A DNA stretch of 64,000 nt from Hyphomicrobium sp. Lineage in GTDB: Bacteria > Pseudomonadota > Alphaproteobacteria > Rhizobiales > Hyphomicrobiaceae. Made by a program: the position numbers and the translations under genes. The stretch spans positions 1-64,000 of the forward strand of contig JABFRT010000046.1 in assembly GCA_013141015.1 (NCBI GenBank). The letters run 5' to 3'. Under the pieces are notes generated by a model. The model was not told the DNA's origin and made no database searches. It was given only the letters and a program-made list of their open reading frames with translations. Positions 1 to 64,000 of this stretch are shown piece by piece (the stretch's first letter is position 1; every line of letters starts with the position of its first letter).

Positions 1-864
1 TTGCTGATGTGGCCTTTCACGCGCACGCCTACCGTCCCGGTATTGCGGTTTACCGGTACTATCGGCATGGCGACACCATTGCGCCCCGGCATCTCTCTCG
101 CCGCCTACGCGGGCGCCATTGAGAAGGCGTTTGAAGCTTCCAAACTGCCGAGTGTTGCTATCCTGATCAACTCGCCCGGCGGCTCGCCGGTGCAATCGAA
201 TCTGATTTTCAAGCGCATCCGCCAACTGGCAGACGAGAAGAAAAAGCGTGTTTACGTGTTCTGCGAGGATGTCGCCGCGTCGGGCGGTTATTTCCTGGCC
301 ATCGCGGGTGATGAAATCTATGCCGACCCGTCGTCCATCGTCGGCTCCATCGGCGTCATCTCGTCGGGCTTCGGCTTTGTAGACGCCATCGACAAGCTCG
401 GCATCGAGAGGCGCGTTTACACGGCGGGCTTGAACAAGAGCACGCTCGATCCGTTCCTGCCTGAGAAATCCGAAGACGTGGCCCGCTTAAAGGCGCTGCA
501 ACTCGACGTCCATGACGTGTTTATCGGCTTGGTCAAAGAGCGGCGCTTGGGCAAATTGAAAGCGCCTGACGCTGAACTTTTCTCAGGCGCGTTCTGGGCC
601 GGTGCCAAAGCCGCTGACTTCGGCCTGATCGACGGCATATCGGACGTGCGCACCAAAATGCGCGAGTTGCACGGCGACAAGGTCAAGTTGCGCGTGTTCG
701 AACCTGAAAAACCGGGTTTGCTCGGCCGGATGCGCAAATTGTCAAGCACGGCGGGCGGGGCATGGCCCTCCATTGTGTCAACGGACAGTGTTGGCCTTGC
801 TTTCGCCAGCGATCTGGTGTCGGCTATCGAAGCGCGCGCGCTGTGGTCGCGTTTCGGGCTTTAG
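1..864 (+). CDS. S49 family serine peptidase (SppA/SohB-like)
   Basis: Family S49 peptidases are Ser/Lys-dyad enzymes that cut signal-peptide remnants or membrane proteins. The protein has up to 287 residues. It shows the NSPGG oxyanion segment at 57-61, the nucleophile in VAASGGY (Ser94) and the likely general base Lys146 in GLNKSTLD. There is no convincing N-terminal membrane segment, so this is the short single-domain form. Reading begins with TTG at base 1; ATG at base 7 is an alternative, and the true start could lie upstream of the window. A small membrane protein gene follows 50 bp downstream on the same strand. The family is clear; the substrate is unknown. Confidence 0.9.
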   Translation: MLMWPFTRTPTVPVLRFTGTIGMATPLRPGISLAAYAGAIEKAFEASKLPSVAILINSPGGSPVQSNLIFKRIRQLADEKKKRVYVFCEDVAASGGYFLAIAGDEIYADPSSIVGSIGVISSGFGFVDAIDKLGIERRVYTAGLNKSTLDPFLPEKSEDVARLKALQLDVHDVFIGLVKERRLGKLKAPDAELFSGAFWAGAKAADFGLIDGISDVRTKMRELHGDKVKLRVFEPEKPGLLGRMRKLSSTAGGAWPSIVSTDSVGLAFASDLVSAIEARALWSRFGL

Positions 865-914
865 GCCCAGCCTTTTGTGCCCACCCTTATGAGCCCAGCC
901 TGAGGACGAAACGG

Positions 915-1142
915 ATGCCGCCTCTCGTATTTCTCGCTGTCGCTGGCGCCGGGTGCTACGCTGGCTATAGGTTGTTTTCCAAGCTGATCGCCCAGGCGCA
1001 AACGCCGAACCGGTCAGAGGCAGACCGCGTCCGCCGCGAGGCCAGAAGCGCAAACCGTGCCGCCACCGGCACCACGCGTGACCTCGGCGAACTCGAATGG
1101 GACGAAAAGGCCGGCGTCTACAAGCCGAAATCCGGCGTCTGA
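915..1142 (+). CDS. small single-pass membrane protein, unknown function
   Basis: This encodes 75 residues. The N-terminal 25 are hydrophobic (MPPLVFLAVAGAGCYAGYRL) and probably form one membrane anchor. A charged Arg/Glu-rich cytoplasmic part follows, ending in LGELEWDEKAGVYKPK. I chose the ATG at 915 because GAGGAC lies 7 bases upstream; a longer reading from 762 would overlap the peptidase. It sits between the S49 peptidase and glyQ on the same strand. I do not recognise a named family. Confidence 0.65.
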   Translation: MPPLVFLAVAGAGCYAGYRLFSKLIAQAQTPNRSEADRVRREARSANRAATGTTRDLGELEWDEKAGVYKPKSGV

Positions 1143-1243
1143 CAGCCGTTCCAGCCAAACATTTCCGCCGATTTGGGCCAGTGATATGGGGCGTGACACG
1201 AGGGTCCGAACGCGTATAGTGCGGCGCAAATTCGAACCCGTAC

Positions 1244-2212
1244 ATGAGCGCCCGTATGCCCACCCTCGCGGCCAGTAAGTCTCCGGCCAAATCATCTCCT
1301 GTAGCTCCCACCCTCCGCCCGAAAGAGTCATTCCAGGATCTGATCCTGACGCTGCAACAGTTCTGGGGCGCGCAAGGCTGCGTGATTTTGCAGCCCTATG
1401 ACATGGAGGTCGGCGCCGGAACATTCCATCCAGCAACCACCTTGCGCGCGTTGGGCCCCAAGCCCTGGGCCGCCGCTTACGTGCAGCCATCGCGCCGCCC
1501 GAAAGATGGCCGCTATGGCGAAAACCCCAACCGCCTGCAGCACTATTATCAGTTCCAAGTAATCATGAAGCCGTCACCGGCCAACATCCAGGAACTGTAT
1601 CTCGCATCGCTCGACGCCATTGGCATCGACACGGCGAATAACGACATCCGCTTCGTCGAAGACGATTGGGAAAGCCCAACGCTTGGCGCCTGGGGTCTCG
1701 GCTGGGAAGTCTGGTGCAACGGCATGGAAGTCTCGCAGTTCACGTATTTCCAGCAGGTTGGCGGCTTCGATTGCAATCCGGTTGCCGGCGAAATCACCTA
1801 TGGTCTCGAACGCCTCGCCATGTACGTGCAGGGCGTTGACCGCGTGTTTGATTTAAATTTCAACGGCCGCACGGATGCACGCCGCCTGAACTATGGCGAT
1901 GTGTTCCTGCAAGCCGAACGCGAATATTCGCGCCACAACTTCGAGCACGCCAACACCGATATGCTTCTGCAGCACTTCAAAGACGCGGAAGCCGAGTGCC
2001 AATCGCTTTTGTCCAAAGGTGAGGGCAAGGATGGCCATCAAATGGCCCTGCCCGCATACGACCAGTGCATCAAGGCCAGCCACGTTTTTAACCTGCTAGA
2101 CGCGCGCGGCGTGATCTCGGTAACGGAACGGCAAAGCTACATTCTGCGCGTGCGCGAACTGGCCAAAGCCTGCTGCGCCGCGTGGCTCACAACTGATGGA
2201 GGACGCGCATAA
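1244..2212 (+). CDS. glyQ: glycyl-tRNA synthetase alpha subunit
   Basis: GlyQ is the catalytic alpha chain of the alpha2beta2 bacterial glycyl-tRNA synthetase, which charges tRNA-Gly with glycine. The 322-residue protein is slightly longer than usual because of a ~25-residue Ala/Ser/Pro-rich N-terminal extension. The family core starts at [18 protein letters not shown]. The class II synthetase segments [36 protein letters not shown] and [20 protein letters not shown] are all present. ATG at 1256 is an alternative start. The stop codon overlaps the start of the next small gene (TAATG). The beta subunit gene lies 1.6 kb downstream, after a Fic gene, instead of immediately next. Confidence 0.97.
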
Positions 2213-2496
2213 TGAACCAGGAATTGATCGCCGGACTTGTCGCGCTCGGCGTGCCGCTGTTCGCTGTCGGCTATTTGATGCTGCGCCGGAACGCCGGCGT
2301 GTTCCGCATGTTCGTTGCGATGTTGCTGATTGGCCTTGGCTACCTGACGGCAACCGGCGCGATGAACGACATCGGCCGCAAGGTCATGGGAACGTACGGC
2401 CTGCCACCGCTGCCGCCGGTCCCTGCCACCGCCCCAGCTGCACCCGCGCCTGCCGCTGCTCCGGCCACGACAACCTCTCCCGGTGCAGCCCGTTAA
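2212..2496 (+). CDS. small membrane protein between glyQ and glyS
   Basis: This encodes 94 residues with two predicted membrane helices (about 5-23 and 32-48) and a Pro/Ala-rich tail from residue 64 on. The start codon overlaps the glyQ stop (TAATG), and GGAGG at 2198-2202 is the ribosome binding site, so translation is probably coupled to glyQ. Alphaproteobacterial glyQ and glyS are often separated by a small membrane protein of this kind. Its function is unknown and I see no motif that suggests one. Confidence 0.75.
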   Translation: MNQELIAGLVALGVPLFAVGYLMLRRNAGVFRMFVAMLLIGLGYLTATGAMNDIGRKVMGTYGLPPLPPVPATAPAAPAPAAAPATTTSPGAAR

Positions 2497-2521
2497 GTGG
2501 GCAAACGGTGTCAAAGTGCTG

Positions 2522-2600
2522 GTTTGTACGCTAAGTCGAAGTTGTGCAAACTCAAACTCTAGGTTTGTATCTAACTGCAAACCTAACAGTTCCGTTTGTA
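2522..2600. promoter_or_regulatory. cluster of 7-bp repeats upstream of fic (candidate operators)
   Basis: GTTTGTA occurs at 2522-2528, 2563-2569 and 2594-2600. TGCAAAC, which is inverted GTTTGCA, occurs at 2545-2551 and 2576-2582. The spacings are 23, 18, 13 and 18 bases. The pair at 2563/2576 forms an inverted repeat (GGTTTGTATCTAACTGCAAACC). The cluster lies in the AT-rich leader of the Fic gene and ends 33 bases before its ATG. It could be the operator of the Fic protein's own winged-helix domain or of another regulator. This is inferred from the repeats alone. Confidence 0.45.
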
Positions 2601-2633
2601 CCAAAATCGCAAAACATACAATCTAGTAGTCCA

Positions 2634-3791
2634 ATGAAAACTCACGATTTCGCCCAATCTCCAAGCGGCCGGTTGGTACCCACAATTGGTGGGCGCCATG
2701 CATATGTGCCGAATGATCTGCCACCAAAAATCGAAATCGCATCATTGGTTAACAAACTTTCATCAGCCAACCTTGCGCTTGGTGAGTTGAATGGGATCGC
2801 AAGGACACTAAAGAATCCTTACCTTCTGATCCGACCGCTGCAGGTTAAGGAAGCGCTGACTTCATCTCGCATGGAGGGAACCTACGCAACAGCTGATGAT
2901 CTGTTGTTGGCAGATGCAGGCTTTGAGGGAAGTGAACTGGCATCTGACGCTCGCGAGGTCAGCAACTATGCTCGTGCCTTGAGGGAGGCTACCAAGTCGC
3001 TTGCGGACTTACCGTTGTGCTTGAGGACAATACGGAATGCACATGCTGAATTACTTAGTGGTGTTGCTCCAAACAGAGGAGCAACGGTGCGACCCGGTGA
3101 GTTCAAACATGACCAAAATTGGATCGGTACTACGAACAAGATCAGCGACGCGAGATTTATTCCACCACCTGCGGCAGAGGCGCAGGAGGCAATGGGGCAG
3201 CTTGAAAAATACATTCAGCGGGAAACTCGCGAGGATACACCTGTCCTGCTCGACTCCGCACTAATCCATTATCAGTTTGAAGCAATTCATCCTTTTTCAG
3301 ATGGGAACGGGCGTGTAGGACGAATGCTTATCACGCTGCATCTGACGGAGCGAGGAGCGCTAAAAGCACCGCTGCTATACATGAGCCCATACTTAGAAGC
3401 TCACAAGCAAACTTACATCGACTTAATGTATGGCGTGTCGAAGTTCGGCAATTGGATCGAGTGGGTAGACTTTTATCTCACGGCCGTTCTCGAAACCTGT
3501 AAGGAGACCGTTCGAACCGCAGACAGGCTTTCCGAATTGCGGGATCAAACGAAGGAGAAACTGCGAGCCAGCGGAAGATCTGCCGGATTGCTGCTTCTCG
3601 CAGATTACATATTCCTGCATCCAGTGTTCTCCATCCCTCAGCTTGCAGATTATCTCTCCGTTACGTATCGATCTGCGCAGGCGAATATCGAGGTGGCTGT
3701 GGAAGCCGGAGTGCTGAGGTTGGTTCCAAAGACAACACAGCCAAAATACTATGTCGCACCACAGGTTATGAAAGTGATCTTTGAAAGTTAG
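2634..3791 (+). CDS. fic: Fic family protein with autoinhibitory motif and C-terminal winged helix
   Basis: Fic enzymes transfer AMP (or a related nucleotide) to hydroxyl side chains of target proteins. The protein has 385 residues. An N-terminal Fic_N region carries a class II inhibitory motif S-x3-E-G (Ser77...Glu81-Gly82). The catalytic motif HPFSDGNGRVGR is at 219-230 with all key residues. A winged-helix-like segment follows at about 335-372 (FSIPQLADYLSVTYRSAQAN). ATG 2634 was chosen because the longer GTG-started reading runs through the repeat leader. The base composition is visibly more AT-rich than the flanking glyQ and glyS genes, which suggests recent acquisition. The stop lies 3 bases before the glyS start. 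Confidence 0.92.
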   Translation: MKTHDFAQSPSGRLVPTIGGRHAYVPNDLPPKIEIASLVNKLSSANLALGELNGIARTLKNPYLLIRPLQVKEALTSSRMEGTYATADDLLLADAGFEGSELASDAREVSNYARALREATKSLADLPLCLRTIRNAHAELLSGVAPNRGATVRPGEFKHDQNWIGTTNKISDARFIPPPAAEAQEAMGQLEKYIQRETREDTPVLLDSALIHYQFEAIHPFSDGNGRVGRMLITLHLTERGALKAPLLYMSPYLEAHKQTYIDLMYGVSKFGNWIEWVDFYLTAVLETCKETVRTADRLSELRDQTKEKLRASGRSAGLLLLADYIFLHPVFSIPQLADYLSVTYRSAQANIEVAVEAGVLRLVPKTTQPKYYVAPQVMKVIFES

Positions 3792-3794
3792 TCT

Positions 3795-5954
3795 ATGTCA
3801 GAACTTCTCCTTGAACTTTTTTCCGAAGAAATTCCGGCCCGCATGCAGGTCAAGGCGGCGGACGATCTGCGCCGTCTGGTCAGCGAAGGCTTGAAGGCCC
3901 GCGGCCTTGAGACGGGAGACGCGCAAAGCTTTTCAACGCCGCGCCGCTTGGCGATGGTGATTGAGAAGGTGCCGGCCAAGTCGCCTGCGATATCGGAAGA
4001 GAAAAAAGGCCCGCGCGTCGGGGCGCCGGACCAAGCGGTCGCCGGATTTCTAAAGTCCGCCGGCCTCGCCTCACTCAGCGAAGCCGAGATCGTCAAGGAC
4101 GACAAGAAGGGCGACTACTATGTCGCGAAAATTGAAAAAGCCGGCCGCCCTGCCGCTGACATCATCGCGGAGACGGTGCTCGATGTGATGCACAAATTCC
4201 CGTGGCCGAAAGCTATGCGCTGGGGCTCGGAACCCTTCCAGTGGGTGCGCCCGCTGCAATCGATCATCTGCTTGCTCGGCGGCAAAGTCGTGCCGCTTGA
4301 AGTCGCCGGAATTGTAAGCAGCAACGAGACGCGCGGCCATCGTTTCCTTGGGCCAGAGACGTTCAAGGTCAAAGATTTTGCCGATTATCAAGATAAGCTC
4401 GAAAAGCATCATGTGATGCTAGACCCCGCGCGTCGCGTCGCGTCGATTGGCGGGCAGGCGCTGGCGCTGGCCAAGACAGCTAAGCTCGAACTGGTCGAAG
4501 ATGAAGCGCTGCTCAATGAAAACGCGGGCCTCAACGAATGGCCAACCGTGTTAATCGGCACGTTCGATACGGCGTTTCTCGATGTGCCAGGAGAATGCCT
4601 GACGACGTCGATGAAGGCCCATCAGAAGTGCTTTTCGCTGCGCGATCCGAAAACCAAGAAGCTCGCCAACAAGTTTCTGATGGTCTCGAACTTGATCGCC
4701 AAGGATGGCGGCGATCTGATTACGGCCGGCAATGAAAAGGTCATCCGCGCGCGTCTATCGGACGCCAAATTCTTCTGGGACCAGGATCTCAAAAAGCCAC
4801 TTGATGAAATGGCCAGCCAGCTTCGCGGCATCACGTTCCATGAGAAACTCGGCAGCCAGTGGGAGCGCGTGCAGCGCGTTGAAGAACTGGCGTTTCAAAT
4901 CGCCGGCGCGGTTGACGCGGACCCCGAAGATTCCCGCCGCGCCGCGCAAATCTGCAAAGCCGATCTCGTGTCTGGCATGGTCGGCGAATTCCCTGAACTG
5001 CAAGGTTTGATGGGCCGCTACTACGCCGAACGCGCGGGCGCGAAGCCTGAAATCGCCCGCGCCATTGAGCTGCACTACAAGCCGAAAGGCCCGACCGACG
5101 TGGTGCCGCGCGAAGACGCGGGCGACAGCGTTGCGATTGCGGTCGCGCTCGCCGACAAGCTCGACACGCTTGTGGGCTTCTGGGCCATCAACGAAAAGCC
5201 GACCGGTTCCGGCGACCCCTATCAGCTCCGCCGCGCCGCGCTTGGCGTGATCCGCATTGTGATCGAGAATGATCTGCGGTTGGCACTCTCCAAAAAAATC
5301 GGTGCCGCCTACGACCAATTCGAGCGACAGGGGACCAAGTTCGAAAGATTGGAACTGGCGTCCGAATTTTCGAAGGCCGACCTTAAACGCGATCTGAGTC
5401 CTAAACAGTTGTTCTGCGGAATTTATCCTTCATCATTACTCTCCTTCTTCGCCGACCGCCTCAAAGTCTTCCTCAAAGACCAGGGAAAGCGCCACGATCT
5501 GATCGACGCCATCTTCTCGCTCGGCGGCCAGGATGATCTGGCCCTGATCGTCAAGCGCGTCGATGCCTTGGACGCTTTCCTCAAGACAGACGACGGCGCC
5601 AACCTGCTGGCCGGCGTCAAGCGCGCCGCCAACATCCTCTCAATCGAAGAGAAAAAGGACAAAAAATCCTACGCCGGCAGCTATGATCTCAAACTGCTCA
5701 AAGAGAACGAAGAAATCGCGCTCGCCGCCAAGATCGAAGAGATCAAGCAGGACACGGTCGCCGCCATCAACGTCGAGAATTTCGCTGGCGCCATGCGCGC
5801 GCTCGCTGAATTGCGCGCACCTGTTGACGCATTCTTCGACAAGATCCTGGTCAACGACGCGGACCCGAAAATCCGCGAAAACCGCTTGCGTATGCTGTCT
5901 GAAATCCGCGCCACCACATTGACGGTCGCAGACTTCTCCAAAATCGCGGGTTGA
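3795..5954 (+). CDS. glyS: glycyl-tRNA synthetase beta subunit
   Basis: GlyS is the tRNA-binding beta chain of glycyl-tRNA synthetase; with GlyQ it forms the alpha2beta2 enzyme. The 719-residue length is normal. It begins with the family signature MSELLLELFSEEIPARMQ. It contains WPKAMRWG, the HD-like region VSGMVGEFPELQGLMGRYYA and the segment GSGDPYQLRRAALGVIRI. The C-terminal anticodon-binding-like domain ends with PKIRENRLRMLSEIR. The start codon is 3 bases after the fic stop and no strong ribosome binding site is visible, so expression may depend on readthrough or coupling from fic. Confidence 0.97.
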   Translation: MSELLLELFSEEIPARMQVKAADDLRRLVSEGLKARGLETGDAQSFSTPRRLAMVIEKVPAKSPAISEEKKGPRVGAPDQAVAGFLKSAGLASLSEAEIVKDDKKGDYYVAKIEKAGRPAADIIAETVLDVMHKFPWPKAMRWGSEPFQWVRPLQSIICLLGGKVVPLEVAGIVSSNETRGHRFLGPETFKVKDFADYQDKLEKHHVMLDPARRVASIGGQALALAKTAKLELVEDEALLNENAGLNEWPTVLIGTFDTAFLDVPGECLTTSMKAHQKCFSLRDPKTKKLANKFLMVSNLIAKDGGDLITAGNEKVIRARLSDAKFFWDQDLKKPLDEMASQLRGITFHEKLGSQWERVQRVEELAFQIAGAVDADPEDSRRAAQICKADLVSGMVGEFPELQGLMGRYYAERAGAKPEIARAIELHYKPKGPTDVVPREDAGDSVAIAVALADKLDTLVGFWAINEKPTGSGDPYQLRRAALGVIRIVIENDLRLALSKKIGAAYDQFERQGTKFERLELASEFSKADLKRDLSPKQLFCGIYPSSLLSFFADRLKVFLKDQGKRHDLIDAIFSLGGQDDLALIVKRVDALDAFLKTDDGANLLAGVKRAANILSIEEKKDKKSYAGSYDLKLLKENEEIALAAKIEEIKQDTVAAINVENFAGAMRALAELRAPVDAFFDKILVNDADPKIRENRLRMLSEIRATTLTVADFSKIAG

Positions 5955-5985
5955 GGCACGAGCAGCGCACCACTCTCTCCCCATT

Positions 5986-6152
5986 GTCATCCCGGCGTCG
6001 CGGCACGCGATCGTGCGGCACGCACGACAGGCCGGGACCCAGACAGGCTTGCCCGCGAAGAATGTCGCGTATTGTGCTGCGGCCTCAATGAGGCTCACCG
6101 TAACGGTCACTAAGTTGATGTTTGACTGGATCCCGGCCTTCGCCGGGATGAC
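5986..6152. repeat. 167-bp element with 12-bp terminal inverted repeats (MITE/REP-like)
   Basis: GTCATCCCGGCG at 5986-5997 is repeated inverted as CGCCGGGATGAC at 6141-6152. The right end also carries a compact hairpin, ATCCCGGC-cttc-GCCGGGAT (6130-6149). The internal sequence has no open frame that looks coding. Elements with 'gtcatcccggc...gccgggatgac' ends are common dispersed repeats in alphaproteobacterial genomes. Placed 30 bp after glyS, it may also act as a transcription stop, although no T-run follows. Confidence 0.65.
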
Positions 6153-6646
6153 GGGTGTGGGAGCATGCAGCTGGTGTGATCGGCGCCTGGGATTTTGAAG
6201 ATCGAATGCGGCGCGTGCCGCCCGGGCCAATTGAGTGGCCGCAGGCGTTGGCACGCGCCATCCCCCTAACCTGCATCTCAGGTTTGCGTTTGATTGACCG
6301 TGCTTCCGGCTTCAGTGATTTCCGGTTTGATGACCTGCGGTCAACCGCAGTTCATCGGCACCCAGCACTGAAAAACACAGCGAACCCAACGTCCTGAAAA
6401 AATCAAAGGGAGCTGACGCGACAGACCATCAAGCCCTCACCGGATGGCGCGACACCCCGCGGCACGCGATCCCATCAGCTCCCCTACCGTCTATTAACCA
6501 AGCCCCGCCGTTGATGATACCAGCTTCGCGGGATAGGTGTTTCTCACACACATCGCCGGATTGATTCTGCGAAAAAATCCCGCGCGATAAAGTTGTGGAA
6601 AAAAATCTGACGCTTGTTCAGAGAGCCGACTGCTATCACGCGCGCC
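6153..6646. other. intergenic region between glyS repeat element and mrp
   Basis: This is about 490 bp without a supported gene. Short open frames exist on both strands, but none has a convincing ribosome binding site or family resemblance. The segment 'cggcacgcgatc' near 6463 also occurs inside the preceding repeat element near 6001, so part of it may be decayed repeat sequence. I see no RNA gene. Confidence 0.5.
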
Positions 6647-8203
6647 TCACTCCCTCGCCAGACCCTTCGCTGCCAGTTCCTCCAGATACGCGGCCCAACG
6701 CTGATCTTTTTCGCGCCCCAGCAGATGCAGATAGCCCCAGGTATAGAGCCCCGTGTTGTGGCCATCATCGAACGCGATGCGCGTGGCGTAATTGCCAACC
6801 GGCGCGAGGCTTGAAATTTTGACGTTCTTCTTGCGCGGCACCGTCACGCGTTGATCGGGCGAATGGCCCTGCACTTCGGCGGACGGGCTCATCACGCGCA
6901 GCATCTCGGCTGAATATTCAAACGTCCGGCCATCCGGGAACGCGGCCTTCAAGGTTTTGTCACTGTCGGTCACGTCAAGCACCGGCGGTGGCGTCAGCGT
7001 GCCCTTGGCGCGTTCCACCTCGCTCCACACTTTCGCGGCGAGCTCGCGGAAAATCGCGGCGTGGGCGCTATCGGGCTGTGTCACGGTCACCGGCTTGCCG
7101 CTGTCGGATGTCTCGCGGATGTCCATATGCAATGGCACTTCGCCAAGGAACGCAACGCCGAGCTTGGCCGCTTCATCGCGCGCGCCGCCGTGGCCGAAAA
7201 TATCAGACCGCGTGCCGCAACTCGGGCACAGGAAGTAGCTCATGTTCTCGACAATGCCGAGGATCGGCACTTCGACCTTCTTGAACATGGCGATGCCCTT
7301 GCGCGCGTCGATAAGTGCGAGGTCTTGCGGCGTCGAGACGATGACCGCGCCGGTCAGCGGCACGTTCTGCGAAATGGTCAGCTGAATATCGCCGGTGCCG
7401 GGCGGCATGTCGATGACCAGCACATCAAGATCGCCGGTGTCGCCCGCCCAATCAGTGTCGCGCAGCATCTGGCCGAGCGCGTTGACAACCATCGGCCCGC
7501 GCCACACCACGGGCGTGCCTTCGTCAACCAGAAAGCCCATCGACATGACCTTGAGGCCCCAGCCAGGCAAGGGTTTGATGGCCTTTCCTTTGGTGATTTC
7601 GGGTTGGCCTGAAATGCCAAGCAGGCGCGGCTGAGATGGCCCATAGATATCGGCGTCCACAATACCGACTTTCAAGCCAATGGCCTGCAGGCCAAGCGCG
7701 AGGTTGACGGTGACCGTGGATTTACCGACGCCGCCCTTGCCGGACGCTACCGCGATCACGTGCTTGACGCCGGGCACCGCCTGGATCTGCTTTTGCCCGG
7801 CCCCTGTTGGTCCACCACCTGATGGCCCGGCTGCCGCCTGACGAGGGCCCGCGCCATCGCCCGTTGCACCCTTGGCACGGGCCTCCGCCACGCGCGGATG
7901 CTCGGGCACCGCGGCCCCCGATGTTTTGACCGGCATTGCGCGCGCCGCACCTGGCGCCGCATCTGCGGTCAACACGGCCGTTACGCCCGCCACGCCGTCA
8001 ACGCCAGAGACCACCTTTTCGGCCGCCTTGCGCAACTGTTCCAGTTCTTCGGCGCGGCTGGCTGGGATCGTGATCGAGAAATAGACGCGCCCGTCCTTGA
8101 TCAAGACTTCCGAGACCAAGCCAAGATCGACGATGTTGCCTTCAAGGTCAGGTCCCTTGACCCGCCGCAACGCATCGAGAACCTGGGACTTTTCAACGGA
8201 CAT
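6647..8203 (-). CDS. mrp: Mrp/ApbC iron-sulfur carrier ATPase fused to DUF971
   Basis: Mrp (ApbC/NBP35 family) proteins carry and deliver [4Fe-4S] clusters in the cytoplasm. This 518-residue protein has three parts. Residues 1-82 are a MIP18/DUF59 domain (VLDALRRVKGPDLEGNIVDL). After an Ala/Gly/Pro linker, a deviant Walker A P-loop (SGKGGVGKS, 154-162) begins the ATPase, which includes the cluster-binding pair Cys326-x2-Cys329. Residues ~405-515 are a DUF971 domain (FPDGRTFEY, IAFDDGHNTGLYTWGYLHLL). ATG 8203 was chosen because AGGAGACC lies just upstream; a longer open frame runs into the divergent mobA gene. Together with mobA/mobB it suggests a metal-cofactor neighbourhood. Confidence 0.95.
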   Translation of the reverse strand: MSVEKSQVLDALRRVKGPDLEGNIVDLGLVSEVLIKDGRVYFSITIPASRAEELEQLRKAAEKVVSGVDGVAGVTAVLTADAAPGAARAMPVKTSGAAVPEHPRVAEARAKGATGDGAGPRQAAAGPSGGGPTGAGQKQIQAVPGVKHVIAVASGKGGVGKSTVTVNLALGLQAIGLKVGIVDADIYGPSQPRLLGISGQPEITKGKAIKPLPGWGLKVMSMGFLVDEGTPVVWRGPMVVNALGQMLRDTDWAGDTGDLDVLVIDMPPGTGDIQLTISQNVPLTGAVIVSTPQDLALIDARKGIAMFKKVEVPILGIVENMSYFLCPSCGTRSDIFGHGGARDEAAKLGVAFLGEVPLHMDIRETSDSGKPVTVTQPDSAHAAIFRELAAKVWSEVERAKGTLTPPPVLDVTDSDKTLKAAFPDGRTFEYSAEMLRVMSPSAEVQGHSPDQRVTVPRKKNVKISSLAPVGNYATRIAFDDGHNTGLYTWGYLHLLGREKDQRWAAYLEELAAKGLARE

Positions 8204-8330
8204 GCAACTGGTCTCCTGATCGGTATTTCTGATCCTGACATGACGCCTTGCCGCCTCAAGCGCAAGGGGACTGAGCCGCGTCAAGCGCGACCTGCCTTGA
8301 TCGCTGCGATCTTCGGGCTTACATCGGGGT

Positions 8331-8981
8331 ATGGCTAGTGATCTGTTCGGCGGCGCCCATATCCTCGGTGTGATCCTCGCAGGCGGTGCGGCGCGCCGCA
8401 TGGGCGGTGGTGATAAGGGCCTTCGTCCGTTTGCCGGGGACACGCTGCTTGGCCACGTAATCCAGCGTTTCGGCCCGCAGGTGCACCGGCTGATATTGAA
8501 CGCTAACGGTGATCCGGCGCGGCTTGAACGCTTTGGCTTGCCCATTGTCGCAGACCACGATGGCAAGTCGCTCGGGCCTCTGGCCGGGCTTCTGGCGGCC
8601 ATGGATTATGCCGGGCGAACGCCGCCGCCACCAATTGGCGCCTTCACCCATATCGCGGCGGTCTCGACCGACGTGCCCTATTTGCCGCTGGACTTGATTG
8701 AACGCCTTGCCGCCGCCGCTGGCAGCGGTGCAGCCATTGCCGTTTCTGACGGGCGCCGCCACCCAACCATTGGCTTGTGGCCCCTATCCCTCAAGGCCAG
8801 TCTGATGCACGCCATCGCCCACGGAGAATTGAGCGCCAACGCGTTTGCCGCCCATCACGGCGCGATTGAAGTTACCTTCCCATTCAGCGAAACTGACGGC
8901 ATGCTGGTCGATCCATTCTTCAACGTAAACACCCCGCAAGACCTGGAGATCGCCCGCCGTCTCGCCGCCCGCCCTTTGTGA
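8331..8981 (+). CDS. mobA: molybdenum cofactor guanylyltransferase
   Basis: MobA attaches GMP from GTP to molybdopterin, giving the MGD form of the cofactor used by DMSO-reductase-type enzymes. The 216-residue protein has the nucleotidyltransferase signature LAGGAARRMGGGDKGL near the N-terminus (about 15-30), then LGPLAGLLAAMDY and the metal-binding-type STDVPYLPLDLI, and ends with FFNVNTPQDLEIARR, as expected for MobA. It is divergent from mrp (127 bp between starts), and mobB follows 21 bp downstream. Confidence 0.95.
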   Translation: MASDLFGGAHILGVILAGGAARRMGGGDKGLRPFAGDTLLGHVIQRFGPQVHRLILNANGDPARLERFGLPIVADHDGKSLGPLAGLLAAMDYAGRTPPPPIGAFTHIAAVSTDVPYLPLDLIERLAAAAGSGAAIAVSDGRRHPTIGLWPLSLKASLMHAIAHGELSANAFAAHHGAIEVTFPFSETDGMLVDPFFNVNTPQDLEIARRLAARPL

Positions 8982-9002
8982 GCAGAACCCGAAAGAGAGA
9001 TC

Positions 9003-9563
9003 ATGGCCACCAGCACACGAGCAACGCCACCCGCCACTCCCATGATCGGCGTTGCCGGATGGTCGAACGCGGGCAAGACCACGCTGATCGAAAAATTGAC
9101 AAGACATTTCACCTCCAAAGGGTTGCGCGTCGCCACCATCAAGCACACGCACCACAAATTCGAGATCGACAAACCCGATAGCGACACCACGCGCCACCGC
9201 ATGGCGGGCGCTGCTGAAACAGCCATCGTGTCAGGTACGCGCGTCGCGGTGATCGAAGAGATCGACACGCGCGGAGAACCGTCGCTTGAAGAGATCGCAA
9301 CCCGCTTGAAGCCCGCCGATATCATTCTGGTCGAAGGCTACAAGTCCGCCGCCATTCCGAAAATCGAAGTGCGCCGCGCGGCGGTTGCTGCTGAAAAATT
9401 ATTGGCGTCGGCGGATCCTTTGGTGATCGCCATCGCCGCCGACTATGAACTCGACGGCAACGGCAAGCCGGTGTTCGATCTCGATGATATTGCCGGCCTC
9501 GCTGGCGTCATCGAAGACACCTGCGGTCCGTTTGATGTTTTGCGCCGCCGCGCTGCCGGTTGA
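9003..9563 (+). CDS. mobB: molybdopterin-guanine dinucleotide biosynthesis adaptor protein
   Basis: MobB is a GTP-binding helper of MobA in assembling the molybdenum cofactor. The protein has 186 residues. The P-loop GWSNAGKTT is at about 20-28, followed by the family segments VATIKHTHHKFEIDKPDSDT and ILVEGYKSAAIPKIEV. GAGAGATC precedes the ATG. It forms a two-gene operon with mobA. The C-terminal ~45 residues are typical of the longer alphaproteobacterial form. Confidence 0.95.
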   Translation: MATSTRATPPATPMIGVAGWSNAGKTTLIEKLTRHFTSKGLRVATIKHTHHKFEIDKPDSDTTRHRMAGAAETAIVSGTRVAVIEEIDTRGEPSLEEIATRLKPADIILVEGYKSAAIPKIEVRRAAVAAEKLLASADPLVIAIAADYELDGNGKPVFDLDDIAGLAGVIEDTCGPFDVLRRRAAG

Positions 9564-9630
9564 GCGTGAGCCGCCGCCGGTGATGGTTTGGTTGCTTCCG
9601 CCCCCAACAAAAAAGCGGCACACAAACTAA

Positions 9631-9722
9631 CAGAAAAGGCGGCCAACAGAAAAGGCGGCCAATAAAAAAGGCGGCCAACAAAAAAGGCGGCCAACAAAAA
9701 AGGCGGCCAACAAAAAAGGCGG
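9631..9722. repeat. 16-bp tandem repeat, about 5.75 copies
   Basis: The consensus unit is CAAAAAAGGCGGCCAA. Units begin at 9631, 9647, 9663, 9679, 9695 and 9711; the last is cut after 12 bases. The first two have CAGAAAA and the third has TAAAAAA, while units 4 to 6 agree wherever complete. The array lies in the noncoding gap after mobB. In the minus-strand frame it would encode a very hydrophobic repeated peptide, but no gene start supports that. This is a likely variable-number locus. Confidence 0.9.
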
Positions 9723-9842
9723 AGAGGGTTTTGCAACCTTCCATCCGCCTTCTCCGACCATACCCAAATACTAGCACAGCAGCGTTGCGCTGTCCAATGA
9801 TCTTTATGCTTACCAACAAAACGAGCGTTCGTTTTGTTTGGC

Positions 9843-10073
9843 TTAGCGCCAGCGCGGGCGGCCAAGGCGGACCACAACGCCGCCCGGTGCATTGGAGGCA
9901 TCACCAAATCGTGGGGCGCCATTGTGCAGGTTATAGCTTGGCGTGACATTGACTGTTGGCGGTGGCGTGACGTTGTCAACGCGGATGCGCTTTCCGGCAG
10001 CGTGCGCCGGGGCTGTGGTGGCAAGCGCGGAAACGGCGGCAAAGCCCGCCACGGCAATCATCGATTTCAGCAT
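9843..10073 (-). CDS. small secreted protein, unknown function
   Basis: This encodes 76 residues with a clear signal peptide (MLKSMIAVAGFAAVSALATT, likely cleaved after APAHA). The mature part has about 50 residues and is rich in Pro, Asn, Val and Arg (PPPTVNVTPSYNLHNGAP). The start at 10073 has a good ribosome binding site (GGGAG) 7 bases upstream. It is probably periplasmic or released. I do not recognise a family. It lies just 3' of the broken flippase gene on the same strand, but the function need not be related. Confidence 0.65.
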   Translation of the reverse strand: MLKSMIAVAGFAAVSALATTAPAHAAGKRIRVDNVTPPPTVNVTPSYNLHNGAPRFGDASNAPGGVVVRLGRPRWR

Positions 10074-10183
10074 TGATTTTCTCCCGGTCAGTTTGACGAG
10101 CGGGGATCGCTCGCCGTGGGAGTTGAACTCTACAGGCTGAGGGTGAGCGCTGGCTGTTCCTTGCGAAACTGCGCGGCTTCCAA

Positions 10184-11683
10184 CTAGAACTTCGGCAGGT
10201 TTTTCCAGATCGCGATTTCGATATCGAGACGGCGCCAGACGACAACCGAATTCATCAGCGCCACCATAACCAGCGAGATCGAGGTTGCGAGTGCTGCGCC
10301 GATCAAGCCGAACGACGGCACGAGCGCAAAGTTCAGCGCGATGTTCAAAATGGCCGCGGCCAACAGCACGGTAGCGCACAGCGCCTGCTCGCCAAGCATG
10401 TTGAGCAGATATTCGGCCGGTCCCATCGACGAGCGGAACAGGAAGCCGACGACCAGAATGCACATCACGGGATAGCCAGCGTCGAACTGCGGCCCGAAGC
10501 AGCCACAGCAGCGGTTTGCCAAGCGCCAGAATGATCACCGCACCCGCAAGCGACGGCCAGAATGTCCAGTTGACGGCATCCTTCACGAATGCGCGCAGGC
10601 CTTCCTTGTCGCCGCGCGCGTTGAGGGCTGCAAACTTATGCGCCACCGCGCTGCCGACGGCGTAGTGCACGAACATGATCAGCGCCATCGTTTTTAAGCG
10701 GCGAAATAAATGCCGACGTCTGTCGGTGTCATGAAGCGCGAGATCACCAGCACATCGGTATTCTGCAGCGCAAGTTCACAGCCGGAAATCAGCACCAGCG
10801 GCAGCGAAACTTTCAGCCAAGATTTGAATGCGTAGCGGCGCGGGCCTTTGGCAATGCTGGTGGCAATGCGCCGGTTGATCAGCAGCAACTGAATAATGCC
10901 CGTTGCCCAGGTCGCGGCAATCGCCGCAGCGGCAGCGGTTGCAGCCGTCATCGGCAGGCCATAGGCGTTGGCGCCAATCATCGCGCCCAGCAGCAACAGC
11001 GGACGCAACACATACGGCGGAATAAGCGCAACGCCCATCCAGGCGTTGCCGCGGCCGATGCCGTCTTGCACGTCGGTCAGCGCGTAAAGTGGAATGCAGA
11101 AAAGCGCCAGATAGACCGGCAGCACGAAGTGGCTCTCGATTTTGGCTTGCAGAAAATAAACGCCGCCAAGTCCGATCAGCATAACGGCGGTGCTGCTGGC
11201 CAGGGCCGCCAGGCGCGCGCCGCGGATTAGGCCGCGCAAGGCTTCGAAGTCTTGCGTCTCCCGATACTCAGGCGCCAAGCGGATCGATGCGGTATTGAGG
11301 CCAAAGTGCGCCAGCCCGCCGAGGATCAGCACCCACGTCCAAACGGCAACGTAGATGCCGTATTCGAATGAGCCCATCCAGCGGGCGAGCACGATTTGAG
11401 AGAGGTACAGCAGACCCGCACTCAACACGCGCACGGCAAAGGCCAGGATCGCGTCGCGCTGGGTCTTCTCGCGTTCGCCGTCGGAGGAAAACATGTATTG
11501 CGTTTGCGCCAGCATAGCCGCGAGAAAGCCGCGCAGTCCGGTTGCGCCAGTGCCAGCTAAGGCATCATCGGGCACGGCGAGGGCGGCAGGCTCCGGCGCA
11601 GAACCGGACACAGGCGTTTGCTCCGCGCCCGGCTGACTCGCCGCCACATTGGCGTGCAGCCGATGGACCGTTGCAGACTTCAT
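10184..11683 (-). pseudogene. polysaccharide flippase (Wzx/MATE-like), broken by two frameshifts
   Basis: The conceptual product is an oligosaccharide flippase of the MOP superfamily with many membrane helices (for example VLSAGLLYLSQIVLARWMG and FGLNTASIRLAPEYRE). Reading from ATG 11683, an in-frame TAA occurs at 10694-10696 after GIYFAA. The protein continues in another frame as MALIMFVHYAVGSAVAHKF, then returns to the first frame near 10500 at FGPQFDAGYPVM and ends at 10184. A one-base loss near 10695 and a one-base gain near 10500 explain both changes. Either the gene is dead or the sequence has two errors. A small upstream gene ends 20 bp before it, suggesting an operon. Confidence 0.8.
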
Positions 11684-11703
11684 TGACCTCGTGTCCTGCC
11701 CGT

Positions 11704-11940
11704 TCAATTGCGTTCCAGCCGCGCCCGTTCGCGGTTGCGGACGAGTTCGGCAACGCCGCTCCATGCCCAGGCTCTGCCTGCGTCGCCTTTTTCGCCATGG
11801 TAGCTGGCAAAAAAGTCGGCAACCTCGGCGGCATGGATTCCGTGCCGCCCCTCCAACACCTCGGCCATGGCCGCCACGTCACGCGGCGTCGGTGTGGCGT
11901 CGGTGTCGGGGTGCCAAGTCTGAGAGGCGGTCGTGGCCAT
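11704..11940 (-). CDS. small hypothetical protein upstream of the flippase
   Basis: This encodes 78 hydrophilic residues with no signal peptide or membrane segment. A central helical part (DVAAMAEVLEGRHGIHAAEV) is followed by ADFFASYHGEKGDAGRAWAW. The start codon at 11940 has AGGA at a suitable distance, and that site lies inside an inverted repeat (see the next entry). It is in the same direction as the flippase gene and 20 bp before it. The function is unknown. Confidence 0.6.
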   Translation of the reverse strand: MATTASQTWHPDTDATPTPRDVAAMAEVLEGRHGIHAAEVADFFASYHGEKGDAGRAWAWSGVAELVRNRERARLERN

Positions 11941-11948
11941 CGTAAAGT

Positions 11949-11983
11949 CCTACTCAATGCTTAAATCTGGGTTTATGAGTAGG
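11949..11983 (-). promoter_or_regulatory. inverted repeat covering the ribosome binding site of the 11940 gene
   Basis: CCTACTCA (11949-11956) and TGAGTAGG (11976-11983) are perfect 8-base inverted arms with a 19-base spacer. Read on the minus strand, the 3' arm contains the AGG of the Shine-Dalgarno sequence AGGA that precedes the start codon at 11940. It could be an RNA hairpin that hides the ribosome binding site, or an operator for a dimeric repressor. No known family was recognised. Confidence 0.4.
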
Positions 11984-12103
11984 CAGCAAAGCAAGATCAG
12001 CGCCAATACCGCGTGGCACGGCTAATAATCGTTAATTCCGCTTGGGGCCGGCGGCGCGCCGGTTCTGTGGGACGAGCGGTTCGATGGATCGGGAACAAAC
12101 GCG

Positions 12104-12454
12104 ATGCGCCCGCTAATCACAGCGAAATCACATTGGGTGTTGGCGATAGGCCTGATGCTCGCAGGTTTGGCCTGCAATGGCGATGCGGTTGCCGCACCCG
12201 CTCACGCGGCGCTGCTATTGGCGGCCGGCGACACTGCGCCGGGCGGCGGGCGTTTCGATGAACCGGGGCCCGGAGACCCAGACAGTCCGGGCGGCAGTCC
12301 CGGATCGGCGCAGCAGCAGCCCGATTTCGACGGGCCGTCCGAAGACGGGACGGAGGCCGCACCGGACGGATCGAGCGGCCGGGACAGCGGCGGCGGGTTT
12401 GAGCGCCCGCCTGGGTGCCAATTCCACGGCGGGCCGCTAGAACTGTTCGTCTAG
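12104..12454 (+). CDS. putative secreted Gly/Pro/Asp-rich protein
   Basis: This encodes 116 residues. Positions 1-30 look like a signal peptide or lipoprotein-type leader (VLAIGLMLAGLACNGDAVA; the LAGLAC run could be a lipobox). The rest is low-complexity and rich in Gly, Pro, Asp, Ser and Gln, with almost no hydrophobic core, so it is probably disordered. It is oriented divergently from the 11940 gene. High-GC noncoding DNA can produce frames like this, so confidence is moderate. Confidence 0.45.
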   Translation: MRPLITAKSHWVLAIGLMLAGLACNGDAVAAPAHAALLLAAGDTAPGGGRFDEPGPGDPDSPGGSPGSAQQQPDFDGPSEDGTEAAPDGSSGRDSGGGFERPPGCQFHGGPLELFV

Positions 12455-12521
12455 GCAAGACCGCACGCAGCCTCGATCACCCGGCGGATTGCATGCGCGA
12501 TTTGATGTTTGGGTTTTTGAC

Positions 12522-13625
12522 CTAGTTGGTCTTGGCGGCCGCCGCTTTGGCGGCAGGCGGCTGAGCAGTGACGGCGGGCGTGATCTGCGTGCCCTTCAAG
12601 ACCGGCCGCGCTTCTTTGACGTCATCTTTTTTTTTCGCACCCGCCTTGGCTTTAGCGGCGGCGACTTTGGCTTTAAGGGCCTTGTTGCGGGCGACCACCG
12701 TGCCTGTCGCGCGGCGGCGGCGGCCATTGCCGCAATCCCAGGATACAACGTGCTCGCGGACCGTCGTCACGCCCTTGGCCGATGGGTCGAGCGGCAAGCT
12801 GTCGATGTTGGTCTGGTTGAACAGATCTTTCCAGCCGTAGGACTGGAAGCCGTGCTCAAGCAGGCTTGCGGCGCGAACAGCGCGTTCGTTGCCGGAGGTT
12901 TCGCCGAGCACAACGGCCATCAGGCGGCGGCCGTCACGCGTGGCGCTGGCCACGACATTGAAGCCGGAATCGCAGGTGAAACCGGTTTTCAGGCCGTCCG
13001 CGCCAGGGAATGTTTTCAGCAGAGCGTTGTGGCTGCCAAGGCGGCGGTTGCCGATCCGCATGTCGGTCATCGACCAGTAGGACGCATATTCCGGGAATTC
13101 GCTGACCACGGCGCGCGACAGTTTGGCGAGATCGCGGGCGGTGGTGATCTGGCCCGGATCGGGCAGGCCGTTGGTGTTGACGAAGTTGGTGCGCGTCATG
13201 CCCAGCTTTTTGGCGACCGCATTCATATCGGCAACGAATTTGGTTTCGCTGCCCGACACGGCTTCGGCCAGCATCACGGTCACGTCGTTGGCCGATTTGA
13301 TGATGACCGCCTGAAGTGCCTTCTCGACCGACATTTCGGCGCCGACGTTCAGCCCGACTTTGCTCGGCGGTTGCAGGGTTGCAACCAGCGAGCACGGGAT
13401 TTTTTGCTCAAGCGTCAGCTTCCCGGCCTTGATCGCCTGGAACGTCACATAGGCGGTCATGATTTTGGTGAGAGACGCCGGGTGCCACAGACTGTCGGGG
13501 TCTTCGGCATAGAGCAGTTTGCCGTTCGACGGCTCAAACAGCAGCGCAGGCCCTGCCACAGCAGGTGCGGAGCTCAAAGCCAAGCTCAGTGCGCAAGCCC
13601 CTAACAACGCTGTTCTCGACCGCAT
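12522..13625 (-). CDS. D-alanyl-D-alanine carboxypeptidase (low-molecular-weight PBP, family S11)
   Basis: S11 enzymes remove the terminal D-Ala from peptidoglycan pentapeptides in the periplasm. The 367-residue protein has a signal peptide (about 1-24) and the three penicillin-binding motifs: SLTK (Ser51 nucleophile, Lys54), SAN (111-113) and KTG (213-215). The segment FPGADGLKTGFTCDSGFN is typical. After about residue 320 there is a Lys/Ala-rich tail (KAKVAAAKAKAGAKKKDD) in place of the usual amphipathic anchor. It is a single gene with an ordinary start at 13625. Confidence 0.94.
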   Translation of the reverse strand: MRSRTALLGACALSLALSSAPAVAGPALLFEPSNGKLLYAEDPDSLWHPASLTKIMTAYVTFQAIKAGKLTLEQKIPCSLVATLQPPSKVGLNVGAEMSVEKALQAVIIKSANDVTVMLAEAVSGSETKFVADMNAVAKKLGMTRTNFVNTNGLPDPGQITTARDLAKLSRAVVSEFPEYASYWSMTDMRIGNRRLGSHNALLKTFPGADGLKTGFTCDSGFNVVASATRDGRRLMAVVLGETSGNERAVRAASLLEHGFQSYGWKDLFNQTNIDSLPLDPSAKGVTTVREHVVSWDCGNGRRRRATGTVVARNKALKAKVAAAKAKAGAKKKDDVKEARPVLKGTQITPAVTAQPPAAKAAAAKTN

Positions 13626-13746
13626 TTCAGCCCTCAGAGAAAATCAGAAATTCGCCGATACCACATTCCGGGCAAATGCGGCAATCGAACGTCTTAGGGT
13701 TGTGGCTTTATTGCTAACGGTGTGGCGCCTGCGGCGCTTATGGGCC

Positions 13747-13853
13747 CGCGCTTCCGGCAGGCTCCCCGGCGGGGAGTCGGAAGCGCAAATGTAAAGGGGT
13801 CTTCCGCGCTTCCGGCAGGCTCCCCGGAGGGGAGTCGGAAGCGCAAATGTAAA
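13747..13853. repeat. two direct copies of a ~48-bp palindromic element
   Basis: The copies are at about 13747-13795 and 13805-13853, offset by 58 bases. Each has the arms GCGCTTCCG...CGGAAGCGC (13748-13756 with 13778-13786; 13806-13814 with 13836-13844) and an inner CCCCGG(C/A)GGGG hairpin, and is followed by CAAATGTAAA. Over the repeated length they differ at essentially one central base. They sit directly beside the 3' end of tRNA-Leu and may serve as its terminator or be a duplicated REP-type element. Confidence 0.85.
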
Positions 13854-13854
13854 A

Positions 13855-13940
13855 TGGTGCCTCTGGAGGGACTCGAACCCCCACACCCTTGCGAATAGCA
13901 GATTTTGAGTCTGCCGCGTCTACCGTTCCGCCACAGAGGC
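13855..13940 (-). tRNA. tRNA-Leu (anticodon CAA)
   Basis: Read on the minus strand, the acceptor arm GCCTCTG pairs with CAGAGGC, followed by discriminator A and an encoded CCA (13855-13857). The anticodon stem GCAGA/TCTGC holds the loop CTCAAAA, giving anticodon CAA, which reads UUG leucine codons. A long variable arm (class II tRNA) and the T-arm GGGGGTTCGAGTCCC are present. Length is 86 nt including CCA. Confidence 0.96.
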
Positions 13941-14013
13941 TTCGCTCAGAACAAAGCGAGCCGCGATGTATACCGGCAACCGGCCCGGCGTCAACGCGGT
14001 CTGTGCGGCTGCA

Positions 14014-15405
14014 TCAATAGATCACGATATCGGCGGCTGTCAGCGATAGATTTGGGTTGAGCGTGGCAATCACCAGGGCCCCACCGGCGGCCGAACCGTT
14101 GCTGTCGTAGCTAAGCGCGCCGGTCGCCTTGTTGTAGATGACATAGTCGTTGGCGTCTTGCACCGTGGTCCCGGCGTTGAAATACCCCGTTGTCAGGTTT
14201 CCAGGCGCCAACCGCGTGAAGGCTGCGTCATCGAGGTAGATGGTGTCCTGGACGGCGTTGTAATCGGTAACGCGGTCGGAGTAGACGGTCGCGACACTGA
14301 AATAGAACGCGTCGTAACCCGTACCGCCGGTCAATACGTCGCTGCCGTGTCCGCCAAACAGCCGGTCATGGCCGTCGCCGCCAAGCATCGTGTCGTTGCC
14401 GGCCGCTCCCGACAATACGTCATTTCCGGCAAGCCCGCTCAGAACATTGGCAGACGCGTTGCCGGTCAGCGTGTCGTTGCCGCGTCCGCCGGTCGCGTTC
14501 TCGATGACCGTGTTAGGTCCAATCGCAACCGTTGCGCGCGTCGATCCGTTGTCGAAGCTGATTGGAGCGCTGAGCGTGCTGAAGGTTCCCTGGTTGAGAT
14601 TGATCGTGGATGCGAGCGCGCCCGAATAGACAATCGTATCGATGCCGCTCGCGTCGTCGATGGTTTCGAAATACGACTTTCCTTCAGTGTAGGTGTAGAC
14701 CGTGTTGCCGGCGTTGTGACTGACGTTGCGGCCGTACAGTGCCTGAATGCCGAGCAGGTCGTAATACATCGGCGTGGCCGGATAGAACGATGCGCTGCCA
14801 CTATCGCCGTTGGTGCGCGCCGAATAGCTCATCACGGAATAGAAATAGCTATCGAGAGCTGTTGGCATGGCGTTCGGCGCATCGAACGAATGCTTCAGCC
14901 CAAGCGCGTGGCCGATTTCGTGAATGAGCGTATGCATGTCGTCGCTGCCGGCGGCAATCGACGTTGCGCCCGAAGCGTTCCAATTGGCCGTACTCAGCCA
15001 AACGTCGCCACCAGCCGGATCATAGCTTGGCAGGTAGGCGTGGGCGTATTCGCCGGCTGTGTCGTAGCTGGTCTTGGCAAAGCGCAACTCGCCAACCGTT
15101 GTGGCGGTGTCTGCAACTTCCGTGAAGGTGATGTTGGCGACAGCGGACCACGCGGCGAGTGCGGTTTTCACGGCAACTTTTTCGCCAGCCGTCAGCACTT
15201 GCTTGCCAAGCCACTCGCCGGCGTTACCGTATTGGCCGTAAGGCGTGGTGTGATAAGCGGAGCTGCCCGGAAAGCTATAGGTCAGCGTTACACCCGTGCC
15301 GAGCGCGCCACCCCATTTCTCGCCGGAGATCGTATATCGGCCGAGGCCTGCGGATTGCGGATTGACGTAGGTCGTTGGAACCGCATTCGACGTAGGGGTC
15401 GCCAT
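14014..15405 (-). CDS. serralysin-like zinc metalloprotease with RTX repeats (family M10B)
   Basis: This is an extracellular protease, presumably exported by a type I system because no signal peptide is present. The 463 residues contain the zinc motif HEIGHALGLKH (162-172) and the Met-turn SVMSY (Met192). About 306-362 holds the calcium-binding RTX nonapeptides (GGRGNDTLTG, LAGNDVLSG, AAGNDTMLG, GDGHDRLFGG, GHGSDVLTGG). The C-terminal ~100 residues should carry the secretion signal. AGGAG lies 8 bases before the start. No type I ABC exporter gene is nearby in the window, so its transporter must lie elsewhere. Confidence 0.94.
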   Translation of the reverse strand: MATPTSNAVPTTYVNPQSAGLGRYTISGEKWGGALGTGVTLTYSFPGSSAYHTTPYGQYGNAGEWLGKQVLTAGEKVAVKTALAAWSAVANITFTEVADTATTVGELRFAKTSYDTAGEYAHAYLPSYDPAGGDVWLSTANWNASGATSIAAGSDDMHTLIHEIGHALGLKHSFDAPNAMPTALDSYFYSVMSYSARTNGDSGSASFYPATPMYYDLLGIQALYGRNVSHNAGNTVYTYTEGKSYFETIDDASGIDTIVYSGALASTINLNQGTFSTLSAPISFDNGSTRATVAIGPNTVIENATGGRGNDTLTGNASANVLSGLAGNDVLSGAAGNDTMLGGDGHDRLFGGHGSDVLTGGTGYDAFYFSVATVYSDRVTDYNAVQDTIYLDDAAFTRLAPGNLTTGYFNAGTTVQDANDYVIYNKATGALSYDSNGSAAGGALVIATLNPNLSLTAADIVIY

Positions 15406-15417
15406 AACTCAAACTCC

Positions 15418-15447
15418 TGCCACACAACTCGATCAGAAGTTGTGGCA
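15418..15447 (-). promoter_or_regulatory. imperfect inverted repeat in the metalloprotease leader
   Basis: TGCCACACAACT (15418-15429) and AGTTGTGGCA (15438-15447) pair with a two-base bulge around an 8-base loop. The structure ends one base before the AGGAG ribosome binding site of the protease gene. It could be an operator or an mRNA hairpin controlling translation. The rest of 15448-15612 shows nothing further. Confidence 0.4.
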
Positions 15448-15612
15448 AAAGCCTTTCGAAGACCTTGTAAAATTGCTAGAGTTAACGGGGGTATCAGCAC
15501 GTTTATTTTGCGTGTCCGCGGCGCGCGCCCCGCAATTGCGCGATGCTTCAAAAGCCTTTCAAACGCCAATCAAATGCCATGCAATTTTTGCGCGCAAATT
15601 TTTTGCCGGCGG

Positions 15613-15957
15613 TTATTTCAAAGTGTAGGTGACGCGGCCCGTCGCGTGGTGATGTTCGGTCACGTCGATCTGCTCGCCGATTTTGATGTGGCGCGATTTA
15701 AGCGCGAGCACTTGCACGGCGTGCCCATCCGCAAGCTTCACATGCACGGTCTCGCCATCTGCCGCGCTGGTTTTCGATACCAGCGGATCGATCTCCGTCA
15801 CCGTTCCTGCAATCTGGCTATTGGTGACCTTCAGGTCGAGGCTCTGATAAGCGAACACCAGTGCGATGGCGCCGCCAATGGCAGCCCCTATGCCAATCTT
15901 CTTGGCGCGCTCCATCCAGATCGCCCGCTCTAAGCGCTTGCGTGTGTCGTCGCGCAT
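15613..15957 (-). CDS. small membrane-anchored protein, paralog 4 of 4
   Basis: This encodes 114 residues: a cytoplasmic MRDDTRKRLERAIWMERAKK head, one membrane helix at about 25-41, then a small periplasmic beta-rich domain with HVKLADGHAVQVLAL and IGEQIDVTEHH. Its head matches the next gene upstream (MRDDT start). Its domain matches all three upstream neighbours in the pattern 'L-x-DGR/H-x-V ... G-x-x-V/I-x-V-x-E ... Y'. The start at 15957 is one base after the upstream stop, so the genes are probably translated together. Function unknown. Confidence 0.75.
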   Translation of the reverse strand: MRDDTRKRLERAIWMERAKKIGIGAAIGGAIALVFAYQSLDLKVTNSQIAGTVTEIDPLVSKTSAADGETVHVKLADGHAVQVLALKSRHIKIGEQIDVTEHHHATGRVTYTLK

Positions 15958-15958
15958 T

Positions 15959-16333
15959 TTAAGGGTTCTCCACAGCTTCAAACTTTCCTTCCCAACTGTA
16001 GGAATGGAAGCCGATTAATTTGGATTTCTCTCTGAGCACGACCCGCGCTCTGATGTCCGGCAATTTGGGTTCGAGAGTTCCCACTCGCACGAGTCGCCCT
16101 TCGTCAAGCGCAACCTCAATATCGGGGTAGCGCATACCAGTTTTGTGATTGATGAGCCAGATAGAGCGTGTGACGTTACCGGCAACGAGACGTTCGGCGG
16201 TTATGGTCTTCCAAGAAGTGATGAACACTCCGACTGCGACGCAAAGAACGGCGCCAAGCAACATCGTTATGCGTGTAAACGATCTGTCGCCAGCGGCGAG
16301 TTCATCGAGTTTGCGCTTGGTGTCGTCGCGCAT
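15959..16333 (-). CDS. small membrane-anchored protein, paralog 3 of 4
   Basis: This encodes 124 residues: MRDDTKRKLDELAAGDRS head, a membrane helix at about 23-41 (ITMLLGAVLCVAVGVFI), then a beta-rich domain with IEVALDEGRLVRVGTL and RARVVLREKS. It shares its N-terminal head with the downstream gene and its domain pattern with all four members. The start at 16333 was chosen because the longer reading runs into the upstream gene's frame. The upstream stop is 16 bases away. Function unknown. Confidence 0.75.
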   Translation of the reverse strand: MRDDTKRKLDELAAGDRSFTRITMLLGAVLCVAVGVFITSWKTITAERLVAGNVTRSIWLINHKTGMRYPDIEVALDEGRLVRVGTLEPKLPDIRARVVLREKSKLIGFHSYSWEGKFEAVENP

Positions 16334-16349
16334 GCTGCTCACTCGCCTT

Positions 16350-16667
16350 TCAGTTTGTACCAGACAGCTTGTACCAGACTTGGCCCCACGGCATGACCAT
16401 CTCAGACAGTGCAACAGTTGCGCCGGGGCGGAAGCGTTGTGGCTCGGTGATCGATGTGGTGACGATCCGGCCATCGGTCAAGCGGACCTTCAAGTTCGCG
16501 GTCCGGACCGAGGGTGATTTGTAGTCCTGCCCGCCAGCGTTGACCTCGACAATGTCTCCGCCGACCACCGCCCGTTCGGTTGAATAGAGGTCGCGGGCAA
16601 TGCCGGCGGCGAGGCCTGCGAGCAGTACACAAATGAACGCGGCCAGCGCGATGGTCTTTAAGCTCAT
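16350..16667 (-). CDS. small membrane-anchored protein, paralog 2 of 4
   Basis: This encodes 105 residues. An N-terminal membrane helix (MSLKTIALAAFICVLLAGLA) leads into a periplasmic domain with LKVRLTDGRIVTTSITEP, PGATVALSEMVMPWGQVWYK. A strong GGAGG site precedes ATG 16667. It is closest to the upstream neighbour at 16699, sharing 'E-x-V-x-PWG-x-x-WY' at the C-terminus. Function unknown; the fold may be a small OB/SH3-like barrel. Confidence 0.75.
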   Translation of the reverse strand: MSLKTIALAAFICVLLAGLAAGIARDLYSTERAVVGGDIVEVNAGGQDYKSPSVRTANLKVRLTDGRIVTTSITEPQRFRPGATVALSEMVMPWGQVWYKLSGTN

Positions 16668-16698
16668 CAATTGGCCTCCTGATGGGCATTCGCCAAAA

Positions 16699-17001
16699 TC
16701 ATTCGGCGACCCGATACCACGTCTCGCCCCACGGCGCGACGCGTTCGCTGACGCGGATCTTTGTGCCCGACCGGATTTCATTTGTGTCATTGAGCAGAAT
16801 GCTCACCAAACGGCCGTCGCTCAACAGCGCTGTGATTTCGCCCGGCACGATGGTGTTGGCGGTCTCCGCATTGGCCGCCGCCTCGAATGCAATCACCTTG
16901 GCGTCGAAGGCCGCGCGCTCATGCGACAACAATGTGCGCGCATAGCTCGCAGCAATCAGTACGGCCATCACACAAAAAAAGAGGACGATCAGAGTTTTCA
17001 T
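16699..17001 (-). CDS. small membrane-anchored protein, paralog 1 of 4
   Basis: This encodes 100 residues: membrane helix at about 3-20 (TLIVLFFCVMAVLIAASYA), then a domain with ITALLSDGRLVSILL, SGTKIRVSERVAPWGETWYR. Two starts are possible, 17028 or 17001; I prefer 17001 because GAGGGCGG lies just upstream. It follows the ecm stop codon by 37 bases in the same direction, so it may be transcribed with ecm. First of four tandem paralogs. Function unknown. Confidence 0.72.
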   Translation of the reverse strand: MKTLIVLFFCVMAVLIAASYARTLLSHERAAFDAKVIAFEAAANAETANTIVPGEITALLSDGRLVSILLNDTNEIRSGTKIRVSERVAPWGETWYRVAE

Positions 17002-17038
17002 GACCGCCCTCGTTTTAAGTTTCTTCATTCGCCTGACG

Positions 17039-19048
17039 TCACGCAGCCTTCGCTGCGCCATCGACCAGCCGCACGATGTCGGCCATGATGTCGTTGAGCT
17101 GGAAGTCCTTCGGCGTGTAGACCGCGGCGACGCCGAACGCTTTCAGCGTTTTTGCGTCTTCCGGCGGAATGATGCCGCCAACTACGACGGGCACGTCGTC
17201 GAGGCCTTCCTTGCGCATCCGCTCCATGACTTCTTTGACAAGCGGCACGTGGCTGCCGGACAAGATCGACAGACCGACGCAGTGCACGGCTTCGTCAACC
17301 GCGGCGCGAACGATTTGTGATGGCGTCAGGCGGATGCCTTCGTAGACGACTTCCATACCAACGTCACGGGCGCGCACCGCAATCTGTTCGGCACCATTCG
17401 AATGGCCATCAAGGCCCGGCTTGCCGACCAGGAACTTCATGCGGCGGCCGAGCTTGTTGGATACGGTTTCGACGCTGGTACGCACCTTGGCGAGTTCGGC
17501 GCCGTCGCGGGCAACGGCTGCTTGCGCTACACCGGTCGGTGCGCGGTATTCGCCGAAGATTTTGCGCAGTGCCGTGCCCCATTCACCGGTCGTGACGCCA
17601 GCACGCGCGGCTGCAATCGACGGCTCCATGATGTTGCGGCCTTCTTTCGCCGCGCGTTCGACTTCGGCCAGCGCCGCGGACGCTGCCTTGTTGTCGCGCC
17701 CATCGCGCCAGGCTTTCAATTTGCCAACCTGCTCGGCTTCCATCGCCGGATCGACAACCATAATCGAATCCGTGCCGCCAGACAGCGGTGACGGCTCGGT
17801 TTCCAGGTATTTGTTGACGCCAACGACAACCAGTTCGCCGCTTTCGATCTGGCTCAAGCGTCCGGTGCCGCTTTCGACCAAACGCCGCTTCATGTAGTCG
17901 ATGCTGGCCACAGCGCCGCCCATCTTCTCAATTGTCGCGAGTTCGGCTTTGGCTTCTTCCTTCAAGGCTGCAACCTTGCGCGCGATCTCGGTCGAGCCAT
18001 CGAAGATATCGCCGTACTCGAGCAGATCGGTTTCATACGCCAGGATCTGCTGCATGCGCAGCGACCACTGCTGATCCCACGGGCGCGGCAGGCCGAGCGC
18101 TTCGTTCCATGCCGGCAACTGCACGGCGCGCGCACGCGCATTTTTCGACAGCGTGACGGCCAGCATTTCGAGCAAGATGCGATAGACGTTGTTTTCGGCT
18201 TGCGGTTCGGTGAGGCCGAGCGAGTTGACCTGCACGCCATAGCGGAACATGCGGTGCTTGGCATCCGTCACGCCGTATCGTTCGCGGCAGATGTCGTCCC
18301 AAAGCTCGTTGAACGCGCGCATTTTGCACATTTCAGTGATGAAGCGCATGCCGGCGTTGACGAAGAACGAGACGCGGCCAACCACGTTGCTGAATTCAGC
18401 GGCCGGCACTTCGCCCGAGGCTTTCACCGTGTCGAGCACGGCAATCGCGGTCGCGAGCGCGAAGGCCAGTTCCTGCACCGGGGTCGCACCGGCTTCCTGC
18501 AAATGATACGAGCAGACGTTGGTCGGGTTCCACTTCGGCACATGCTTGGTGGAGAACACGATGGTGTCCTTGATCAGCCGCAGCGACGGCTCAGGCGGGA
18601 ACACATAGGTGCCGCGCGACAGGTATTCCTTGATGATGTCGTTTTGAATGGTGCCGGTCAGTTTGGTGCGTGCTGCACCCGTGTCGTCGGCCACCGCAAC
18701 ATAGAGCGAGAGCAGCCATGCAGCCGTCGCGTTGATGGTCATCGACGTATTCATTTGGTCGAGCGGAATGCCCTCGAGCAGCGTTTTCATATCGCCGATG
18801 TGCGAAACCGGAACGCCGACCTTGCCGACTTCGCCGCGCGCCAACTCGTGGTCGCTGTCGTAGCCGGTCTGCGTTGGCAGATCGAAGGCGATCGACAAGC
18901 CGGTCTGACCCTTGGCCAAATTCATTTTGTACAGCGCGTTCGACTTGGCGGCGGTCGAGTGGCCCGCATAGGTGCGGAACATCCACGGCTTGTCGCGTTC
19001 CGGCTTTGCTGTGGCCCCGGCAGGGCTCGGGCTTTTCTTGTCAGACAT
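17039..19048 (-). CDS. ecm: (2R)-ethylmalonyl-CoA mutase, coenzyme B12-dependent
   Basis: The enzyme rearranges (2R)-ethylmalonyl-CoA to (2S)-methylsuccinyl-CoA in the ethylmalonyl-CoA pathway for acetyl-CoA assimilation. The protein is 669 residues long from the preferred start; residue numbers here count from the alternative ATG at 19054. The mutase barrel contains TGYDSDHELARGEVGKVGV, a segment that distinguishes Ecm/MeaA from methylmalonyl-CoA mutase. The B12-binding domain has D549-G-H551-S-N-G554 within KPGLDGHSNGAEQIA, then LSILSG and VVVGG. ATG 19048 is preferred to 19054 because GAGG then sits at proper spacing. ccr and mcd in this window catalyse the steps before and after it. Confidence 0.95.
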   Translation of the reverse strand: MSDKKSPSPAGATAKPERDKPWMFRTYAGHSTAAKSNALYKMNLAKGQTGLSIAFDLPTQTGYDSDHELARGEVGKVGVPVSHIGDMKTLLEGIPLDQMNTSMTINATAAWLLSLYVAVADDTGAARTKLTGTIQNDIIKEYLSRGTYVFPPEPSLRLIKDTIVFSTKHVPKWNPTNVCSYHLQEAGATPVQELAFALATAIAVLDTVKASGEVPAAEFSNVVGRVSFFVNAGMRFITEMCKMRAFNELWDDICRERYGVTDAKHRMFRYGVQVNSLGLTEPQAENNVYRILLEMLAVTLSKNARARAVQLPAWNEALGLPRPWDQQWSLRMQQILAYETDLLEYGDIFDGSTEIARKVAALKEEAKAELATIEKMGGAVASIDYMKRRLVESGTGRLSQIESGELVVVGVNKYLETEPSPLSGGTDSIMVVDPAMEAEQVGKLKAWRDGRDNKAASAALAEVERAAKEGRNIMEPSIAAARAGVTTGEWGTALRKIFGEYRAPTGVAQAAVARDGAELAKVRTSVETVSNKLGRRMKFLVGKPGLDGHSNGAEQIAVRARDVGMEVVYEGIRLTPSQIVRAAVDEAVHCVGLSILSGSHVPLVKEVMERMRKEGLDDVPVVVGGIIPPEDAKTLKAFGVAAVYTPKDFQLNDIMADIVRLVDGAAKAA

Positions 19049-19140
19049 CGGCATCCTCAGAATTCGAGGCTGTGGGCGCAGTGCGGCCCCGCAGGCTTAC
19101 TCGGTAAGTCAGGCGTTCTCGGCTAGGCAGGGTTTTTAAG

Positions 19141-19599
19141 CTAACCCGTCGCCGCCGCAATGCAAAATGGCAGTTCGCCGCGCAATATCCCTGCTGGGAC
19201 CGCGGCGGGCTGGCAATTTTCGGACTGTGCCGGGTGAAATGGGGCTGGGCGGGCAGTCGCGCGGCAAAACCGGCAACGGGCGGCGGCGCTTGAGCGCGCT
19301 TCGGAAATGAGGATGTGGATGGCCAACACGGCCAGTATCAGGATCATGGACAAGACCACGCCGACCGCGCAAGCGATCACCACATTGGTGTCCTTGTCGT
19401 TGGTCGGAATGATGTAGAATTCGCCGAAAAGGTAGTTTGTAACGAGCGCGCCCGCGATCAAGACCGGAGCAGACAGCACGGCAAGCGACGTCGATCCGGC
19501 GATTTCATGAATCAACCAAAACGCGACCGCTACAAAGCACACCGCAATCGTCAGCGTGTATCTGTCCAGCGCGTAAAGTGAGTAAATGAAGTCCTGCAT
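19141..19599 (-). CDS. hypothetical membrane protein
   Basis: This encodes 152 residues. About the first 100 hold three or four membrane helices (LTIAVCFVAVAFWLIHEIAG, LSAPVLIAGALVTNYLFGEF, VVIACAVGVVLSMILILAVL). The last ~50 are Cys/Pro/Ala-rich and unlike a folded domain, so the frame may have lost its original stop. GAGGA precedes ATG 19599; the same 12-base sequence GGCATCCTCAGA precedes the ecm start. It may be in the same transcript as ecm, though 92 bases separate them. Function unknown. Confidence 0.6.
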   Translation of the reverse strand: MQDFIYSLYALDRYTLTIAVCFVAVAFWLIHEIAGSTSLAVLSAPVLIAGALVTNYLFGEFYIIPTNDKDTNVVIACAVGVVLSMILILAVLAIHILISEARSSAAARCRFCRATARPAPFHPAQSENCQPAAVPAGILRGELPFCIAAATG

Positions 19600-19735
19600 G
19601 GCATCCTCAGAGGTCGCCGCTGAATTCGTTAGCCTTTAGTGTTGGACCCCAACATGCGGGCCCCTCGGGCGCAAAACATGATCCACCCATCGGACAGATT
19701 AACGCAGGATCGTTAAGGACTGATTGATTGCCGTC

Positions 19736-19754
19736 TTGCGGGTTGTCCGCAACC
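19736..19754. promoter_or_regulatory. overlapping palindromes upstream of ccr (candidate operator)
   Basis: TTGCGG (19736-19741) and CCGCAA (19747-19752) form one inverted repeat. GGTTG (19741-19745) and CAACC (19750-19754) form a second, overlapping one. The site is about 145 bases before the ccr start in a 299-bp intergenic region. In Methylobacterium ccr is controlled by the TetR-type activator CcrR; whether this site has that role is a guess. Confidence 0.35.
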
Positions 19755-19898
19755 CTGGCAAATCCGGTACTTACCCTCTTCATTGCAGCGCAAAAACGTG
19801 CTTGATACTGCCAACCCGCGCGGCGGCAAGGCTGGCCGGGGTGCAAATCAAGTTTCAACGGGCCCTCAGACGGGGGCGGGTCGGGAGAAGCGACAACG

Positions 19899-21230
19899 AT
19901 GGCGAGCCAATCAGCCACTACGTCAACATCAACGGGAGCCGGAATGACTGCTTCAGAATTCGTTTCAGGCGCCGGCAAAAAGGATTTGTACGAAGTCGGC
20001 GAAATTCCGCCACTCGGACACGTGCCGAAAAACATGTACGCCTGGACCATCCGCGAGGAACGCCACGGCGAACCCGATACGGCGATGCAAATCGAAGTCG
20101 TGCCGACGTGGCAGCTCGACAGCCACGACGTGCTGGTTTTGGTGATGGCCGCCGGCGTCAACTACAACGGCGTGTGGGCCGCGCTCGGCACGCCGCTGTC
20201 GCCGATCCGCGACGTGCATAAGCATCCCTATCATATTGCTGGTTCCGACGCCTCGGGCATCGTCTGGGCGGTCGGCGCCAAGGTCAAGCGCTGGAAAGTC
20301 GGCGACGAAGTCGTTGTCCACTGCAACCAGGACGACGGCGACGACGAAGAATGCAACGGCGGCGATCCGATGTTTTCGACCAGCCAGCGCATCTGGGGAT
20401 ATGAAACCCCTGACGGCTCGTTCGCCCAATTCGCGCGGGTGCAGGACCGCCAGTTGCTTGAGCGTCCGAAGCATCTGACGTGGGAAGAAAGCGCCTGCTA
20501 CACGCTCACGCTGGCAACAGCCTACCGCATGCTGTTCGGTCATCGTCCGCACGTGCTGCGTCCGGGCCATAACGTTTTGGTATGGGGCGCGTCGGGCGGT
20601 CTTGGGTCGTTCGCAGTGCAGCTCTGCGCAACCTCAGGCGCTAACGCCATCGGCGTCGTCTCGGAAGACGACAAAACCGATTTCGTCCGCCAACTCGGCG
20701 CCAAGGGCGTGATCAACCGCAAGAAGTTCAATTGCTGGGGTCAACTGCCAAAGGTCAATACACCTGAATACAACACGTGGCTCAAGGAAATGCGCAAGTT
20801 CGGCGCAGCCATTTGGGAAACGACCGGCAAGGGCGTCAACGTCGATTGCGTGTTCGAGCACCCAGGTGAAACGACCATTCCGGTGTCCGTGCAGATCGTC
20901 AAGCGCGGCGGCATGGTGGTGATTTGCGCCGGAACCACCGGCTACAATCTGACCATGGATGCGCGCTATCTGTGGATGCATCAGAAGCGCGTTCAAGGCT
21001 CGCACTTCGCCAACCTTCAGCAGGCCAGCCAGGCCAACAAGCTGGTGGTTGAGCGGCGCATTGATCCGTGCATGTCGGAAGTGTTCTCGTGGGCGCAGAT
21101 CCCCAAGGCGCATATGCGCATGTTGAAGAACCAGCATAAGCCCGGCAACATGGCCGTTCTGGTATCGGCCCCGACAACGGGCTTGAAGACCATCGAAGAT
21201 TGCATTGAGGCGTCAGCCAACCGCGCCTGA
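19899..21230 (+). CDS. ccr: crotonyl-CoA carboxylase/reductase
   Basis: Ccr converts crotonyl-CoA, CO2 and NADPH to (2S)-ethylmalonyl-CoA, the defining step of the ethylmalonyl-CoA pathway. The protein has 443 residues and belongs to the MDR family. The N-terminal segment DLYEVGEIPPLGHVPKNMYA is characteristic. The Rossmann NADPH motif is VWGASGGLGSFAVQL (about 225-240). The family segments NYNGVWAALGTPLSP and HQKRVQGSHFANLQQA are present. ATG 19947 is an alternative start with a good GGGAG site. The gene is convergent with the YihY-type gene and separated from it by a strong shared terminator. Confidence 0.97.
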   Translation: MASQSATTSTSTGAGMTASEFVSGAGKKDLYEVGEIPPLGHVPKNMYAWTIREERHGEPDTAMQIEVVPTWQLDSHDVLVLVMAAGVNYNGVWAALGTPLSPIRDVHKHPYHIAGSDASGIVWAVGAKVKRWKVGDEVVVHCNQDDGDDEECNGGDPMFSTSQRIWGYETPDGSFAQFARVQDRQLLERPKHLTWEESACYTLTLATAYRMLFGHRPHVLRPGHNVLVWGASGGLGSFAVQLCATSGANAIGVVSEDDKTDFVRQLGAKGVINRKKFNCWGQLPKVNTPEYNTWLKEMRKFGAAIWETTGKGVNVDCVFEHPGETTIPVSVQIVKRGGMVVICAGTTGYNLTMDARYLWMHQKRVQGSHFANLQQASQANKLVVERRIDPCMSEVFSWAQIPKAHMRMLKNQHKPGNMAVLVSAPTTGLKTIEDCIEASANRA

Positions 21231-21257
21231 TTGGCCGCGCATTTGAGCATATAAAAC

Positions 21258-21289
21258 AAGGCGCGGCGGCCATTCAGGCGCCGCGCCTT
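21258..21289. terminator. bidirectional rho-independent terminator
   Basis: Arms AAGGCGCGGCG (21258-21268) and CGCCGCGCCTT (21279-21289) form a perfect 11-bp stem with a 10-base loop. A T-rich run follows on the plus strand (CCTTTTGT), and AAAACAAGG precedes it, giving a U-run on the minus strand. It lies between the convergent ccr and YihY-type genes and can stop transcription from both. Confidence 0.9.
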
Positions 21290-21309
21290 TTGTATTCTGA
21301 AAGGCTGAG

Positions 21310-22215
21310 TTAGCTGGGAGAGGCACCGTCAAGCGACGCGGACTGTGTTGCGGCGCGGCGCATCCGCTTGACTTCGATAATTCCGCGATTGAGTTCCGCG
21401 CCGAGAAGAATTGTGATCGCCGTGAACTGGAAGAAGATCATGGCCACCATCAATTGCGACAGCCCGGCATAGAACAGCGAATAGTTGGAAATCGCCAGAT
21501 AGTTCGACCACAGCCCGGCGAGCGCCAGCCACGAGACAATCGACAGTAAAATGCCGGGCCAGACGTCCTGGAAGCGCCGCTGTCCGGCCGCCAGCCAGAT
21601 GTGGAAGGCGAACAGCTGAACCGCAATAATCACGCCCGCAAGGCTATACCGGCTGAACGGGCCAAGCCAGGTTTGTTCGAAAAAATGCAAGGTCGAGCCG
21701 ACCCAGGTGGTCTGCATCACCTGCTTGGCCCATTCGGGTTGAAACCGTTCGGCAAGCGCTGGGCCGACGACTACGGCCCAGGTGAGGAACAGCGTTGATA
21801 CGGCGCTGACGAACACGAACATCATGCTGATCAGCAGGCACAGCGCATAAGGGCGGGTTTCATGAACCCGGTAGGCGCCATTCAGGGCGGCACGCAGGGT
21901 CTCGATGGCGCTGGTTGCGAAAAACAGGGCTAAAAAGCCGCTGACCGTCAGCAGGTCGATGCGGCTTTTGCCCATCACGGCTTCGACTTCGGGCGTCAGC
22001 CCGTCCACCACCGGGCGCGGCAGGAACTCAAACAGCTGGCCGATTGCCTGCTGGGCGAGGTCCCGGCCGCCGAACACGCCGGACAGAGCGCCGAGAAAGA
22101 TGCAGAACGGAAACAGCGAAACCACGAACGCAAAGGCGACGGCACCCGAGAGTGCGAAACCGGAATGTTCATACACCCGGTAAAGCGCCTCAAAAACGGC
22201 CCGAATACGCTTCAT
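21310..22215 (-). CDS. YihY/virulence factor BrkB family inner-membrane protein
   Basis: This encodes 301 residues with about six membrane helices and the YihY family landmarks: GFALSGAVAFAFVVSLFPFC near the N-terminus, FFATSAIETLRAALNGAYRV, and IVSWLALAGLWSNYLAI followed by FQFTAITILLGAELNRGI. The family was once called ribonuclease BN, but that activity is not established; it may act in envelope transport. ATG 22215 was chosen at the start of the conserved region; the longer open frame upstream is not supported. Confidence 0.9.
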   Translation of the reverse strand: MKRIRAVFEALYRVYEHSGFALSGAVAFAFVVSLFPFCIFLGALSGVFGGRDLAQQAIGQLFEFLPRPVVDGLTPEVEAVMGKSRIDLLTVSGFLALFFATSAIETLRAALNGAYRVHETRPYALCLLISMMFVFVSAVSTLFLTWAVVVGPALAERFQPEWAKQVMQTTWVGSTLHFFEQTWLGPFSRYSLAGVIIAVQLFAFHIWLAAGQRRFQDVWPGILLSIVSWLALAGLWSNYLAISNYSLFYAGLSQLMVAMIFFQFTAITILLGAELNRGIIEVKRMRRAATQSASLDGASPS

Positions 22216-22605
22216 GGAAGTATCTTCATTGAGTGGGCTACCTCGTCTTAGCCTGTTCGCGCGGCGGACCCTAATGCAAGAGCCTGCAAACGGAAACCGG
22301 TTTTCAAAACGCTCAACTGTGCTTTTGCAGGTGGTCACATCCGCACAGGCCGCAGTACAGTGTCGATGGGGTTCCGGCGGCGCTGGGCGGTGCTGGGGCA
22401 AGGTTAACTGTGGTCCGGCACGGCTCATGTGCGCGGGCCGGTGCACGGGTGGGACTGGTATTTGGGTCACTATCAGGCCTGCATGTGCGCGCGCAATGCC
22501 GCGTTGGATGGACGGGCGGTGGACGGGCGGGCCTTGGACTTCTAAGATCATGCGGGCAAAGACGGCGTGCAGCGAAATGCTGGCGCGCGGATGTGGGCGT
22601 CTCGA
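22216..22605. other. divergent intergenic region
   Basis: This is about 390 bp between divergent genes. It is G-rich, with short imperfect repeats such as GGACGGGCGG occurring twice around 22511-22532. No gene or RNA structure is supported. Promoters for both flanking genes probably lie here but I cannot place them with confidence. Confidence 0.4.
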
Positions 22606-24876
22606 ATGAAATCCGAACTTCCTCTTAGTGCAGACGCACTGCTCGCGGAACGCGCGCGGCTCGAAGAGCAGCTGCAGTCGTCCGAGGATTGGTGCGAGCT
22701 GTTGCGCCTCAAGTCACGCAAGGATCGTGGCGAGGGCATGAGTGCCGTCAACGCGGCGCGGCTGGAAATGGTGTTGATTGATGCGCTCGCCGAAGATCCG
22801 GTGTTCGTGCGCTACAAGGCCGTTTGCGTGGCGCTTGAACGTTTGATCCGCGGATTGCCGCCACTTCCGCCGCCGCGCACAAAACCGGTTGCCGAACCCG
22901 ACGACCTCACCCGGATCAGAGGCGTTACTGCGTCGATGGCGCGGCGTCTCAATGCGCTCGACGTGACGACATTTGCCGAGATTGCCAATTGGCGGTCCGG
23001 CGATATCAAAAATATTTCCGCCGATCTTGGTATCGGCAAGCAGATCTATGAGCAAAACTGGATCGAGCAGGCGGCACTGCTGGCCAGCCCGGCCGCGCAC
23101 ACAGCGCCTGCCGCCGCTCCGGTTCCACCGCCTGGCGCCGCGGCCCAGCACTTTGTGCATCCTGTTGTCGCACCGCCCGTAAAGCCGGCGGTTGAAGCCG
23201 CTCGCGTTGCGGCCGTTCCGCCGGTGCTGGTCCGCGAGCCCGCGCCACGCGAGCCCGCGCCAATGGCAAAGCCTGAAGCTGCAAAGTCTGTGGTGGCCGA
23301 GCCGCCGCGAAAGGAAGCAGCGGCGAAAGTTGTGGCGGCGCCTGCACCAGCCCCCGAGCCGCCTCCCCAGCCGCCTGTGGTTGAAGCGGCATCTCCGTCG
23401 CGTGCGCCAACGCCTTCAATTTCAACGCCCGCCAAGCCTTTGCCGGCGGGGTTCATGCCGCCGCCTGCGCCGGTTCAATCTGTTTCTGCGAAACCTGCTG
23501 CTGCTGCGCCCGCAAAGCCCGCCGCTGCGGCTGACGTTTCGCGGCCTGCCATCGCGCCGGCTGCAGTGGCAACGGCTGCGGCCGCCGCGGCTGGTGCCGC
23601 TGTGAAGCCAGTCATGCCACCAGTCACGCCACCAGCAACGCCACCTGCTGCACCGGCTGTGATTGCAGCAAAGCCAGCAGCTCCGCTGCCCGTTCCGCCT
23701 GTGCCGCTGCGCCCCTGGCAATACGGCAAGGCGCCGGAACCCAAGGCCGCCGCGCCATCACAGCCGCAAAAGGCTGAGCACTACGGCAAAGGAACCAGCG
23801 CCACATCGATCGCATCACCAGCCGGCGCCAAAACGCTATCGGCTGAACCCACACGTGCGGCATCGCCTCCAGCCCCGGCCGGTCCGCCGCCGCCGCTGCC
23901 CGCGCGTCCGATCATGCCACCGTTGGCAACTTTGGCATCCGCATCCGCAGCAGCGTTCGCGCCACCGGCCCATCCAATAAAACCGCTTGCCATGCCGCCC
24001 CGCCCGCTGGTCGTCACGCGCGCGTCGATTGCCGCACTGCCACGCGAGCCGGTCATCGCCCATGCACCGTTGCCGCCGCCCGCCAAACCGGCTGCGCCTG
24101 TTGCGTCTGTAAAGCCGTCTGCTGCGCCCCCGCCTATGCCCGCCGCGCCGCCTATTTTGCCGCCTCCGTTGGCGTCGAGTGTGCCGCCTAGCGTGGCAAA
24201 AACTGCGTCCGCCACTGCGCCCGGTTTAGCGCCCGGTGCGCCGTCGATGTCGATAGCTGAAGCGATTGCCTACGCCGCTGAAATCGCGCGTCAGGGTCAA
24301 AAACCGGCCGCCACCGATGCGTTGACCGCCAAGGCTACTCAAACCGAAAAACCATTGCCGCCAGCGGTGCCGCCGTCTGCACCGCCGCCGATGCCAGCGT
24401 CTGCGGCAGCACCGGTTAAACCAGCGCCTGTACCACCTGCTGCTGCGGCCAAACCGGCGCCTGTGCCAAAAGCACCGGCCATGCCACCGGCAGCGCCTGT
24501 TGTGCCGCCGCCGCTACCGGCGGGGTTTACGCCTCCCGCACCTCCGCCGCCGCCACCGCCGGTGATGACGCGCTCGGCGATCCTTGAACGGTCGCGCACG
24601 GTGGATCGGGATGATTTTTCGTACCGGTCAAGCATCGAAGAAGCGACGGTCGAGATCGTCCGCAAGCCAAAGCCACAGCAGGCCGGCGCAAATGCTGCCT
24701 CAAGCGCTCCAGCGTTACCCTTAGCCAATGGCGGGTTGGCCGAACGTCCTGCTGCCCGATTGCCGCTGGACACGCTACCGGCAGCCGCCTCCGCTGACAC
24801 AGACGCCAAGAAGGCCGATGGCGGCAAGGCAGCGACACCTATGGGCCGCTTCTTCAAGGCGTTAACCGGCAACTGA
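22606..24876 (+). CDS. large Pro/Ala-rich protein with N-terminal helix-hairpin-helix domain
   Basis: This encodes 756 residues. Positions 1-85 are helical and charged. About 98-160 form a helix-hairpin-helix-like domain (DDLTRIRGVTASMARRLNAL ... GKQIYEQNWIEQAA) of the type annotated as 'flap endonuclease-1-like HHH'. It is followed by some 530 residues of Pro/Ala/Val repeats, with recurring APPPLPAGFMPP-like pieces. The C-terminus is again conserved-looking (SRTVDRDDFSYRSSIEEATV and GRFFKALTGN). The start is uncertain (22567, 22591 or 22606). Possible roles are a structural or nucleoid/envelope scaffold; the function is unknown. Confidence 0.75.
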   Translation: MKSELPLSADALLAERARLEEQLQSSEDWCELLRLKSRKDRGEGMSAVNAARLEMVLIDALAEDPVFVRYKAVCVALERLIRGLPPLPPPRTKPVAEPDDLTRIRGVTASMARRLNALDVTTFAEIANWRSGDIKNISADLGIGKQIYEQNWIEQAALLASPAAHTAPAAAPVPPPGAAAQHFVHPVVAPPVKPAVEAARVAAVPPVLVREPAPREPAPMAKPEAAKSVVAEPPRKEAAAKVVAAPAPAPEPPPQPPVVEAASPSRAPTPSISTPAKPLPAGFMPPPAPVQSVSAKPAAAAPAKPAAAADVSRPAIAPAAVATAAAAAAGAAVKPVMPPVTPPATPPAAPAVIAAKPAAPLPVPPVPLRPWQYGKAPEPKAAAPSQPQKAEHYGKGTSATSIASPAGAKTLSAEPTRAASPPAPAGPPPPLPARPIMPPLATLASASAAAFAPPAHPIKPLAMPPRPLVVTRASIAALPREPVIAHAPLPPPAKPAAPVASVKPSAAPPPMPAAPPILPPPLASSVPPSVAKTASATAPGLAPGAPSMSIAEAIAYAAEIARQGQKPAATDALTAKATQTEKPLPPAVPPSAPPPMPASAAAPVKPAPVPPAAAAKPAPVPKAPAMPPAAPVVPPPLPAGFTPPAPPPPPPPVMTRSAILERSRTVDRDDFSYRSSIEEATVEIVRKPKPQQAGANAASSAPALPLANGGLAERPAARLPLDTLPAAASADTDAKKADGGKAATPMGRFFKALTGN

Positions 24877-25103
24877 GCCGCAGCCAACGATGTGATCCGA
24901 AGCCAGCTGAGACCCGGATAAGCCAGGTAGGTTGGATGAGGTTACCGGCAATTTGTTGGGGACGCCGCGTTTCGCGCCCTTAAGTCGCGCGAGCGGAGGT
25001 TGCGCCCGCGCCCGTGGTGACTAATCTGCCGACCAAAGTCGTAAGCGGGCATGCGCCGAGAGCGTCTGACCGCTCGTATCAATTGAAAATTTGGGAGACC
25101 TCT

Positions 25104-26780
25104 ATGTCCGTGGCGCTTAAGGCCGAAGTCAGCATTCTCGCCGCGGGACCCGCCCGTCTGATCGAACGGTGCGGGGAAGCCGTCACCTCGGCCGACAAGG
25201 TGCTGCAGTCGGCCAAAGCTGGCGTGCGCATCAAAATCCAGGAAGCCGGCGGTATGGACAACGCCCAGCACGTGGCCCATGGCCTCGCTTGGCTTGCAAC
25301 GACCGTTGAAGGTCTGCGCCAGTTGCACGATTGGGCGGCCCGAATGAACGGCGAAGGCCGCTTTGGCGAATTCGAACAGCTGCTGCTGGCGGCGGGCTTT
25401 GCCGAATACTCAGCCCAGATCGGCGGCGGCATTCCGATGAGCCAGGTCGAGATCATCCGCTGCGACGTGCTTGGCGTGCCGAAGGCTGACCTGCGCCGGT
25501 TTGAAGATTCGGTGTCCGATCTCGTCGCTGAAGGCGGCTCGGAACACGTCAAGGCACGACTAGGTGCGTTGATCGCAGCACAGCCGGGTGCCGCAACGTT
25601 CGGCGACATCGGTCTCGATGAAACGCACATGCAGATCTTCGATCTGATGCGCCGCTTCTCGCTCGACGAAGTTGTGCCGCACGCGCATGAGTGGCATTTG
25701 AAAAACGAATACATTCCGCTGGAAGTCATCCAGAAGCTCGCAGATCTTGGCGTGTTCGGCCTGTCGCTGCCGGAAGAGTTCGGCGGCATGGGGCTTGGCA
25801 AAGAGTCTATGTGCGTCGCGTCGGAAGAGCTGTCGCGCGGTTACATCGGCGTCGGCTCGCTCGGCACGCGCGCTGAAATTGCCGGCGAGCTGATTCTCAA
25901 CAACGGCACCGAGGAGCAGAAAGCCAAGTACCTGCCGAAGATCGCGTCGGGCGAAATGTTGCCGACCGCCGTCTTCACCGAACCGAACACGGGCTCGGAC
26001 CTTGCATCGCTGAAAACCCGCGCAGTGAAGTCCGGCGACGTCTACAAGATCACCGGGCAGAAGACCTGGATCACGCATCCAGTCCGCGCCGACGTGATGA
26101 CGGTTCTGACCCGCACCAACCCCAACGAGCCCGGCCATCGCGGCCTATCCATGCTGCTCGCCGAAAAGCCGCGCGGCACCGACGAAGCGCCGTTCACCGC
26201 CAAGGGCATGAAGGGTGGCGAAATCCACGTGCTCGGCTATCGCGGCATGAAGGAATACGACATCTCGTTTGACGACTTCGAAGTGCCGGCTGAAAACCTG
26301 CTCGGCGGCGTCGAAGGCCAGGGCTTCAAGCAGTTGATGAACACGTTCGAAGGCGCACGCATTCAGACTGCGGCGCGTGCCGTCGGTGTTGCCCAGTGCG
26401 CCATGGATTTGGGCCTCAAGTACGCGCTTGATCGCGTCCAGTTCGGTAAGCCGATCTATGAATTCCCGCGCGTGCGCAACAAGGTTGTGATGATGGCGGT
26501 CGAAACCATGATCGCCCGCCAGTTGACGTACTTCTCGGCCCGCCAGAAAGATGAAGGCCGCCGTTGCGACCTTGAAGCCGGCATGGCCAAGCTGCTCGGC
26601 GCGCGCGTGGCGTGGGCCAACGCCGACAACGCACTTCAGATCCACGGCGGCAACGGCTTTGCGCTTGAGTATCCCGTCAGCCGCGTGCTGTGCGATGCGC
26701 GCATCTTGAACATCTTCGAAGGTGCTGCTGAAATCCAGGCGCAGGTCATCGCGCGCCGTCTGCTTGAGGGTGCCAATTGA
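25104..26780 (+). CDS. mcd: (2S)-methylsuccinyl-CoA dehydrogenase
   Basis: Mcd, a flavin enzyme of the acyl-CoA dehydrogenase family, oxidises methylsuccinyl-CoA to mesaconyl-CoA in the ethylmalonyl-CoA pathway. The 558-residue length, with a ~150-residue N-terminal extension before the dehydrogenase core, is characteristic of Mcd and longer than ordinary acyl-CoA dehydrogenases. Family signatures FTEPNTGSDLASLKT and QIHGGNGFALEYPVSR are present. ATG 25104 has GGGAG 7 bases upstream; an earlier in-frame start at 25014 is less likely. The next gene overlaps its stop codon. Confidence 0.95.
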   Translation: MSVALKAEVSILAAGPARLIERCGEAVTSADKVLQSAKAGVRIKIQEAGGMDNAQHVAHGLAWLATTVEGLRQLHDWAARMNGEGRFGEFEQLLLAAGFAEYSAQIGGGIPMSQVEIIRCDVLGVPKADLRRFEDSVSDLVAEGGSEHVKARLGALIAAQPGAATFGDIGLDETHMQIFDLMRRFSLDEVVPHAHEWHLKNEYIPLEVIQKLADLGVFGLSLPEEFGGMGLGKESMCVASEELSRGYIGVGSLGTRAEIAGELILNNGTEEQKAKYLPKIASGEMLPTAVFTEPNTGSDLASLKTRAVKSGDVYKITGQKTWITHPVRADVMTVLTRTNPNEPGHRGLSMLLAEKPRGTDEAPFTAKGMKGGEIHVLGYRGMKEYDISFDDFEVPAENLLGGVEGQGFKQLMNTFEGARIQTAARAVGVAQCAMDLGLKYALDRVQFGKPIYEFPRVRNKVVMMAVETMIARQLTYFSARQKDEGRRCDLEAGMAKLLGARVAWANADNALQIHGGNGFALEYPVSRVLCDARILNIFEGAAEIQAQVIARRLLEGAN

Positions 26781-27709
26781 GCGGGTTGCGCGTCGTCTCG
26801 CTAATCGCGAGCGCCACGGAAATTTTGCATGAGTTGGGGGCGGGCGATCTTCAGGTCGCCCGTTCGCACGAGTGTGATTGGCCGGAAAGCGTGCTGGATC
26901 TGCCGCTTTTGACAAGCACCAAGTTCAAGGTTGAAGGCGCGTCGAGTATCGAGATCGATAGAGCCGTCAAGTCGCTCGTCGAGCAAGGCTTGGCGGTCTA
27001 CGAAGTCGATGCCAAGGGCATGAAAGCCATTCAGCCTGACGTGATTCTGACGCAAGACCAGTGCGAAGTGTGCGCGGTGTCACTCGCTGATGTCGAGCGC
27101 GCGGTTGCGGATTGGACCGAGTGCAAGGCCAACGTCGTGTCGCTGCGCCCGCATACGTTAGCCGATATCTATTCCGACAATCAGCGCATCGCCGGCGCGA
27201 TTGGCCGCCCGGAAGCGGGCCAGGATTTGAATGCGCGTATGCAGCGCCGGTTTGCAGAAATTTCCGAGCGTGTTTCGGGCCGCACAAAGCCGCGCCTCGC
27301 CTATATCGAATGGATCGATCCGCCGATGTCGGGCGGCCATTGGATGCCGGAACTGATCGACATCGCGGGTGGCATCAATCTGTTCGGCGCGCATGGCGCG
27401 CAATCGCCGTGGATTTCGGTTGCCGATGTTGTGGCGAGCGATCCCGATGTGATCCTGGTTGGCCCTTGCGGCTATGACCTCGCCAAGACACGCGAGGAAA
27501 TGCGTGTGTTGGATGGAAACCCACAGTGGCAGGCGTTGCGTGCAGTGCGCGAGGGGCGGCAGTTCATCACCGACGGCAACGCATTCTTTAACCGGCCCGG
27601 CCCGCGGCTTGTGGAAAGCGCGGAAATTCTGGCGGAAATTCTTCACCCCGGGATTCAGGGGTTCGGCCATATCGGGCAGACTGTGCTACAGCATCGCCCG
27701 GTATCCTGA
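26777..27709 (+). CDS. cobalamin-binding-type protein (BtuF-like), cytoplasmic form
   Basis: The protein has 310 residues with the periplasmic-binding-protein fold of the BtuF/FecB group but no signal peptide. It begins RVVSLIASATEILHELGAG, contains RSHECDWPESV, the Cys pair LTQDQCEVCAV and the segment IEWIDPPMSGGHWMPELID, typical of proteins annotated as cobalamin-binding. Its start is TTG at 26777, overlapping the mcd stop (TTGA), so it is translationally coupled to mcd. That coupling fits a pathway that also needs the B12-dependent Ecm. Its ligand has not been shown and is inferred. Confidence 0.85.
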   Translation: MSGLRVVSLIASATEILHELGAGDLQVARSHECDWPESVLDLPLLTSTKFKVEGASSIEIDRAVKSLVEQGLAVYEVDAKGMKAIQPDVILTQDQCEVCAVSLADVERAVADWTECKANVVSLRPHTLADIYSDNQRIAGAIGRPEAGQDLNARMQRRFAEISERVSGRTKPRLAYIEWIDPPMSGGHWMPELIDIAGGINLFGAHGAQSPWISVADVVASDPDVILVGPCGYDLAKTREEMRVLDGNPQWQALRAVREGRQFITDGNAFFNRPGPRLVESAEILAEILHPGIQGFGHIGQTVLQHRPVS

Positions 27710-27727
27710 CGCAACGCGAGACCTGAC

Positions 27728-28552
27728 ATGACCCGCTCCATTCTGATTACTGGGTGCTCATCCGGCATCGGTCTCGACGCCGTGCGCACCATGAAGGCGC
27801 GCGGCTGGAGGGTGATCGCGACAGCGCGCACTCACGATGATCTTGCGCGCCTGCAGCGGGAGGAGGGCGTCGAGGCGCTGCATCTCGAACTCGCTGATCC
27901 AAAATCGATTGCCGAGTGCGCCATTGAAGCGCTGCGCCTGACCGGCGGCAAACTTGATGCGCTGTTCTCCAACGCGGCACACGGTCAGCCGGGTGCGGTC
28001 GAGGATTTGCCGCCCGATCTGTTGCGCCATCAGATGGAAGTCAACGTGATCGGCACCCACGACCTGACGCGCCGGCTGATCCCGGCAATGCGCAAGAACG
28101 GTTCCGGCCGGATCGTGCAATGCTCGTCGATCCTCGGCTTTGTATCGGTGTCGTATCGCGGCGCCTATTGTGCGTCGAAGCACGCGCTTGAAGGCTTGAC
28201 CAATGCCCTGCGCATGGAGCTCGAAGGCACAGGCATCAAGGTCACGTTGATCGAGCCGGGACCGATCCGCACGCGTTTTGTCGAGACGGCTCTTGCCAAT
28301 CTTATGGCCAATATCGACATCGAGAATTCGGCGCATCGCGATGTCTACCGCGCGCGCATCGAGGGCATGAAGGCGGGCGGTAAATCATTATTCAAGCTGG
28401 AGCCGTCGGCGGTGTCGAAGCGCTTGATCCATGCGGTTGAGAGCCCGCGTCCGCGGCGGCGCTACTACGTCACCACGCCGACATATCTGGCGGCGCTTTT
28501 CCAACGCATTATGCCGCCAGCGGTCGCCGAATACTTCGCCAAGAAGTTTTAA
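27728..28552 (+). CDS. short-chain dehydrogenase/reductase
   Basis: SDR-family NAD(P)-dependent oxidoreductase of 274 residues. The cofactor motif TGCSSGIG is at about 8-15, the structural NAA-type motif is present (SNAAHG), and the catalytic Ser and YxxxK are in CSSILGF and YCASK. The C-terminal part (PRPRRRYYVTTPTYLAALFQ) is typical of a family of uncharacterised SDRs. It follows the BtuF-like gene by 18 bases, so it is probably in the mcd operon. Substrate unknown. Confidence 0.92.
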   Translation: MTRSILITGCSSGIGLDAVRTMKARGWRVIATARTHDDLARLQREEGVEALHLELADPKSIAECAIEALRLTGGKLDALFSNAAHGQPGAVEDLPPDLLRHQMEVNVIGTHDLTRRLIPAMRKNGSGRIVQCSSILGFVSVSYRGAYCASKHALEGLTNALRMELEGTGIKVTLIEPGPIRTRFVETALANLMANIDIENSAHRDVYRARIEGMKAGGKSLFKLEPSAVSKRLIHAVESPRPRRRYYVTTPTYLAALFQRIMPPAVAEYFAKKF

Positions 28553-28634
28553 CGCGGGCCGCGCCACCCAAATCCGTCTGGCCCTGAGCCGCGTTCCATG
28601 TTCACATGTGGCCGGGTGGTGGGCGCGGGGTGAG

Positions 28635-29858
28635 ATGGTGAAAGGTGATAAGAACAACCAGGCCGGTGCACCGCGAGACTTGGGCCCGGCGCCGCCGCGC
28701 GATCTGTGTACCGATTGCGGGATCTCGCGAACCTCGGACCCCAAGCGCTGTGGCCGCGCTTGCCAGTTCATAAAACCGGATTATCCAAATCTTGAAGCCC
28801 GGGTGCATGGCCGCGCGAGAGACCCCGAATGCGCCGACGAACTTTATTTTGGCCCTTACAAGCGCATGGTGCGGGCGCAGCTGTCTCCGCCGAAAGCGGG
28901 TGCGCAGTGGACCGGCATCACAACCCGCATCGCCGAGCGGTTGCTCGAGACGGGCGCAGTTGACGCAGTTTTGACAATGGCGCCCGACCCGCAGGATTCG
29001 TGGCGGCCTCAACCGGTGCTCATCACCAAAGCGGCCGACATGGCGCAGTGCCGCGGGATGCGTATGGGGTACGCGCCGCTTTTGTCGCTGCTGGAGCCGG
29101 CGCGCGCGGCAGGCCACAAGCGCATCGCGGTGATCGGCATTCCGTGTCAGGTCTATGCGTTACGGTCGCTCGAAGCTGAGCTTGGATTTGAAAAGCTGTA
29201 CGTCATCGGCACGCCATGCTCCGACAACACGACAACGGAAAATTTTCACGAGTTCCTTGGGCTGCTGTCGCACAATCCAGAGACGATCTCATATCTCGAA
29301 TTCCGCGCTGACTATCACGTCGAGCTGCGCTTCACCGATGGACGCAAGAAAGAAATTCCATTCTTGATGCTGCCGCTTTCGAAACTCAGGCCTGATTTCT
29401 TTCCGCTCACCTGCCGCACCTGCGTCGACTATACCAACGTGCTGTCCGATATCACGGTTGGCTATATGGGCGGCGAGGGCGAGCAGTGGCTGCTGGTGCG
29501 TAACGAGCGCGGAGAAGAGTTGCTGGGCCTGCTTGGTGAGGAAGTTGTGACACGTCCGCCCGGCAGCGCCGGTAAGCGGCAGGGTCCGGTCAAGGGTTTC
29601 ATGAAGAACGTTGAACTTGCGGCTGGCGGCCTGCCCCTGCGCTCGATGCCAAATTGGCTACGCCCAATCGTTGGCTGGCTGATGCCGAAAATCGGCCCAC
29701 GCGGTTTGGAATTTGCGCGCGCCCGCGTCGAGATGAAAGCCGTTGAGACGATTTTGCATCTGCGCCGAGAGCACCCGCAACGTATGAAAAATATGATTCC
29801 GGATCATGTATGGCGTCTGGTAAAGCCCTACGGCATAGACAAGCGCGACGGCGAATAA
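28635..29858 (+). CDS. FrhB/BciB-like iron-sulfur flavoprotein
   Basis: The protein has 407 residues. It resembles the F420-hydrogenase beta subunit family, and in particular BciB, the ferredoxin-dependent divinyl (proto)chlorophyllide 8-vinyl reductase. Cluster-type cysteines are Cys25/28 (LCTDCG), Cys39/43 (RCGRACQF) and Cys260/263 (TCRTCVDYTNVLSDITVGYM). The segments DELYFGPYKRM, PGAQWTGI-like GAQWTGI and LYVIGTPCSDN match the BciB type. ATG 28635 follows GGGGTGAG. No other bacteriochlorophyll genes lie in the window, so a photosynthetic role is only suggested; other reductase functions in this family are possible. Confidence 0.8.
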   Translation: MVKGDKNNQAGAPRDLGPAPPRDLCTDCGISRTSDPKRCGRACQFIKPDYPNLEARVHGRARDPECADELYFGPYKRMVRAQLSPPKAGAQWTGITTRIAERLLETGAVDAVLTMAPDPQDSWRPQPVLITKAADMAQCRGMRMGYAPLLSLLEPARAAGHKRIAVIGIPCQVYALRSLEAELGFEKLYVIGTPCSDNTTTENFHEFLGLLSHNPETISYLEFRADYHVELRFTDGRKKEIPFLMLPLSKLRPDFFPLTCRTCVDYTNVLSDITVGYMGGEGEQWLLVRNERGEELLGLLGEEVVTRPPGSAGKRQGPVKGFMKNVELAAGGLPLRSMPNWLRPIVGWLMPKIGPRGLEFARARVEMKAVETILHLRREHPQRMKNMIPDHVWRLVKPYGIDKRDGE

Positions 29859-29920
29859 TAAGTCCGCAATCTCAGCCAGCCAGGGTAAAGTGGCGCGATG
29901 TTTTCATACGGTTGCCAGCA

Positions 29921-31273
29921 ATGACGGATGAGTCCGAACAGCAGACCGGCAGCATATTCGCGCGCCTCGCCGACATCGCGGCTGTTGGCGGCACGCGTCT
30001 GACGGAACGCAGAGATGCCGTCGTTGCTGCTGGTGTGCTCATGTTCGCGCTTGTTGGTTTTGGTGGTCTGCCGGTGCCAGCGGCCGCTACTGGTGTTGCG
30101 GCATTCGTTGTTTGGGCACTCGCATGGCCATCACGCCCGTCTTCGGCGGTACTCGCGGAATATGAGAATAACCGGCGGCAGGCCGAAGCTTACCGCGACG
30201 CCAGCCGGGCCGTCTGGGTGGCGCTGGTTGAAGGTCTGCCAGATCCGGCGATCGCGCTCGATGGCAGGGGCGGCGTGCTGGCGGCTAACGGACTGGCCAG
30301 TGAATTATTCGGCGGCGCCCAGGCGGGGCGTCATATCTCGCAAATCACGCGGGCACCGGAACTGCTGGCGGCGGTCGATACGGCGCTGGCCTCGCGCGAG
30401 AGTCAATCCTGCCGGATGGATTTCAAAGTGCCGGTTGAGCGCAGTTTAGTTGGAACTGTCGCGCCGCTGAGAACCGTTGCGCAGGACACGGAAACGCCGC
30501 AACTCATCGTCGTGCTCCGGGACCTCACCGAGCAGGACAGGCTGGTCCGCATGCGCGCGGACTTTGTGGCCAACGCCAGTCACGAATTGCGAACGCCGCT
30601 TGCGTCGCTCAAAGGCTTTGTTGAAACGCTGCAGGATGCAGCGAAGGATGATCCGGAAGCGCGCGGCAGATTCCTTAAAATTATGCAGCAGCAAGCCGAA
30701 CGCATGGCGCGGCTGATTGATGATCTTTTGTCACTGTCGAGGATTGAAATGCGGGCGCATGTGATGCCACGCGATGCCATCGATCTTGCGATGATTGTAG
30801 CGCACGTTGTCCAAACTCTGGCGCCAATCGCCAAGGAAAAGGCAATTGCCATCGATGTCAGTCCTGTGAGCAAGGCCCTGGTCACTGGTGATCGCGATGA
30901 ACTGATACAAGTCTTTCAGAACCTGATCGAGAACGCCATTAAATATAGCCGGACCGGTGGACGCGTTGGTGTGCGAACAGAGGTAAGCTCTGCCGCGCAG
31001 CGCCCTGGCCGCATCACGGTGTCGATCACAGACGATGGGCCGGGCATCGCGGCCGAACATCTGCCGCGTCTGACGGAGCGGTTTTATCGGGTTAACGCCA
31101 CGCAGAGCCGCAATGCCGGTGGCACCGGACTAGGGCTCGCAATCGTCAAGCATGTGCTCAATCGCCATCAAGCAGAACTGCACATTGAATCCGTGATTGG
31201 CCAAGGCAGCACCTTCCGGGTGACCTTTCCACTCCGGGAAAATCAAAATATACAATATAAAACAATTGCTTAA
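29921..31273 (+). CDS. phoR: phosphate regulon sensor histidine kinase
   Basis: PhoR senses phosphate status through the Pst/PhoU complex and phosphorylates PhoB. The 450-residue protein has two N-terminal membrane helices (about 33-50 and 54-70) and a PAS-like region at about 98-200. The dimerisation box holds His221 (ASHELRTPLASLKGF), and the ATPase domain carries the N, G1 and G2 boxes (NLIENAIKYS, DDGPGI, GGTGLGLAIV). ATG 29921 is 62 bases after the BciB-like stop. The phosphate genes follow, beginning 122 bp downstream. Confidence 0.95.
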   Translation: MTDESEQQTGSIFARLADIAAVGGTRLTERRDAVVAAGVLMFALVGFGGLPVPAAATGVAAFVVWALAWPSRPSSAVLAEYENNRRQAEAYRDASRAVWVALVEGLPDPAIALDGRGGVLAANGLASELFGGAQAGRHISQITRAPELLAAVDTALASRESQSCRMDFKVPVERSLVGTVAPLRTVAQDTETPQLIVVLRDLTEQDRLVRMRADFVANASHELRTPLASLKGFVETLQDAAKDDPEARGRFLKIMQQQAERMARLIDDLLSLSRIEMRAHVMPRDAIDLAMIVAHVVQTLAPIAKEKAIAIDVSPVSKALVTGDRDELIQVFQNLIENAIKYSRTGGRVGVRTEVSSAAQRPGRITVSITDDGPGIAAEHLPRLTERFYRVNATQSRNAGGTGLGLAIVKHVLNRHQAELHIESVIGQGSTFRVTFPLRENQNIQYKTIA

Positions 31274-31274
31274 A

Positions 31275-31293
31275 CTGTCACAAATGTATTGCA
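31275..31293 (+). promoter_or_regulatory. candidate Pho box upstream of pstS
   Basis: CTGTCAC at 31275-31281 matches the PhoB half-site consensus CTGTCAT at six of seven bases. After a 4-base spacer (AAAT) the second half-site GTATTGC is weak. The site is 103 bp before pstS and immediately after phoR, the expected position for PhoB control of pstSCAB-phoU-phoB. Confidence 0.5.
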
Positions 31294-31395
31294 TGGCGCG
31301 GTTAGACAGGCGGCGGCGCTCGATGCGCCATGCGCTTGGCCCGCCCCCGATTTTTTCTAGAGGCCAGCGCGTCAACCGAATGAGGGAGACGTTCC

Positions 31396-32460
31396 GTGTC
31401 CATTCTGAAGCAGGCCAACACACTCGCGCTCGCAGCCGCGTCGCTTGTCGCTCTGAGCGGCGCCGCAACTGCCCGCGACCAGATCCGCATCGTCGGATCG
31501 TCGACCGTGTATCCGTTTACCACGGCCGTTGCCGAGCAGTTCGGCAAAGCCGGCGGTAAAACGCCGATCGTTGAATCGACCGGCACTGGCGGCGGCATGA
31601 AGATTTTCTGTGAAGGCGTTGGCGAAGACAAGGCTGATGCCACCAACGCATCGCGCCGCATCAAGAAGTCAGAATTTGAACTTTGTGCCAAGAACGGCGT
31701 GACCGATATCGTCGAAGTCAAGGTTGGCATCGACGGTCTGACGATCGCGCACGCCAAGGGCGCCAAGGCCGTCAAGCTGACGCGCAAGCAGGTGTTCCAA
31801 GCACTCGCCGAGCAGGTTCCGGATAAAGACGGCAAGCTCGTCGCCAACCCCTACAAGATGTGGTCGGACATCGATGCGGCGCTGCCGGCTTTGAAGATCG
31901 AAGTTCTCGGGCCCCCGCCGACCTCCGGCACGCGTGACAGTTTCCATGAACTGTTCATGGAAAAGGGCGCTGAAGAGTTCGAAAGCCTGAAGGCCATGAA
32001 GAAGGCCGACGAAGAAAAGAAGACCAAAGACTTTGAAAAGGTCTGGAAGTCGATCCGTAAGGACGGCGCATACGTGGAGGCTGGCGAAAACGATAACGTG
32101 ATCGTCCAGAAGCTCGAAGCCAACAAAGACGCTTACGGCATCTTCGGCTATTCGTTCCTTGAAGAAAACACCTCGAAGCTTGAAGGCGTGGCCATCGAAG
32201 GCGTTGACCCGACCTATGAGAACATCTCGGCTGGCAAGTACAAGGGTGCTCGCGACCTGTTCGTGTACTTCAAGAAGCAGCACGTTGGTGTGATCGCCGG
32301 TCTCGACAAGTTCGTTGCCGAGTACGTGTCGGAGAAGGCCATCGGCGAAGACGGCTACCTGGCTAAGAAGGGCCTCGTTGCGCTGCCGAAGGACAAGATC
32401 GAAGCGACGCGCAAGGGTGCGCTGGCAATGGCCCCGCTTAAGGGCGATGACTTGAAGTAA
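31396..32460 (+). CDS. pstS: periplasmic phosphate-binding protein
   Basis: PstS binds phosphate in the periplasm and hands it to the PstCAB transporter. The 354-residue protein has a signal peptide (about 1-26, ending GAATA-RD). The ligand-binding motifs are IRIVGSSTVYPFTTAVAEQF, ESTGTGGGMKIFC, ATNASRRIK and the later PTSGTRDSFHELF. The form with long Lys/Glu-rich inserts is typical of alphaproteobacteria. A GC-rich hairpin after the stop may keep pstS mRNA in excess over pstC. Confidence 0.95.
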   Translation: MSILKQANTLALAAASLVALSGAATARDQIRIVGSSTVYPFTTAVAEQFGKAGGKTPIVESTGTGGGMKIFCEGVGEDKADATNASRRIKKSEFELCAKNGVTDIVEVKVGIDGLTIAHAKGAKAVKLTRKQVFQALAEQVPDKDGKLVANPYKMWSDIDAALPALKIEVLGPPPTSGTRDSFHELFMEKGAEEFESLKAMKKADEEKKTKDFEKVWKSIRKDGAYVEAGENDNVIVQKLEANKDAYGIFGYSFLEENTSKLEGVAIEGVDPTYENISAGKYKGARDLFVYFKKQHVGVIAGLDKFVAEYVSEKAIGEDGYLAKKGLVALPKDKIEATRKGALAMAPLKGDDLK

Positions 32461-32479
32461 GACTGTCTGCTAATGGAGT

Positions 32480-32506
32480 GGCCGCGGCACTGAACGTGCT
32501 GCGGCC
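32480..32506 (+). terminator. hairpin between pstS and pstC (attenuating terminator)
   Basis: GGCCGCGGCAC (32480-32490) pairs with GTGCTGCGGCC (32496-32506), with one mismatch and a 5-base loop, followed by CTCTTT. The T-run is weak, so it is probably a partial terminator or an mRNA-stabilising structure that favours pstS over the permease genes. Confidence 0.55.
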
Positions 32507-32542
32507 CTCTTTGCCGGCCGGGTATTTTGCGGGACACCAGTC

Positions 32543-33934
32543 ATGACGGTAGCCTATTTCGCGGTTCTGGCAGCGCTGACCTTCGCCGCCTATGCGGTCG
32601 CGGTCCGCCGCTCATCGGCCATAGCCGTCGCCGGTCCGGTGCGCTTGCATTCCCTTCCCGCCTATCACGGGTTGCTGGCCGCCTCCGTCGTGCTCGTGCC
32701 GATGTTGCTGATCTATCTGATCGGTTCGCAACTGGTCACCACGCTCGCCACGTCCAACGCACTGTCTCAATTCCCAGCCGACGTTCAGTCCGACGTGATG
32801 AAGTCCGGCTCGGCGCTCAGGGACGTCCGTAATCTTGCAGCCGGCCAGCATTCAGGCGATGCGTCGCCGGTTCTGACGTCAGCTGCCGCCACCTATTCGG
32901 CATGGCTGGAGCGCGGCACCTATGCGATCTACGGCGCCGGAATTCTGGCAGCCTTTTTGGGGCTGGCGATGTCTCTCGCATCGATCAAGCCTTCATTCCG
33001 CGCGCGCACGCACTTTGAATCGGTCGTCAATATCGTGCTGATGGCATGTGCCGGCGTTGCAATCCTGACGACCATCGGCATCGTTGCTTCGGTCTTCACC
33101 GAAACGATGCGCTTCTTCTTCGACCCGGCCATCAAGGGCCGCCCCGGCGTGCTTGAATTTCTGTTCGGCACGGAATGGAACCCGCAGCAAGCCATGCGCG
33201 CCGACCAAGGCGACATCAAATCTGCCTATGGCTTTATTCCGCTGTTGACCGGCACGTTGCTGATTACGTTTATCGCAATTTGTGTCGCAGGTCCGCTTGG
33301 TCTTCTGTCTGCGATCTATCTCGCGGAATACGCCACGCCGAAGATGCGTAAGTACGCCAAGCCGGTTCTCGAAATTCTGGCGGGCATTCCAACCGTCGTG
33401 CTCGGCTTCTTTGCGGCCCTGACGGTCGCACCGTTGGTGCGTGGTGCCGGTGCCAGCATTGGGCTGGACGTGGCGAGTGAATCGGCGCTCGCCGCCGGAC
33501 TCGTGATGGGGATGATGATCATCCCATTTATTTCATCGCTGTCCGATGATGTGATCAACGCCGTGCCGCAGTCACTGCGCGATGGCGCCTTCGCTCTCGG
33601 TGCGACCAAGTCAGAGACGATCAAGCAGGTTGTTTTGCCGGCAGCATTGCCGGGTATCGTCTCGGCCTTCATGCTGGCGATCAGCCGCGCCATAGGCGAG
33701 ACAATGATTGTCGTCATGGCCGCCGGTCTTGCGGCCAACCTGACCATCAACCCGCTTGATGCTGTGACGACGATTACCGTGCAGATCAAGACGATCCTGG
33801 TCGGCGATCAGGAGTTCGACAGTGCCAAAACACTGGCTGCGTTCGCACTCGGCTTTGTTCTCTTCTTCGTGACGCTGATCTTGAACTTCATCGCACAGCG
33901 GTTCGTGCGCAAATACCGGGAACAGTATGACTGA
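32543..33934 (+). CDS. pstC: phosphate ABC transporter permease
   Basis: One of the two membrane subunits of the high-affinity phosphate importer. The 463-residue form is longer than the ~310-residue E. coli protein: about 150 extra N-terminal residues include two membrane helices and a soluble loop. The permease core contains YGFIPLLTGTLLITFIAICV, AIYLAEYA, the EAA-type loop (VPQSLRDGAFALGATKSETI) and VLPAALPGIVSAFML. Its end overlaps the pstA start by 8 bases. Confidence 0.94.
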   Translation: MTVAYFAVLAALTFAAYAVAVRRSSAIAVAGPVRLHSLPAYHGLLAASVVLVPMLLIYLIGSQLVTTLATSNALSQFPADVQSDVMKSGSALRDVRNLAAGQHSGDASPVLTSAAATYSAWLERGTYAIYGAGILAAFLGLAMSLASIKPSFRARTHFESVVNIVLMACAGVAILTTIGIVASVFTETMRFFFDPAIKGRPGVLEFLFGTEWNPQQAMRADQGDIKSAYGFIPLLTGTLLITFIAICVAGPLGLLSAIYLAEYATPKMRKYAKPVLEILAGIPTVVLGFFAALTVAPLVRGAGASIGLDVASESALAAGLVMGMMIIPFISSLSDDVINAVPQSLRDGAFALGATKSETIKQVVLPAALPGIVSAFMLAISRAIGETMIVVMAAGLAANLTINPLDAVTTITVQIKTILVGDQEFDSAKTLAAFALGFVLFFVTLILNFIAQRFVRKYREQYD

Positions 33935-35543
33935 TATTGTACCACAGCCAGCGCCTGTCATTCCGGTGCGCCGCCCGTCGGCCGAACAGAGCGCCACGCG
34001 TCTCAAAAGCCGCTACGCCGTCGAACGCCGCTTTAAAGCGCTCGGGCTCGGATCTCTTATGCTGACGGGTCTGTTCCTGCTTTTGCTGTTGGCCAATATC
34101 ACGTTGAACGCCATTCCGGCATTCAGCGAGCACGCAGCCGTGATGGACGTGACGCTCGATCCGGCCGTGATCGATCCAGACGGAAAGAAAGATCCAGCAA
34201 TTCTGGCCGCGGCCGACTACGCCAGCCTGACGCGCGCAGCGTTGATGACGGCCATCCCCGGTGTCGAAGGGCGGGCTGCGAAGAAGCAGTTGGCGTCCGT
34301 TATGAGCAGTGGCGCGGCCGATGACTTGCGCGCCAAGGTGCTCGCCGATCCATCGCTGATCGGCAAGACGATTAAGTTTCCGATGCTGCTGTCGGACGAT
34401 GCCGATCTCTATTTCAAAGGTGAAGGCGTCAAGGCCTCGTCGCGTCCAGGCACAGGCACGATCACGGCAAGCGATAGCAAAGGTCAGATCACGCTGACGT
34501 CAGCGGACAACGCATTCGCAGCTCTGACGGATACCGTCTCGAAGTTTGATCTTGAGAAAGATGACGGCGGGCTGGTTCTTAAATCAAGCATGCCGTCTCA
34601 CCTCGTTGCGCTCAACGGCGGGCTCGTCAAACTGTCGAAGATTTCGCCGTCAAGCGCTACCGGTGAGGTGCTGACGCCGTTGACCTCGGCTGGTCCGGCA
34701 GTTGGCAGTGCGTGGCAATTTGTGACTTATGGTGCGCCGGAAGGGAACCGCCAAGTCAACGATCAGGCCGCGACCTTTCTTGAAAAGCTGAAAGCTTCAG
34801 GCGTGGTGCAGAAAAATTTCAACTGGCGGTTCTTTACGTCGGGCGATAGCCGTGAGCCGGAACTGGCCGGTATTCGCGGCGCGCTTGTCGGAACGTTTCT
34901 GACCCTGCTTGTAACGCTGTCTTTGTGTGTTCCGATTGGGGTTCTGGCGGCCATCTATCTCGAAGAATTCGCGCCGAAGAACTGGTTGACGCATATCATC
35001 GAAGTCAACATCAACAATCTCGCGGCTGTGCCTTCAATTGTGTTCGGTCTTCTCGGTCTTGCGGTGTTTTTGAATTACTTCGGGCTGCCGCGGTCAGCCC
35101 CGCTGGTCGGCGGCCTAGTGCTTGCGCTTCTCGTGTTGCCGACGATCATCATTGCTGCCCGCGCAGCGATTAAGTCGGTTCCGCCGTCGATACGCGAAGC
35201 GGCTATCGGATTGGGTGCGTCGAAGCAACAGGCCGTGTTCCATCACGTGCTGCCGCTCGCTATGCCGGGCATCATGACCGGCACGATCATCGGCATGGCG
35301 CACGCGCTTGGTGAAACAGCGCCGCTGCTGATGATCGGTATGATCGCCTTCATCGTCGATGTTCCCAAGGGCTTGACGGACGCAGCGACGGTACTGCCCG
35401 TGCAAATCTTCTTATGGTCAGATCTTCCAGAAGCCGCATTCCAGCAGCGCACCGCTGCCGCGATCGTTGTGCTTCTCGCATTTCTGCTTCTCATGAACGG
35501 TGCAGCAATATGGCTGCGGAATAAATTCGAGCGCCGGTGGTAG
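33927..35543 (+). CDS. pstA: phosphate ABC transporter permease
   Basis: The second permease subunit of PstSCAB. The 538-residue protein is much longer than the ~300-residue E. coli form because of a ~240-residue periplasmic region between the first membrane helix (about 44-62) and the permease core. The core has [13 protein letters not shown]-like [33 protein letters not shown] and an EAA loop ([20 protein letters not shown]). The start overlaps pstC (ATG within its last codons), indicating coupled translation. Confidence 0.94.
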
Positions 35544-35548
35544 ATATT

Positions 35549-36385
35549 ATGGAGGCTCTGGCAGTGGATATGACGGTAGCAAATCGCATCGAAGCAGAAC
35601 GCTTGGCACCTGTCACAACAGCGGCTAAACCCGCGAAGGTCACCGCAAAGGATGTCAACGTCTATTACGGCGAAAAGCATGCGTTAAAGCATGTCAACGT
35701 CGATATCCCTGATCGGGGCGTGATGAGCTTCATCGGTCCGTCGGGTTGCGGCAAGTCGACGTTCCTGCGCTGCATCAACCGCATGAACGACACGATTTCA
35801 TCATGCAAGGTGACCGGCCTGATCACCATCGACAATCAGGACATCTATGATCCGGCGCTTGATGTCGTGCAGCTGCGCGCCCGCGTCGGCATGGTGTTCC
35901 AGAAGCCCAATCCATTCCCGAAATCGATTTACGACAACGTTGCTTACGGCCCGCGCATTCATGGTCTTGCAAACAACAAGTCCGAGCTTGATCAGATCGT
36001 GACGGCAAGCCTTGAGAAGGCCGGCCTGTGGGGCGAAGTGAAGGATCGCCTTCAGGATTCAGGTACGGGTTTGTCGGGCGGCCAGCAGCAGCGTCTGTGC
36101 ATCGCGCGCGCAATCGCCGTCAATCCGGAAGTCATTTTGATGGACGAGCCTTGCTCCGCGCTCGACCCAATCGCGACCGCCAAAATCGAGACGCTGATCG
36201 ACGATCTGCGCTCCAACTACTGCATCATTATCGTGACCCACTCGATGCAGCAGGCGGCGCGCGTGTCGCAACGGACCGCGTTTTTCCATCTCGGAACGCT
36301 GGTTGAAGAAGGCCCGACTGAGCAGATCTTCTCGATGCCGCACGATCAGCGGACCCAAGATTATATTACTGGCCGGTTCGGCTAA
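35549..36385 (+). CDS. pstB: phosphate ABC transporter ATP-binding protein
   Basis: The ATPase subunit that powers phosphate import. The 278-residue protein has Walker [10 protein letters not shown], the PstB-type signature [20 protein letters not shown], Walker [14 protein letters not shown] and the H-loop [10 protein letters not shown]. The start is uncertain: GTG 35537, ATG 35549 and ATG 35570 are all in frame, and pstA ends at 35543. phoU follows 10 bases after its stop. Confidence 0.97.
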
Positions 36386-36395
36386 GGGACCTATT

Positions 36396-37112
36396 ATGAC
36401 CAACCATATCGTCAAATCCTACGACGCCGAATTCGCCGAACTCGACCGCCTCACCGCGCACATGGGTGGCCTTGCCGAAAAGCTTCTGGCCGACGCATTT
36501 GCATCTCTTGACCGGCGCGATCCGAACCTCGCGGCGATAGCGGTGGCGAGCGACAAGGCGATTGATGCGATTGAACAGCAGGTGCAAGAGCGCGCCATAT
36601 TGATGATTGCAAAGCGTCAGCCGCTGGCCAACGACTTGCGCCACATCATGACGGTTCTGAAGATTGCTGGCGATCTTGAACGCATCGGCGATTTGGCGAA
36701 GAACATTGCCAAGCGGGCGCTGGCTGTTGCCGGTGAAAGCCACCCAAAGCCGCTGATGAACGGCTTGCGTCACATGACCGAACTGGCCATGCGCCAGTTG
36801 AAAGACGTGCTTGACGCGCTGAGCACGCGCGACGCTGTCAAAGCCCGCGAAGTTTGGCACAGCGACGCCGGTCTCGACGCGCTCTACAACTCCGTATTTC
36901 GCGAACTTCTGACCTACATGATGGAAGACCCGCGCAATATCGGCCTTTGCGCCCATTTGTTATTCGGCGCCAAGAACATCGAACGCATCGGCGACCACAC
37001 GACCAATATCGCCGAGAACGTGCTCTATCTGGTCGAAGGCGTGGCAATGACCGACGAACGCCCCAAAGGCGACGATACCAGCTCGATGATCATGACGAAG
37101 CAATCCGGTTAA
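36396..37112 (+). CDS. phoU: phosphate signalling adaptor PhoU
   Basis: PhoU couples the Pst transporter to the PhoR kinase and lowers phosphate uptake. The 238-residue protein consists of two PhoU three-helix repeats with the metal-binding motifs ERIGDLAKNIAKRA (first repeat) and ERIGDHTTNIAENVLYLVEG (second). The ATG at 36396 was chosen; the longer open frame overlaps the end of pstB. Confidence 0.96.
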   Translation: MTNHIVKSYDAEFAELDRLTAHMGGLAEKLLADAFASLDRRDPNLAAIAVASDKAIDAIEQQVQERAILMIAKRQPLANDLRHIMTVLKIAGDLERIGDLAKNIAKRALAVAGESHPKPLMNGLRHMTELAMRQLKDVLDALSTRDAVKAREVWHSDAGLDALYNSVFRELLTYMMEDPRNIGLCAHLLFGAKNIERIGDHTTNIAENVLYLVEGVAMTDERPKGDDTSSMIMTKQSG

Positions 37113-37143
37113 CGTTGCGCGTTTGCTGCGAAGAGAAAGTTTC

Positions 37144-37836
37144 ATGCCGGCTAAAATTCTGCTGATCGAAGATGACGAGACGATTGTCACGCTGCTCGAC
37201 TATAATTTGCGGTCTTCGGGCTATGACGTCGCAATCGCGCCCTCCGCCGAGGAAGGAGAGCTGATACTTGCCGAACAGCTGATCGATCTCGTGGTGTTGG
37301 ATTGGATGTTGCCAGATATGTCTGGTATCGAATTGTGCGGCCGCCTTCGCCGCACAGGCAAGTTGCCGCGCATACCGATCCTGATGCTGACGGCGCGCGG
37401 CGAAGAAGCCGACCGTGTGCGTGGCTTCGCCAACGGCGCCGATGACTATGTAACCAAGCCATTCTCGGTGCCGGAGCTGATGGCGCGCATCAAAGCGCTG
37501 CTGCGGCGGTCAGCGCCGAGCCGCGTCAGCGAAGTCTTGTCGGTGGGCGATATCGCGCTCGACCGCGAGGCGCATCGCGTGACGCGATCCAGCCGCGAAG
37601 TGTCGCTTGGGCCAACCGAATACCGCCTGCTTGAGGTGCTTTTGGAAAGTGCTGGGCGCGTTCTCTCGCGCAATCAGCTGATCGATCGCGTGTGGGGATC
37701 AACCGCCGAAATTGATGAGCGGACGATTGACGTGCATGTCGGGCGGCTACGCAAGGCGCTGGTGCGTGGCAATGAATTCGATCCGATCCGCACAGTGCGG
37801 GGGGCCGGGTATTCGTTCGAGACGCCGCCTAAGTAA
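37144..37836 (+). CDS. phoB: phosphate regulon response regulator
   Basis: OmpR-family regulator activated by PhoR under phosphate limitation. The 230-residue protein has a receiver domain with acidic pocket EDDE (9-12) and phosphorylation site Asp53 (LDWMLPDMSG), Lys in VTKPFSVPEL, then a winged-helix DNA-binding domain (LGPTEYRLLEVLLESAGRVL ... IDVHVGRLRKAL ... VRGAGYSF). ATG 37144 was chosen since the domain starts there. It is convergent with rlmH 19 bases away. Confidence 0.96.
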   Translation: MPAKILLIEDDETIVTLLDYNLRSSGYDVAIAPSAEEGELILAEQLIDLVVLDWMLPDMSGIELCGRLRRTGKLPRIPILMLTARGEEADRVRGFANGADDYVTKPFSVPELMARIKALLRRSAPSRVSEVLSVGDIALDREAHRVTRSSREVSLGPTEYRLLEVLLESAGRVLSRNQLIDRVWGSTAEIDERTIDVHVGRLRKALVRGNEFDPIRTVRGAGYSFETPPK

Positions 37837-37855
37837 TTGCCAATCCCGTTCAGCT

Positions 37856-38338
37856 TTAGGCTCGGTGGTATGGGTGTCCTGTCAGGATCGTTGCTGCCCG
37901 GTACAATTGTTCGATCAGCACCACGCGGGCCAGCCCGTGCGGAAGCGTGAAAGACCCAAGTGACAATTTGATATCTGCGCTGCCGAGTACGTCGGCGCCA
38001 TGACCGTCAGGGCCGCCGATCAGCAACGCGCAGGTCTTGACGCCGCTATCAGCGTGCCGGCCAAGCAGCTTGGCAAACGCGTCGCTGGTGAATTGGCGGC
38101 CGTTTTCATCAAGCGCGATTTTGAGCGTGGCGCCGGTCGCCGCCTTCAACAGCCGTTGCGCTTCGTCGGCCTTGCGGGCGTCAACCGTCTCCGCCCGGCT
38201 TTCGTTGAGTTCGGTGATCTCGAGCGGGCCAAAGCCAACTGGCTTGCCGGTAACCGCAAGCCGCTTGGCGTAACGCTCACAGATGCCGCGCTCTTCGGCA
38301 TCCTTGAGCTTACCGACAGCGGCAATAATCAGGCGCAT
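37856..38338 (-). CDS. rlmH: 23S rRNA (pseudouridine1915-N3)-methyltransferase
   Basis: RlmH methylates pseudouridine 1915 in helix 69 of 23S rRNA, using S-adenosylmethionine. The 160-residue SPOUT-family protein has LLIGGPDGHGADVLGSAD (knot region) and the C-terminal LSLGSFTLPHGLARVVLIEQ and YRAATILTGHPYHR, diagnostic for the family. It lies 8 bases after rsfS in the same direction, the usual rsfS-rlmH pair. Confidence 0.97.
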   Translation of the reverse strand: MRLIIAAVGKLKDAEERGICERYAKRLAVTGKPVGFGPLEITELNESRAETVDARKADEAQRLLKAATGATLKIALDENGRQFTSDAFAKLLGRHADSGVKTCALLIGGPDGHGADVLGSADIKLSLGSFTLPHGLARVVLIEQLYRAATILTGHPYHRA

Positions 38339-38346
38339 GGCAAGCG

Positions 38347-38868
38347 CTAGTGTTGCGAAGGGTCGCCTGACGACGTGTCTGGCGGAATTTCAGCCTTCCA
38401 CATTTTTTCGAGATTATAGAATTCGCGCACTTCGGGACGGAAGATATGGACGATGATATCGCCAGTATCGACCAGCACCCAGTCACACGCGGGAACGCCT
38501 TCGACGCGCACAGGAATGCCGGTCGCCTCTTTAATTTTCTGGGCGATCTGATCGGCAATCGCGCCGACGTGACGATCTGTGCGCCCGGAAGCGACAACCA
38601 TGTAGTCGCCGAGCGAAGATTTGCCTTCAAGCGGAATGGTGACAATTTCCTCGGCCTTGGCATCGTCAAGCCAAGTGACGACATCGGCGAGGAGCGAAGC
38701 CGAGGCCGGCGTTGCGGCTTTGGGCTTGGCGGTAGACGCGCGCTTGGCGGCGCCTCCAGTCGTGGATCGGATCAAGCGGTAAGCGTCCTTTGCTAGTTCA
38801 ACCCGCAATAGAGGTTTGGCCGTTTTGGCCGTAGCTGCGATGATAAGGCCCCGGCCCGGTGCGGGCAA
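38347..38868 (-). CDS. rsfS: ribosome silencing factor (RsfS/Iojap)
   Basis: RsfS binds ribosomal protein uL14 and prevents subunit joining when nutrients are scarce. The conserved domain begins around DVVTWLDDAKAEEIVTIPLE and includes YMVVASGRTDRHVGAIADQI, DWVLVDTGDIIVHIF and REFYNLEKMW. The 5' end is uncertain: the frame opens with TTG at 38868 and the first ~55 residues are Ala/Lys-rich and not part of the family, so a later start is possible. Confidence 0.93.
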   Translation of the reverse strand: MPAPGRGLIIAATAKTAKPLLRVELAKDAYRLIRSTTGGAAKRASTAKPKAATPASASLLADVVTWLDDAKAEEIVTIPLEGKSSLGDYMVVASGRTDRHVGAIADQIAQKIKEATGIPVRVEGVPACDWVLVDTGDIIVHIFRPEVREFYNLEKMWKAEIPPDTSSGDPSQH

Positions 38869-38930
38869 ATCAAATTCTCTGCGCCGGCGCTTCGGTTAAC
38901 AGCGTTATTTATCAATGGGATGACGCATAG

Positions 38931-39590
38931 CTACGCGCCCCGGGTGGCGGCCTGCTGCCGCAAAGCGGTCGATGAGAGCCCGGAAAGGCGACTGGTGAGG
39001 AAGGTCCAGGCGGGGGCTCTCATAGTCGCGAGACGCGTGGCTTTGGTCTCTGGAACGCGCGTTTTGGCCATCGTCGCACCGGCTGGCCGCGCCAAGGCTT
39101 TGAGACGCCAGCCGGGGCGGTCTACGACGGCAATTGGAAAGCGTGCGGCGATTGCGCGCCAATGCTGCCAGCGATCAAAGGTCGCGAGATTGTCAGCGCC
39201 CATGACCCAGACAAAGTGCACGTGCGGATAGCGCCGCTTGAGAAACGCCAGCGTTGCGGCGGTGTAGGGCGTGCCAAGCTCGGCTTCAAATCCGGTGACT
39301 TTCATTTGCCGTCCGCGCGCGATCTTTTGAGCCGCCGCCATGCGCGCATGGAGCGGCGGCAATTGGCCGTTTGATTTGAGCGGATTGCCAGGCGTCACCA
39401 CCCACCATAGTTGATCGAGGCCTAAGCGTTTGACTGCGGTTTCGGCGACGATCGCGTGGCCGGCGTGCGGCGGATTAAACGTGCCGCCCATGATGCCGAT
39501 GCGCTGACCGGCAAAGACGAGAGGTGTCTTGACGCGCAGCGAGCCGAAGTCGCGGACCGGGATTTTTCTCGCCAAAGTTTGCTGCCTCAC
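38931..39590 (-). CDS. nadD: nicotinate-nucleotide adenylyltransferase
   Basis: NadD adenylates nicotinate mononucleotide in NAD synthesis. The 219-residue protein has the nucleotidyltransferase motif GGTFNPPHAGH (about 35-45), then WWVVTPGNPLK, VWVMGADNLATFDRW and a late SSTALRQQ (the ISSTxIR motif). It lies 10 bases downstream of proA, in a block transcribed proB-proA-nadD-rsfS-rlmH. Confidence 0.96.
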   Translation of the reverse strand: MRQQTLARKIPVRDFGSLRVKTPLVFAGQRIGIMGGTFNPPHAGHAIVAETAVKRLGLDQLWWVVTPGNPLKSNGQLPPLHARMAAAQKIARGRQMKVTGFEAELGTPYTAATLAFLKRRYPHVHFVWVMGADNLATFDRWQHWRAIAARFPIAVVDRPGWRLKALARPAGATMAKTRVPETKATRLATMRAPAWTFLTSRLSGLSSTALRQQAATRGA

Positions 39591-39600
39591 CCGGTCATGT

Positions 39601-40887
39601 CTAAACGGGCCGCGTCTGGCCAGTGCCGCGCACTTTGTATTTGAATGTGGTCAGCTGTTCGACGCCGACCGGTCCGCGTGCGTGCATCTTTCCAGTTGCG
39701 ATGCCGATCTCGGCGCCAAAGCCGAATTCGCCGCCGTCTGCAAACTGCGTCGATGCGTTGACCAGCACGATTGCGCTATCGACGCGGTTCAAGAACAGCT
39801 CAGCGGTCGCTTCGCATTCGGTGATAATTGCGTCTGTGTGCTGCGAGCCGTATTGGGCAATGTGGGCAATTGCATCGTCGACGCCATCGACTGTTTTGAC
39901 GGCGATGATCGCGTCGAGAAACTCACGGCCGTAGTCGTCAGGTGCCGCCGCTTTTACGCGTGCGTCGGCCTTTTGCGCCGCCGCGTCGCCGCGCACTTCG
40001 CAACCGGCGTCAAGCAGCGCTTTGACGAGCGGCGTCAGGTAATCTTCGTGCGCGTTCTTATCAACCAGCAGGCATTCGGTTGCGCCGCACACGCCGGTGC
40101 GCCGCATTTTTCCATTGAGCACAACGGGAATGGCGATGTCGAGATCGGCGCCGCGATCAACATAGATATGGCAGATGCCTTCCAAGTGGGCGAACACAGG
40201 CACGCGCGCTTCATCCTGCACGCGTTGCACCAGGCTCTTGCCGCCGCGCGGTACGATCACGTCGATTGCGCCGTCGAGGCCTTTGAGCATTTCACCGACG
40301 GCTGCGCGATCCGTCACCGGCACCAGCTGAATGGCGGTCTCAGGCAGCTCCGCCGCGCGAAGGCCTTCAACAAGAGCCGCGTGAATAGCGACGCTTGAGT
40401 GATGGCTTTCCGATCCGCCGCGCAAAATGGCGGCGTTGCCGGCTTTGAGCGAAAGGCCGCCCGCGTCTGCTGTCACATTCGGGCGGCTTTCGTAAATGAT
40501 GCCGATCACGCCCAACGGCACACGCACGCGCTGGAATTTAAGGCCGTTCGGCCGCGTCCATTCAGCGAGCACCGTGCCGACCGGATCGGCGAGCGCGGCG
40601 ATGTCGATCAGGCCTTGGGCGATGGCGTCAATGCGCTTGTCATCAAGCTTCAACCGGTCGATGAACGCCGCCGGGCGGTTTGCGGTTTCAGCCGCCGCGA
40701 TATCCTTGGCGTTGGCGGCTAGAATTTGCGGCACAGCTTTTCGCAGTGCGGCGGCTGCGTGAACCAGCGCGGCATTTTTCTGATCGGTCGTCGCAATAGC
40801 CAACGCGCGGGCCGCCTCACGCGCACGCCGTCCGATGTCACGCATCAGCGTCGCGGTATCATCAGAGATGCGGTCAATCGTGTTCAC
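39601..40887 (-). CDS. proA: gamma-glutamyl phosphate reductase
   Basis: ProA reduces gamma-glutamyl phosphate to glutamate semialdehyde in proline synthesis. The 428-residue protein of the aldehyde dehydrogenase family has [40 protein letters not shown] and the catalytic-cysteine region [12 protein letters not shown]. Its start is 3 bases downstream of the proB stop. Confidence 0.97.
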
Positions 40888-40890
40888 GTC

Positions 40891-42051
40891 TCACTTCCTG
40901 TTTAATGCCATATCATCACGATGGATCAGCGTCGCCTCTCCGTCGTATCCGAGAATTGCGGCGATCTCGGTCGAACGTTTGCCGATGATGCGCTGCGCTT
41001 CCTCGCTCTTGTAGGCAATCAACCCGCGCCCCAGTTCAACACCGGTTACCGAGCGGATGATGACCGCGTCCCCGCGATCAAAATTTCCTTCAACGCGGCT
41101 CACTCCTGCGGGCAGCAGGCTTTTTCCGGACAGCAAGGCTTTCTCGGCGCCGGCATCTAGAATGACTTGGCCGGCCGGCACCAGTTGCCCCGCCAGCCAG
41201 CGTTTTTTCGCCGTCACCGGATCGGACTTGGCCAAGAACCACGTGACCTTCGCGCCGTCAGCAATGGCGCGCAACGGGTGCATGATCTTGCCGGTAGTGA
41301 TGACCATATTGGTGCCAGCGCCAAGCGCGATCTTGCCGGCTTCAACCTTGGTCTTCATGCCGCCTTTCGACAATTCTGTTCCGGCATCTCCCGCCATCGC
41401 TTCGATTTCGGGAGTGATCTCGGTGACCAGCGGAATGTGTTGCGCGTTCGGGTCGTCGTTCGGCGGTGCGGTGTAGAGCCCGTCGATGTCCGACAACAAC
41501 ACAAGGCAATCGGCGGACACCATCGACGCGACGCGGGCCGACAAGCGATCATTGTCGCCATAGCGGATTTCAGCGGTCGCGACCGTGTCGTTCTCATTGA
41601 CGACGGGGATGGCCTTCAGCGACAGCAGCACTTCAATGGTGTGGCGCGCATTGAGATAGCGGCGGCGCTCTTCGGTGTCGCCGAGGGTCAATAGAATTTG
41701 TGCCGCCGTCAGTCCGCGGGCGTTGGCTAGTTCCTGGTAGGCGTGCGCCAAACTGATCTGGCCGACGCTGGCTGCGGCCTGGCTTTGCTCCAATTCCAGC
41801 GCACCCTTTGGGAGCCCCAGCTTATGGCGTCCAAGTGCGACCGCACCGGATGAGACCAGCACAATATCTTTGCCGGCCTTGGAGAGTTCCGCGACGTCGT
41901 CCATCAGCGAGTTCAGCCATTCGGCTTTCAGCTGTCCGGTCGCGCGGTCGGCAAGCAGCGCCGAGCCGATTTTTACGACAATGCGCTTTGCCGAATGCCA
42001 TTCGGGGCGGACATGCGATGCAATGCCAGTGATGGTTTTGGTGCGGGACAT
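40891..42051 (-). CDS. proB: glutamate 5-kinase
   Basis: ProB phosphorylates glutamate, the first step of proline synthesis, and is the feedback-controlled enzyme. The 386-residue protein has an amino-acid kinase domain ([49 protein letters not shown]-like [14 protein letters not shown]) and a C-terminal PUA domain after about 285 ([16 protein letters not shown]). ATG 42051 is at the start of homology; upstream sequence in the same frame is unlikely to be translated. Confidence 0.97.
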
Positions 42052-42264
42052 GATCTGTGGGCCAGCGGGTGTGATGGGTCGGCGCAATGCGTGGTCAAAG
42101 GAAAAGCCACAGCTGAGGCGCGCGAGCAAGGGCATTGCGCTAGGCGTGCCACATTTGCAGGGCGCTTGGCGCCTGTGCAACCGTTAATTTGGCTGGATGG
42201 GCGCGTCGTGACGTGCCAGCGTGACGCGGACCAATGATTTGTGCGGCTCAAGAGGGGAAGAGGC

Positions 42265-43797
42265 GTGACGGAAACGCGTATTTGGACAGGCAGCTACCTG
42301 CTCGGCCAGCTGCAAAAAGCGCTGCTCAATCCCATTCAGTCGTTCCGGCTTCAGTATCTGCCGCTGTTGATGGTTTACTTTGCCTATGGCGCGCTTGGAT
42401 TGATCTCGGTCGCCGAAACCTTTTGGATCAAGAAGAACCTATCGCTCTCGCCGTCGCAGCTGGCGTCGTTAAGTGTCTGGCTGACGCTGCCGTGGACCAT
42501 CAAAATGGTGTTCGGCGAGCTTGTCGATGCGGTGCCAATTTTTGGCTCACAGCGCCGCGCCTATGTTGTGATCGGTGGTAGTTTCATTGCCGCCGGCCTG
42601 TTGATGCTGGCGGGTGCGGCTGGCGGATGGCTGACGTTCGCGAGCCCGGAGAACATGTACCGGCTCGGCTCGTTCTTGTCGATTGTCGGCGTGGTGCTGC
42701 AAGACGTAACAGCCGACGCGATGAGCACCGAAGTTGTCGAACGGCATAACGCCGACGGCACGGAACGGCTAAAGGACGAGGTCAATCGCGAACTCGGCAT
42801 GGTCCAAGTGTTGGGCCGCTTGGCACTGTCACTCGGCGCGTTCGCGGTTGCGGGCACGGCCGGGTGGCTGGCCAGCATTTATTCGTATGAAACGGTCTTT
42901 CTGATGGGGCTCATCATCCCTGTTATTTCCGTCACGGGTGCCATGCTTGTGAAGCTTGATAAAGTTGAGAGCCGGCCCATCGACTGGCGCATTCTCGGCG
43001 GCGGAATTGTTTTCGGTGCGGTCGTGGCGGCCCTCGCGTACGCCGGTTTTCCAGGCAATCAGGAAATCGTATTTGTAGTCTCGCTGGCGGTTGTGATTGC
43101 CATGCTGGTGCGGGTGGTCGGCGATTTGGATGAAGCGGCCAAACGCAAAATATTCTTCGCCGCGTTGATCATCTTCGTGTTCCGCGCGGCACCGTCGGTT
43201 GGCTCAGGCTACACGTGGTTCACAATGGACGTGCTCGGCTTTGATGAAGCGTTCCAAGGCACGCTCAATCAAATCGGCACGGCGCTCGCGCTGCTCGGAA
43301 CGTGGCTGTTTTCCGACGCGATCACACGCCGCCCGGTAACGCAGGTGCTGTTGTGGCTGACCGTTGCAACGGCTGTTCTCTCGTTGCCAAGCCTTGGCTT
43401 GACGCTTGGGTTGCACAACTGGACCGAGAGCCTGTTTGGCTTTGGCGCGCGCACGATTGCGGTGATTGATACGGCCGCGTCGTCGCCGTTTGCCCAGCTT
43501 TCAATGATCCCGCTGCTGACGCTGTGTGCGATTTACGCGCCCGAGGGGCGCCGCGCCAGCTGGTTTGCACTGATGGCGTCGCTGATGAATCTGGCGCTGG
43601 TGGCGGCCGCGCTGCAGACCAAGTATCTCAACATGATGCTGGTCGTTGATCGCGGGTCGTATGGCAATCTGCCGGTGCTGCTGATGACCGCGATGTTGAT
43701 CGGTCTTGCGATGCCGCTGATCGCCATTCTGGCGTTAGGACCGAAGATCAACGGCCATAATGCGGCAGCGCCAGCGGCCGCAACACCCGGCAGTTAG
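42265..43797 (+). CDS. BT1/folate-biopterin-type MFS transporter
   Basis: The protein has about 510 residues and 12 predicted membrane helices. The segment ISVAETFWIKKNLSLSPSQL, then LTLPWTIKMVFGELVDAVPI and SQRRAYVVIGG, match the BT1 (folate-biopterin transporter) branch of the MFS. GTG 42265 has AGGGGAAGAGG directly upstream; GTG 42241 is an alternative. It lies on the plus strand between obgE and proB, which face the other way. The substrate is unknown: plant and cyanobacterial relatives move folates, but close bacterial homologs are uncharacterised. Confidence 0.82.
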   Translation: MTETRIWTGSYLLGQLQKALLNPIQSFRLQYLPLLMVYFAYGALGLISVAETFWIKKNLSLSPSQLASLSVWLTLPWTIKMVFGELVDAVPIFGSQRRAYVVIGGSFIAAGLLMLAGAAGGWLTFASPENMYRLGSFLSIVGVVLQDVTADAMSTEVVERHNADGTERLKDEVNRELGMVQVLGRLALSLGAFAVAGTAGWLASIYSYETVFLMGLIIPVISVTGAMLVKLDKVESRPIDWRILGGGIVFGAVVAALAYAGFPGNQEIVFVVSLAVVIAMLVRVVGDLDEAAKRKIFFAALIIFVFRAAPSVGSGYTWFTMDVLGFDEAFQGTLNQIGTALALLGTWLFSDAITRRPVTQVLLWLTVATAVLSLPSLGLTLGLHNWTESLFGFGARTIAVIDTAASSPFAQLSMIPLLTLCAIYAPEGRRASWFALMASLMNLALVAAALQTKYLNMMLVVDRGSYGNLPVLLMTAMLIGLAMPLIAILALGPKINGHNAAAPAAATPGS

Positions 43798-43810
43798 AGC
43801 CGCGAGCGTT

Positions 43811-44851
43811 TTAAGGCGTCCACGGCCCTTGAGCCGCCTCGTCCTCGTCGGCCTCGCTTTGGCCGGTACGGGTGATTTCGCGCGTGAGTGCATACAGCGC
43901 ATCCTTGACGCCCTGGCCGGAGACCGCCGACAGAACCAGCGGCGTCTTGCGCGCGGCTTTCTTGAGGTCTGCGAACTTCGCCTGCAAGGTTTCCGCATCG
44001 AGCGCGTCGGCTTTGGATAGCGCAACGATCTCTTTCTTTTTGTGCAGCTCTTCGCTGTAGGCCTTCAATTCGCGGCGCACGGTTTTATATGCTGTCGCGA
44101 CGTCCTCTTCGGTCGCATCAACCAGATGCAACAGCACGCGGCAGCGCTCAACGTGGCCGAGGAACTGATCACCTAAACCCGCGCCTTCATGGGCGCCTTC
44201 GATGAGGCCAGGAATATCGGCCAGCACGAAATCCTTGTCGCCCGTGCGCACGACGCCGAGGTTCGGGTGCAGGGTCGTGAATGGATAGTCGGCGATCTTC
44301 GGCTTGGCGGCGCTGACGGCGGCGAGAAATGTCGATTTGCCGGCGTTCGGCAGGCCGACAAGGCCCGCGTCTGCAATCAGCTTCAAGCGCAACCAGATGG
44401 TCAACTCTTCGCCCGGCAATCCCGGGTTGGCGTGCGTTGGCGCTTGATTGGTGGCGCTCTTGAAATGTGCATTGCCAAAGCCGCCGTTGCCGCCCTTGGC
44501 GATCAACAGGCGCTGGCCGGGAACCGTCAAATCGCCAAGCAGCGTCTCGCCATCTTCAGCGAACACTTCAGTGCCCGGCGGAACCTTGATGATCACGTCG
44601 TCGCCGTTGGCGCCGGCGCGGTTCTGGCCCATGCCGCCTTGGCCGCTCTTGGCTTTAAAGTGTTGCTGATAGCGGTAGTCGATCAGCGTGTTGAGATTGG
44701 CGACGCATTCGATCCACGCATCGCCACCCTTGCCGCCGTCGCCGCCGTTGGGGCCGCCGAACTCGATGAATTTTTCGCGCCTAAAGCCGATGCAGCCGTT
44801 GCCGCCTGAACCTGAGAACACATAGATTTTCGCTTGATCTAGAAATTTCAT
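43811..44851 (-). CDS. obgE: Obg family GTPase
   Basis: Essential GTPase that acts in 50S ribosome assembly and stress control. The 346-residue protein has the Gly-rich Obg fold at 1-158 ([26 protein letters not shown]), then the G domain with G1 GLPNAGKST, switch regions, G3 DIPGLIEGA and G4-like SKAD. The short C-terminus after the G domain is acidic. Its 5' end overlaps the upstream GNAT gene by 4 bases. Confidence 0.97.
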
Positions 44852-45384
44852 GACGCAAGCGCTTTCATTGCTGTGGACTTCAACGCCGATGTCCAGGGAC
44901 GATGGCGCTCATAGGTCTGCGTTGGCAGGTGAGCGTTGCGTGCTTCACTCCACCCGGTGCAGGGACCGAGGCTGCGAAAGCCAAGCTTGCGAGCGACCCG
45001 CGCTGATTGTGTGTTGTCGGTGAAGTGGCAGCAGGTGAAACGCTTCACGCCGGCCTTGTTAAATCCGTAGCTCATTAAGGCCTGCGAGGCTTCGGTTGCA
45101 AACCCCTGACCCCAGAAGGGCCGGCCGATCCAATAGCCAATTTCAGCTGACCCGTTGCCATCAGGTGAGAAGCCGCAAATGCCGATCAGCGATCCGGCGT
45201 GCTCGATGCCAAACACGACCTCTCCCTCGGCCAGATCTGAGACCCAGTGCAGCGCTTGTTCGGCCGTATAGGGGTATGGGATCCGCCCAGTCATGCGCGC
45301 CACATCCCAATCACCGCCGAGCACCGCAATGCGGCTGGCATCAGCGGTGTTTAGCGGGCGGAGTGTGAGGCGTGCAGTTTTCAT
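44848..45384 (-). CDS. GNAT acetyltransferase, RimJ/RimL type
   Basis: This encodes 178 residues with the GNAT architecture of ribosomal-protein or small-molecule acetyltransferases: [14 protein letters not shown] at the start, [20 protein letters not shown] (acetyl-CoA binding region) and [11 protein letters not shown]. It overlaps obgE by 4 bases (ATGA), so the two are co-translated. A GNAT gene next to obgE is common in this bacterial order. The substrate is unknown. Confidence 0.93.
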
Positions 45385-45430
45385 GGCTCGAACAAATTAA
45401 CCGGCAAAGAAGGCACTAGAAAAGCGAAAA

Positions 45431-45452
45431 GGGGATGGCTCAGCCATCCCCC
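45431..45452 (-). terminator. rho-independent terminator after rpmA
   Basis: On the minus strand GGGGATGG and CCATCCCC form an 8-bp stem (extendable to 10) around CTGAG, followed by TTTTCGCTTTT. It lies 32 bases after the rpmA stop and separates the rplU-rpmA transcript from the GNAT-obgE pair. Confidence 0.88.
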
Positions 45453-45484
45453 ATCGATCGTTCCGTTTTGGTGGCGGCTGAGAC

Positions 45485-45757
45485 TTACTCAGCTGCTTCC
45501 AACTTTTGAGGACGGACCGAGATAAAGATGCGGCCGTTGCGCTTGGTTGCAAACTCGACCTGGCCTTCTTCAACCGCGAAGATGGTGTGATCGGTGCCCA
45601 TGCCAACACCGGCGCCTGGGTGCCACTGCGTGCCGCGCTGGCGGCACAGAATGTTGCCCGGAATAACGTGTTCGCCGCCGTAGCGCTTAATGCCGAGGCG
45701 TTTCGATTCTGAGTCGCGGCCGTTCTTGGTCGAACCGCCAGCTTTCTTTTGTGCCAT
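45485..45757 (-). CDS. rpmA: 50S ribosomal protein bL27
   Basis: Structural protein near the peptidyl transferase centre. The 90-residue protein begins [20 protein letters not shown] and contains [20 protein letters not shown], the full L27 signature. It follows rplU by 30 bases in the usual rplU-rpmA operon and is followed by a terminator. Confidence 0.99.
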
Positions 45758-45787
45758 GAAACAGGTCCCTGAAAACGCGGCTGCCGA

Positions 45788-46102
45788 TTAGGCGCCGGTG
45801 ATGCTGGTGATGCGAACGGTGCAGAGGTCTTGACGGTGACCTTTTTTCCGGCGCGAATTTTTGCGGCGGCGCTTTTTGAATGCGATGACCTTCGGGCCGC
45901 GGGTCAAAGCAACGAGTTCAGCGGTGACCTTGGCGCCCGCGATTGTCGGCGCACCGACCTTCACGCTTTCGCCCGATCCGACCATCAGGACTTCGTTGAA
46001 TTCGACCTTGGCGCCAGCTTCGCCGGCCACGCGTTCAATGGTAACAACGTCGTCTTTAGCGACGCGATACTGCTTGCCGCCTGTCTTGATGACAGCGTAC
46101 AT
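45788..46102 (-). CDS. rplU: 50S ribosomal protein bL21
   Basis: Large-subunit ribosomal protein of 104 residues: MYAVIKTGGKQYRVAKDDVV at the start and KVIAFKKRRRKNSRRKKGHR towards the end. It is the first gene of the rplU-rpmA operon, with a ~150-nt leader after the proposed promoter. Confidence 0.99.
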   Translation of the reverse strand: MYAVIKTGGKQYRVAKDDVVTIERVAGEAGAKVEFNEVLMVGSGESVKVGAPTIAGAKVTAELVALTRGPKVIAFKKRRRKNSRRKKGHRQDLCTVRITSITGA

Positions 46103-46250
46103 GACAATTCCTTCCGGCCGTAATGGCCTGTTGCCGCGCCCTGTGGCGCCACCAATTGTGGTGGACTTTCAAGGGGTTGCCAAATTCAGCAACCGGAGCC
46201 TCGGACAGCGCGTTGATCGCAATCGCTTTTCGCATTTGCGAATGAGGAGG

Positions 46251-46279
46251 TTTATTGTCGAGTTGTGCGGGCTTGTCAA
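46251..46279 (-). promoter_or_regulatory. sigma-70-type promoter candidate for rplU-rpmA
   Basis: On the minus strand TTGACA (46279-46274) is followed, after 15 to 17 bases, by ACAATA/AATAAA (around 46258-46251). This predicts a leader of about 140 nt before rplU. The perfect -35 and the expected position support it; the -10 is only fair. Confidence 0.55.
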
Positions 46280-46421
46280 TTGGTTGACGCATACGTCGAA
46301 GGGATGAGTCCTGCGATGAATCGGCCCAAGCGTCGTGGTCCGTACTCGTCATTTTGCCGCGTCCTGGCCTTGGTTTCGGCGGGCTACCGCGCCATATTCT
46401 CCCGGCACAACAGGAAATTCC

Positions 46422-47480
46422 ATGCAACCGCTTCCTCATACATCTCATTCCGCGCGGTCCCGGGTTCACGGATTAATGTCGGGTGGTATCTTGCCCGCAA
46501 TTCCGGTGCTGGAAACGGGACGGGACTTCCCTCTGCAAACGCTGATGCAACACAAGGGCAAGGCGCACGCGCTGCTTGATGTCGCGTCTGGGCGATATCC
46601 GGTCCGCCTGCTGCATTCGCTCGATAAGGTTTCGCGGGCCTGGCTAAAGCGCTGGGACAATGCACATCTGTCAGAAATTGACGCTATTGCTGGGATTCTC
46701 GACCGGCCCGGCGCCTATTTCTTTTCGGTCAACTATGAGTGGGGCTGCACTTGCCGGGTGTCGCCCGCACCTGACCGCACATCGGCCCGGCTGATCCGCG
46801 TTTTGGACTGGATGACGCCGGGCTTGGGCAGCAATCTGGTCGCCGCCCGCGTGTCCGGAGCCTCTGCCGGGCCGTTTGTGCTGGTGACATGGCCCGGCTA
46901 CACCGGCGTCCTGCAGGTCATGGCGCCAGGGCGCTTTTCGGCGGCCCTCAATCAAGCGCCGATGCGCAAACCCGTTGGGTTGTTTTACGTCGATTGGGCT
47001 GCCAACAAACGGCGGGTCTGGACCATGCCGTACCCGACTCCCGGCCATCTTCTGCGAGCGGTCTCGGAAGAGGCGCACACCTTCAAAGAGGCCCGGCGCA
47101 TGCTGATCGAGCGGCCAATTTCAACGCCGGCTATTTTCTCGATTGCCGGTATCGAGCCGGGCGAAACAGCGGTCATCGAGCGGAACGAGCATGACGCGCG
47201 GGTTCGAGATGGCATGCATGTCGCCGCCAACCATTGGGAAGCACCCGGTTGGTACGGCCACCCGCGCGGCCACGACAGCCCTGGCCGGGCGCGCATCATG
47301 AGCGGCATCGCGCCGGATCTCGATCCGCGCTTTCCCTGGCTCAAAAGCCCGATCCTGAACGATCACACCCGGCTGGTGATGGTGGCCGATGCCCGTGCCG
47401 GCCGCTTGGTCGCTCAAGGGTACGAGAAAACCGGCCCTGCGACAGAGCCACTCGACATCACTTGGCGGATTGCAGCGTAA
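46422..47480 (+). CDS. Ntn-hydrolase, acid ceramidase/NAAA-like
   Basis: The protein has 352 residues. It resembles the linear-amide hydrolases of the acid ceramidase/N-acylethanolamine amidase type. The candidate nucleophile is Cys109 in WGCTCRV, followed by LIRVLDW (matching the 'GRNMD' region) and LVTWPGYTGVLQVMAPGRFS, then AALNQAP. The later segment VAANHWEAPGW fits the end of the family. ATG 46422 has AGGAAA upstream. No signal peptide is seen. It is divergent from rplU. Substrate unknown; the family cleaves acyl amides. Confidence 0.72.
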   Translation: MQPLPHTSHSARSRVHGLMSGGILPAIPVLETGRDFPLQTLMQHKGKAHALLDVASGRYPVRLLHSLDKVSRAWLKRWDNAHLSEIDAIAGILDRPGAYFFSVNYEWGCTCRVSPAPDRTSARLIRVLDWMTPGLGSNLVAARVSGASAGPFVLVTWPGYTGVLQVMAPGRFSAALNQAPMRKPVGLFYVDWAANKRRVWTMPYPTPGHLLRAVSEEAHTFKEARRMLIERPISTPAIFSIAGIEPGETAVIERNEHDARVRDGMHVAANHWEAPGWYGHPRGHDSPGRARIMSGIAPDLDPRFPWLKSPILNDHTRLVMVADARAGRLVAQGYEKTGPATEPLDITWRIAA

Positions 47481-47546
47481 CCCGCTTGCGCGCCGCCAAA
47501 TCAGACGATACAAGCGCGGCTCGCCTTTAAGGCGCGCACTGCTTCC

Positions 47547-47636
47547 GGAGAGGTGGCGGAGTGGTCGATCGCGTCGCACTCGAAATGCGAAGTACGGGCA
47601 ACTGTACCGGGGGTTCGAATCCCTCCCTCTCCGCCA
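47547..47636 (+). tRNA. tRNA-Ser (anticodon CGA)
   Basis: The acceptor arm GGAGAGG pairs with CCTCTCC, followed by discriminator G and encoded CCA (47634-47636). The anticodon stem CGCA/TGCG holds loop CTCGAAA, giving anticodon CGA for UCG codons. A long variable arm makes it a class II tRNA, 90 nt. A tyrosine integrase gene starts 147 bp downstream, so its 3' end is the likely integration target. Confidence 0.96.
47613..47636 (+). other. predicted attachment site (attL) in the 3' end of tRNA-Ser
   Basis: P4-type integrases usually recombine in the 3' half of a tRNA gene, leaving a copy of the T-arm and acceptor end at both junctions. The integrase lies immediately downstream here. I found no second copy of GTTCGAATCCCTCCC within the window, so the other junction lies outside it. 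Exact core boundaries are not known. Confidence 0.5.
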
Positions 47637-47782
47637 AGTGCCCATTTCATCTGATTTCAACCTGTCTCGAAAAATACAAAAAAGACAAATAAATACAATT
47701 GATTGGTCGTGATTCTTGGCTTAACCTCGCGCGTACGGTCTCCCTGCATCCCAGATCAATTGGGGAAATGCTGGAGGCAAAG

Positions 47783-49036
47783 ATGGCTGGCACCCGGGTT
47801 GAGAAGAAGCTTTCGGCAGTCCGCGTCAAAACACTTAAGGCTCCTGGCAAGTATGAGGACGGCGGTGGTCTCCGTCTGGTGATCACATCAGGCGGGACCA
47901 AGTGCTGGGTCGTGCGGGTTAGCCTATCCGGCAATCGCATTGAGAGGGGTTTGGGCTCTTACCCGGACGTCTCGCTGGACGACGCTCGTGAGGCAGCCGC
48001 TACGTTTCGGAAAGCGGCTGGGAGCGGCATCGATCTGCGCGCCGAGGAGAAACAAAAGGCGCTGGCCTCGACGTCGTTCCGCGACATGTTCAAGATCACG
48101 CTGGCGCAGCGCGAGAAGCAGCTCTCGAACGCCAAGCATTTGAAGCAGTGGACCTCAACCATGGAGGCCTATGTCTTCCCGAAAATCGGCAATGTTCCGG
48201 TGGCGGACGTGACGACGGGGCAAGTACTTGAATTGCTGACACCCATTTGGTTCGATAAGGCGGAGACGGCCAAGCGGGTATTGCAGCGGATGGAGCTGGT
48301 TTTCAAGTCGGCGATTGTTCGAGGTATTCGCACAACGGCGTCCCCTTGCACGGGCGTCGCCGATGAGCTTGGAACGAAGCATCGGGCGCCGAAGCATCAT
48401 GCCTCAATGTCCTGGCCAGACGTTCCAGACTTCATCGCGTGGCTCCAACAAAGATCACGGTCCGGGCTACCGTTGGCGACCTCGCTAGCGATGGAGTTTC
48501 TCATTCTGACGGCAACACGGAGTGGTGAAACGAGGGGCGCAGTTTGGCAGGAATTCGATATTGAGGGCGCAACGTGGACGATTCCGGCGGAACGCATGAA
48601 GGCGAGGGATGCCCATCGTGTTCCGCTGAGCAAGCGCAGCCTGCAGATCCTCAAAATGGCGAAGAGCCTAAACCCGGATAGCGACCTCGTTTTCCCGTCG
48701 CGGAACGGCACTGTGCTGTCCGACATGACTTTCACAAAACTTCTGCGCGACGAGAGGCTCGACGTAACTGCTCACGGTTTCCGGTCGAGCTTCAAGGTGT
48801 GGGCGTCGGAAAGCGCTAAAGTTCCGCACGAAGTGTCCGAAGCCGCCCTGGCGCACAGTCTGGGCAGCAAGGTTGTTGCGGCCTATCTCAGAACCGATTT
48901 TCTCGCCGAGCGTCGGCCCCTGATGGAGGCCTGGTCAGGGCATTGTTTGGGGAATGCCAAACGGCAGGTGAAAAAGCCTAGCGTACCAGACGCTTTCGAT
49001 GTCACGACCGTGTCTAGTCAATGGCAAGGTCAATGA
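47783..49036 (+). CDS. tyrosine recombinase, P4-type integrase
   Basis: This enzyme integrates and excises the island at the adjacent tRNA. The 417-residue protein has an N-terminal DUF4102-type arm-binding domain (VKTLKAPGKYEDGGGLRLVI), a core-binding domain and a catalytic domain with Arg246 (LTATRSGE), His331/Arg334 (HGFRSSF), His358 (LAHSLG) and Tyr368 (AAYLRTD). All catalytic residues are present, so it may be active. ATG 47783 has GGAGG 6 bases upstream, better than ATG 47768. Confidence 0.95.
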   Translation: MAGTRVEKKLSAVRVKTLKAPGKYEDGGGLRLVITSGGTKCWVVRVSLSGNRIERGLGSYPDVSLDDAREAAATFRKAAGSGIDLRAEEKQKALASTSFRDMFKITLAQREKQLSNAKHLKQWTSTMEAYVFPKIGNVPVADVTTGQVLELLTPIWFDKAETAKRVLQRMELVFKSAIVRGIRTTASPCTGVADELGTKHRAPKHHASMSWPDVPDFIAWLQQRSRSGLPLATSLAMEFLILTATRSGETRGAVWQEFDIEGATWTIPAERMKARDAHRVPLSKRSLQILKMAKSLNPDSDLVFPSRNGTVLSDMTFTKLLRDERLDVTAHGFRSSFKVWASESAKVPHEVSEAALAHSLGSKVVAAYLRTDFLAERRPLMEAWSGHCLGNAKRQVKKPSVPDAFDVTTVSSQWQGQ

Positions 49037-49137
49037 TGTGTCTCGCTCAGTGGCCTGGCCGCTCGTCGGTACTTTGCTGACATCGGGATTGTCGCCGGAC
49101 GATAGGACTTAGTGCGGTCGCGGACAAAAGAGGTGGG

Positions 49138-50127
49138 TCAAAGCAGAGAAGCGGGCGATCCACGCGCGAATTCTCGCCACTCTGTAGGCGATCTTCCGGT
49201 CCAACGCCGAAAGGCCCGTGTGAAATGCGCCAGGTCGCGGTAGCCCAGATCGAATGCGATCTCGGTGATCGAGGCTCCTCGGTCTCCAAGCAGCGATTTT
49301 GCCCGGCGTAGTAGGGCATCTTCCTTTAAACGCCGGAAAGAAGTTCCTTGCTGTTCGAGAAGCCGCTGTAAAGACCGGCTGCTAATGTCGAGCTTGGCAG
49401 CTACCCAATCGACGCGCGGGTAGCCTTCATAGAGCGCGAGATCCGTCACTGCGGCGATCATCGCAAGGGCATCGTCCTGCTCCGGGACTGCTGGCTCTAC
49501 AGGCGCGTTGACTTCCAACCTCGCGCACGAACTTCCTGCCCGTCCACAGTTCAGCAGCGCCTGGTCGAATTCGAAAGAGGTGACAGCGTGGCCAACTGAA
49601 ATATTCGTACCGAAGACCTGCTCAAGTCCGGCCCGCGGCGCTCCGGCTGAGAGTGTGGTCATCACGACCTCAGGACACCAGCGTTTCCCAACATATGTCC
49701 GCACGGTATCAATCATGTAGCTGATGCCGAGGAGCTCATTGTGAAGGCGACCATCGGTTTCCGGCTCAAGGAAGTCGATTGACCAGCGGACCAAAGAGCC
49801 GCGCCTCTGGAGCGACAGCCCGGTCGATGTTTGCAGCATGACGTTCAGGCCTGCATGCCCCCGCTCGATGGCTTGAAGCAGTGTTTCCGCCGAGCACACC
49901 CAAGCACCGAATTTGCTCAACTCCTTCATTCTCACGAGCTGGCCAAGGCGTGCCCCGAAGCAGGCATCACCTGTCTCGCGCGCCGCCCGCTCGAGAAATT
50001 GGAACTGCGCGCGCAAGGGTATTACGATCTCGGGCTTCTCAAGGAGAACGAATGGTAGGTCAACGTCGCGCAAGATGTCAACGGCACATTGAATCTGACC
50101 CAGGTTGGTTGATGTCGGCAACGTCAA
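49138..50127 (-). CDS. AraC family regulator, 5' end replaced by an IS21 insertion
   Basis: AraC/XylS regulator with an N-terminal arabinose-binding-like (OruR-type) sensor domain and a C-terminal double helix-turn-helix (AKLDISSRSLQRLLEQQGTS ... ITEIAFDLGYRDLAHFTRAF). The native reading frame continues into the IS element at 50075. The missing first 12 codons lie across the IS at 52146-52181, where they read MTSQGGSVTRVL and join exactly onto RDVDLPFVLLEKPE. The present frame opens with TTG 50127 inside the IS end, giving about 17 foreign residues. It could still be expressed from an IS-borne start. The original target was probably the divergent cupin gene. Confidence 0.85.
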   Translation of the reverse strand: MTLPTSTNLGQIQCAVDILRDVDLPFVLLEKPEIVIPLRAQFQFLERAARETGDACFGARLGQLVRMKELSKFGAWVCSAETLLQAIERGHAGLNVMLQTSTGLSLQRRGSLVRWSIDFLEPETDGRLHNELLGISYMIDTVRTYVGKRWCPEVVMTTLSAGAPRAGLEQVFGTNISVGHAVTSFEFDQALLNCGRAGSSCARLEVNAPVEPAVPEQDDALAMIAAVTDLALYEGYPRVDWVAAKLDISSRSLQRLLEQQGTSFRRLKEDALLRRAKSLLGDRGASITEIAFDLGYRDLAHFTRAFRRWTGRSPTEWREFARGSPASLL

Positions 50128-50143
50128 CCTGACCCACCTCTCG

Positions 50144-50180
50144 TGATCGTCGTTGGTCCCGCGCGCGGGACCAACGACGA

Positions 50181-50183
<3 letters not shown>
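50144..50183. repeat. 40-bp perfect palindrome at the istB stop codon
   Basis: TGATCGTCGTTGGTCCCGCG (50144-50163) is followed without a gap by its exact reverse complement (50164-50183). The right end includes the istB stop codon. It can fold as a long hairpin at the 3' end of the istAB mRNA or as a cruciform, and may block readthrough into or out of the element. Confidence 0.9.
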
Positions 50184-52066
<1,883 letters not shown>

Positions 52067-52145
52067 CTCCTTCTCGGAAGCGCCACCTTGAACGGTGGGT
52101 CAGATTCGAGTTGCCGCCTGGGTCAGTTTTGCACTGCCGATGACA

Positions 52146-52181
52146 CAAGACGCGGGTGACCGAGCCGCCCTGGCTTGTCAT
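52146..52181 (-). pseudogene. detached 5' end of the AraC regulator gene
   Basis: Twelve codons, MTSQGGSVTRVL, from ATG 52181 down to the IS junction. Removing the IS and one target copy joins the frame perfectly to the regulator at 50070. With the IS in place, this start reads a few codons into the element and cannot give the regulator. Confidence 0.88.
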
Positions 52182-52374
52182 AAAGCCGGCGATAGGTCCC
52201 AGCGAGCTGGCGCGTGTAAACCCTGAGAGACGCGCCGCCATGCCACTTGCCGATCTTGCCGATACCTGGCGCAAAATGGCAAGCGCGGTTTCTGGCAACA
52301 AGTCACATTGGCGTTACGATCTGCTTCCCCGGCAAACGTCCGACGTATGCTGGCTCAAAGGACTAAGGAAACAC

Positions 52375-52830
52375 ATGACCACGCTGCCGTTTGATACTCA
52401 AAATATTCGCTGGAACAAGATCGAAGGCATTGACCATTTGGCTTATCATATTCTCGCGGTGGACGAAGCCAAACGCATCGTCGACATTTTGTTCAAGTTC
52501 GATGCCAATGCGAAGATTGTCTTACACCGTCATAAGGCCGACTACATCACTTTGGTCTTGCAGGGTGAGCTTCGGATTTACCGGCCAAACGGCACGCTCA
52601 AGGAGATCCGTCCAGTGGGGAGCTATGTGACCGGCAGTGCTGACGGTGAACCACATACCGAAGGCGGCGGGGAACAGGACGTCATTGCATTCTTCAGTAA
52701 CAGGAATGTCCAGAACGTCGTGTACGAAATACTGGATGAAAGTCTGAACACGATTGCGACTTTCGGGATTGCGGAGTTCAAGGCGCTTCTCGATGCGCAA
52801 GTGCCGCAGCCAACCACCATCGTTTCATAG
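52375..52830 (+). CDS. cupin-domain protein (Dke1-like dioxygenase fold)
   Basis: The 151-residue protein forms a single cupin barrel. Candidate metal ligands are His51 and His53 (VLHRHKADY), then Glu65 region and His94 (DGEPHTEGGG), with the segments ITLVLQGELRIYRPNG and EIRPVGSYV. The resemblance is to acetylacetone-cleaving-enzyme/2,4'-dihydroxyacetophenone-type cupins, but the substrate is not predictable. ATG 52375 with AGGAAACAC is preferred to longer frames. It is divergent from the split AraC gene, its likely former regulator; 194 bp separate the two native starts. Confidence 0.8.
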   Translation: MTTLPFDTQNIRWNKIEGIDHLAYHILAVDEAKRIVDILFKFDANAKIVLHRHKADYITLVLQGELRIYRPNGTLKEIRPVGSYVTGSADGEPHTEGGGEQDVIAFFSNRNVQNVVYEILDESLNTIATFGIAEFKALLDAQVPQPTTIVS

Positions 52831-53305
52831 GACGCAATCGCAATGTGGTGCGGCGATAACTTATTTCCAAAACTGGTCCGCCGTCCCAGCCTGCTCAGCA
52901 GTCAAGTTGGTTGCAGGCGGTCGAGGATTGGCCGGACAAATTTCGAAAGCACTGAATCTAGCTACAAGTCACAGATGACGATCGCCGAACGTGCTCCGGA
53001 TACTGCTCATCATTTTTAAGATTTAGTATCCGAGAACCTACGGCTGCTCGCCGTTCGAATGCGGCGGCCTAGTCCTTGGAGCCATGGTCTGCCTCGGCCC
53101 AAGTCCGGACTTGGCCGCTTGAATGCCGAGTTCGTCTAAATCTATCGTGCCCTGCGTGCACGTCCCACTATGCCAGATCGTTCGATACAAGCACCGTTGT
53201 AGCGGTAGTGCCGCAACTTCATCATTTACGTCTTCTTAACTCACAAATTCGAAACGCTTAAGCGATAGGACTGACGCTGAACATTTTGTGCAGGGCGTAC
53301 ATCAC
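52831..53305 (+). promoter_or_regulatory. intergenic region before the seven-gene operon, with a 16-bp perfect palindrome
   Basis: This is about 475 bp without a supported gene. CCAAGTCCGGACTTGG at 53099-53114 is a perfect palindrome about 190 bp before the operon and could bind a dimeric regulator. The 80 bases before the operon are AT-richer (ACGTCTTCTTAACTCACAAA) and may contain the promoter, but I cannot place clear -35/-10 boxes. Confidence 0.4.
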
Positions 53306-54586
53306 GTGTCCATTTTACCGGCCATCGTCCGCAACAGGCTCGAAGTTTTGCGGGCCCTGCTTGATCCGAGCCTTGCCGCTGAGCGCTTGCGGCCGCGACT
53401 TGATGAGCTTCCCAAATCCTTGCGATTGGAAGCCCGCGCCAGTGCTGCGCAATTGGAGCGGCTATGGTCGCGGCTAAGCGCGACAGCCCCCAAGGCTAAA
53501 GCGGTCAAAAAAATTCTTGCCGATCCCACCGCCATCGCGGATGCCGAAACCTTTAGCAAGAACATCGAAAACTACGCTGGCACTATTAAGGTGCCATTCG
53601 GCATCGCCGGGCCGTTGCGCATTAACGGTCTGCATGCCCATGGCGACTACTTCATTCCACTCGCCACCACAGAAGCCGCACTCGTCGCCTCATATGCGCG
53701 CGGCGCCCAAGTGGCAACAAAAGCAGGCGGTGTCAGCGCCGCACTTCTGTCTGAGGGCGTGCTGCGCAGCCCAGCCTTCATTTTCGCAGATCTGCTGGAG
53801 GCCGGCGCGTTCGTCAACTGGATCGCGCACAACGAGGAAGCGCTGAAGGCGGCAGCCGAGAGCACCACGCGCTACGGCAAACTGTTCTCGCTCGAACCCT
53901 ACATAGACGGCGAGATCGTGTTCCTGCTTTGCCGCTATTCGACCGGCGATGCCTCGGGGCAAAACATGGTGACGATCGCCACCGAAGCGCTGTGCCGGCA
54001 CATTGCCAGTGCCTGCCCAATAGCGGCGCGGCGCTGGTACATCGAAGGCAATTTCTCCGGCGACAAGAAGGCCACCTTCCTCGGGCTATTGACCGGGCGC
54101 GGCCGCAAGGTCACAGCCAGCATCATCCTACCCAAGGCCCACATCGAAAAATACCTGCGCACCACACCCGGCGAAATGCTCGACTATGCCCGCGTTGCCA
54201 ATCTCGGCGCCCGGTTAAACGGCCAGATCGGCGCACAGGGTCATTATGCCAACGGGCTCGCGGCGTTCTACATCGCAACTGGCCAGGATGCTGCTTGTGT
54301 CGCTGAATCCGCAGTTGGATCGACACGCATGGAAGATCGCAGCGGCGATTTGTTTATGTCCGTGACAATGCCCAACATCCTCGTCGGCACGGTTGGCGGC
54401 GGCACCGGGTTGCCAAGTCAGAATGCAGCACTTTCGCTGCTCGGTCTTCAAGGTCCAGGTCATGCCGCGGCACTCGCCGAAGTCACCGCCGCTCTATGCC
54501 TGTGCGGCGAGATTTCCATCATGGCGGCCATCGCATCGGGGCAGTTTACCCATGCCCACGGCAAGTTGGCGCGAGGTGTATCTTGA
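53306..54586 (+). CDS. class I HMG-CoA-reductase-like enzyme
   Basis: HMG-CoA reductase reduces HMG-CoA to mevalonate with NADPH. The 426-residue protein has the class I motifs ENYAGTIKVPFGIAGPL, TGDASGQNMV and GTVGGGTGLPSQNA. The four catalytic positions are conserved: Glu123 (ATTEAAL), Lys254 (SGDKKAT), Asp328 (ATGQDAA) and His418 (THAHGK). The QN usually after the Asp is missing (AACVAES), so the substrate may differ. GTG 53306 with AGGG upstream is preferred to GTG 53288. No other mevalonate-pathway gene is present. First gene of a seven-gene operon. Class I enzymes are unusual in proteobacteria. Confidence 0.9.
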   Translation: MSILPAIVRNRLEVLRALLDPSLAAERLRPRLDELPKSLRLEARASAAQLERLWSRLSATAPKAKAVKKILADPTAIADAETFSKNIENYAGTIKVPFGIAGPLRINGLHAHGDYFIPLATTEAALVASYARGAQVATKAGGVSAALLSEGVLRSPAFIFADLLEAGAFVNWIAHNEEALKAAAESTTRYGKLFSLEPYIDGEIVFLLCRYSTGDASGQNMVTIATEALCRHIASACPIAARRWYIEGNFSGDKKATFLGLLTGRGRKVTASIILPKAHIEKYLRTTPGEMLDYARVANLGARLNGQIGAQGHYANGLAAFYIATGQDAACVAESAVGSTRMEDRSGDLFMSVTMPNILVGTVGGGTGLPSQNAALSLLGLQGPGHAAALAEVTAALCLCGEISIMAAIASGQFTHAHGKLARGVS

Positions 54587-55524
54587 CACGTCGCGAGCCG
54601 GGTGAATCGAACGCGCCGCTACTGCGCCGGCTGTGGACCTATCAAGCCGAGCGCTTTCCCGTATTCAAAACCGCAACCCTCCTCGCGGCCTTCAGCGCCG
54701 CGAGCATCAACGTCTCAGCCATGCTTGCGGGGCGCGAACTTCCCGGATTGGCAACCTACGCCGCCGCCTTCACGGTGCTCTTCATTTTGTTTTTTCAGTT
54801 GCGTGCCTGTGATGAGGTGAAAGACGCCAGCGATGACCAGCGCTATCGCCCGGAGCGGCCGATCCCGCGCGGACTGGTGTCTCAGCGATTGATCACCGGC
54901 ATTGCCGTTGTGCTGGTCCCTGTGGCGATCCTCGCGGCCTGGGCGTTATCGCCGTGGCTGCTTCTTCCCTTGGCGGCGGTGTGGCTTTGGCTGGCTTTGA
55001 TGACTGCGGAATTCGGCGTGCCCAGATGGCTGAAGGCGCGGCCGATGCTATACCTTGTCTCGCACATGTTGATCATGCCGCTGATTGATTTATTTGTCAC
55101 CGGTTGCGAGTGGCTGACCCGCAGCGGTATGCCGCCCGCAGGCTTGTGGCTGTTCCTGGCGTTGAGCTTCGCAAATGGCTGTGTCATCGAAATCGGCCGG
55201 AAGCTCTACGCGCCGCAGAATGAGCGTCCTGGCGTGGAAACCTACACGGCACTGCATGGCGTCAACCGCGCCACAGTCATGTGGGTCGCCTGCCTGACGG
55301 TCAGTTTGTCATTACTTGCCGGCGTCGGCTTTGCCGTCTCGGCACCGAAGTCCATCATGGCCGCAGGGGTGATCGCCTACGCTGCCGTCACGACAATTGC
55401 GTTGCGCTTCCGTGCCACTCCTAACTCCGAGACGCAGAAGGCCGTCGATATGGCTGCTGGAATGTGGGTGTTCGTTTGCTACATGTCGGCTGGCTTCCTG
55501 CCGCTTCTCGCGAAGGGCTATTGA
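54583..55524 (+). CDS. UbiA family prenyltransferase
   Basis: Membrane enzyme that transfers a prenyl group from a diphosphate to an acceptor. The 313-residue protein has about eight membrane helices. The first Mg-binding motif is a DExxDxxxD variant (Asp77-Glu78...Asp81...Asp85, then RYRPERPIPRGLVS). The second motif region reads EIGRKLYAPQNERPGVETY (203-221) and is acidic but not canonical. The start is probably TTG 54583, overlapping the HMGR stop as TTGA. Members with 'EIxRKxxAP' have no assigned product that I know. Confidence 0.86.
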   Translation: MTRREPGESNAPLLRRLWTYQAERFPVFKTATLLAAFSAASINVSAMLAGRELPGLATYAAAFTVLFILFFQLRACDEVKDASDDQRYRPERPIPRGLVSQRLITGIAVVLVPVAILAAWALSPWLLLPLAAVWLWLALMTAEFGVPRWLKARPMLYLVSHMLIMPLIDLFVTGCEWLTRSGMPPAGLWLFLALSFANGCVIEIGRKLYAPQNERPGVETYTALHGVNRATVMWVACLTVSLSLLAGVGFAVSAPKSIMAAGVIAYAAVTTIALRFRATPNSETQKAVDMAAGMWVFVCYMSAGFLPLLAKGY

Positions 55525-55526
55525 AC

Positions 55527-57980
55527 ATGGCCGACGGCATCTATTTTCCAAACGAAGCAACAAATGTGGAGCTGGTTGGCGGCAAGGCCGCGGCGCTGGC
55601 GCGGTTGATCAAGCTTGGATTCGATGTGCCGCCATTTTTCGCAATTGATCCCGCGACCGTCAATCCCGCTATTGCGCTCGATCTCGGCGACGCCCTGTGC
55701 CGGCTTGGCGGTGGGCCTTATGCCGTGCGTTCGTCCGGCCGCGAAGAAGATGGTGCTGCCCACTCACATGCCGGCCAGTTCTTGAGTGTATTAAACGTGC
55801 CTGCCGCCGATGTTGCCGCCGCCGTCCGCCGCGTATGGGAATCCGGCCAGACCGAAAGCCTCAAAGCTTATCGCGCCTCGCGCGGCCTTGACCCGCAAGG
55901 CGGCGCACCCGCCATCGTCGTGCAGCGCATGGTGCCAGCGCGTGCCGCAGGCGTCGCGTTTTCTGCCGATCCTGTCTCTGGCCGCCGCGACCGCATCGTT
56001 ATATCGGCAACCGGAGGGCTCGGTGACCGCCTTGTTGGTGGCGAAATCGATGGCGAGCAGTACATGGTCGATGCCCGAAGCGGCAAACTGATTACGGCGC
56101 CGCCAAGCGAAACGCCGGTTGCGCTGTCACTGAATGATGTGGCGGCAGTGACCGCTTTGGCGCAGCACGTTGCCACCAAGTCCGGAACGCCTCAAGATAT
56201 TGAGTGGGCGTTCGACGGTGATCGCCTCTACCTTTTGCAGGCCCGCGCCATCACAACCGCGTTACGCGCCGCTCCCAACGCCGATACAACGATCACCATT
56301 TTCGACAATTCCAATATCGTCGAGAGCTACCCAGGCTTCGTCTCGCCGTTGACCTTCAGCTTCGCGCAATATGCTTATGCCCGTGTTTACCGCGCGTTCC
56401 TGGCGGTCTGCGGTGTCGATCAAAGTACCATCCGCGCCAACACCGCGACGCTTGAAAACATGCTCGGCCGCATTGATGGCCGCGTCTATTACAACCTCAT
56501 CAACTGGTACAGGTTGCTGGCAATGTTGCCGGGCTTCAGCCTAAACCGCGGCCACATGGAAACCATGATGGGCGTCGGCGAGCCATTGCCGGGAGACATT
56601 TCCGATGCGCTGGCACCACCGCCTGCCAAGGGCGTCGCGGCGGTCCGTGAATGGGCGCGCGTCGCCCGCATGGTGGGCAAACTCACATTTGAAGCTGTGC
56701 GTTTACCGCGCACGATCAACCGCTTTTATACCCGTCTCAACGCCGCGTTGGCCACCGAGCGGTCAGTCATCGGCAAAATGAATTTGAGTGAACTTGCCCA
56801 CTACTACAGGGGCATTGAGGCAACGCTGCTTGATCGCTGGGATGCGCCGCTCATCAACGACTTCCTGTGCATGATAGCCTTCGGCGGCTCGCGCAAACTG
56901 ACCGAGCGCTGGCTTGGCGACGCCGGGATTGCACTCCACAACGACGTCATGATCGGCCAGGGCGACATCATCTCTGCCGAGCCGCCGCAGCGCATCGCCC
57001 GCATGGGCCGGTTGATCGCCGGCGATTCCGGTTTGATCGACGCACTTGCCCGCGGCGACCGTGCAGCCTTGTCTTCAAATCCCGGGCTCGCAGCGGAGGT
57101 CGCTGCCTACATCGCCAAGTTTGGTGACCGTTGCACTGAAGAATTAAAACTCGAAAGCATTACGCTGGAAGAAAATCCTTCGCCGCTTCTGGCGTCAATA
57201 GCGGCGGCCGCTCGCCAGCAACCGGCTGCACCAAAGCGTGACGGCGGTGGCATCGGGCGTCTCGACGCCCTGCTTTCAGGCAAACCCATCAAGCGCGCCG
57301 TATTGAAGCGCGTGCTCAGTTTCGCAAAAGCAATGGTGCGGAACCGCGAAAACTTGCGGTTCGAGCGCACGCGCATATTCGGCCAGGCCCGGCGCGTGTT
57401 CCTTGCCATCGGCAAGCAGTTGCACGCCTATGACAGGCTCGACGATCCACGCGACATCTACTTCCTGACCGTGCAGGAAATCCTTGGATCGATTGAAGGC
57501 TTCGGCCTTGATCGCGATCTGAAGGCGCTGACCGCAATGCGCAAACAGCAACGCGAGATGGATCTCCTGGCCGCTTATCCAGGCGACCGCATATCGATTT
57601 CCGGTGCCATCATCACGTATGAAGCTGCTGCGGTGACGCCCGTTGCGGCTGCGACCGGTGCCCACCAGTTCAAGGGCACCGGCTGCTCGGCCGGCGTCAT
57701 AACCGCAAAGGCCCGCGTGATCCGCGATCCGCTGATCGAGCATTTGGAGCGTGGCGAAATTCTGGTCGCTCAACACACCGACCCCGGCTGGATCGCGCTG
57801 TTCACCAATGCTTCCGCCATCGTCGTCGAGCGCGGCAGCCTGCTGTCTCACTCAGCCATTGTCGCGCGCGAGCTGGGCATCCCCTGCGTCGTCGGCCTCA
57901 AGGGGGCAATGACCGAGATCACATCCGGCGACCGGCTTGAAGTCGATGGGGCAACCGGTGTCGTCAGGAAGCTCGCATGA
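55527..57980 (+). CDS. ATP-dependent dikinase, rifampin-phosphotransferase-like architecture
   Basis: The protein has 817 residues. The N-terminal PEP-synthase/PPDK ATP-binding domain (about 1-260) has VGGKAAALARLIKLGFDVPP, YAVRSSGREEDGAAHS, GVAFSADPVSG and DIEWAFDGDRLYLLQARAIT. A ~450-residue middle domain has no recognised signature. The C-terminal swivelling domain holds the phosphohistidine, His775 (GSLLSHSAIVARELGIPCVV). There is no PEP-binding barrel, so this is not a PEP synthase. The order ATP-grasp / acceptor domain / His domain is that of rifampin phosphotransferase. It probably moves the ATP beta-phosphate to an alcohol made in this pathway. Confidence 0.85.
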   Translation: MADGIYFPNEATNVELVGGKAAALARLIKLGFDVPPFFAIDPATVNPAIALDLGDALCRLGGGPYAVRSSGREEDGAAHSHAGQFLSVLNVPAADVAAAVRRVWESGQTESLKAYRASRGLDPQGGAPAIVVQRMVPARAAGVAFSADPVSGRRDRIVISATGGLGDRLVGGEIDGEQYMVDARSGKLITAPPSETPVALSLNDVAAVTALAQHVATKSGTPQDIEWAFDGDRLYLLQARAITTALRAAPNADTTITIFDNSNIVESYPGFVSPLTFSFAQYAYARVYRAFLAVCGVDQSTIRANTATLENMLGRIDGRVYYNLINWYRLLAMLPGFSLNRGHMETMMGVGEPLPGDISDALAPPPAKGVAAVREWARVARMVGKLTFEAVRLPRTINRFYTRLNAALATERSVIGKMNLSELAHYYRGIEATLLDRWDAPLINDFLCMIAFGGSRKLTERWLGDAGIALHNDVMIGQGDIISAEPPQRIARMGRLIAGDSGLIDALARGDRAALSSNPGLAAEVAAYIAKFGDRCTEELKLESITLEENPSPLLASIAAAARQQPAAPKRDGGGIGRLDALLSGKPIKRAVLKRVLSFAKAMVRNRENLRFERTRIFGQARRVFLAIGKQLHAYDRLDDPRDIYFLTVQEILGSIEGFGLDRDLKALTAMRKQQREMDLLAAYPGDRISISGAIITYEAAAVTPVAAATGAHQFKGTGCSAGVITAKARVIRDPLIEHLERGEILVAQHTDPGWIALFTNASAIVVERGSLLSHSAIVARELGIPCVVGLKGAMTEITSGDRLEVDGATGVVRKLA

Positions 57981-59074
57981 CCTCACAAATCGCCAGCAAA
58001 GCCGCGTTCGACCATATCCGCTATGCACAGTTGTGGGAGGATGCCGACGTCCTCGTTGATGCGCTGCAGGGAGAGTGCGGCCGCACCTTCGTCTCGATCT
58101 GCTCGGCGGGCGATAACGCGCTCGCTCTGCTGACGCTCGACCCCAGCCGCGTAATTGTTGTTGATCTCTCGCCAGCCCAGATCGAATGCATGAAACTACG
58201 CATCGCCGCCATGCGCGCGCTCGATCATTCAGCTTATCTGGAGTTGCTTGGCGCCCGGCCGTCGGCACGGCGCGGCGAGCTTCTGGATATTGTCTGCGCG
58301 ACAATGGATGGAATTTCACAAGCGTTTTGGACAGCACAGCGTAACGCTGTCGAACACTATGGCGCTGGCGGTGCCGGAAAGTTCGAGCACTATTTCCGCA
58401 TCATGCAGACGCGATTGCTGCCACTCGTACACAATCGCGCAACGATCAACGATGTGTTCGTTTCGCGCGAACCTGATGCACGCCGCCGCTTTTACGACAC
58501 CCGCTGGAATAACTGGCGCTGGCGGCTCTTGCTCAAGGCCTTCTTTTCGCGCTTCGCCATGGGCCGGCTCGGCCGCGACCCCGCCTTCTTCGATCACGTC
58601 GAGGGCAGCGTTTCCGATCATGTGGCACGCCGGATCGTTCATGCCGCCGTGACGCTCGATCCTGCTGGCAATCCCTATTTGCATTGGATCTTAAAGGGCA
58701 GCATGGGCCCCGCCCTGCCGCTCGCCTGGCGGCCTGAGAACTATGATCTGATACGCTCACGGCTCGATCGTCTCGACGTGCGCTGCGGCTCGTTCGAAAG
58801 CCTGATCAGGGAAGGCGTGCGCGCCGACGGCTTCAACCTGTCGGACATCTTCGAGTACATGGACATGGCGACATTTGCCGCTGTCTATGCGCAGTTGCTT
58901 GAGACGGCCAATCCCGGCGCCCGCCTCGTCTATTGGAACATGATGGCGCCAAGACGTGTCCCTGGTGCACTTAACGGCCGCGTTGTCACCCGCACCGATC
59001 TTGAATCGCGCGGCAAGGCCATGGACAAGGCATTCTTCTATTCCGATTTCGTGGTCGAAGAGGTGCGCGGGTGA
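57977..59074 (+). CDS. DUF3419 protein, BtaA-like aminocarboxypropyl transferase
   Basis: BtaA moves the 3-amino-3-carboxypropyl group of S-adenosylmethionine onto diacylglycerol to begin betaine-lipid synthesis. The 365-residue protein begins FDHIRYAQLWEDADVLVDAL and has the SAM-binding motif SICSAGDNALALL, then VIVVDLSPAQIECMKLRIAA, with the later FNLSDIFEYMDMATF matching the family. Overlap with the preceding gene is 4 bases (ATGA). The acceptor could be a different alcohol or lipid here, since the usual partner methyltransferase BtaB is not in the operon. Confidence 0.85.
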   Translation: MTSQIASKAAFDHIRYAQLWEDADVLVDALQGECGRTFVSICSAGDNALALLTLDPSRVIVVDLSPAQIECMKLRIAAMRALDHSAYLELLGARPSARRGELLDIVCATMDGISQAFWTAQRNAVEHYGAGGAGKFEHYFRIMQTRLLPLVHNRATINDVFVSREPDARRRFYDTRWNNWRWRLLLKAFFSRFAMGRLGRDPAFFDHVEGSVSDHVARRIVHAAVTLDPAGNPYLHWILKGSMGPALPLAWRPENYDLIRSRLDRLDVRCGSFESLIREGVRADGFNLSDIFEYMDMATFAAVYAQLLETANPGARLVYWNMMAPRRVPGALNGRVVTRTDLESRGKAMDKAFFYSDFVVEEVRG

Positions 59075-60375
59075 GCATTGGCATCCAGCTCCTGCTCATC
59101 GCACTGTCGGTCGGCGGACTGCTGATCGCCATGGCCTGCGTGCATGCGCTCGCCCAACGTTTTAGCTGGCCGGCCGAACTGCAGCGTAAGTGCGTGCATA
59201 TAACTACCGGTCTCTACGCTCTTTCACTGCCGCTGACGTTCGGTGAAGCCTGGCCGGTATTGTTGCTGTGCGCCATTTCAGTTCTTGTCATGGGTCTGAT
59301 ACGGCTGCCGGCCTTCGCCAAGTCCGGTATCGGTTCTACCATCCATGGTGTTGCGCGCAAATCCTATGGCGAGATCCTGCTGGCGGTGTCAGTCGGCTTC
59401 CTGTTCTTCCGCTCAACCGGCAATCCGGTGTTGTTTGTGTTGCCGGTGCTGGTGCTGACATTTTCAGACGCAGCCGCGGCATTGACCGGCGTGCGCTACG
59501 GCCGGCGGTTGTTTGCTGTTGAAGAGGGCACCAAGAGCCTTGAAGGCGTGGTGATGTTCTTCCTCCTCACTTTCATTATCGCCATGATCACGCTGCTGCT
59601 GATGACGGAAGTTCCCAAGCACAACGTCATCCTGCTGTCTCTGATCGTCGCCGCCTTCGGTGCTCAGCTCGAAGCCGATAGCTGGCGTGGATTTGACAAT
59701 CTGTTCGTGCCGGTTGGACTTCATCTCTTTCTGCAAAACAATCTCGACATGCCGCCGCTCAGCTTGCTGGGCGGTGCAATGCTGTTCGTGGGCATTGCCG
59801 CTGGTCTGCAGCTGGCCGCGCCAAGCCTTGGCCTTACGCACCATGCCGCCCGCGGTTATGGGGTATTGGCGTTTCTCATCCTGTCGGTAACGGCGCCGCA
59901 TAATGCCGTTCTGCCGCTCGCCGCATTCGTGGCCTTTCTCATCCTGCGCCGCGCCGAACCCGAAGCCAGCGATTATCCAGAACTCGATTTCCTGGCGGCA
60001 ATAGCTGGCACGGCTGTGCTTTGGCTATTTCTCGGCGAGTGGAGCGGCAACAACGCCATAAATCTCTACAATCTGACATTCGCCGGCGTCGCGACGATCT
60101 TTGCAACGCTTAACTTGCGCGGGCGACAACGCTTAGTGGCGCCGATGGCCGCCGTGGGGCTCGGCATCACGGTCTACAGTCTACAATGGGTGAATGCCAG
60201 CGACTCGCGCTGGATGCCGGCGTTTGCAGTGATGATCACAGTCAGTCTGGCGCTGTGCGTCGTGGTCCCCTGGTTGCGGCCGCATCTGTTCGAGACCCGT
60301 CGCGCGGCGAAGGCTTTTGCCATCGCCCTCGCCATGCCGCTTTTGGTCTTTGCATCGAAGGGTTGGATGACATGA
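59071..60375 (+). CDS. phytol/dolichol-kinase-like integral membrane protein
   Basis: CTP-dependent polyprenol kinases (dolichol kinase, phytol kinase VTE5) and CDP-diglyceride-type enzymes share this fold. The 434-residue protein has about 12 membrane helices. The first half carries the kinase landmarks ELQRKCVHITTGLYALSLPL, the RKSYGEILLAVSVGFLFF region, VLTFSDAAAALTGVRYGRR and GTKSLEGVVMFF. The second half is an extra membrane region of unknown role. GTG start overlaps the upstream stop (GTGA). It probably phosphorylates an isoprenoid alcohol. Confidence 0.8.
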   Translation: MSIGIQLLLIALSVGGLLIAMACVHALAQRFSWPAELQRKCVHITTGLYALSLPLTFGEAWPVLLLCAISVLVMGLIRLPAFAKSGIGSTIHGVARKSYGEILLAVSVGFLFFRSTGNPVLFVLPVLVLTFSDAAAALTGVRYGRRLFAVEEGTKSLEGVVMFFLLTFIIAMITLLLMTEVPKHNVILLSLIVAAFGAQLEADSWRGFDNLFVPVGLHLFLQNNLDMPPLSLLGGAMLFVGIAAGLQLAAPSLGLTHHAARGYGVLAFLILSVTAPHNAVLPLAAFVAFLILRRAEPEASDYPELDFLAAIAGTAVLWLFLGEWSGNNAINLYNLTFAGVATIFATLNLRGRQRLVAPMAAVGLGITVYSLQWVNASDSRWMPAFAVMITVSLALCVVVPWLRPHLFETRRAAKAFAIALAMPLLVFASKGWMT

Positions 60376-61229
60376 GTGAAACTCGCCCCGAGATCATGAA
60401 CAGTCACGGCGCGACTTGCGCGATTTATCGCGACGCACCGGTGTGGGACAATAAGCGCACGGCCGCCATTGGCAATTTTTCCTGCGATAGCGCCGGGGCC
60501 GGTAGTGAACTTTTGCAATCGGCCGTGCGCACGCTTTCAACCCAAGGATTCAACGCTGTAATCGGGCCGATGGACGGCGACACGTGGCACAAGTATCGCG
60601 TGATCTCAGAAAGCGATAACAGCGCGCCCTACTTTCTCGAGCCGGTGAGTGGGGCATTCGATTTCGCAGCCTTCAACGGCGCCGGCTTCAAGCCGATTTC
60701 GTCCTACGTGTCGGCCCGCGCCAAGGCCGAAGATGCTATCGGCGCGCCCGCGCCCGCTATTCCCGGCGTGACGATCTCGGCATGGGACGGCAAAAATGCC
60801 GATGCGCTTACCGGCGGAATGTTCGATCTATCGCGCACCGCCTTCACCGGAAACGCCTTCTACAAGCCGATCGAACGCGAAGACTTCCTCAAGCTTTACC
60901 AACCGATCCTGCCGGCAATCGATCCCCGTTTGGTGTTGTTCGCCCGCGCAGGCGGCACACTTGTTGGCTACCTCTTTGCTATTCCCGACCGTTTGCAAGG
61001 GCCAAAGCCTTCGACAGCCATCATCAAGACCTACGCCAGTGGCGTGCGCGGCGCTGGCCATATGCTGTTGGATGTGGCCCACCGCACAATCCGCGATCTC
61101 GGCTATAGCGACGTCATCCACGCCCTCATGCACGTCGACAACCCGTCGCGCGAGCGTAGCGCCCGCCATCGCGGCACGGTGTTTCGCCGCTACGATCTGA
61201 TGGGCCTCAATCTCGAAAAGCGCCGATGA
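60372..61229 (+). CDS. GNAT family acetyltransferase
   Basis: The protein has 285 residues. The first ~100 (NAVIGPMDGDTWHKYRVISE) form a degenerate GNAT-like half. The second half has the acetyl-CoA-type region IIKTYASGVRGAGHMLLDVA and ends with DNPSRERSARHRGTVFRRYD, typical of a subgroup of uncharacterised GNAT proteins. ATG 60372 overlaps the upstream stop (ATGA). It could acylate the amino group introduced by the BtaA-like enzyme, but this is a guess from context. Confidence 0.78.
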   Translation: MSETRPEIMNSHGATCAIYRDAPVWDNKRTAAIGNFSCDSAGAGSELLQSAVRTLSTQGFNAVIGPMDGDTWHKYRVISESDNSAPYFLEPVSGAFDFAAFNGAGFKPISSYVSARAKAEDAIGAPAPAIPGVTISAWDGKNADALTGGMFDLSRTAFTGNAFYKPIEREDFLKLYQPILPAIDPRLVLFARAGGTLVGYLFAIPDRLQGPKPSTAIIKTYASGVRGAGHMLLDVAHRTIRDLGYSDVIHALMHVDNPSRERSARHRGTVFRRYDLMGLNLEKRR

Positions 61230-62665
61230 ACCTGATCAATGCATTCGTTACAGAAGCTATGCTCAGACCGGATCAAAGCGCCGTCGTCGATGGCAAGGGA
61301 CGCTCGATTTCCTTTGGCGATCTAACGGCGCGTTCAAATTACCTTGCCGCAGCATGGCGCGACATTGGCATCAGACCCGGTGATCGCCTGCTGTTCGCCA
61401 TGAAGATCAGCATTGATCTATACATCGGGCTCGCCGCCGCCTGGCGCATCGGTGCCGTTGTGGTCTTTCCCGAACCCGCGCTCGGCCTCAAAGGCCTTCG
61501 CCACGCCGCGCGCGTAACAAAGCCTAAAGCGTTCGTGTCGTCGGGCTTCTACCGTCTGCTTGGCTGGGCTGTGCCTGAGTTGCGCGCACTGCCGCTGCGG
61601 CTGACACCGCGGGCCCGCAGTATCGCAGATGTGCCGGTTGAAGACCTTGGGTTGCAGCATCCAGCGTTGATATCCTTCACCAGCGGCTCCACCGGACTTC
61701 CCAAGGCGATCGTCCGCTCGCACGGTTTTCTGGCCGCCCAGAATGCCCGCGTCGCCGAGCTGCTGCGGCCTTCCCGCGAGGGAGAGATCGACCTTGTGGC
61801 ATTCCCTGTGTTCGTGGTTGCCAATCTCGCCTTGGGCGTCACCTCTGTGCTGCCCAACTGGAACGTGCGCAAACACGACTCGGCCAGCGCCAAGTCCATC
61901 GCCGCGCACATCACGCGCTATGGCGTCACCCGGGTGCTCGTGCCACCCTCCATCTGTGAACGCCTCGCAGCGTTGCAGCCAATGCCGCCCGTTTCAGCTG
62001 TATTCACCGGCGGCGGACCGGTATTTCCCGGTCTCTTGAAGCGGCTCGCAAATAAATTGCCAGCAGCGGATATCGTCGCCGTTTACGGCTCGACCGAGGC
62101 GGAACCCATTTCGCATCTCCACGGACGCGATATCGGCGCCGAAGATTGGGCGGCAATGGATAGCGGCGCGGGATTGCTCGCCGGCCGCCCGATACCGCAA
62201 ATCGAACTGCGCCTCTTAGACGATGAAATCATCGTCACGGGAGACCACGTCAACACCGGCTACCTCGACAGCAGCCAGGATGCCTCCAACAAGCTCAGGA
62301 TCGACGGAAAGATATGGCATCGCACCGGAGATGCCGGGCGGATCGACGCGCAAGGCCGCCTGTGGCTGCTCGGGCGGCATGACGCGCGTATCGGCACGCT
62401 CTATCCTTTCCCGGTCGAGGTCGCGGCGATGAGTTGGCCCGGCGTGCGCCGCGCTGCGCTGGTGCGGCGAGCAGGGCGCGCGGTCCTTGCCATCGAGGGG
62501 GCGCATGCGCACCAAGCCGAGTGGCAGTCACGAGCCGCCGAATTTGGCGGCATCGAAACGATTTGGATTGATGCCATCCCCCTGGATAGCCGGCACCGTT
62601 CGAAGGTCGATTACCCAGCTTTATTAGCAAAGCTGTCTGCAATGCCTCCGCCCCAGCAAGGCTAG
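61226..62665 (+). CDS. AMP-forming acyl-CoA ligase/synthetase
   Basis: ANL-family adenylating enzyme of 479 residues. The motifs are FTSGSTGLPKAIVRSHGF (A3), VYGSTEAEPIS (A5), WHRTGDAGRIDAQGRLWLLG (A7-A8), and a C-terminal SRHRSKVDYPALL whose Lys fits the catalytic A10 residue. It is shorter than most and its 'STEAEPI' motif recalls OleC-like ligases. The start overlaps the GNAT gene by 4 bases. It ends the operon; no carrier-protein gene is present, so the product is probably a CoA thioester or direct ligation. Confidence 0.9.
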   Translation: MNLINAFVTEAMLRPDQSAVVDGKGRSISFGDLTARSNYLAAAWRDIGIRPGDRLLFAMKISIDLYIGLAAAWRIGAVVVFPEPALGLKGLRHAARVTKPKAFVSSGFYRLLGWAVPELRALPLRLTPRARSIADVPVEDLGLQHPALISFTSGSTGLPKAIVRSHGFLAAQNARVAELLRPSREGEIDLVAFPVFVVANLALGVTSVLPNWNVRKHDSASAKSIAAHITRYGVTRVLVPPSICERLAALQPMPPVSAVFTGGGPVFPGLLKRLANKLPAADIVAVYGSTEAEPISHLHGRDIGAEDWAAMDSGAGLLAGRPIPQIELRLLDDEIIVTGDHVNTGYLDSSQDASNKLRIDGKIWHRTGDAGRIDAQGRLWLLGRHDARIGTLYPFPVEVAAMSWPGVRRAALVRRAGRAVLAIEGAHAHQAEWQSRAAEFGGIETIWIDAIPLDSRHRSKVDYPALLAKLSAMPPPQQG

Positions 62666-62880
62666 AAATTGCTGCATCGGGCCAGTTTTTCCCATCCGGC
62701 CGGATACAGGTGGCGGTCGGTTTGCCTCAGAGAGCTGACGCTAGCGGCCCATTTGCAACAACTGCATGAAATACCGCAAGCTAAATTGACGGCATTTCCT
62801 ATTTCCCAATTGGCAATTCCTGCAAATTCTAATAGGCAATGTATTGCACGTTAATATCCTGCAATCTGGAGATATCAAAA

Positions 62881-63111
62881 ATGCTACTCGACTCCCAAAT
62901 CCCGTCTGAGGGAATCGCGCTCCCCTCAGCCCCCGCTCTTGAGCGGCTGATCAGCCGCAGAGAGACACTCATTCTCATCGGCATCTCCAACGCCACTCTG
63001 TGGCGCTGGATCAAAGCCGGTCGATTTCCGGCGCCGCTCAAGATTGGCAAGAAGAAAGTCGCCTGGCGGTCGTCGGTCCTAGCCGAGTGGATTGCGCGGC
63101 GCACGACGTAA
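62881..63111 (+). CDS. AlpA family transcriptional regulator/excisionase
   Basis: The 76-residue protein has the Phage_AlpA helix-turn-helix: LISRRETLILIGISNATLWR, WIKAGRFPAPLKIGKKKVAW. AlpA proteins activate integrase genes or act as excisionases of P4-type islands, which fits the integrase at 47,783. ATG 62881 has GGAG about 10 bases upstream; an earlier in-frame start is unlikely. Here it lies 14 kb from the integrase, with the operon between them. Confidence 0.9.
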   Translation: MLLDSQIPSEGIALPSAPALERLISRRETLILIGISNATLWRWIKAGRFPAPLKIGKKKVAWRSSVLAEWIARRTT

Positions 63112-63233
63112 CTGTGATCGCTTCCGTTTGTTGTGCGCGTTCGAGGTTTGCGATCTGCCTCGTCCGGCCAGTGCCCAGGGCCGGATGCAGGATCCTCAAA
63201 ACTCGTTTCTAAGTCGCCTATTACTTTGATGAT

Positions 63234-63608
63234 TTACGTGCGCGCTGCGCGCGACATTACCTTTTTCACGACCTTGCTGGAGAAGCTGTACTGATAGGCG
63301 CGTCCCCGTCCGTGACGGGCGACGGTCAGCTCCGGGTCAAGGTAACCGGCTTCGCTGAGATATTTGAAGCCGAGGTTGACAGTCCGGGGCATGAACCCGG
63401 TCTTGTCCGAGACCGTGCCGATTGTGATCGGCTCGTCTGAAACCGTCAGATAAAACGCAATCGTCATGTAGGTCAGCAAGCGGGCCCGCTGTTCGTCGGC
63501 GATATCGTTGCGTTTGGGATCCAGGACATCCTCAATGACAAACGTCATGAAGGCGTCGAGATGATCTCTGTGGAAAACCGGCTTGCTCATTTTTAACGGG
63601 TACTCCAT
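63234..63608 (-). CDS. small winged-helix DNA-binding protein
   Basis: This encodes 118-124 residues, depending on the start (63608 or 63590; the latter has GGAG upstream). A winged-helix fold is suggested by EPITIGTVSDKTGFMPRTVN, LGFKYLSEAGYLDPELTVAR and a basic end (SSKVVKKVMSRA). It is MarR-like in shape but not assigned to a family. It lies divergent from the conjugation-type gene at 63,719, so it may regulate transfer functions of the island. Confidence 0.75.
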   Translation of the reverse strand: MEYPLKMSKPVFHRDHLDAFMTFVIEDVLDPKRNDIADEQRARLLTYMTIAFYLTVSDEPITIGTVSDKTGFMPRTVNLGFKYLSEAGYLDPELTVARHGRGRAYQYSFSSKVVKKVMSRAART

Positions 63609-63718
63609 TACTCGTTACATCGAGTCCGAGCGTTCTGCGTTTAAGTCTTCGTGTTCTGTACTGGGGACTGCATTGTGTACTGCGTTTCCGAATCCTAATC
63701 GTCACGGAGGCATGACCG

Positions 63719-64000
63719 ATGCGACACGCGGCACCCGCGCGCCCAATTGAATGGGCAACTTTAATCCGTACTGCAGTGCGGTCTAGAACGCTATGGGCCC
63801 TTGGTCGCCTATGCACAGGGATTTGGGCGGCGGCCTTGGTTCTTCCGGTCCCTTCCGCACGGGCTGACACTGCGGGGTGCACGGTTGTGCTCTGTCTGGC
63901 CAATCCCGCCGGGTGGGCTTCGGTTGGGGAATGCGTGGCACCGGTCACTGCATATTTTCGTAGCATTCGCCGCAAGTTCCGGCCGCCGCATTGCGCGGAG
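63719..64000 (+). CDS. exported Cys-rich protein, partial, TrbM-like (conjugation-type)
   Basis: The frame is open for 94 codons to the end of the window with no stop. GGAGG at 63706-63710 is 8 bases before ATG 63719. The N-terminal ~49 residues end in a signal-peptide-like stretch (LCTGIWAAALVLPVPSARA). The mature part reads CTVVLCLANPAGW, GECVAPVTAYFRSIRRKF and PPHC. The CxxxLCL...EC...PPxC pattern resembles small Cys-rich periplasmic conjugation proteins such as TrbM. The family call is tentative and the 3' end is missing. Confidence 0.6.
   Translation, partial: MRHAAPARPIEWATLIRTAVRSRTLWALGRLCTGIWAAALVLPVPSARADTAGCTVVLCLANPAGWASVGECVAPVTAYFRSIRRKFRPPHCAE

Follow-up and report, generated by a model that had tools for sequence, protein, structure and literature searches.

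The window studied here, a stretch of 64,000 nucleotides from a Hyphomicrobium genome, raises the question of whether seven adjoining genes of different enzyme families serve a single pathway and, if they do, what that pathway makes. A first reading of the sequence alone had answered yes to the former and had proposed an isoprenoid or acyl lipid with an amino-acid head group for the latter. The layout on which it was built, seven genes on one strand with five 4-base overlaps and one 2-base gap, is borne out by the coordinates and the junction letters (TTGA at 54583, ATGA at 57977, GTGA at 59071, ATGA at 60372, ATGA at 61226, and TGA-AC-ATG at 55522-55529 between genes 2 and 3). The TTG start of gene 2 at 54583 is the choice of that earlier reading, and an in-frame ATG lies upstream at 54496. 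The features that concern us are the following.

47547..49036, + strand: tRNA-Ser, then a phage-type integrase, the probable entry point of an island (ARAGORN; PF22022, PF13356, PF00589)
53306..54586, + strand: gene 1, HMG-CoA-reductase-like oxidoreductase (class I) with an altered HMG pocket (PF00368, E 1.1e-106)
54583..55524, + strand: gene 2, UbiA-family membrane prenyltransferase (PF01040, E 2.1e-10, 40.8 bits)
55527..57980, + strand: gene 3, PEP-synthase/Rph-like dikinase (PPDK_N, 6.4e-44; PEP-utilizers, 3e-26)
57977..59074, + strand: gene 4, DUF3419/BtaA-like, predicted aminocarboxypropyl transferase (PF11899, E 5e-55)
59071..60375, + strand: gene 5, polytopic membrane protein, perhaps a lipid kinase of the CTP type (no Pfam match)
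60372..61229, + strand: gene 6, tandem GNAT N-acyltransferase (by predicted structure; no Pfam match)
61226..62665, + strand: gene 7, AMP-forming acid ligase, PRK09274/OleC-like (PF00501, E 1.6e-41)
62839..63111, + strand: AlpA-type regulator directly downstream of the operon (PF05930, E 2e-11)

Conservation and spread of the block

Gene order was compared in the best 80 of 508 confirmed relatives of gene 4, and what follows on order and neighbours refers to these 80 loci. Genes 1 to 7 stand in the same order in 72 of them, and the remaining eight run off the end of the locus, i.e. the order is invariant in all 72 uncut loci. The clustering is far beyond chance, because the same order recurs in 72 of the best 80 and the other eight are merely cut; the co-occurrence that the sequence-only reading had suggested looking for is thus found. 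In 70 of the 72 loci each gene gives a single unbroken match covering 70% or more, with no internal stop. Under a rule demanding both a start and a stop, no more than 42 of 81 loci retain the full set, and gene 2 retains only 49 rows including the window, the excluded rows being absent from the residue counts given below; by Tblastn gene 2 is present in 75 of the 80 loci, with stops no further than 18 residues from the alignment ends.

A search with gene 3 gave matches in five of 397 genomes of the window's taxonomic order, and all five hold the seven genes, in order. Values of dN/dS lie between 0.04 and 0.28 wherever measured (seven close pairs), and the pairwise distances of the seven proteins are correlated with r of 0.83-0.95 in a mirror-tree comparison, a correlation that includes shared species history. 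We conclude from the order kept in 72 of the best 80 loci, from the five genomes with the whole block and from the low dN/dS that the block is co-inherited and forms one pathway, the latter as had been claimed from the sequence alone, and we regard it as nearly certain that the seven genes belong to one pathway.

The hosts among these 80 loci are Alphaproteobacteria and two Halomonas, whose copies are sister to those of Chelativorans in the trees of genes 1, 3 and 4. Many marine and soil bacteria are among the carriers, and Roseovarius nubinhibens ISM and Thalassococcus halodurans are two of the hosts. At least 72 public genomes carry the whole set, and many more may do so, given the 508 confirmed relatives of gene 4. 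In the nearest relative found, a Hyphomicrobium bin (L026), genes 1, 2 and 6 match in pieces only, which reflects either assembly error or decay.

It could be argued that the genes are only neighbours, of unrelated function, on a mobile element. Such a view would suit the apparent island in which the operon lies in this Hyphomicrobium genome, and the fact that a close copy of gene 4 occurs in none of the 21 other genomes of the genus. It is nevertheless contradicted by the alignment with the nearest relative, which covers the operon and excludes the flanks, by the invariant order in the 72 uncut loci and by dN/dS values of at most 0.28, and we find it hardly credible. The best explanation is rather a horizontally moving, co-selected unit. 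A repeat of the tRNA-Ser end was not found on the 126-kb contig. A role in anti-phage defence was considered and rejected, PADLOC giving no match for any of the seven genes, and four stretches of viral contigs that matched the gene 4 pattern proved not to include a relative.

A reductase relative with an altered HMG pocket

The catalytic residues Glu559, Lys691, Asp767 and His866 (human numbering, mapped through the printed 1dq8 alignment with a chain numbering offset of 421) are kept in all 70 gene 1 sequences, as are R590, D690, K691 and K692 of the HMG pocket. The position of human Ser684, however, is Glu, and that of Lys735 is Ala, in the same 70 sequences, whereas the one mevalonate-operon sequence used as a control retains both Ser and Lys. 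A study of statin complexes describes a salt bridge between K735 and the carboxylate of the HMG moiety, and lists Ser684 as an HMG-contacting residue (PMC9500038). Gene 1 scores 317.4 bits against NCBIfam TIGR00533, under the cut-off of 441.8. The HMGR of Ruegeria pomeroyi was rejected as a counterpart of gene 1, being 61% identical to the class II enzyme of P. mevalonii according to PMC12292504.

HMG-CoA synthase and diphosphomevalonate decarboxylase were found in none of the 19 host genomes examined, which led us to reject a mevalonate pathway for these hosts; mevalonate kinase reaches its cut-off in none of the 19 (two weak matches fall below it), and DXR is present in 15. From the Glu at Ser684, the Ala at Lys735 and the lack of a mevalonate pathway in the 19 genomes, it follows that the CoA thioester reduced by gene 1 is probably not HMG-CoA, in agreement with the earlier proposal of a reductase acting on a CoA thioester. 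We consider it likely that this protein is not an HMG-CoA reductase. Since R590, D690, K691 and K692 are kept, an HMG-like acid may, to judge from these residues, still be the substrate.

These residues, together with the intact catalytic set, would also suit a quite different hypothesis, in which gene 1 would be a true HMG-CoA reductase after all, supplied with HMG-CoA by the breakdown of leucine, while the ligase would activate mevalonate and the GNAT would add the mevalonyl group to an amine. The model for such an activation followed by mevalonyl transfer is provided by SidI and SidF, enzymes of siderophore synthesis in fungi, and mevalonate is a beta-hydroxy acid of the kind on which the OleC family, to which the ligase is similar, acts. 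We think that this hypothesis is unlikely, given the replacement of Ser684 and Lys735 in 70 of 70 sequences and their retention in the control.

The six other genes

The acid ligase (gene 7) keeps its P-loop Lys K160 and C-terminal Lys K460 in 77 of 77 rows; its best NCBIfam model is NF006754 (PRK09274), below cut-off, followed by olefin beta-lactone synthetase. The structure predicted for gene 6, a tandem GNAT fold with a CoA loop, bears out the earlier assignment to that family. Gene 4 covers positions 3-382 of the 385 of PF11899, i.e. a full-length DUF3419, and is 24-29% identical to the DUF3419 proteins of relatives over nearly the full length (29-37% in partial matches); no homologue of solved structure was found by sequence.

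Gene 2 passes the PF01040 cut-off (40.8 against 34.2 bits) and keeps the first Asp-rich motif (D82, D86, D90) in 49 of 49 full-length rows. The second Asp-rich motif of UbiA prenyltransferases is DxxxD, from which gene 2 deviates in all 49, having ExxRK instead (E208, R211, K212). Gene 3 consists of an ATP-grasp domain, a middle domain and a C-terminal phosphohistidine domain, with His775 in 74 of 74 ungapped rows. Its NCBIfam kin is NF004881, with a score below the cut-off, and its PDB matches are entries named phosphoenolpyruvate synthase, 5fbs being the best.

The earlier kinase call for gene 5 is weakly supported. The near-invariant motifs RKxxH and DN, which we take to be typical of the phytol/dolichol kinase clan, and a weak CdsA fold match of the N-terminal half would suit a kinase; on the other side, fold matches are weak overall, and a CTP-transferase or lipid-kinase family is matched by none of 33 members in Pfam and none of 34 in NCBIfam. 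When plasmids were searched for kin of gene 5 that bear a name, the hits were the operon and a single further match, at E 2.

What the operon may make

Taken together, the families suggest the following scheme, in which every substrate and the order of the steps are our inference. The gene 7 ligase would activate an acid, and the gene 1 enzyme would make a primary alcohol by reducing some CoA thioester, though not HMG-CoA. The membrane protein of gene 5 and the dikinase of gene 3 might convert this alcohol into a diphosphate, or else phosphorylate the acceptor, after which the UbiA protein would transfer the chain, be it prenyl or alkyl. The BtaA-like enzyme would attach an aminocarboxypropyl group derived from SAM, the tandem GNAT could acylate its amine, and in some hosts the product may be modified further by a P450 and a sulfotransferase. 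As written, and in full, this scheme is doubtful. The best explanation for the gene set is a lipophilic small molecule with an amino-acid-like group, and a lipid or isoprenoid seems to us the likelier form of it; that the block is one pathway whose product, a lipid or isoprenoid, carries an aminocarboxypropyl group, which is our main reading, we put at a probability of about 0.5.

Among the best 80 of the 508 loci, P450 genes lie near the operon in 23 and sulfotransferase genes in 14, which fits the tailoring of a small molecule. A further neighbour family, seen in 24 loci, was set aside as generic, since its members are a mixture of ABC ATPases; besides these three, no flanking family occurs in more than five of the 80. 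The P450 and sulfotransferase neighbours could also be invoked for a soluble specialised metabolite or signal in place of a membrane lipid, the dikinase and UbiA forming a module reused in other clusters. A plasmid of Streptomyces clavuligerus lends this some credence, for there a dikinase adjoins a UbiA-like protein in which the ExxRK motif is also found, near AfsA and ICMT genes. However, that UbiA-like protein reaches 19.6 bits where Pfam requires 34.2, no other family recurs in the flanks of more than five of our 80 loci, and the products of genes 2 and 5 have 8 and 10 hydrophobic segments, so we see a soluble product as a minority possibility.

That one operon combines a UbiA protein with a dikinase and perhaps a lipid kinase also recalls the salvage of an exogenous isoprenol such as phytol, the two kinases making the diphosphate for UbiA. 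This would leave no role for the reductase, the ligase, the DUF3419 protein and the GNAT, all kept with the others in the 72 uncut loci, and it appears to us very improbable.

The most far-reaching form of our main reading, a new class of membrane lipids with a CoA-ester-reduced chain, activated as a diphosphate, joined by UbiA, bearing an N-acylated aminocarboxypropyl head and hydroxylated and sulfated in some hosts, is tentative, with the odds clearly against it. To our knowledge, no HMGR-fold enzyme outside mevalonate chemistry and no pathway joining the UbiA and BtaA families was known before, and such a lipid would, if real, be the first case of each. The product that the genes predict could be found by lipid mass spectrometry. 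The sequence-only reading thus holds as to a single co-inherited pathway, the GNAT and, probably, a reductase of something other than HMG-CoA, and less well as to the gene 5 kinase. It had also known of no described pathway with this set: no description was found among the open-licence papers listed, and the UbiA and HMGR neighbourhoods mentioned in PMC12419801 are different from the seven-gene operon.

Comparison with known systems

With SidI and SidF the operon shares, by analogy only, a ligase, an acyltransferase and mevalonate-type chemistry; we know of no counterpart of its other genes in that system. Gene 3 resembles rifampin phosphotransferase and PEP-synthase-like enzymes (Rph, PigC, RedH) over most of its length, with the ATP-grasp and C-terminal phosphohistidine domains in common, but the NCBIfam matches shown for it fall below curated cut-offs. 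Gene 2 matches the NCBIfam model of the EboC-type UbiA proteins of the ebo cluster (E 2.4e-7), although it reaches 30.5 bits where the cut-off is 250. Gene 5 shares RKxxH, DN and the weak CdsA fold match with the phytol and dolichol kinases (VTE5, which works with VTE6, and Sec59), and differs from them in matching no family model and in having an extra C-terminal membrane half.

BtaA, the diacylglycerol aminocarboxypropyl transferase of betaine-lipid synthesis, has DUF3419 in common with gene 4 over the full length; the known enzyme acts on diacylglycerol and not on prenyl lipids, and gene 4 stands in a seven-gene block. Finally, gene 1 has the catalytic domain and the catalytic Glu, Lys, Asp and His of class I HMG-CoA reductases (human HMGCR and the enzymes of Streptomyces mevalonate operons), from which all 70 aligned operon copies differ at two positions, with Glu for Ser684 and Ala for Lys735. 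Gene 1 is thus a relative of HMG-CoA reductase that probably works outside mevalonate chemistry, and the case can be tested in genera of which members can be cultured.

Conservation of the seven genes

At the level of genome evidence, we consider it established that the seven genes of the Hyphomicrobium operon form one pathway. The features concerned are:

53306-62665, + strand: operon of genes 1-7 (HMG-CoA reductase (HMGR)-like, UbiA-family, PEP-synthase/Rph-like dikinase, DUF3419/BtaA-like, polytopic membrane protein, tandem GNAT, AMP-forming acid ligase)
47547-63111: apparent genomic island (tRNA-Ser, phage-type integrase, AraC-type regulator, two IS21-like ORFs, operon, AlpA gene)

When 84,980 species genomes were scanned with gene 4, at least 508 relatives were confirmed, and in 72 of the best 80 of these (gene 4 identity 59-81%) genes 1-7 lie in the same order and on the same strand; in the remaining eight, the absent genes fall past the end of the fetched locus. 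All seven were matched unbroken over at least 70% of their length in 70 of the 72 loci, with stops near alignment ends only, the two exceptions being a Hyphomicrobium bin (L026; genes 1, 2 and 6 in pieces) and L084 (gene 7 partially matched, close to the locus end). On a Roseinatronobacter plasmid, genes 2-7 keep their order (40-63% identity to the window), and gene 1 spans the record start.

A second search, with gene 3 at E 1e-150, was chosen because it avoids selection on gene 4. It matched five of 397 genomes of the window's order, and all five carry genes 1-7 in order; three are loci already in the set, and of the two new ones, L131 has several broken-frame genes. In the order of Roseovarius nubinhibens, gene 3 was matched in 14 of 292 genomes, centre genome included. 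The co-occurrence of the seven families in the same order, proposed as a check by the sequence-only reading, is borne out by the gene 4 loci and by the gene 3 matches in the window's order.

Pairwise distances of the seven proteins are correlated (r 0.83-0.95), to which shared species history contributes. In seven close pairs, dN/dS is 0.04-0.28 wherever measured (gene 1 in six pairs, gene 2 in five, genes 3-7 in all seven).

Mobility and distribution

The operon lies downstream of the tRNA-Ser and the phage-type integrase, and the AlpA-type gene follows it immediately; no far attachment repeat of the tRNA-Ser island was found on the contig. By eye, two island ORFs resemble IS21 istB/istA. The window and the closest relative in the set, the Hyphomicrobium bin, align at DNA level in the operon only. 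For genes 1, 3 and 4, midpoint-rooted trees group both Halomonas copies with Chelativorans copies as their sisters (support 99-100), a placement that argues for transfer of the block between classes.

At E 1e-40, gene 4 matched one of 398 phylum genomes, the window's own. Distant DUF3419 matches (best E 8e-24, identity 24-37%) occur in 35 of 59 genomes related to the window organism, and none of the other 21 genus genomes has a close gene 4 copy; within the genus, the operon is therefore accessory. The operon's DUF3419 gene is the only one in the window genome; 19 of the 21 other genus genomes have a distant BtaA-like one.

Gene 1 and the isoprenoid pathways of its hosts

Nineteen genomes with the operon were checked, 18 of them chosen among the 80 loci and one being that of the window. 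HMG-CoA synthase, diphosphomevalonate decarboxylase and, above cut-off, mevalonate kinase (two weak matches below it) were found in 0/19, a completeness value being at hand for the window genome only, so that absence in any single genome is no proof. An HMGR-family match is present in 19/19, split into two pieces in L026; in L096 it is joined by a further, dissimilar gene of the family (about 24% identity). DXR (TIGR00243) is matched in 15/19, the four without a match being L039, L047, L096 and L098, where a DXR-like enzyme may replace it.

In 70/70 copies of gene 1 (the window and 69 loci with a full frame), the catalytic residues are retained, Ser684 (human numbering) is replaced by Glu and Lys735 by Ala; the HMGR pocket residues listed in PMC3875450 include Ser684. 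An acidic substrate is possible for gene 1, because Arg590, Asp690, Lys691 and Lys692 are retained. In a rival reading, to which we give lower odds, gene 1 would produce mevalonate, and this would serve the ligase and GNAT as an acyl group. As for the reaction chain of the sequence-only reading, it is coherent and its reductase step has gained support, its substrates, step order and product being inferred.

Stand-alone HMGR-family genes of Vibrio and Photobacterium (L116:9001-10263, annotated HMG-CoA reductase; L117:10001-11272; L120:10001-11257), 49-51% identical to gene 1, have Asp in place of Ser684 and either Thr or Asn in place of Lys735, and may not be HMG-CoA reductases. On an Alteromonas plasmid (L118:3280-10041), T_hemolysin, AMP-ligase and SDR genes are followed downstream by an HMGR-like gene with Ala at Ser684 and Ser at Lys735; on a Sinorhizobium plasmid (L119:7417-12126), another, with Cys aligned to Lys735, is flanked by acyl-CoA carboxylase subunit genes.

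Neighbouring genes and comparison with known systems

Cytochrome P450 genes occur within the fetched flanks of 23/80 loci (one a 90-residue fragment), and sulfotransferase genes in 14/80, all 14 also with a P450. At least two P450 types are present (Pfam was run on one flanking sulfotransferase and two P450s); other families are each found in at most five loci, mixed ABC ATPases excepted. These neighbours would fit the tailoring of a small molecule mostly retained in the cell.

Among the matches listed in the open-licence literature, we found no published description of the seven-gene set. The HMGR of a complete Streptomyces mevalonate operon has both Ser684 and Lys735 intact. On a Streptomyces clavuligerus plasmid (L024:6532-11909), AfsA and ICMT genes are accompanied by a PEP-synthase-like dikinase adjoining a UbiA-like protein that shares the ExxRK motif of gene 2, which hints that the dikinase and UbiA-like enzymes act together.
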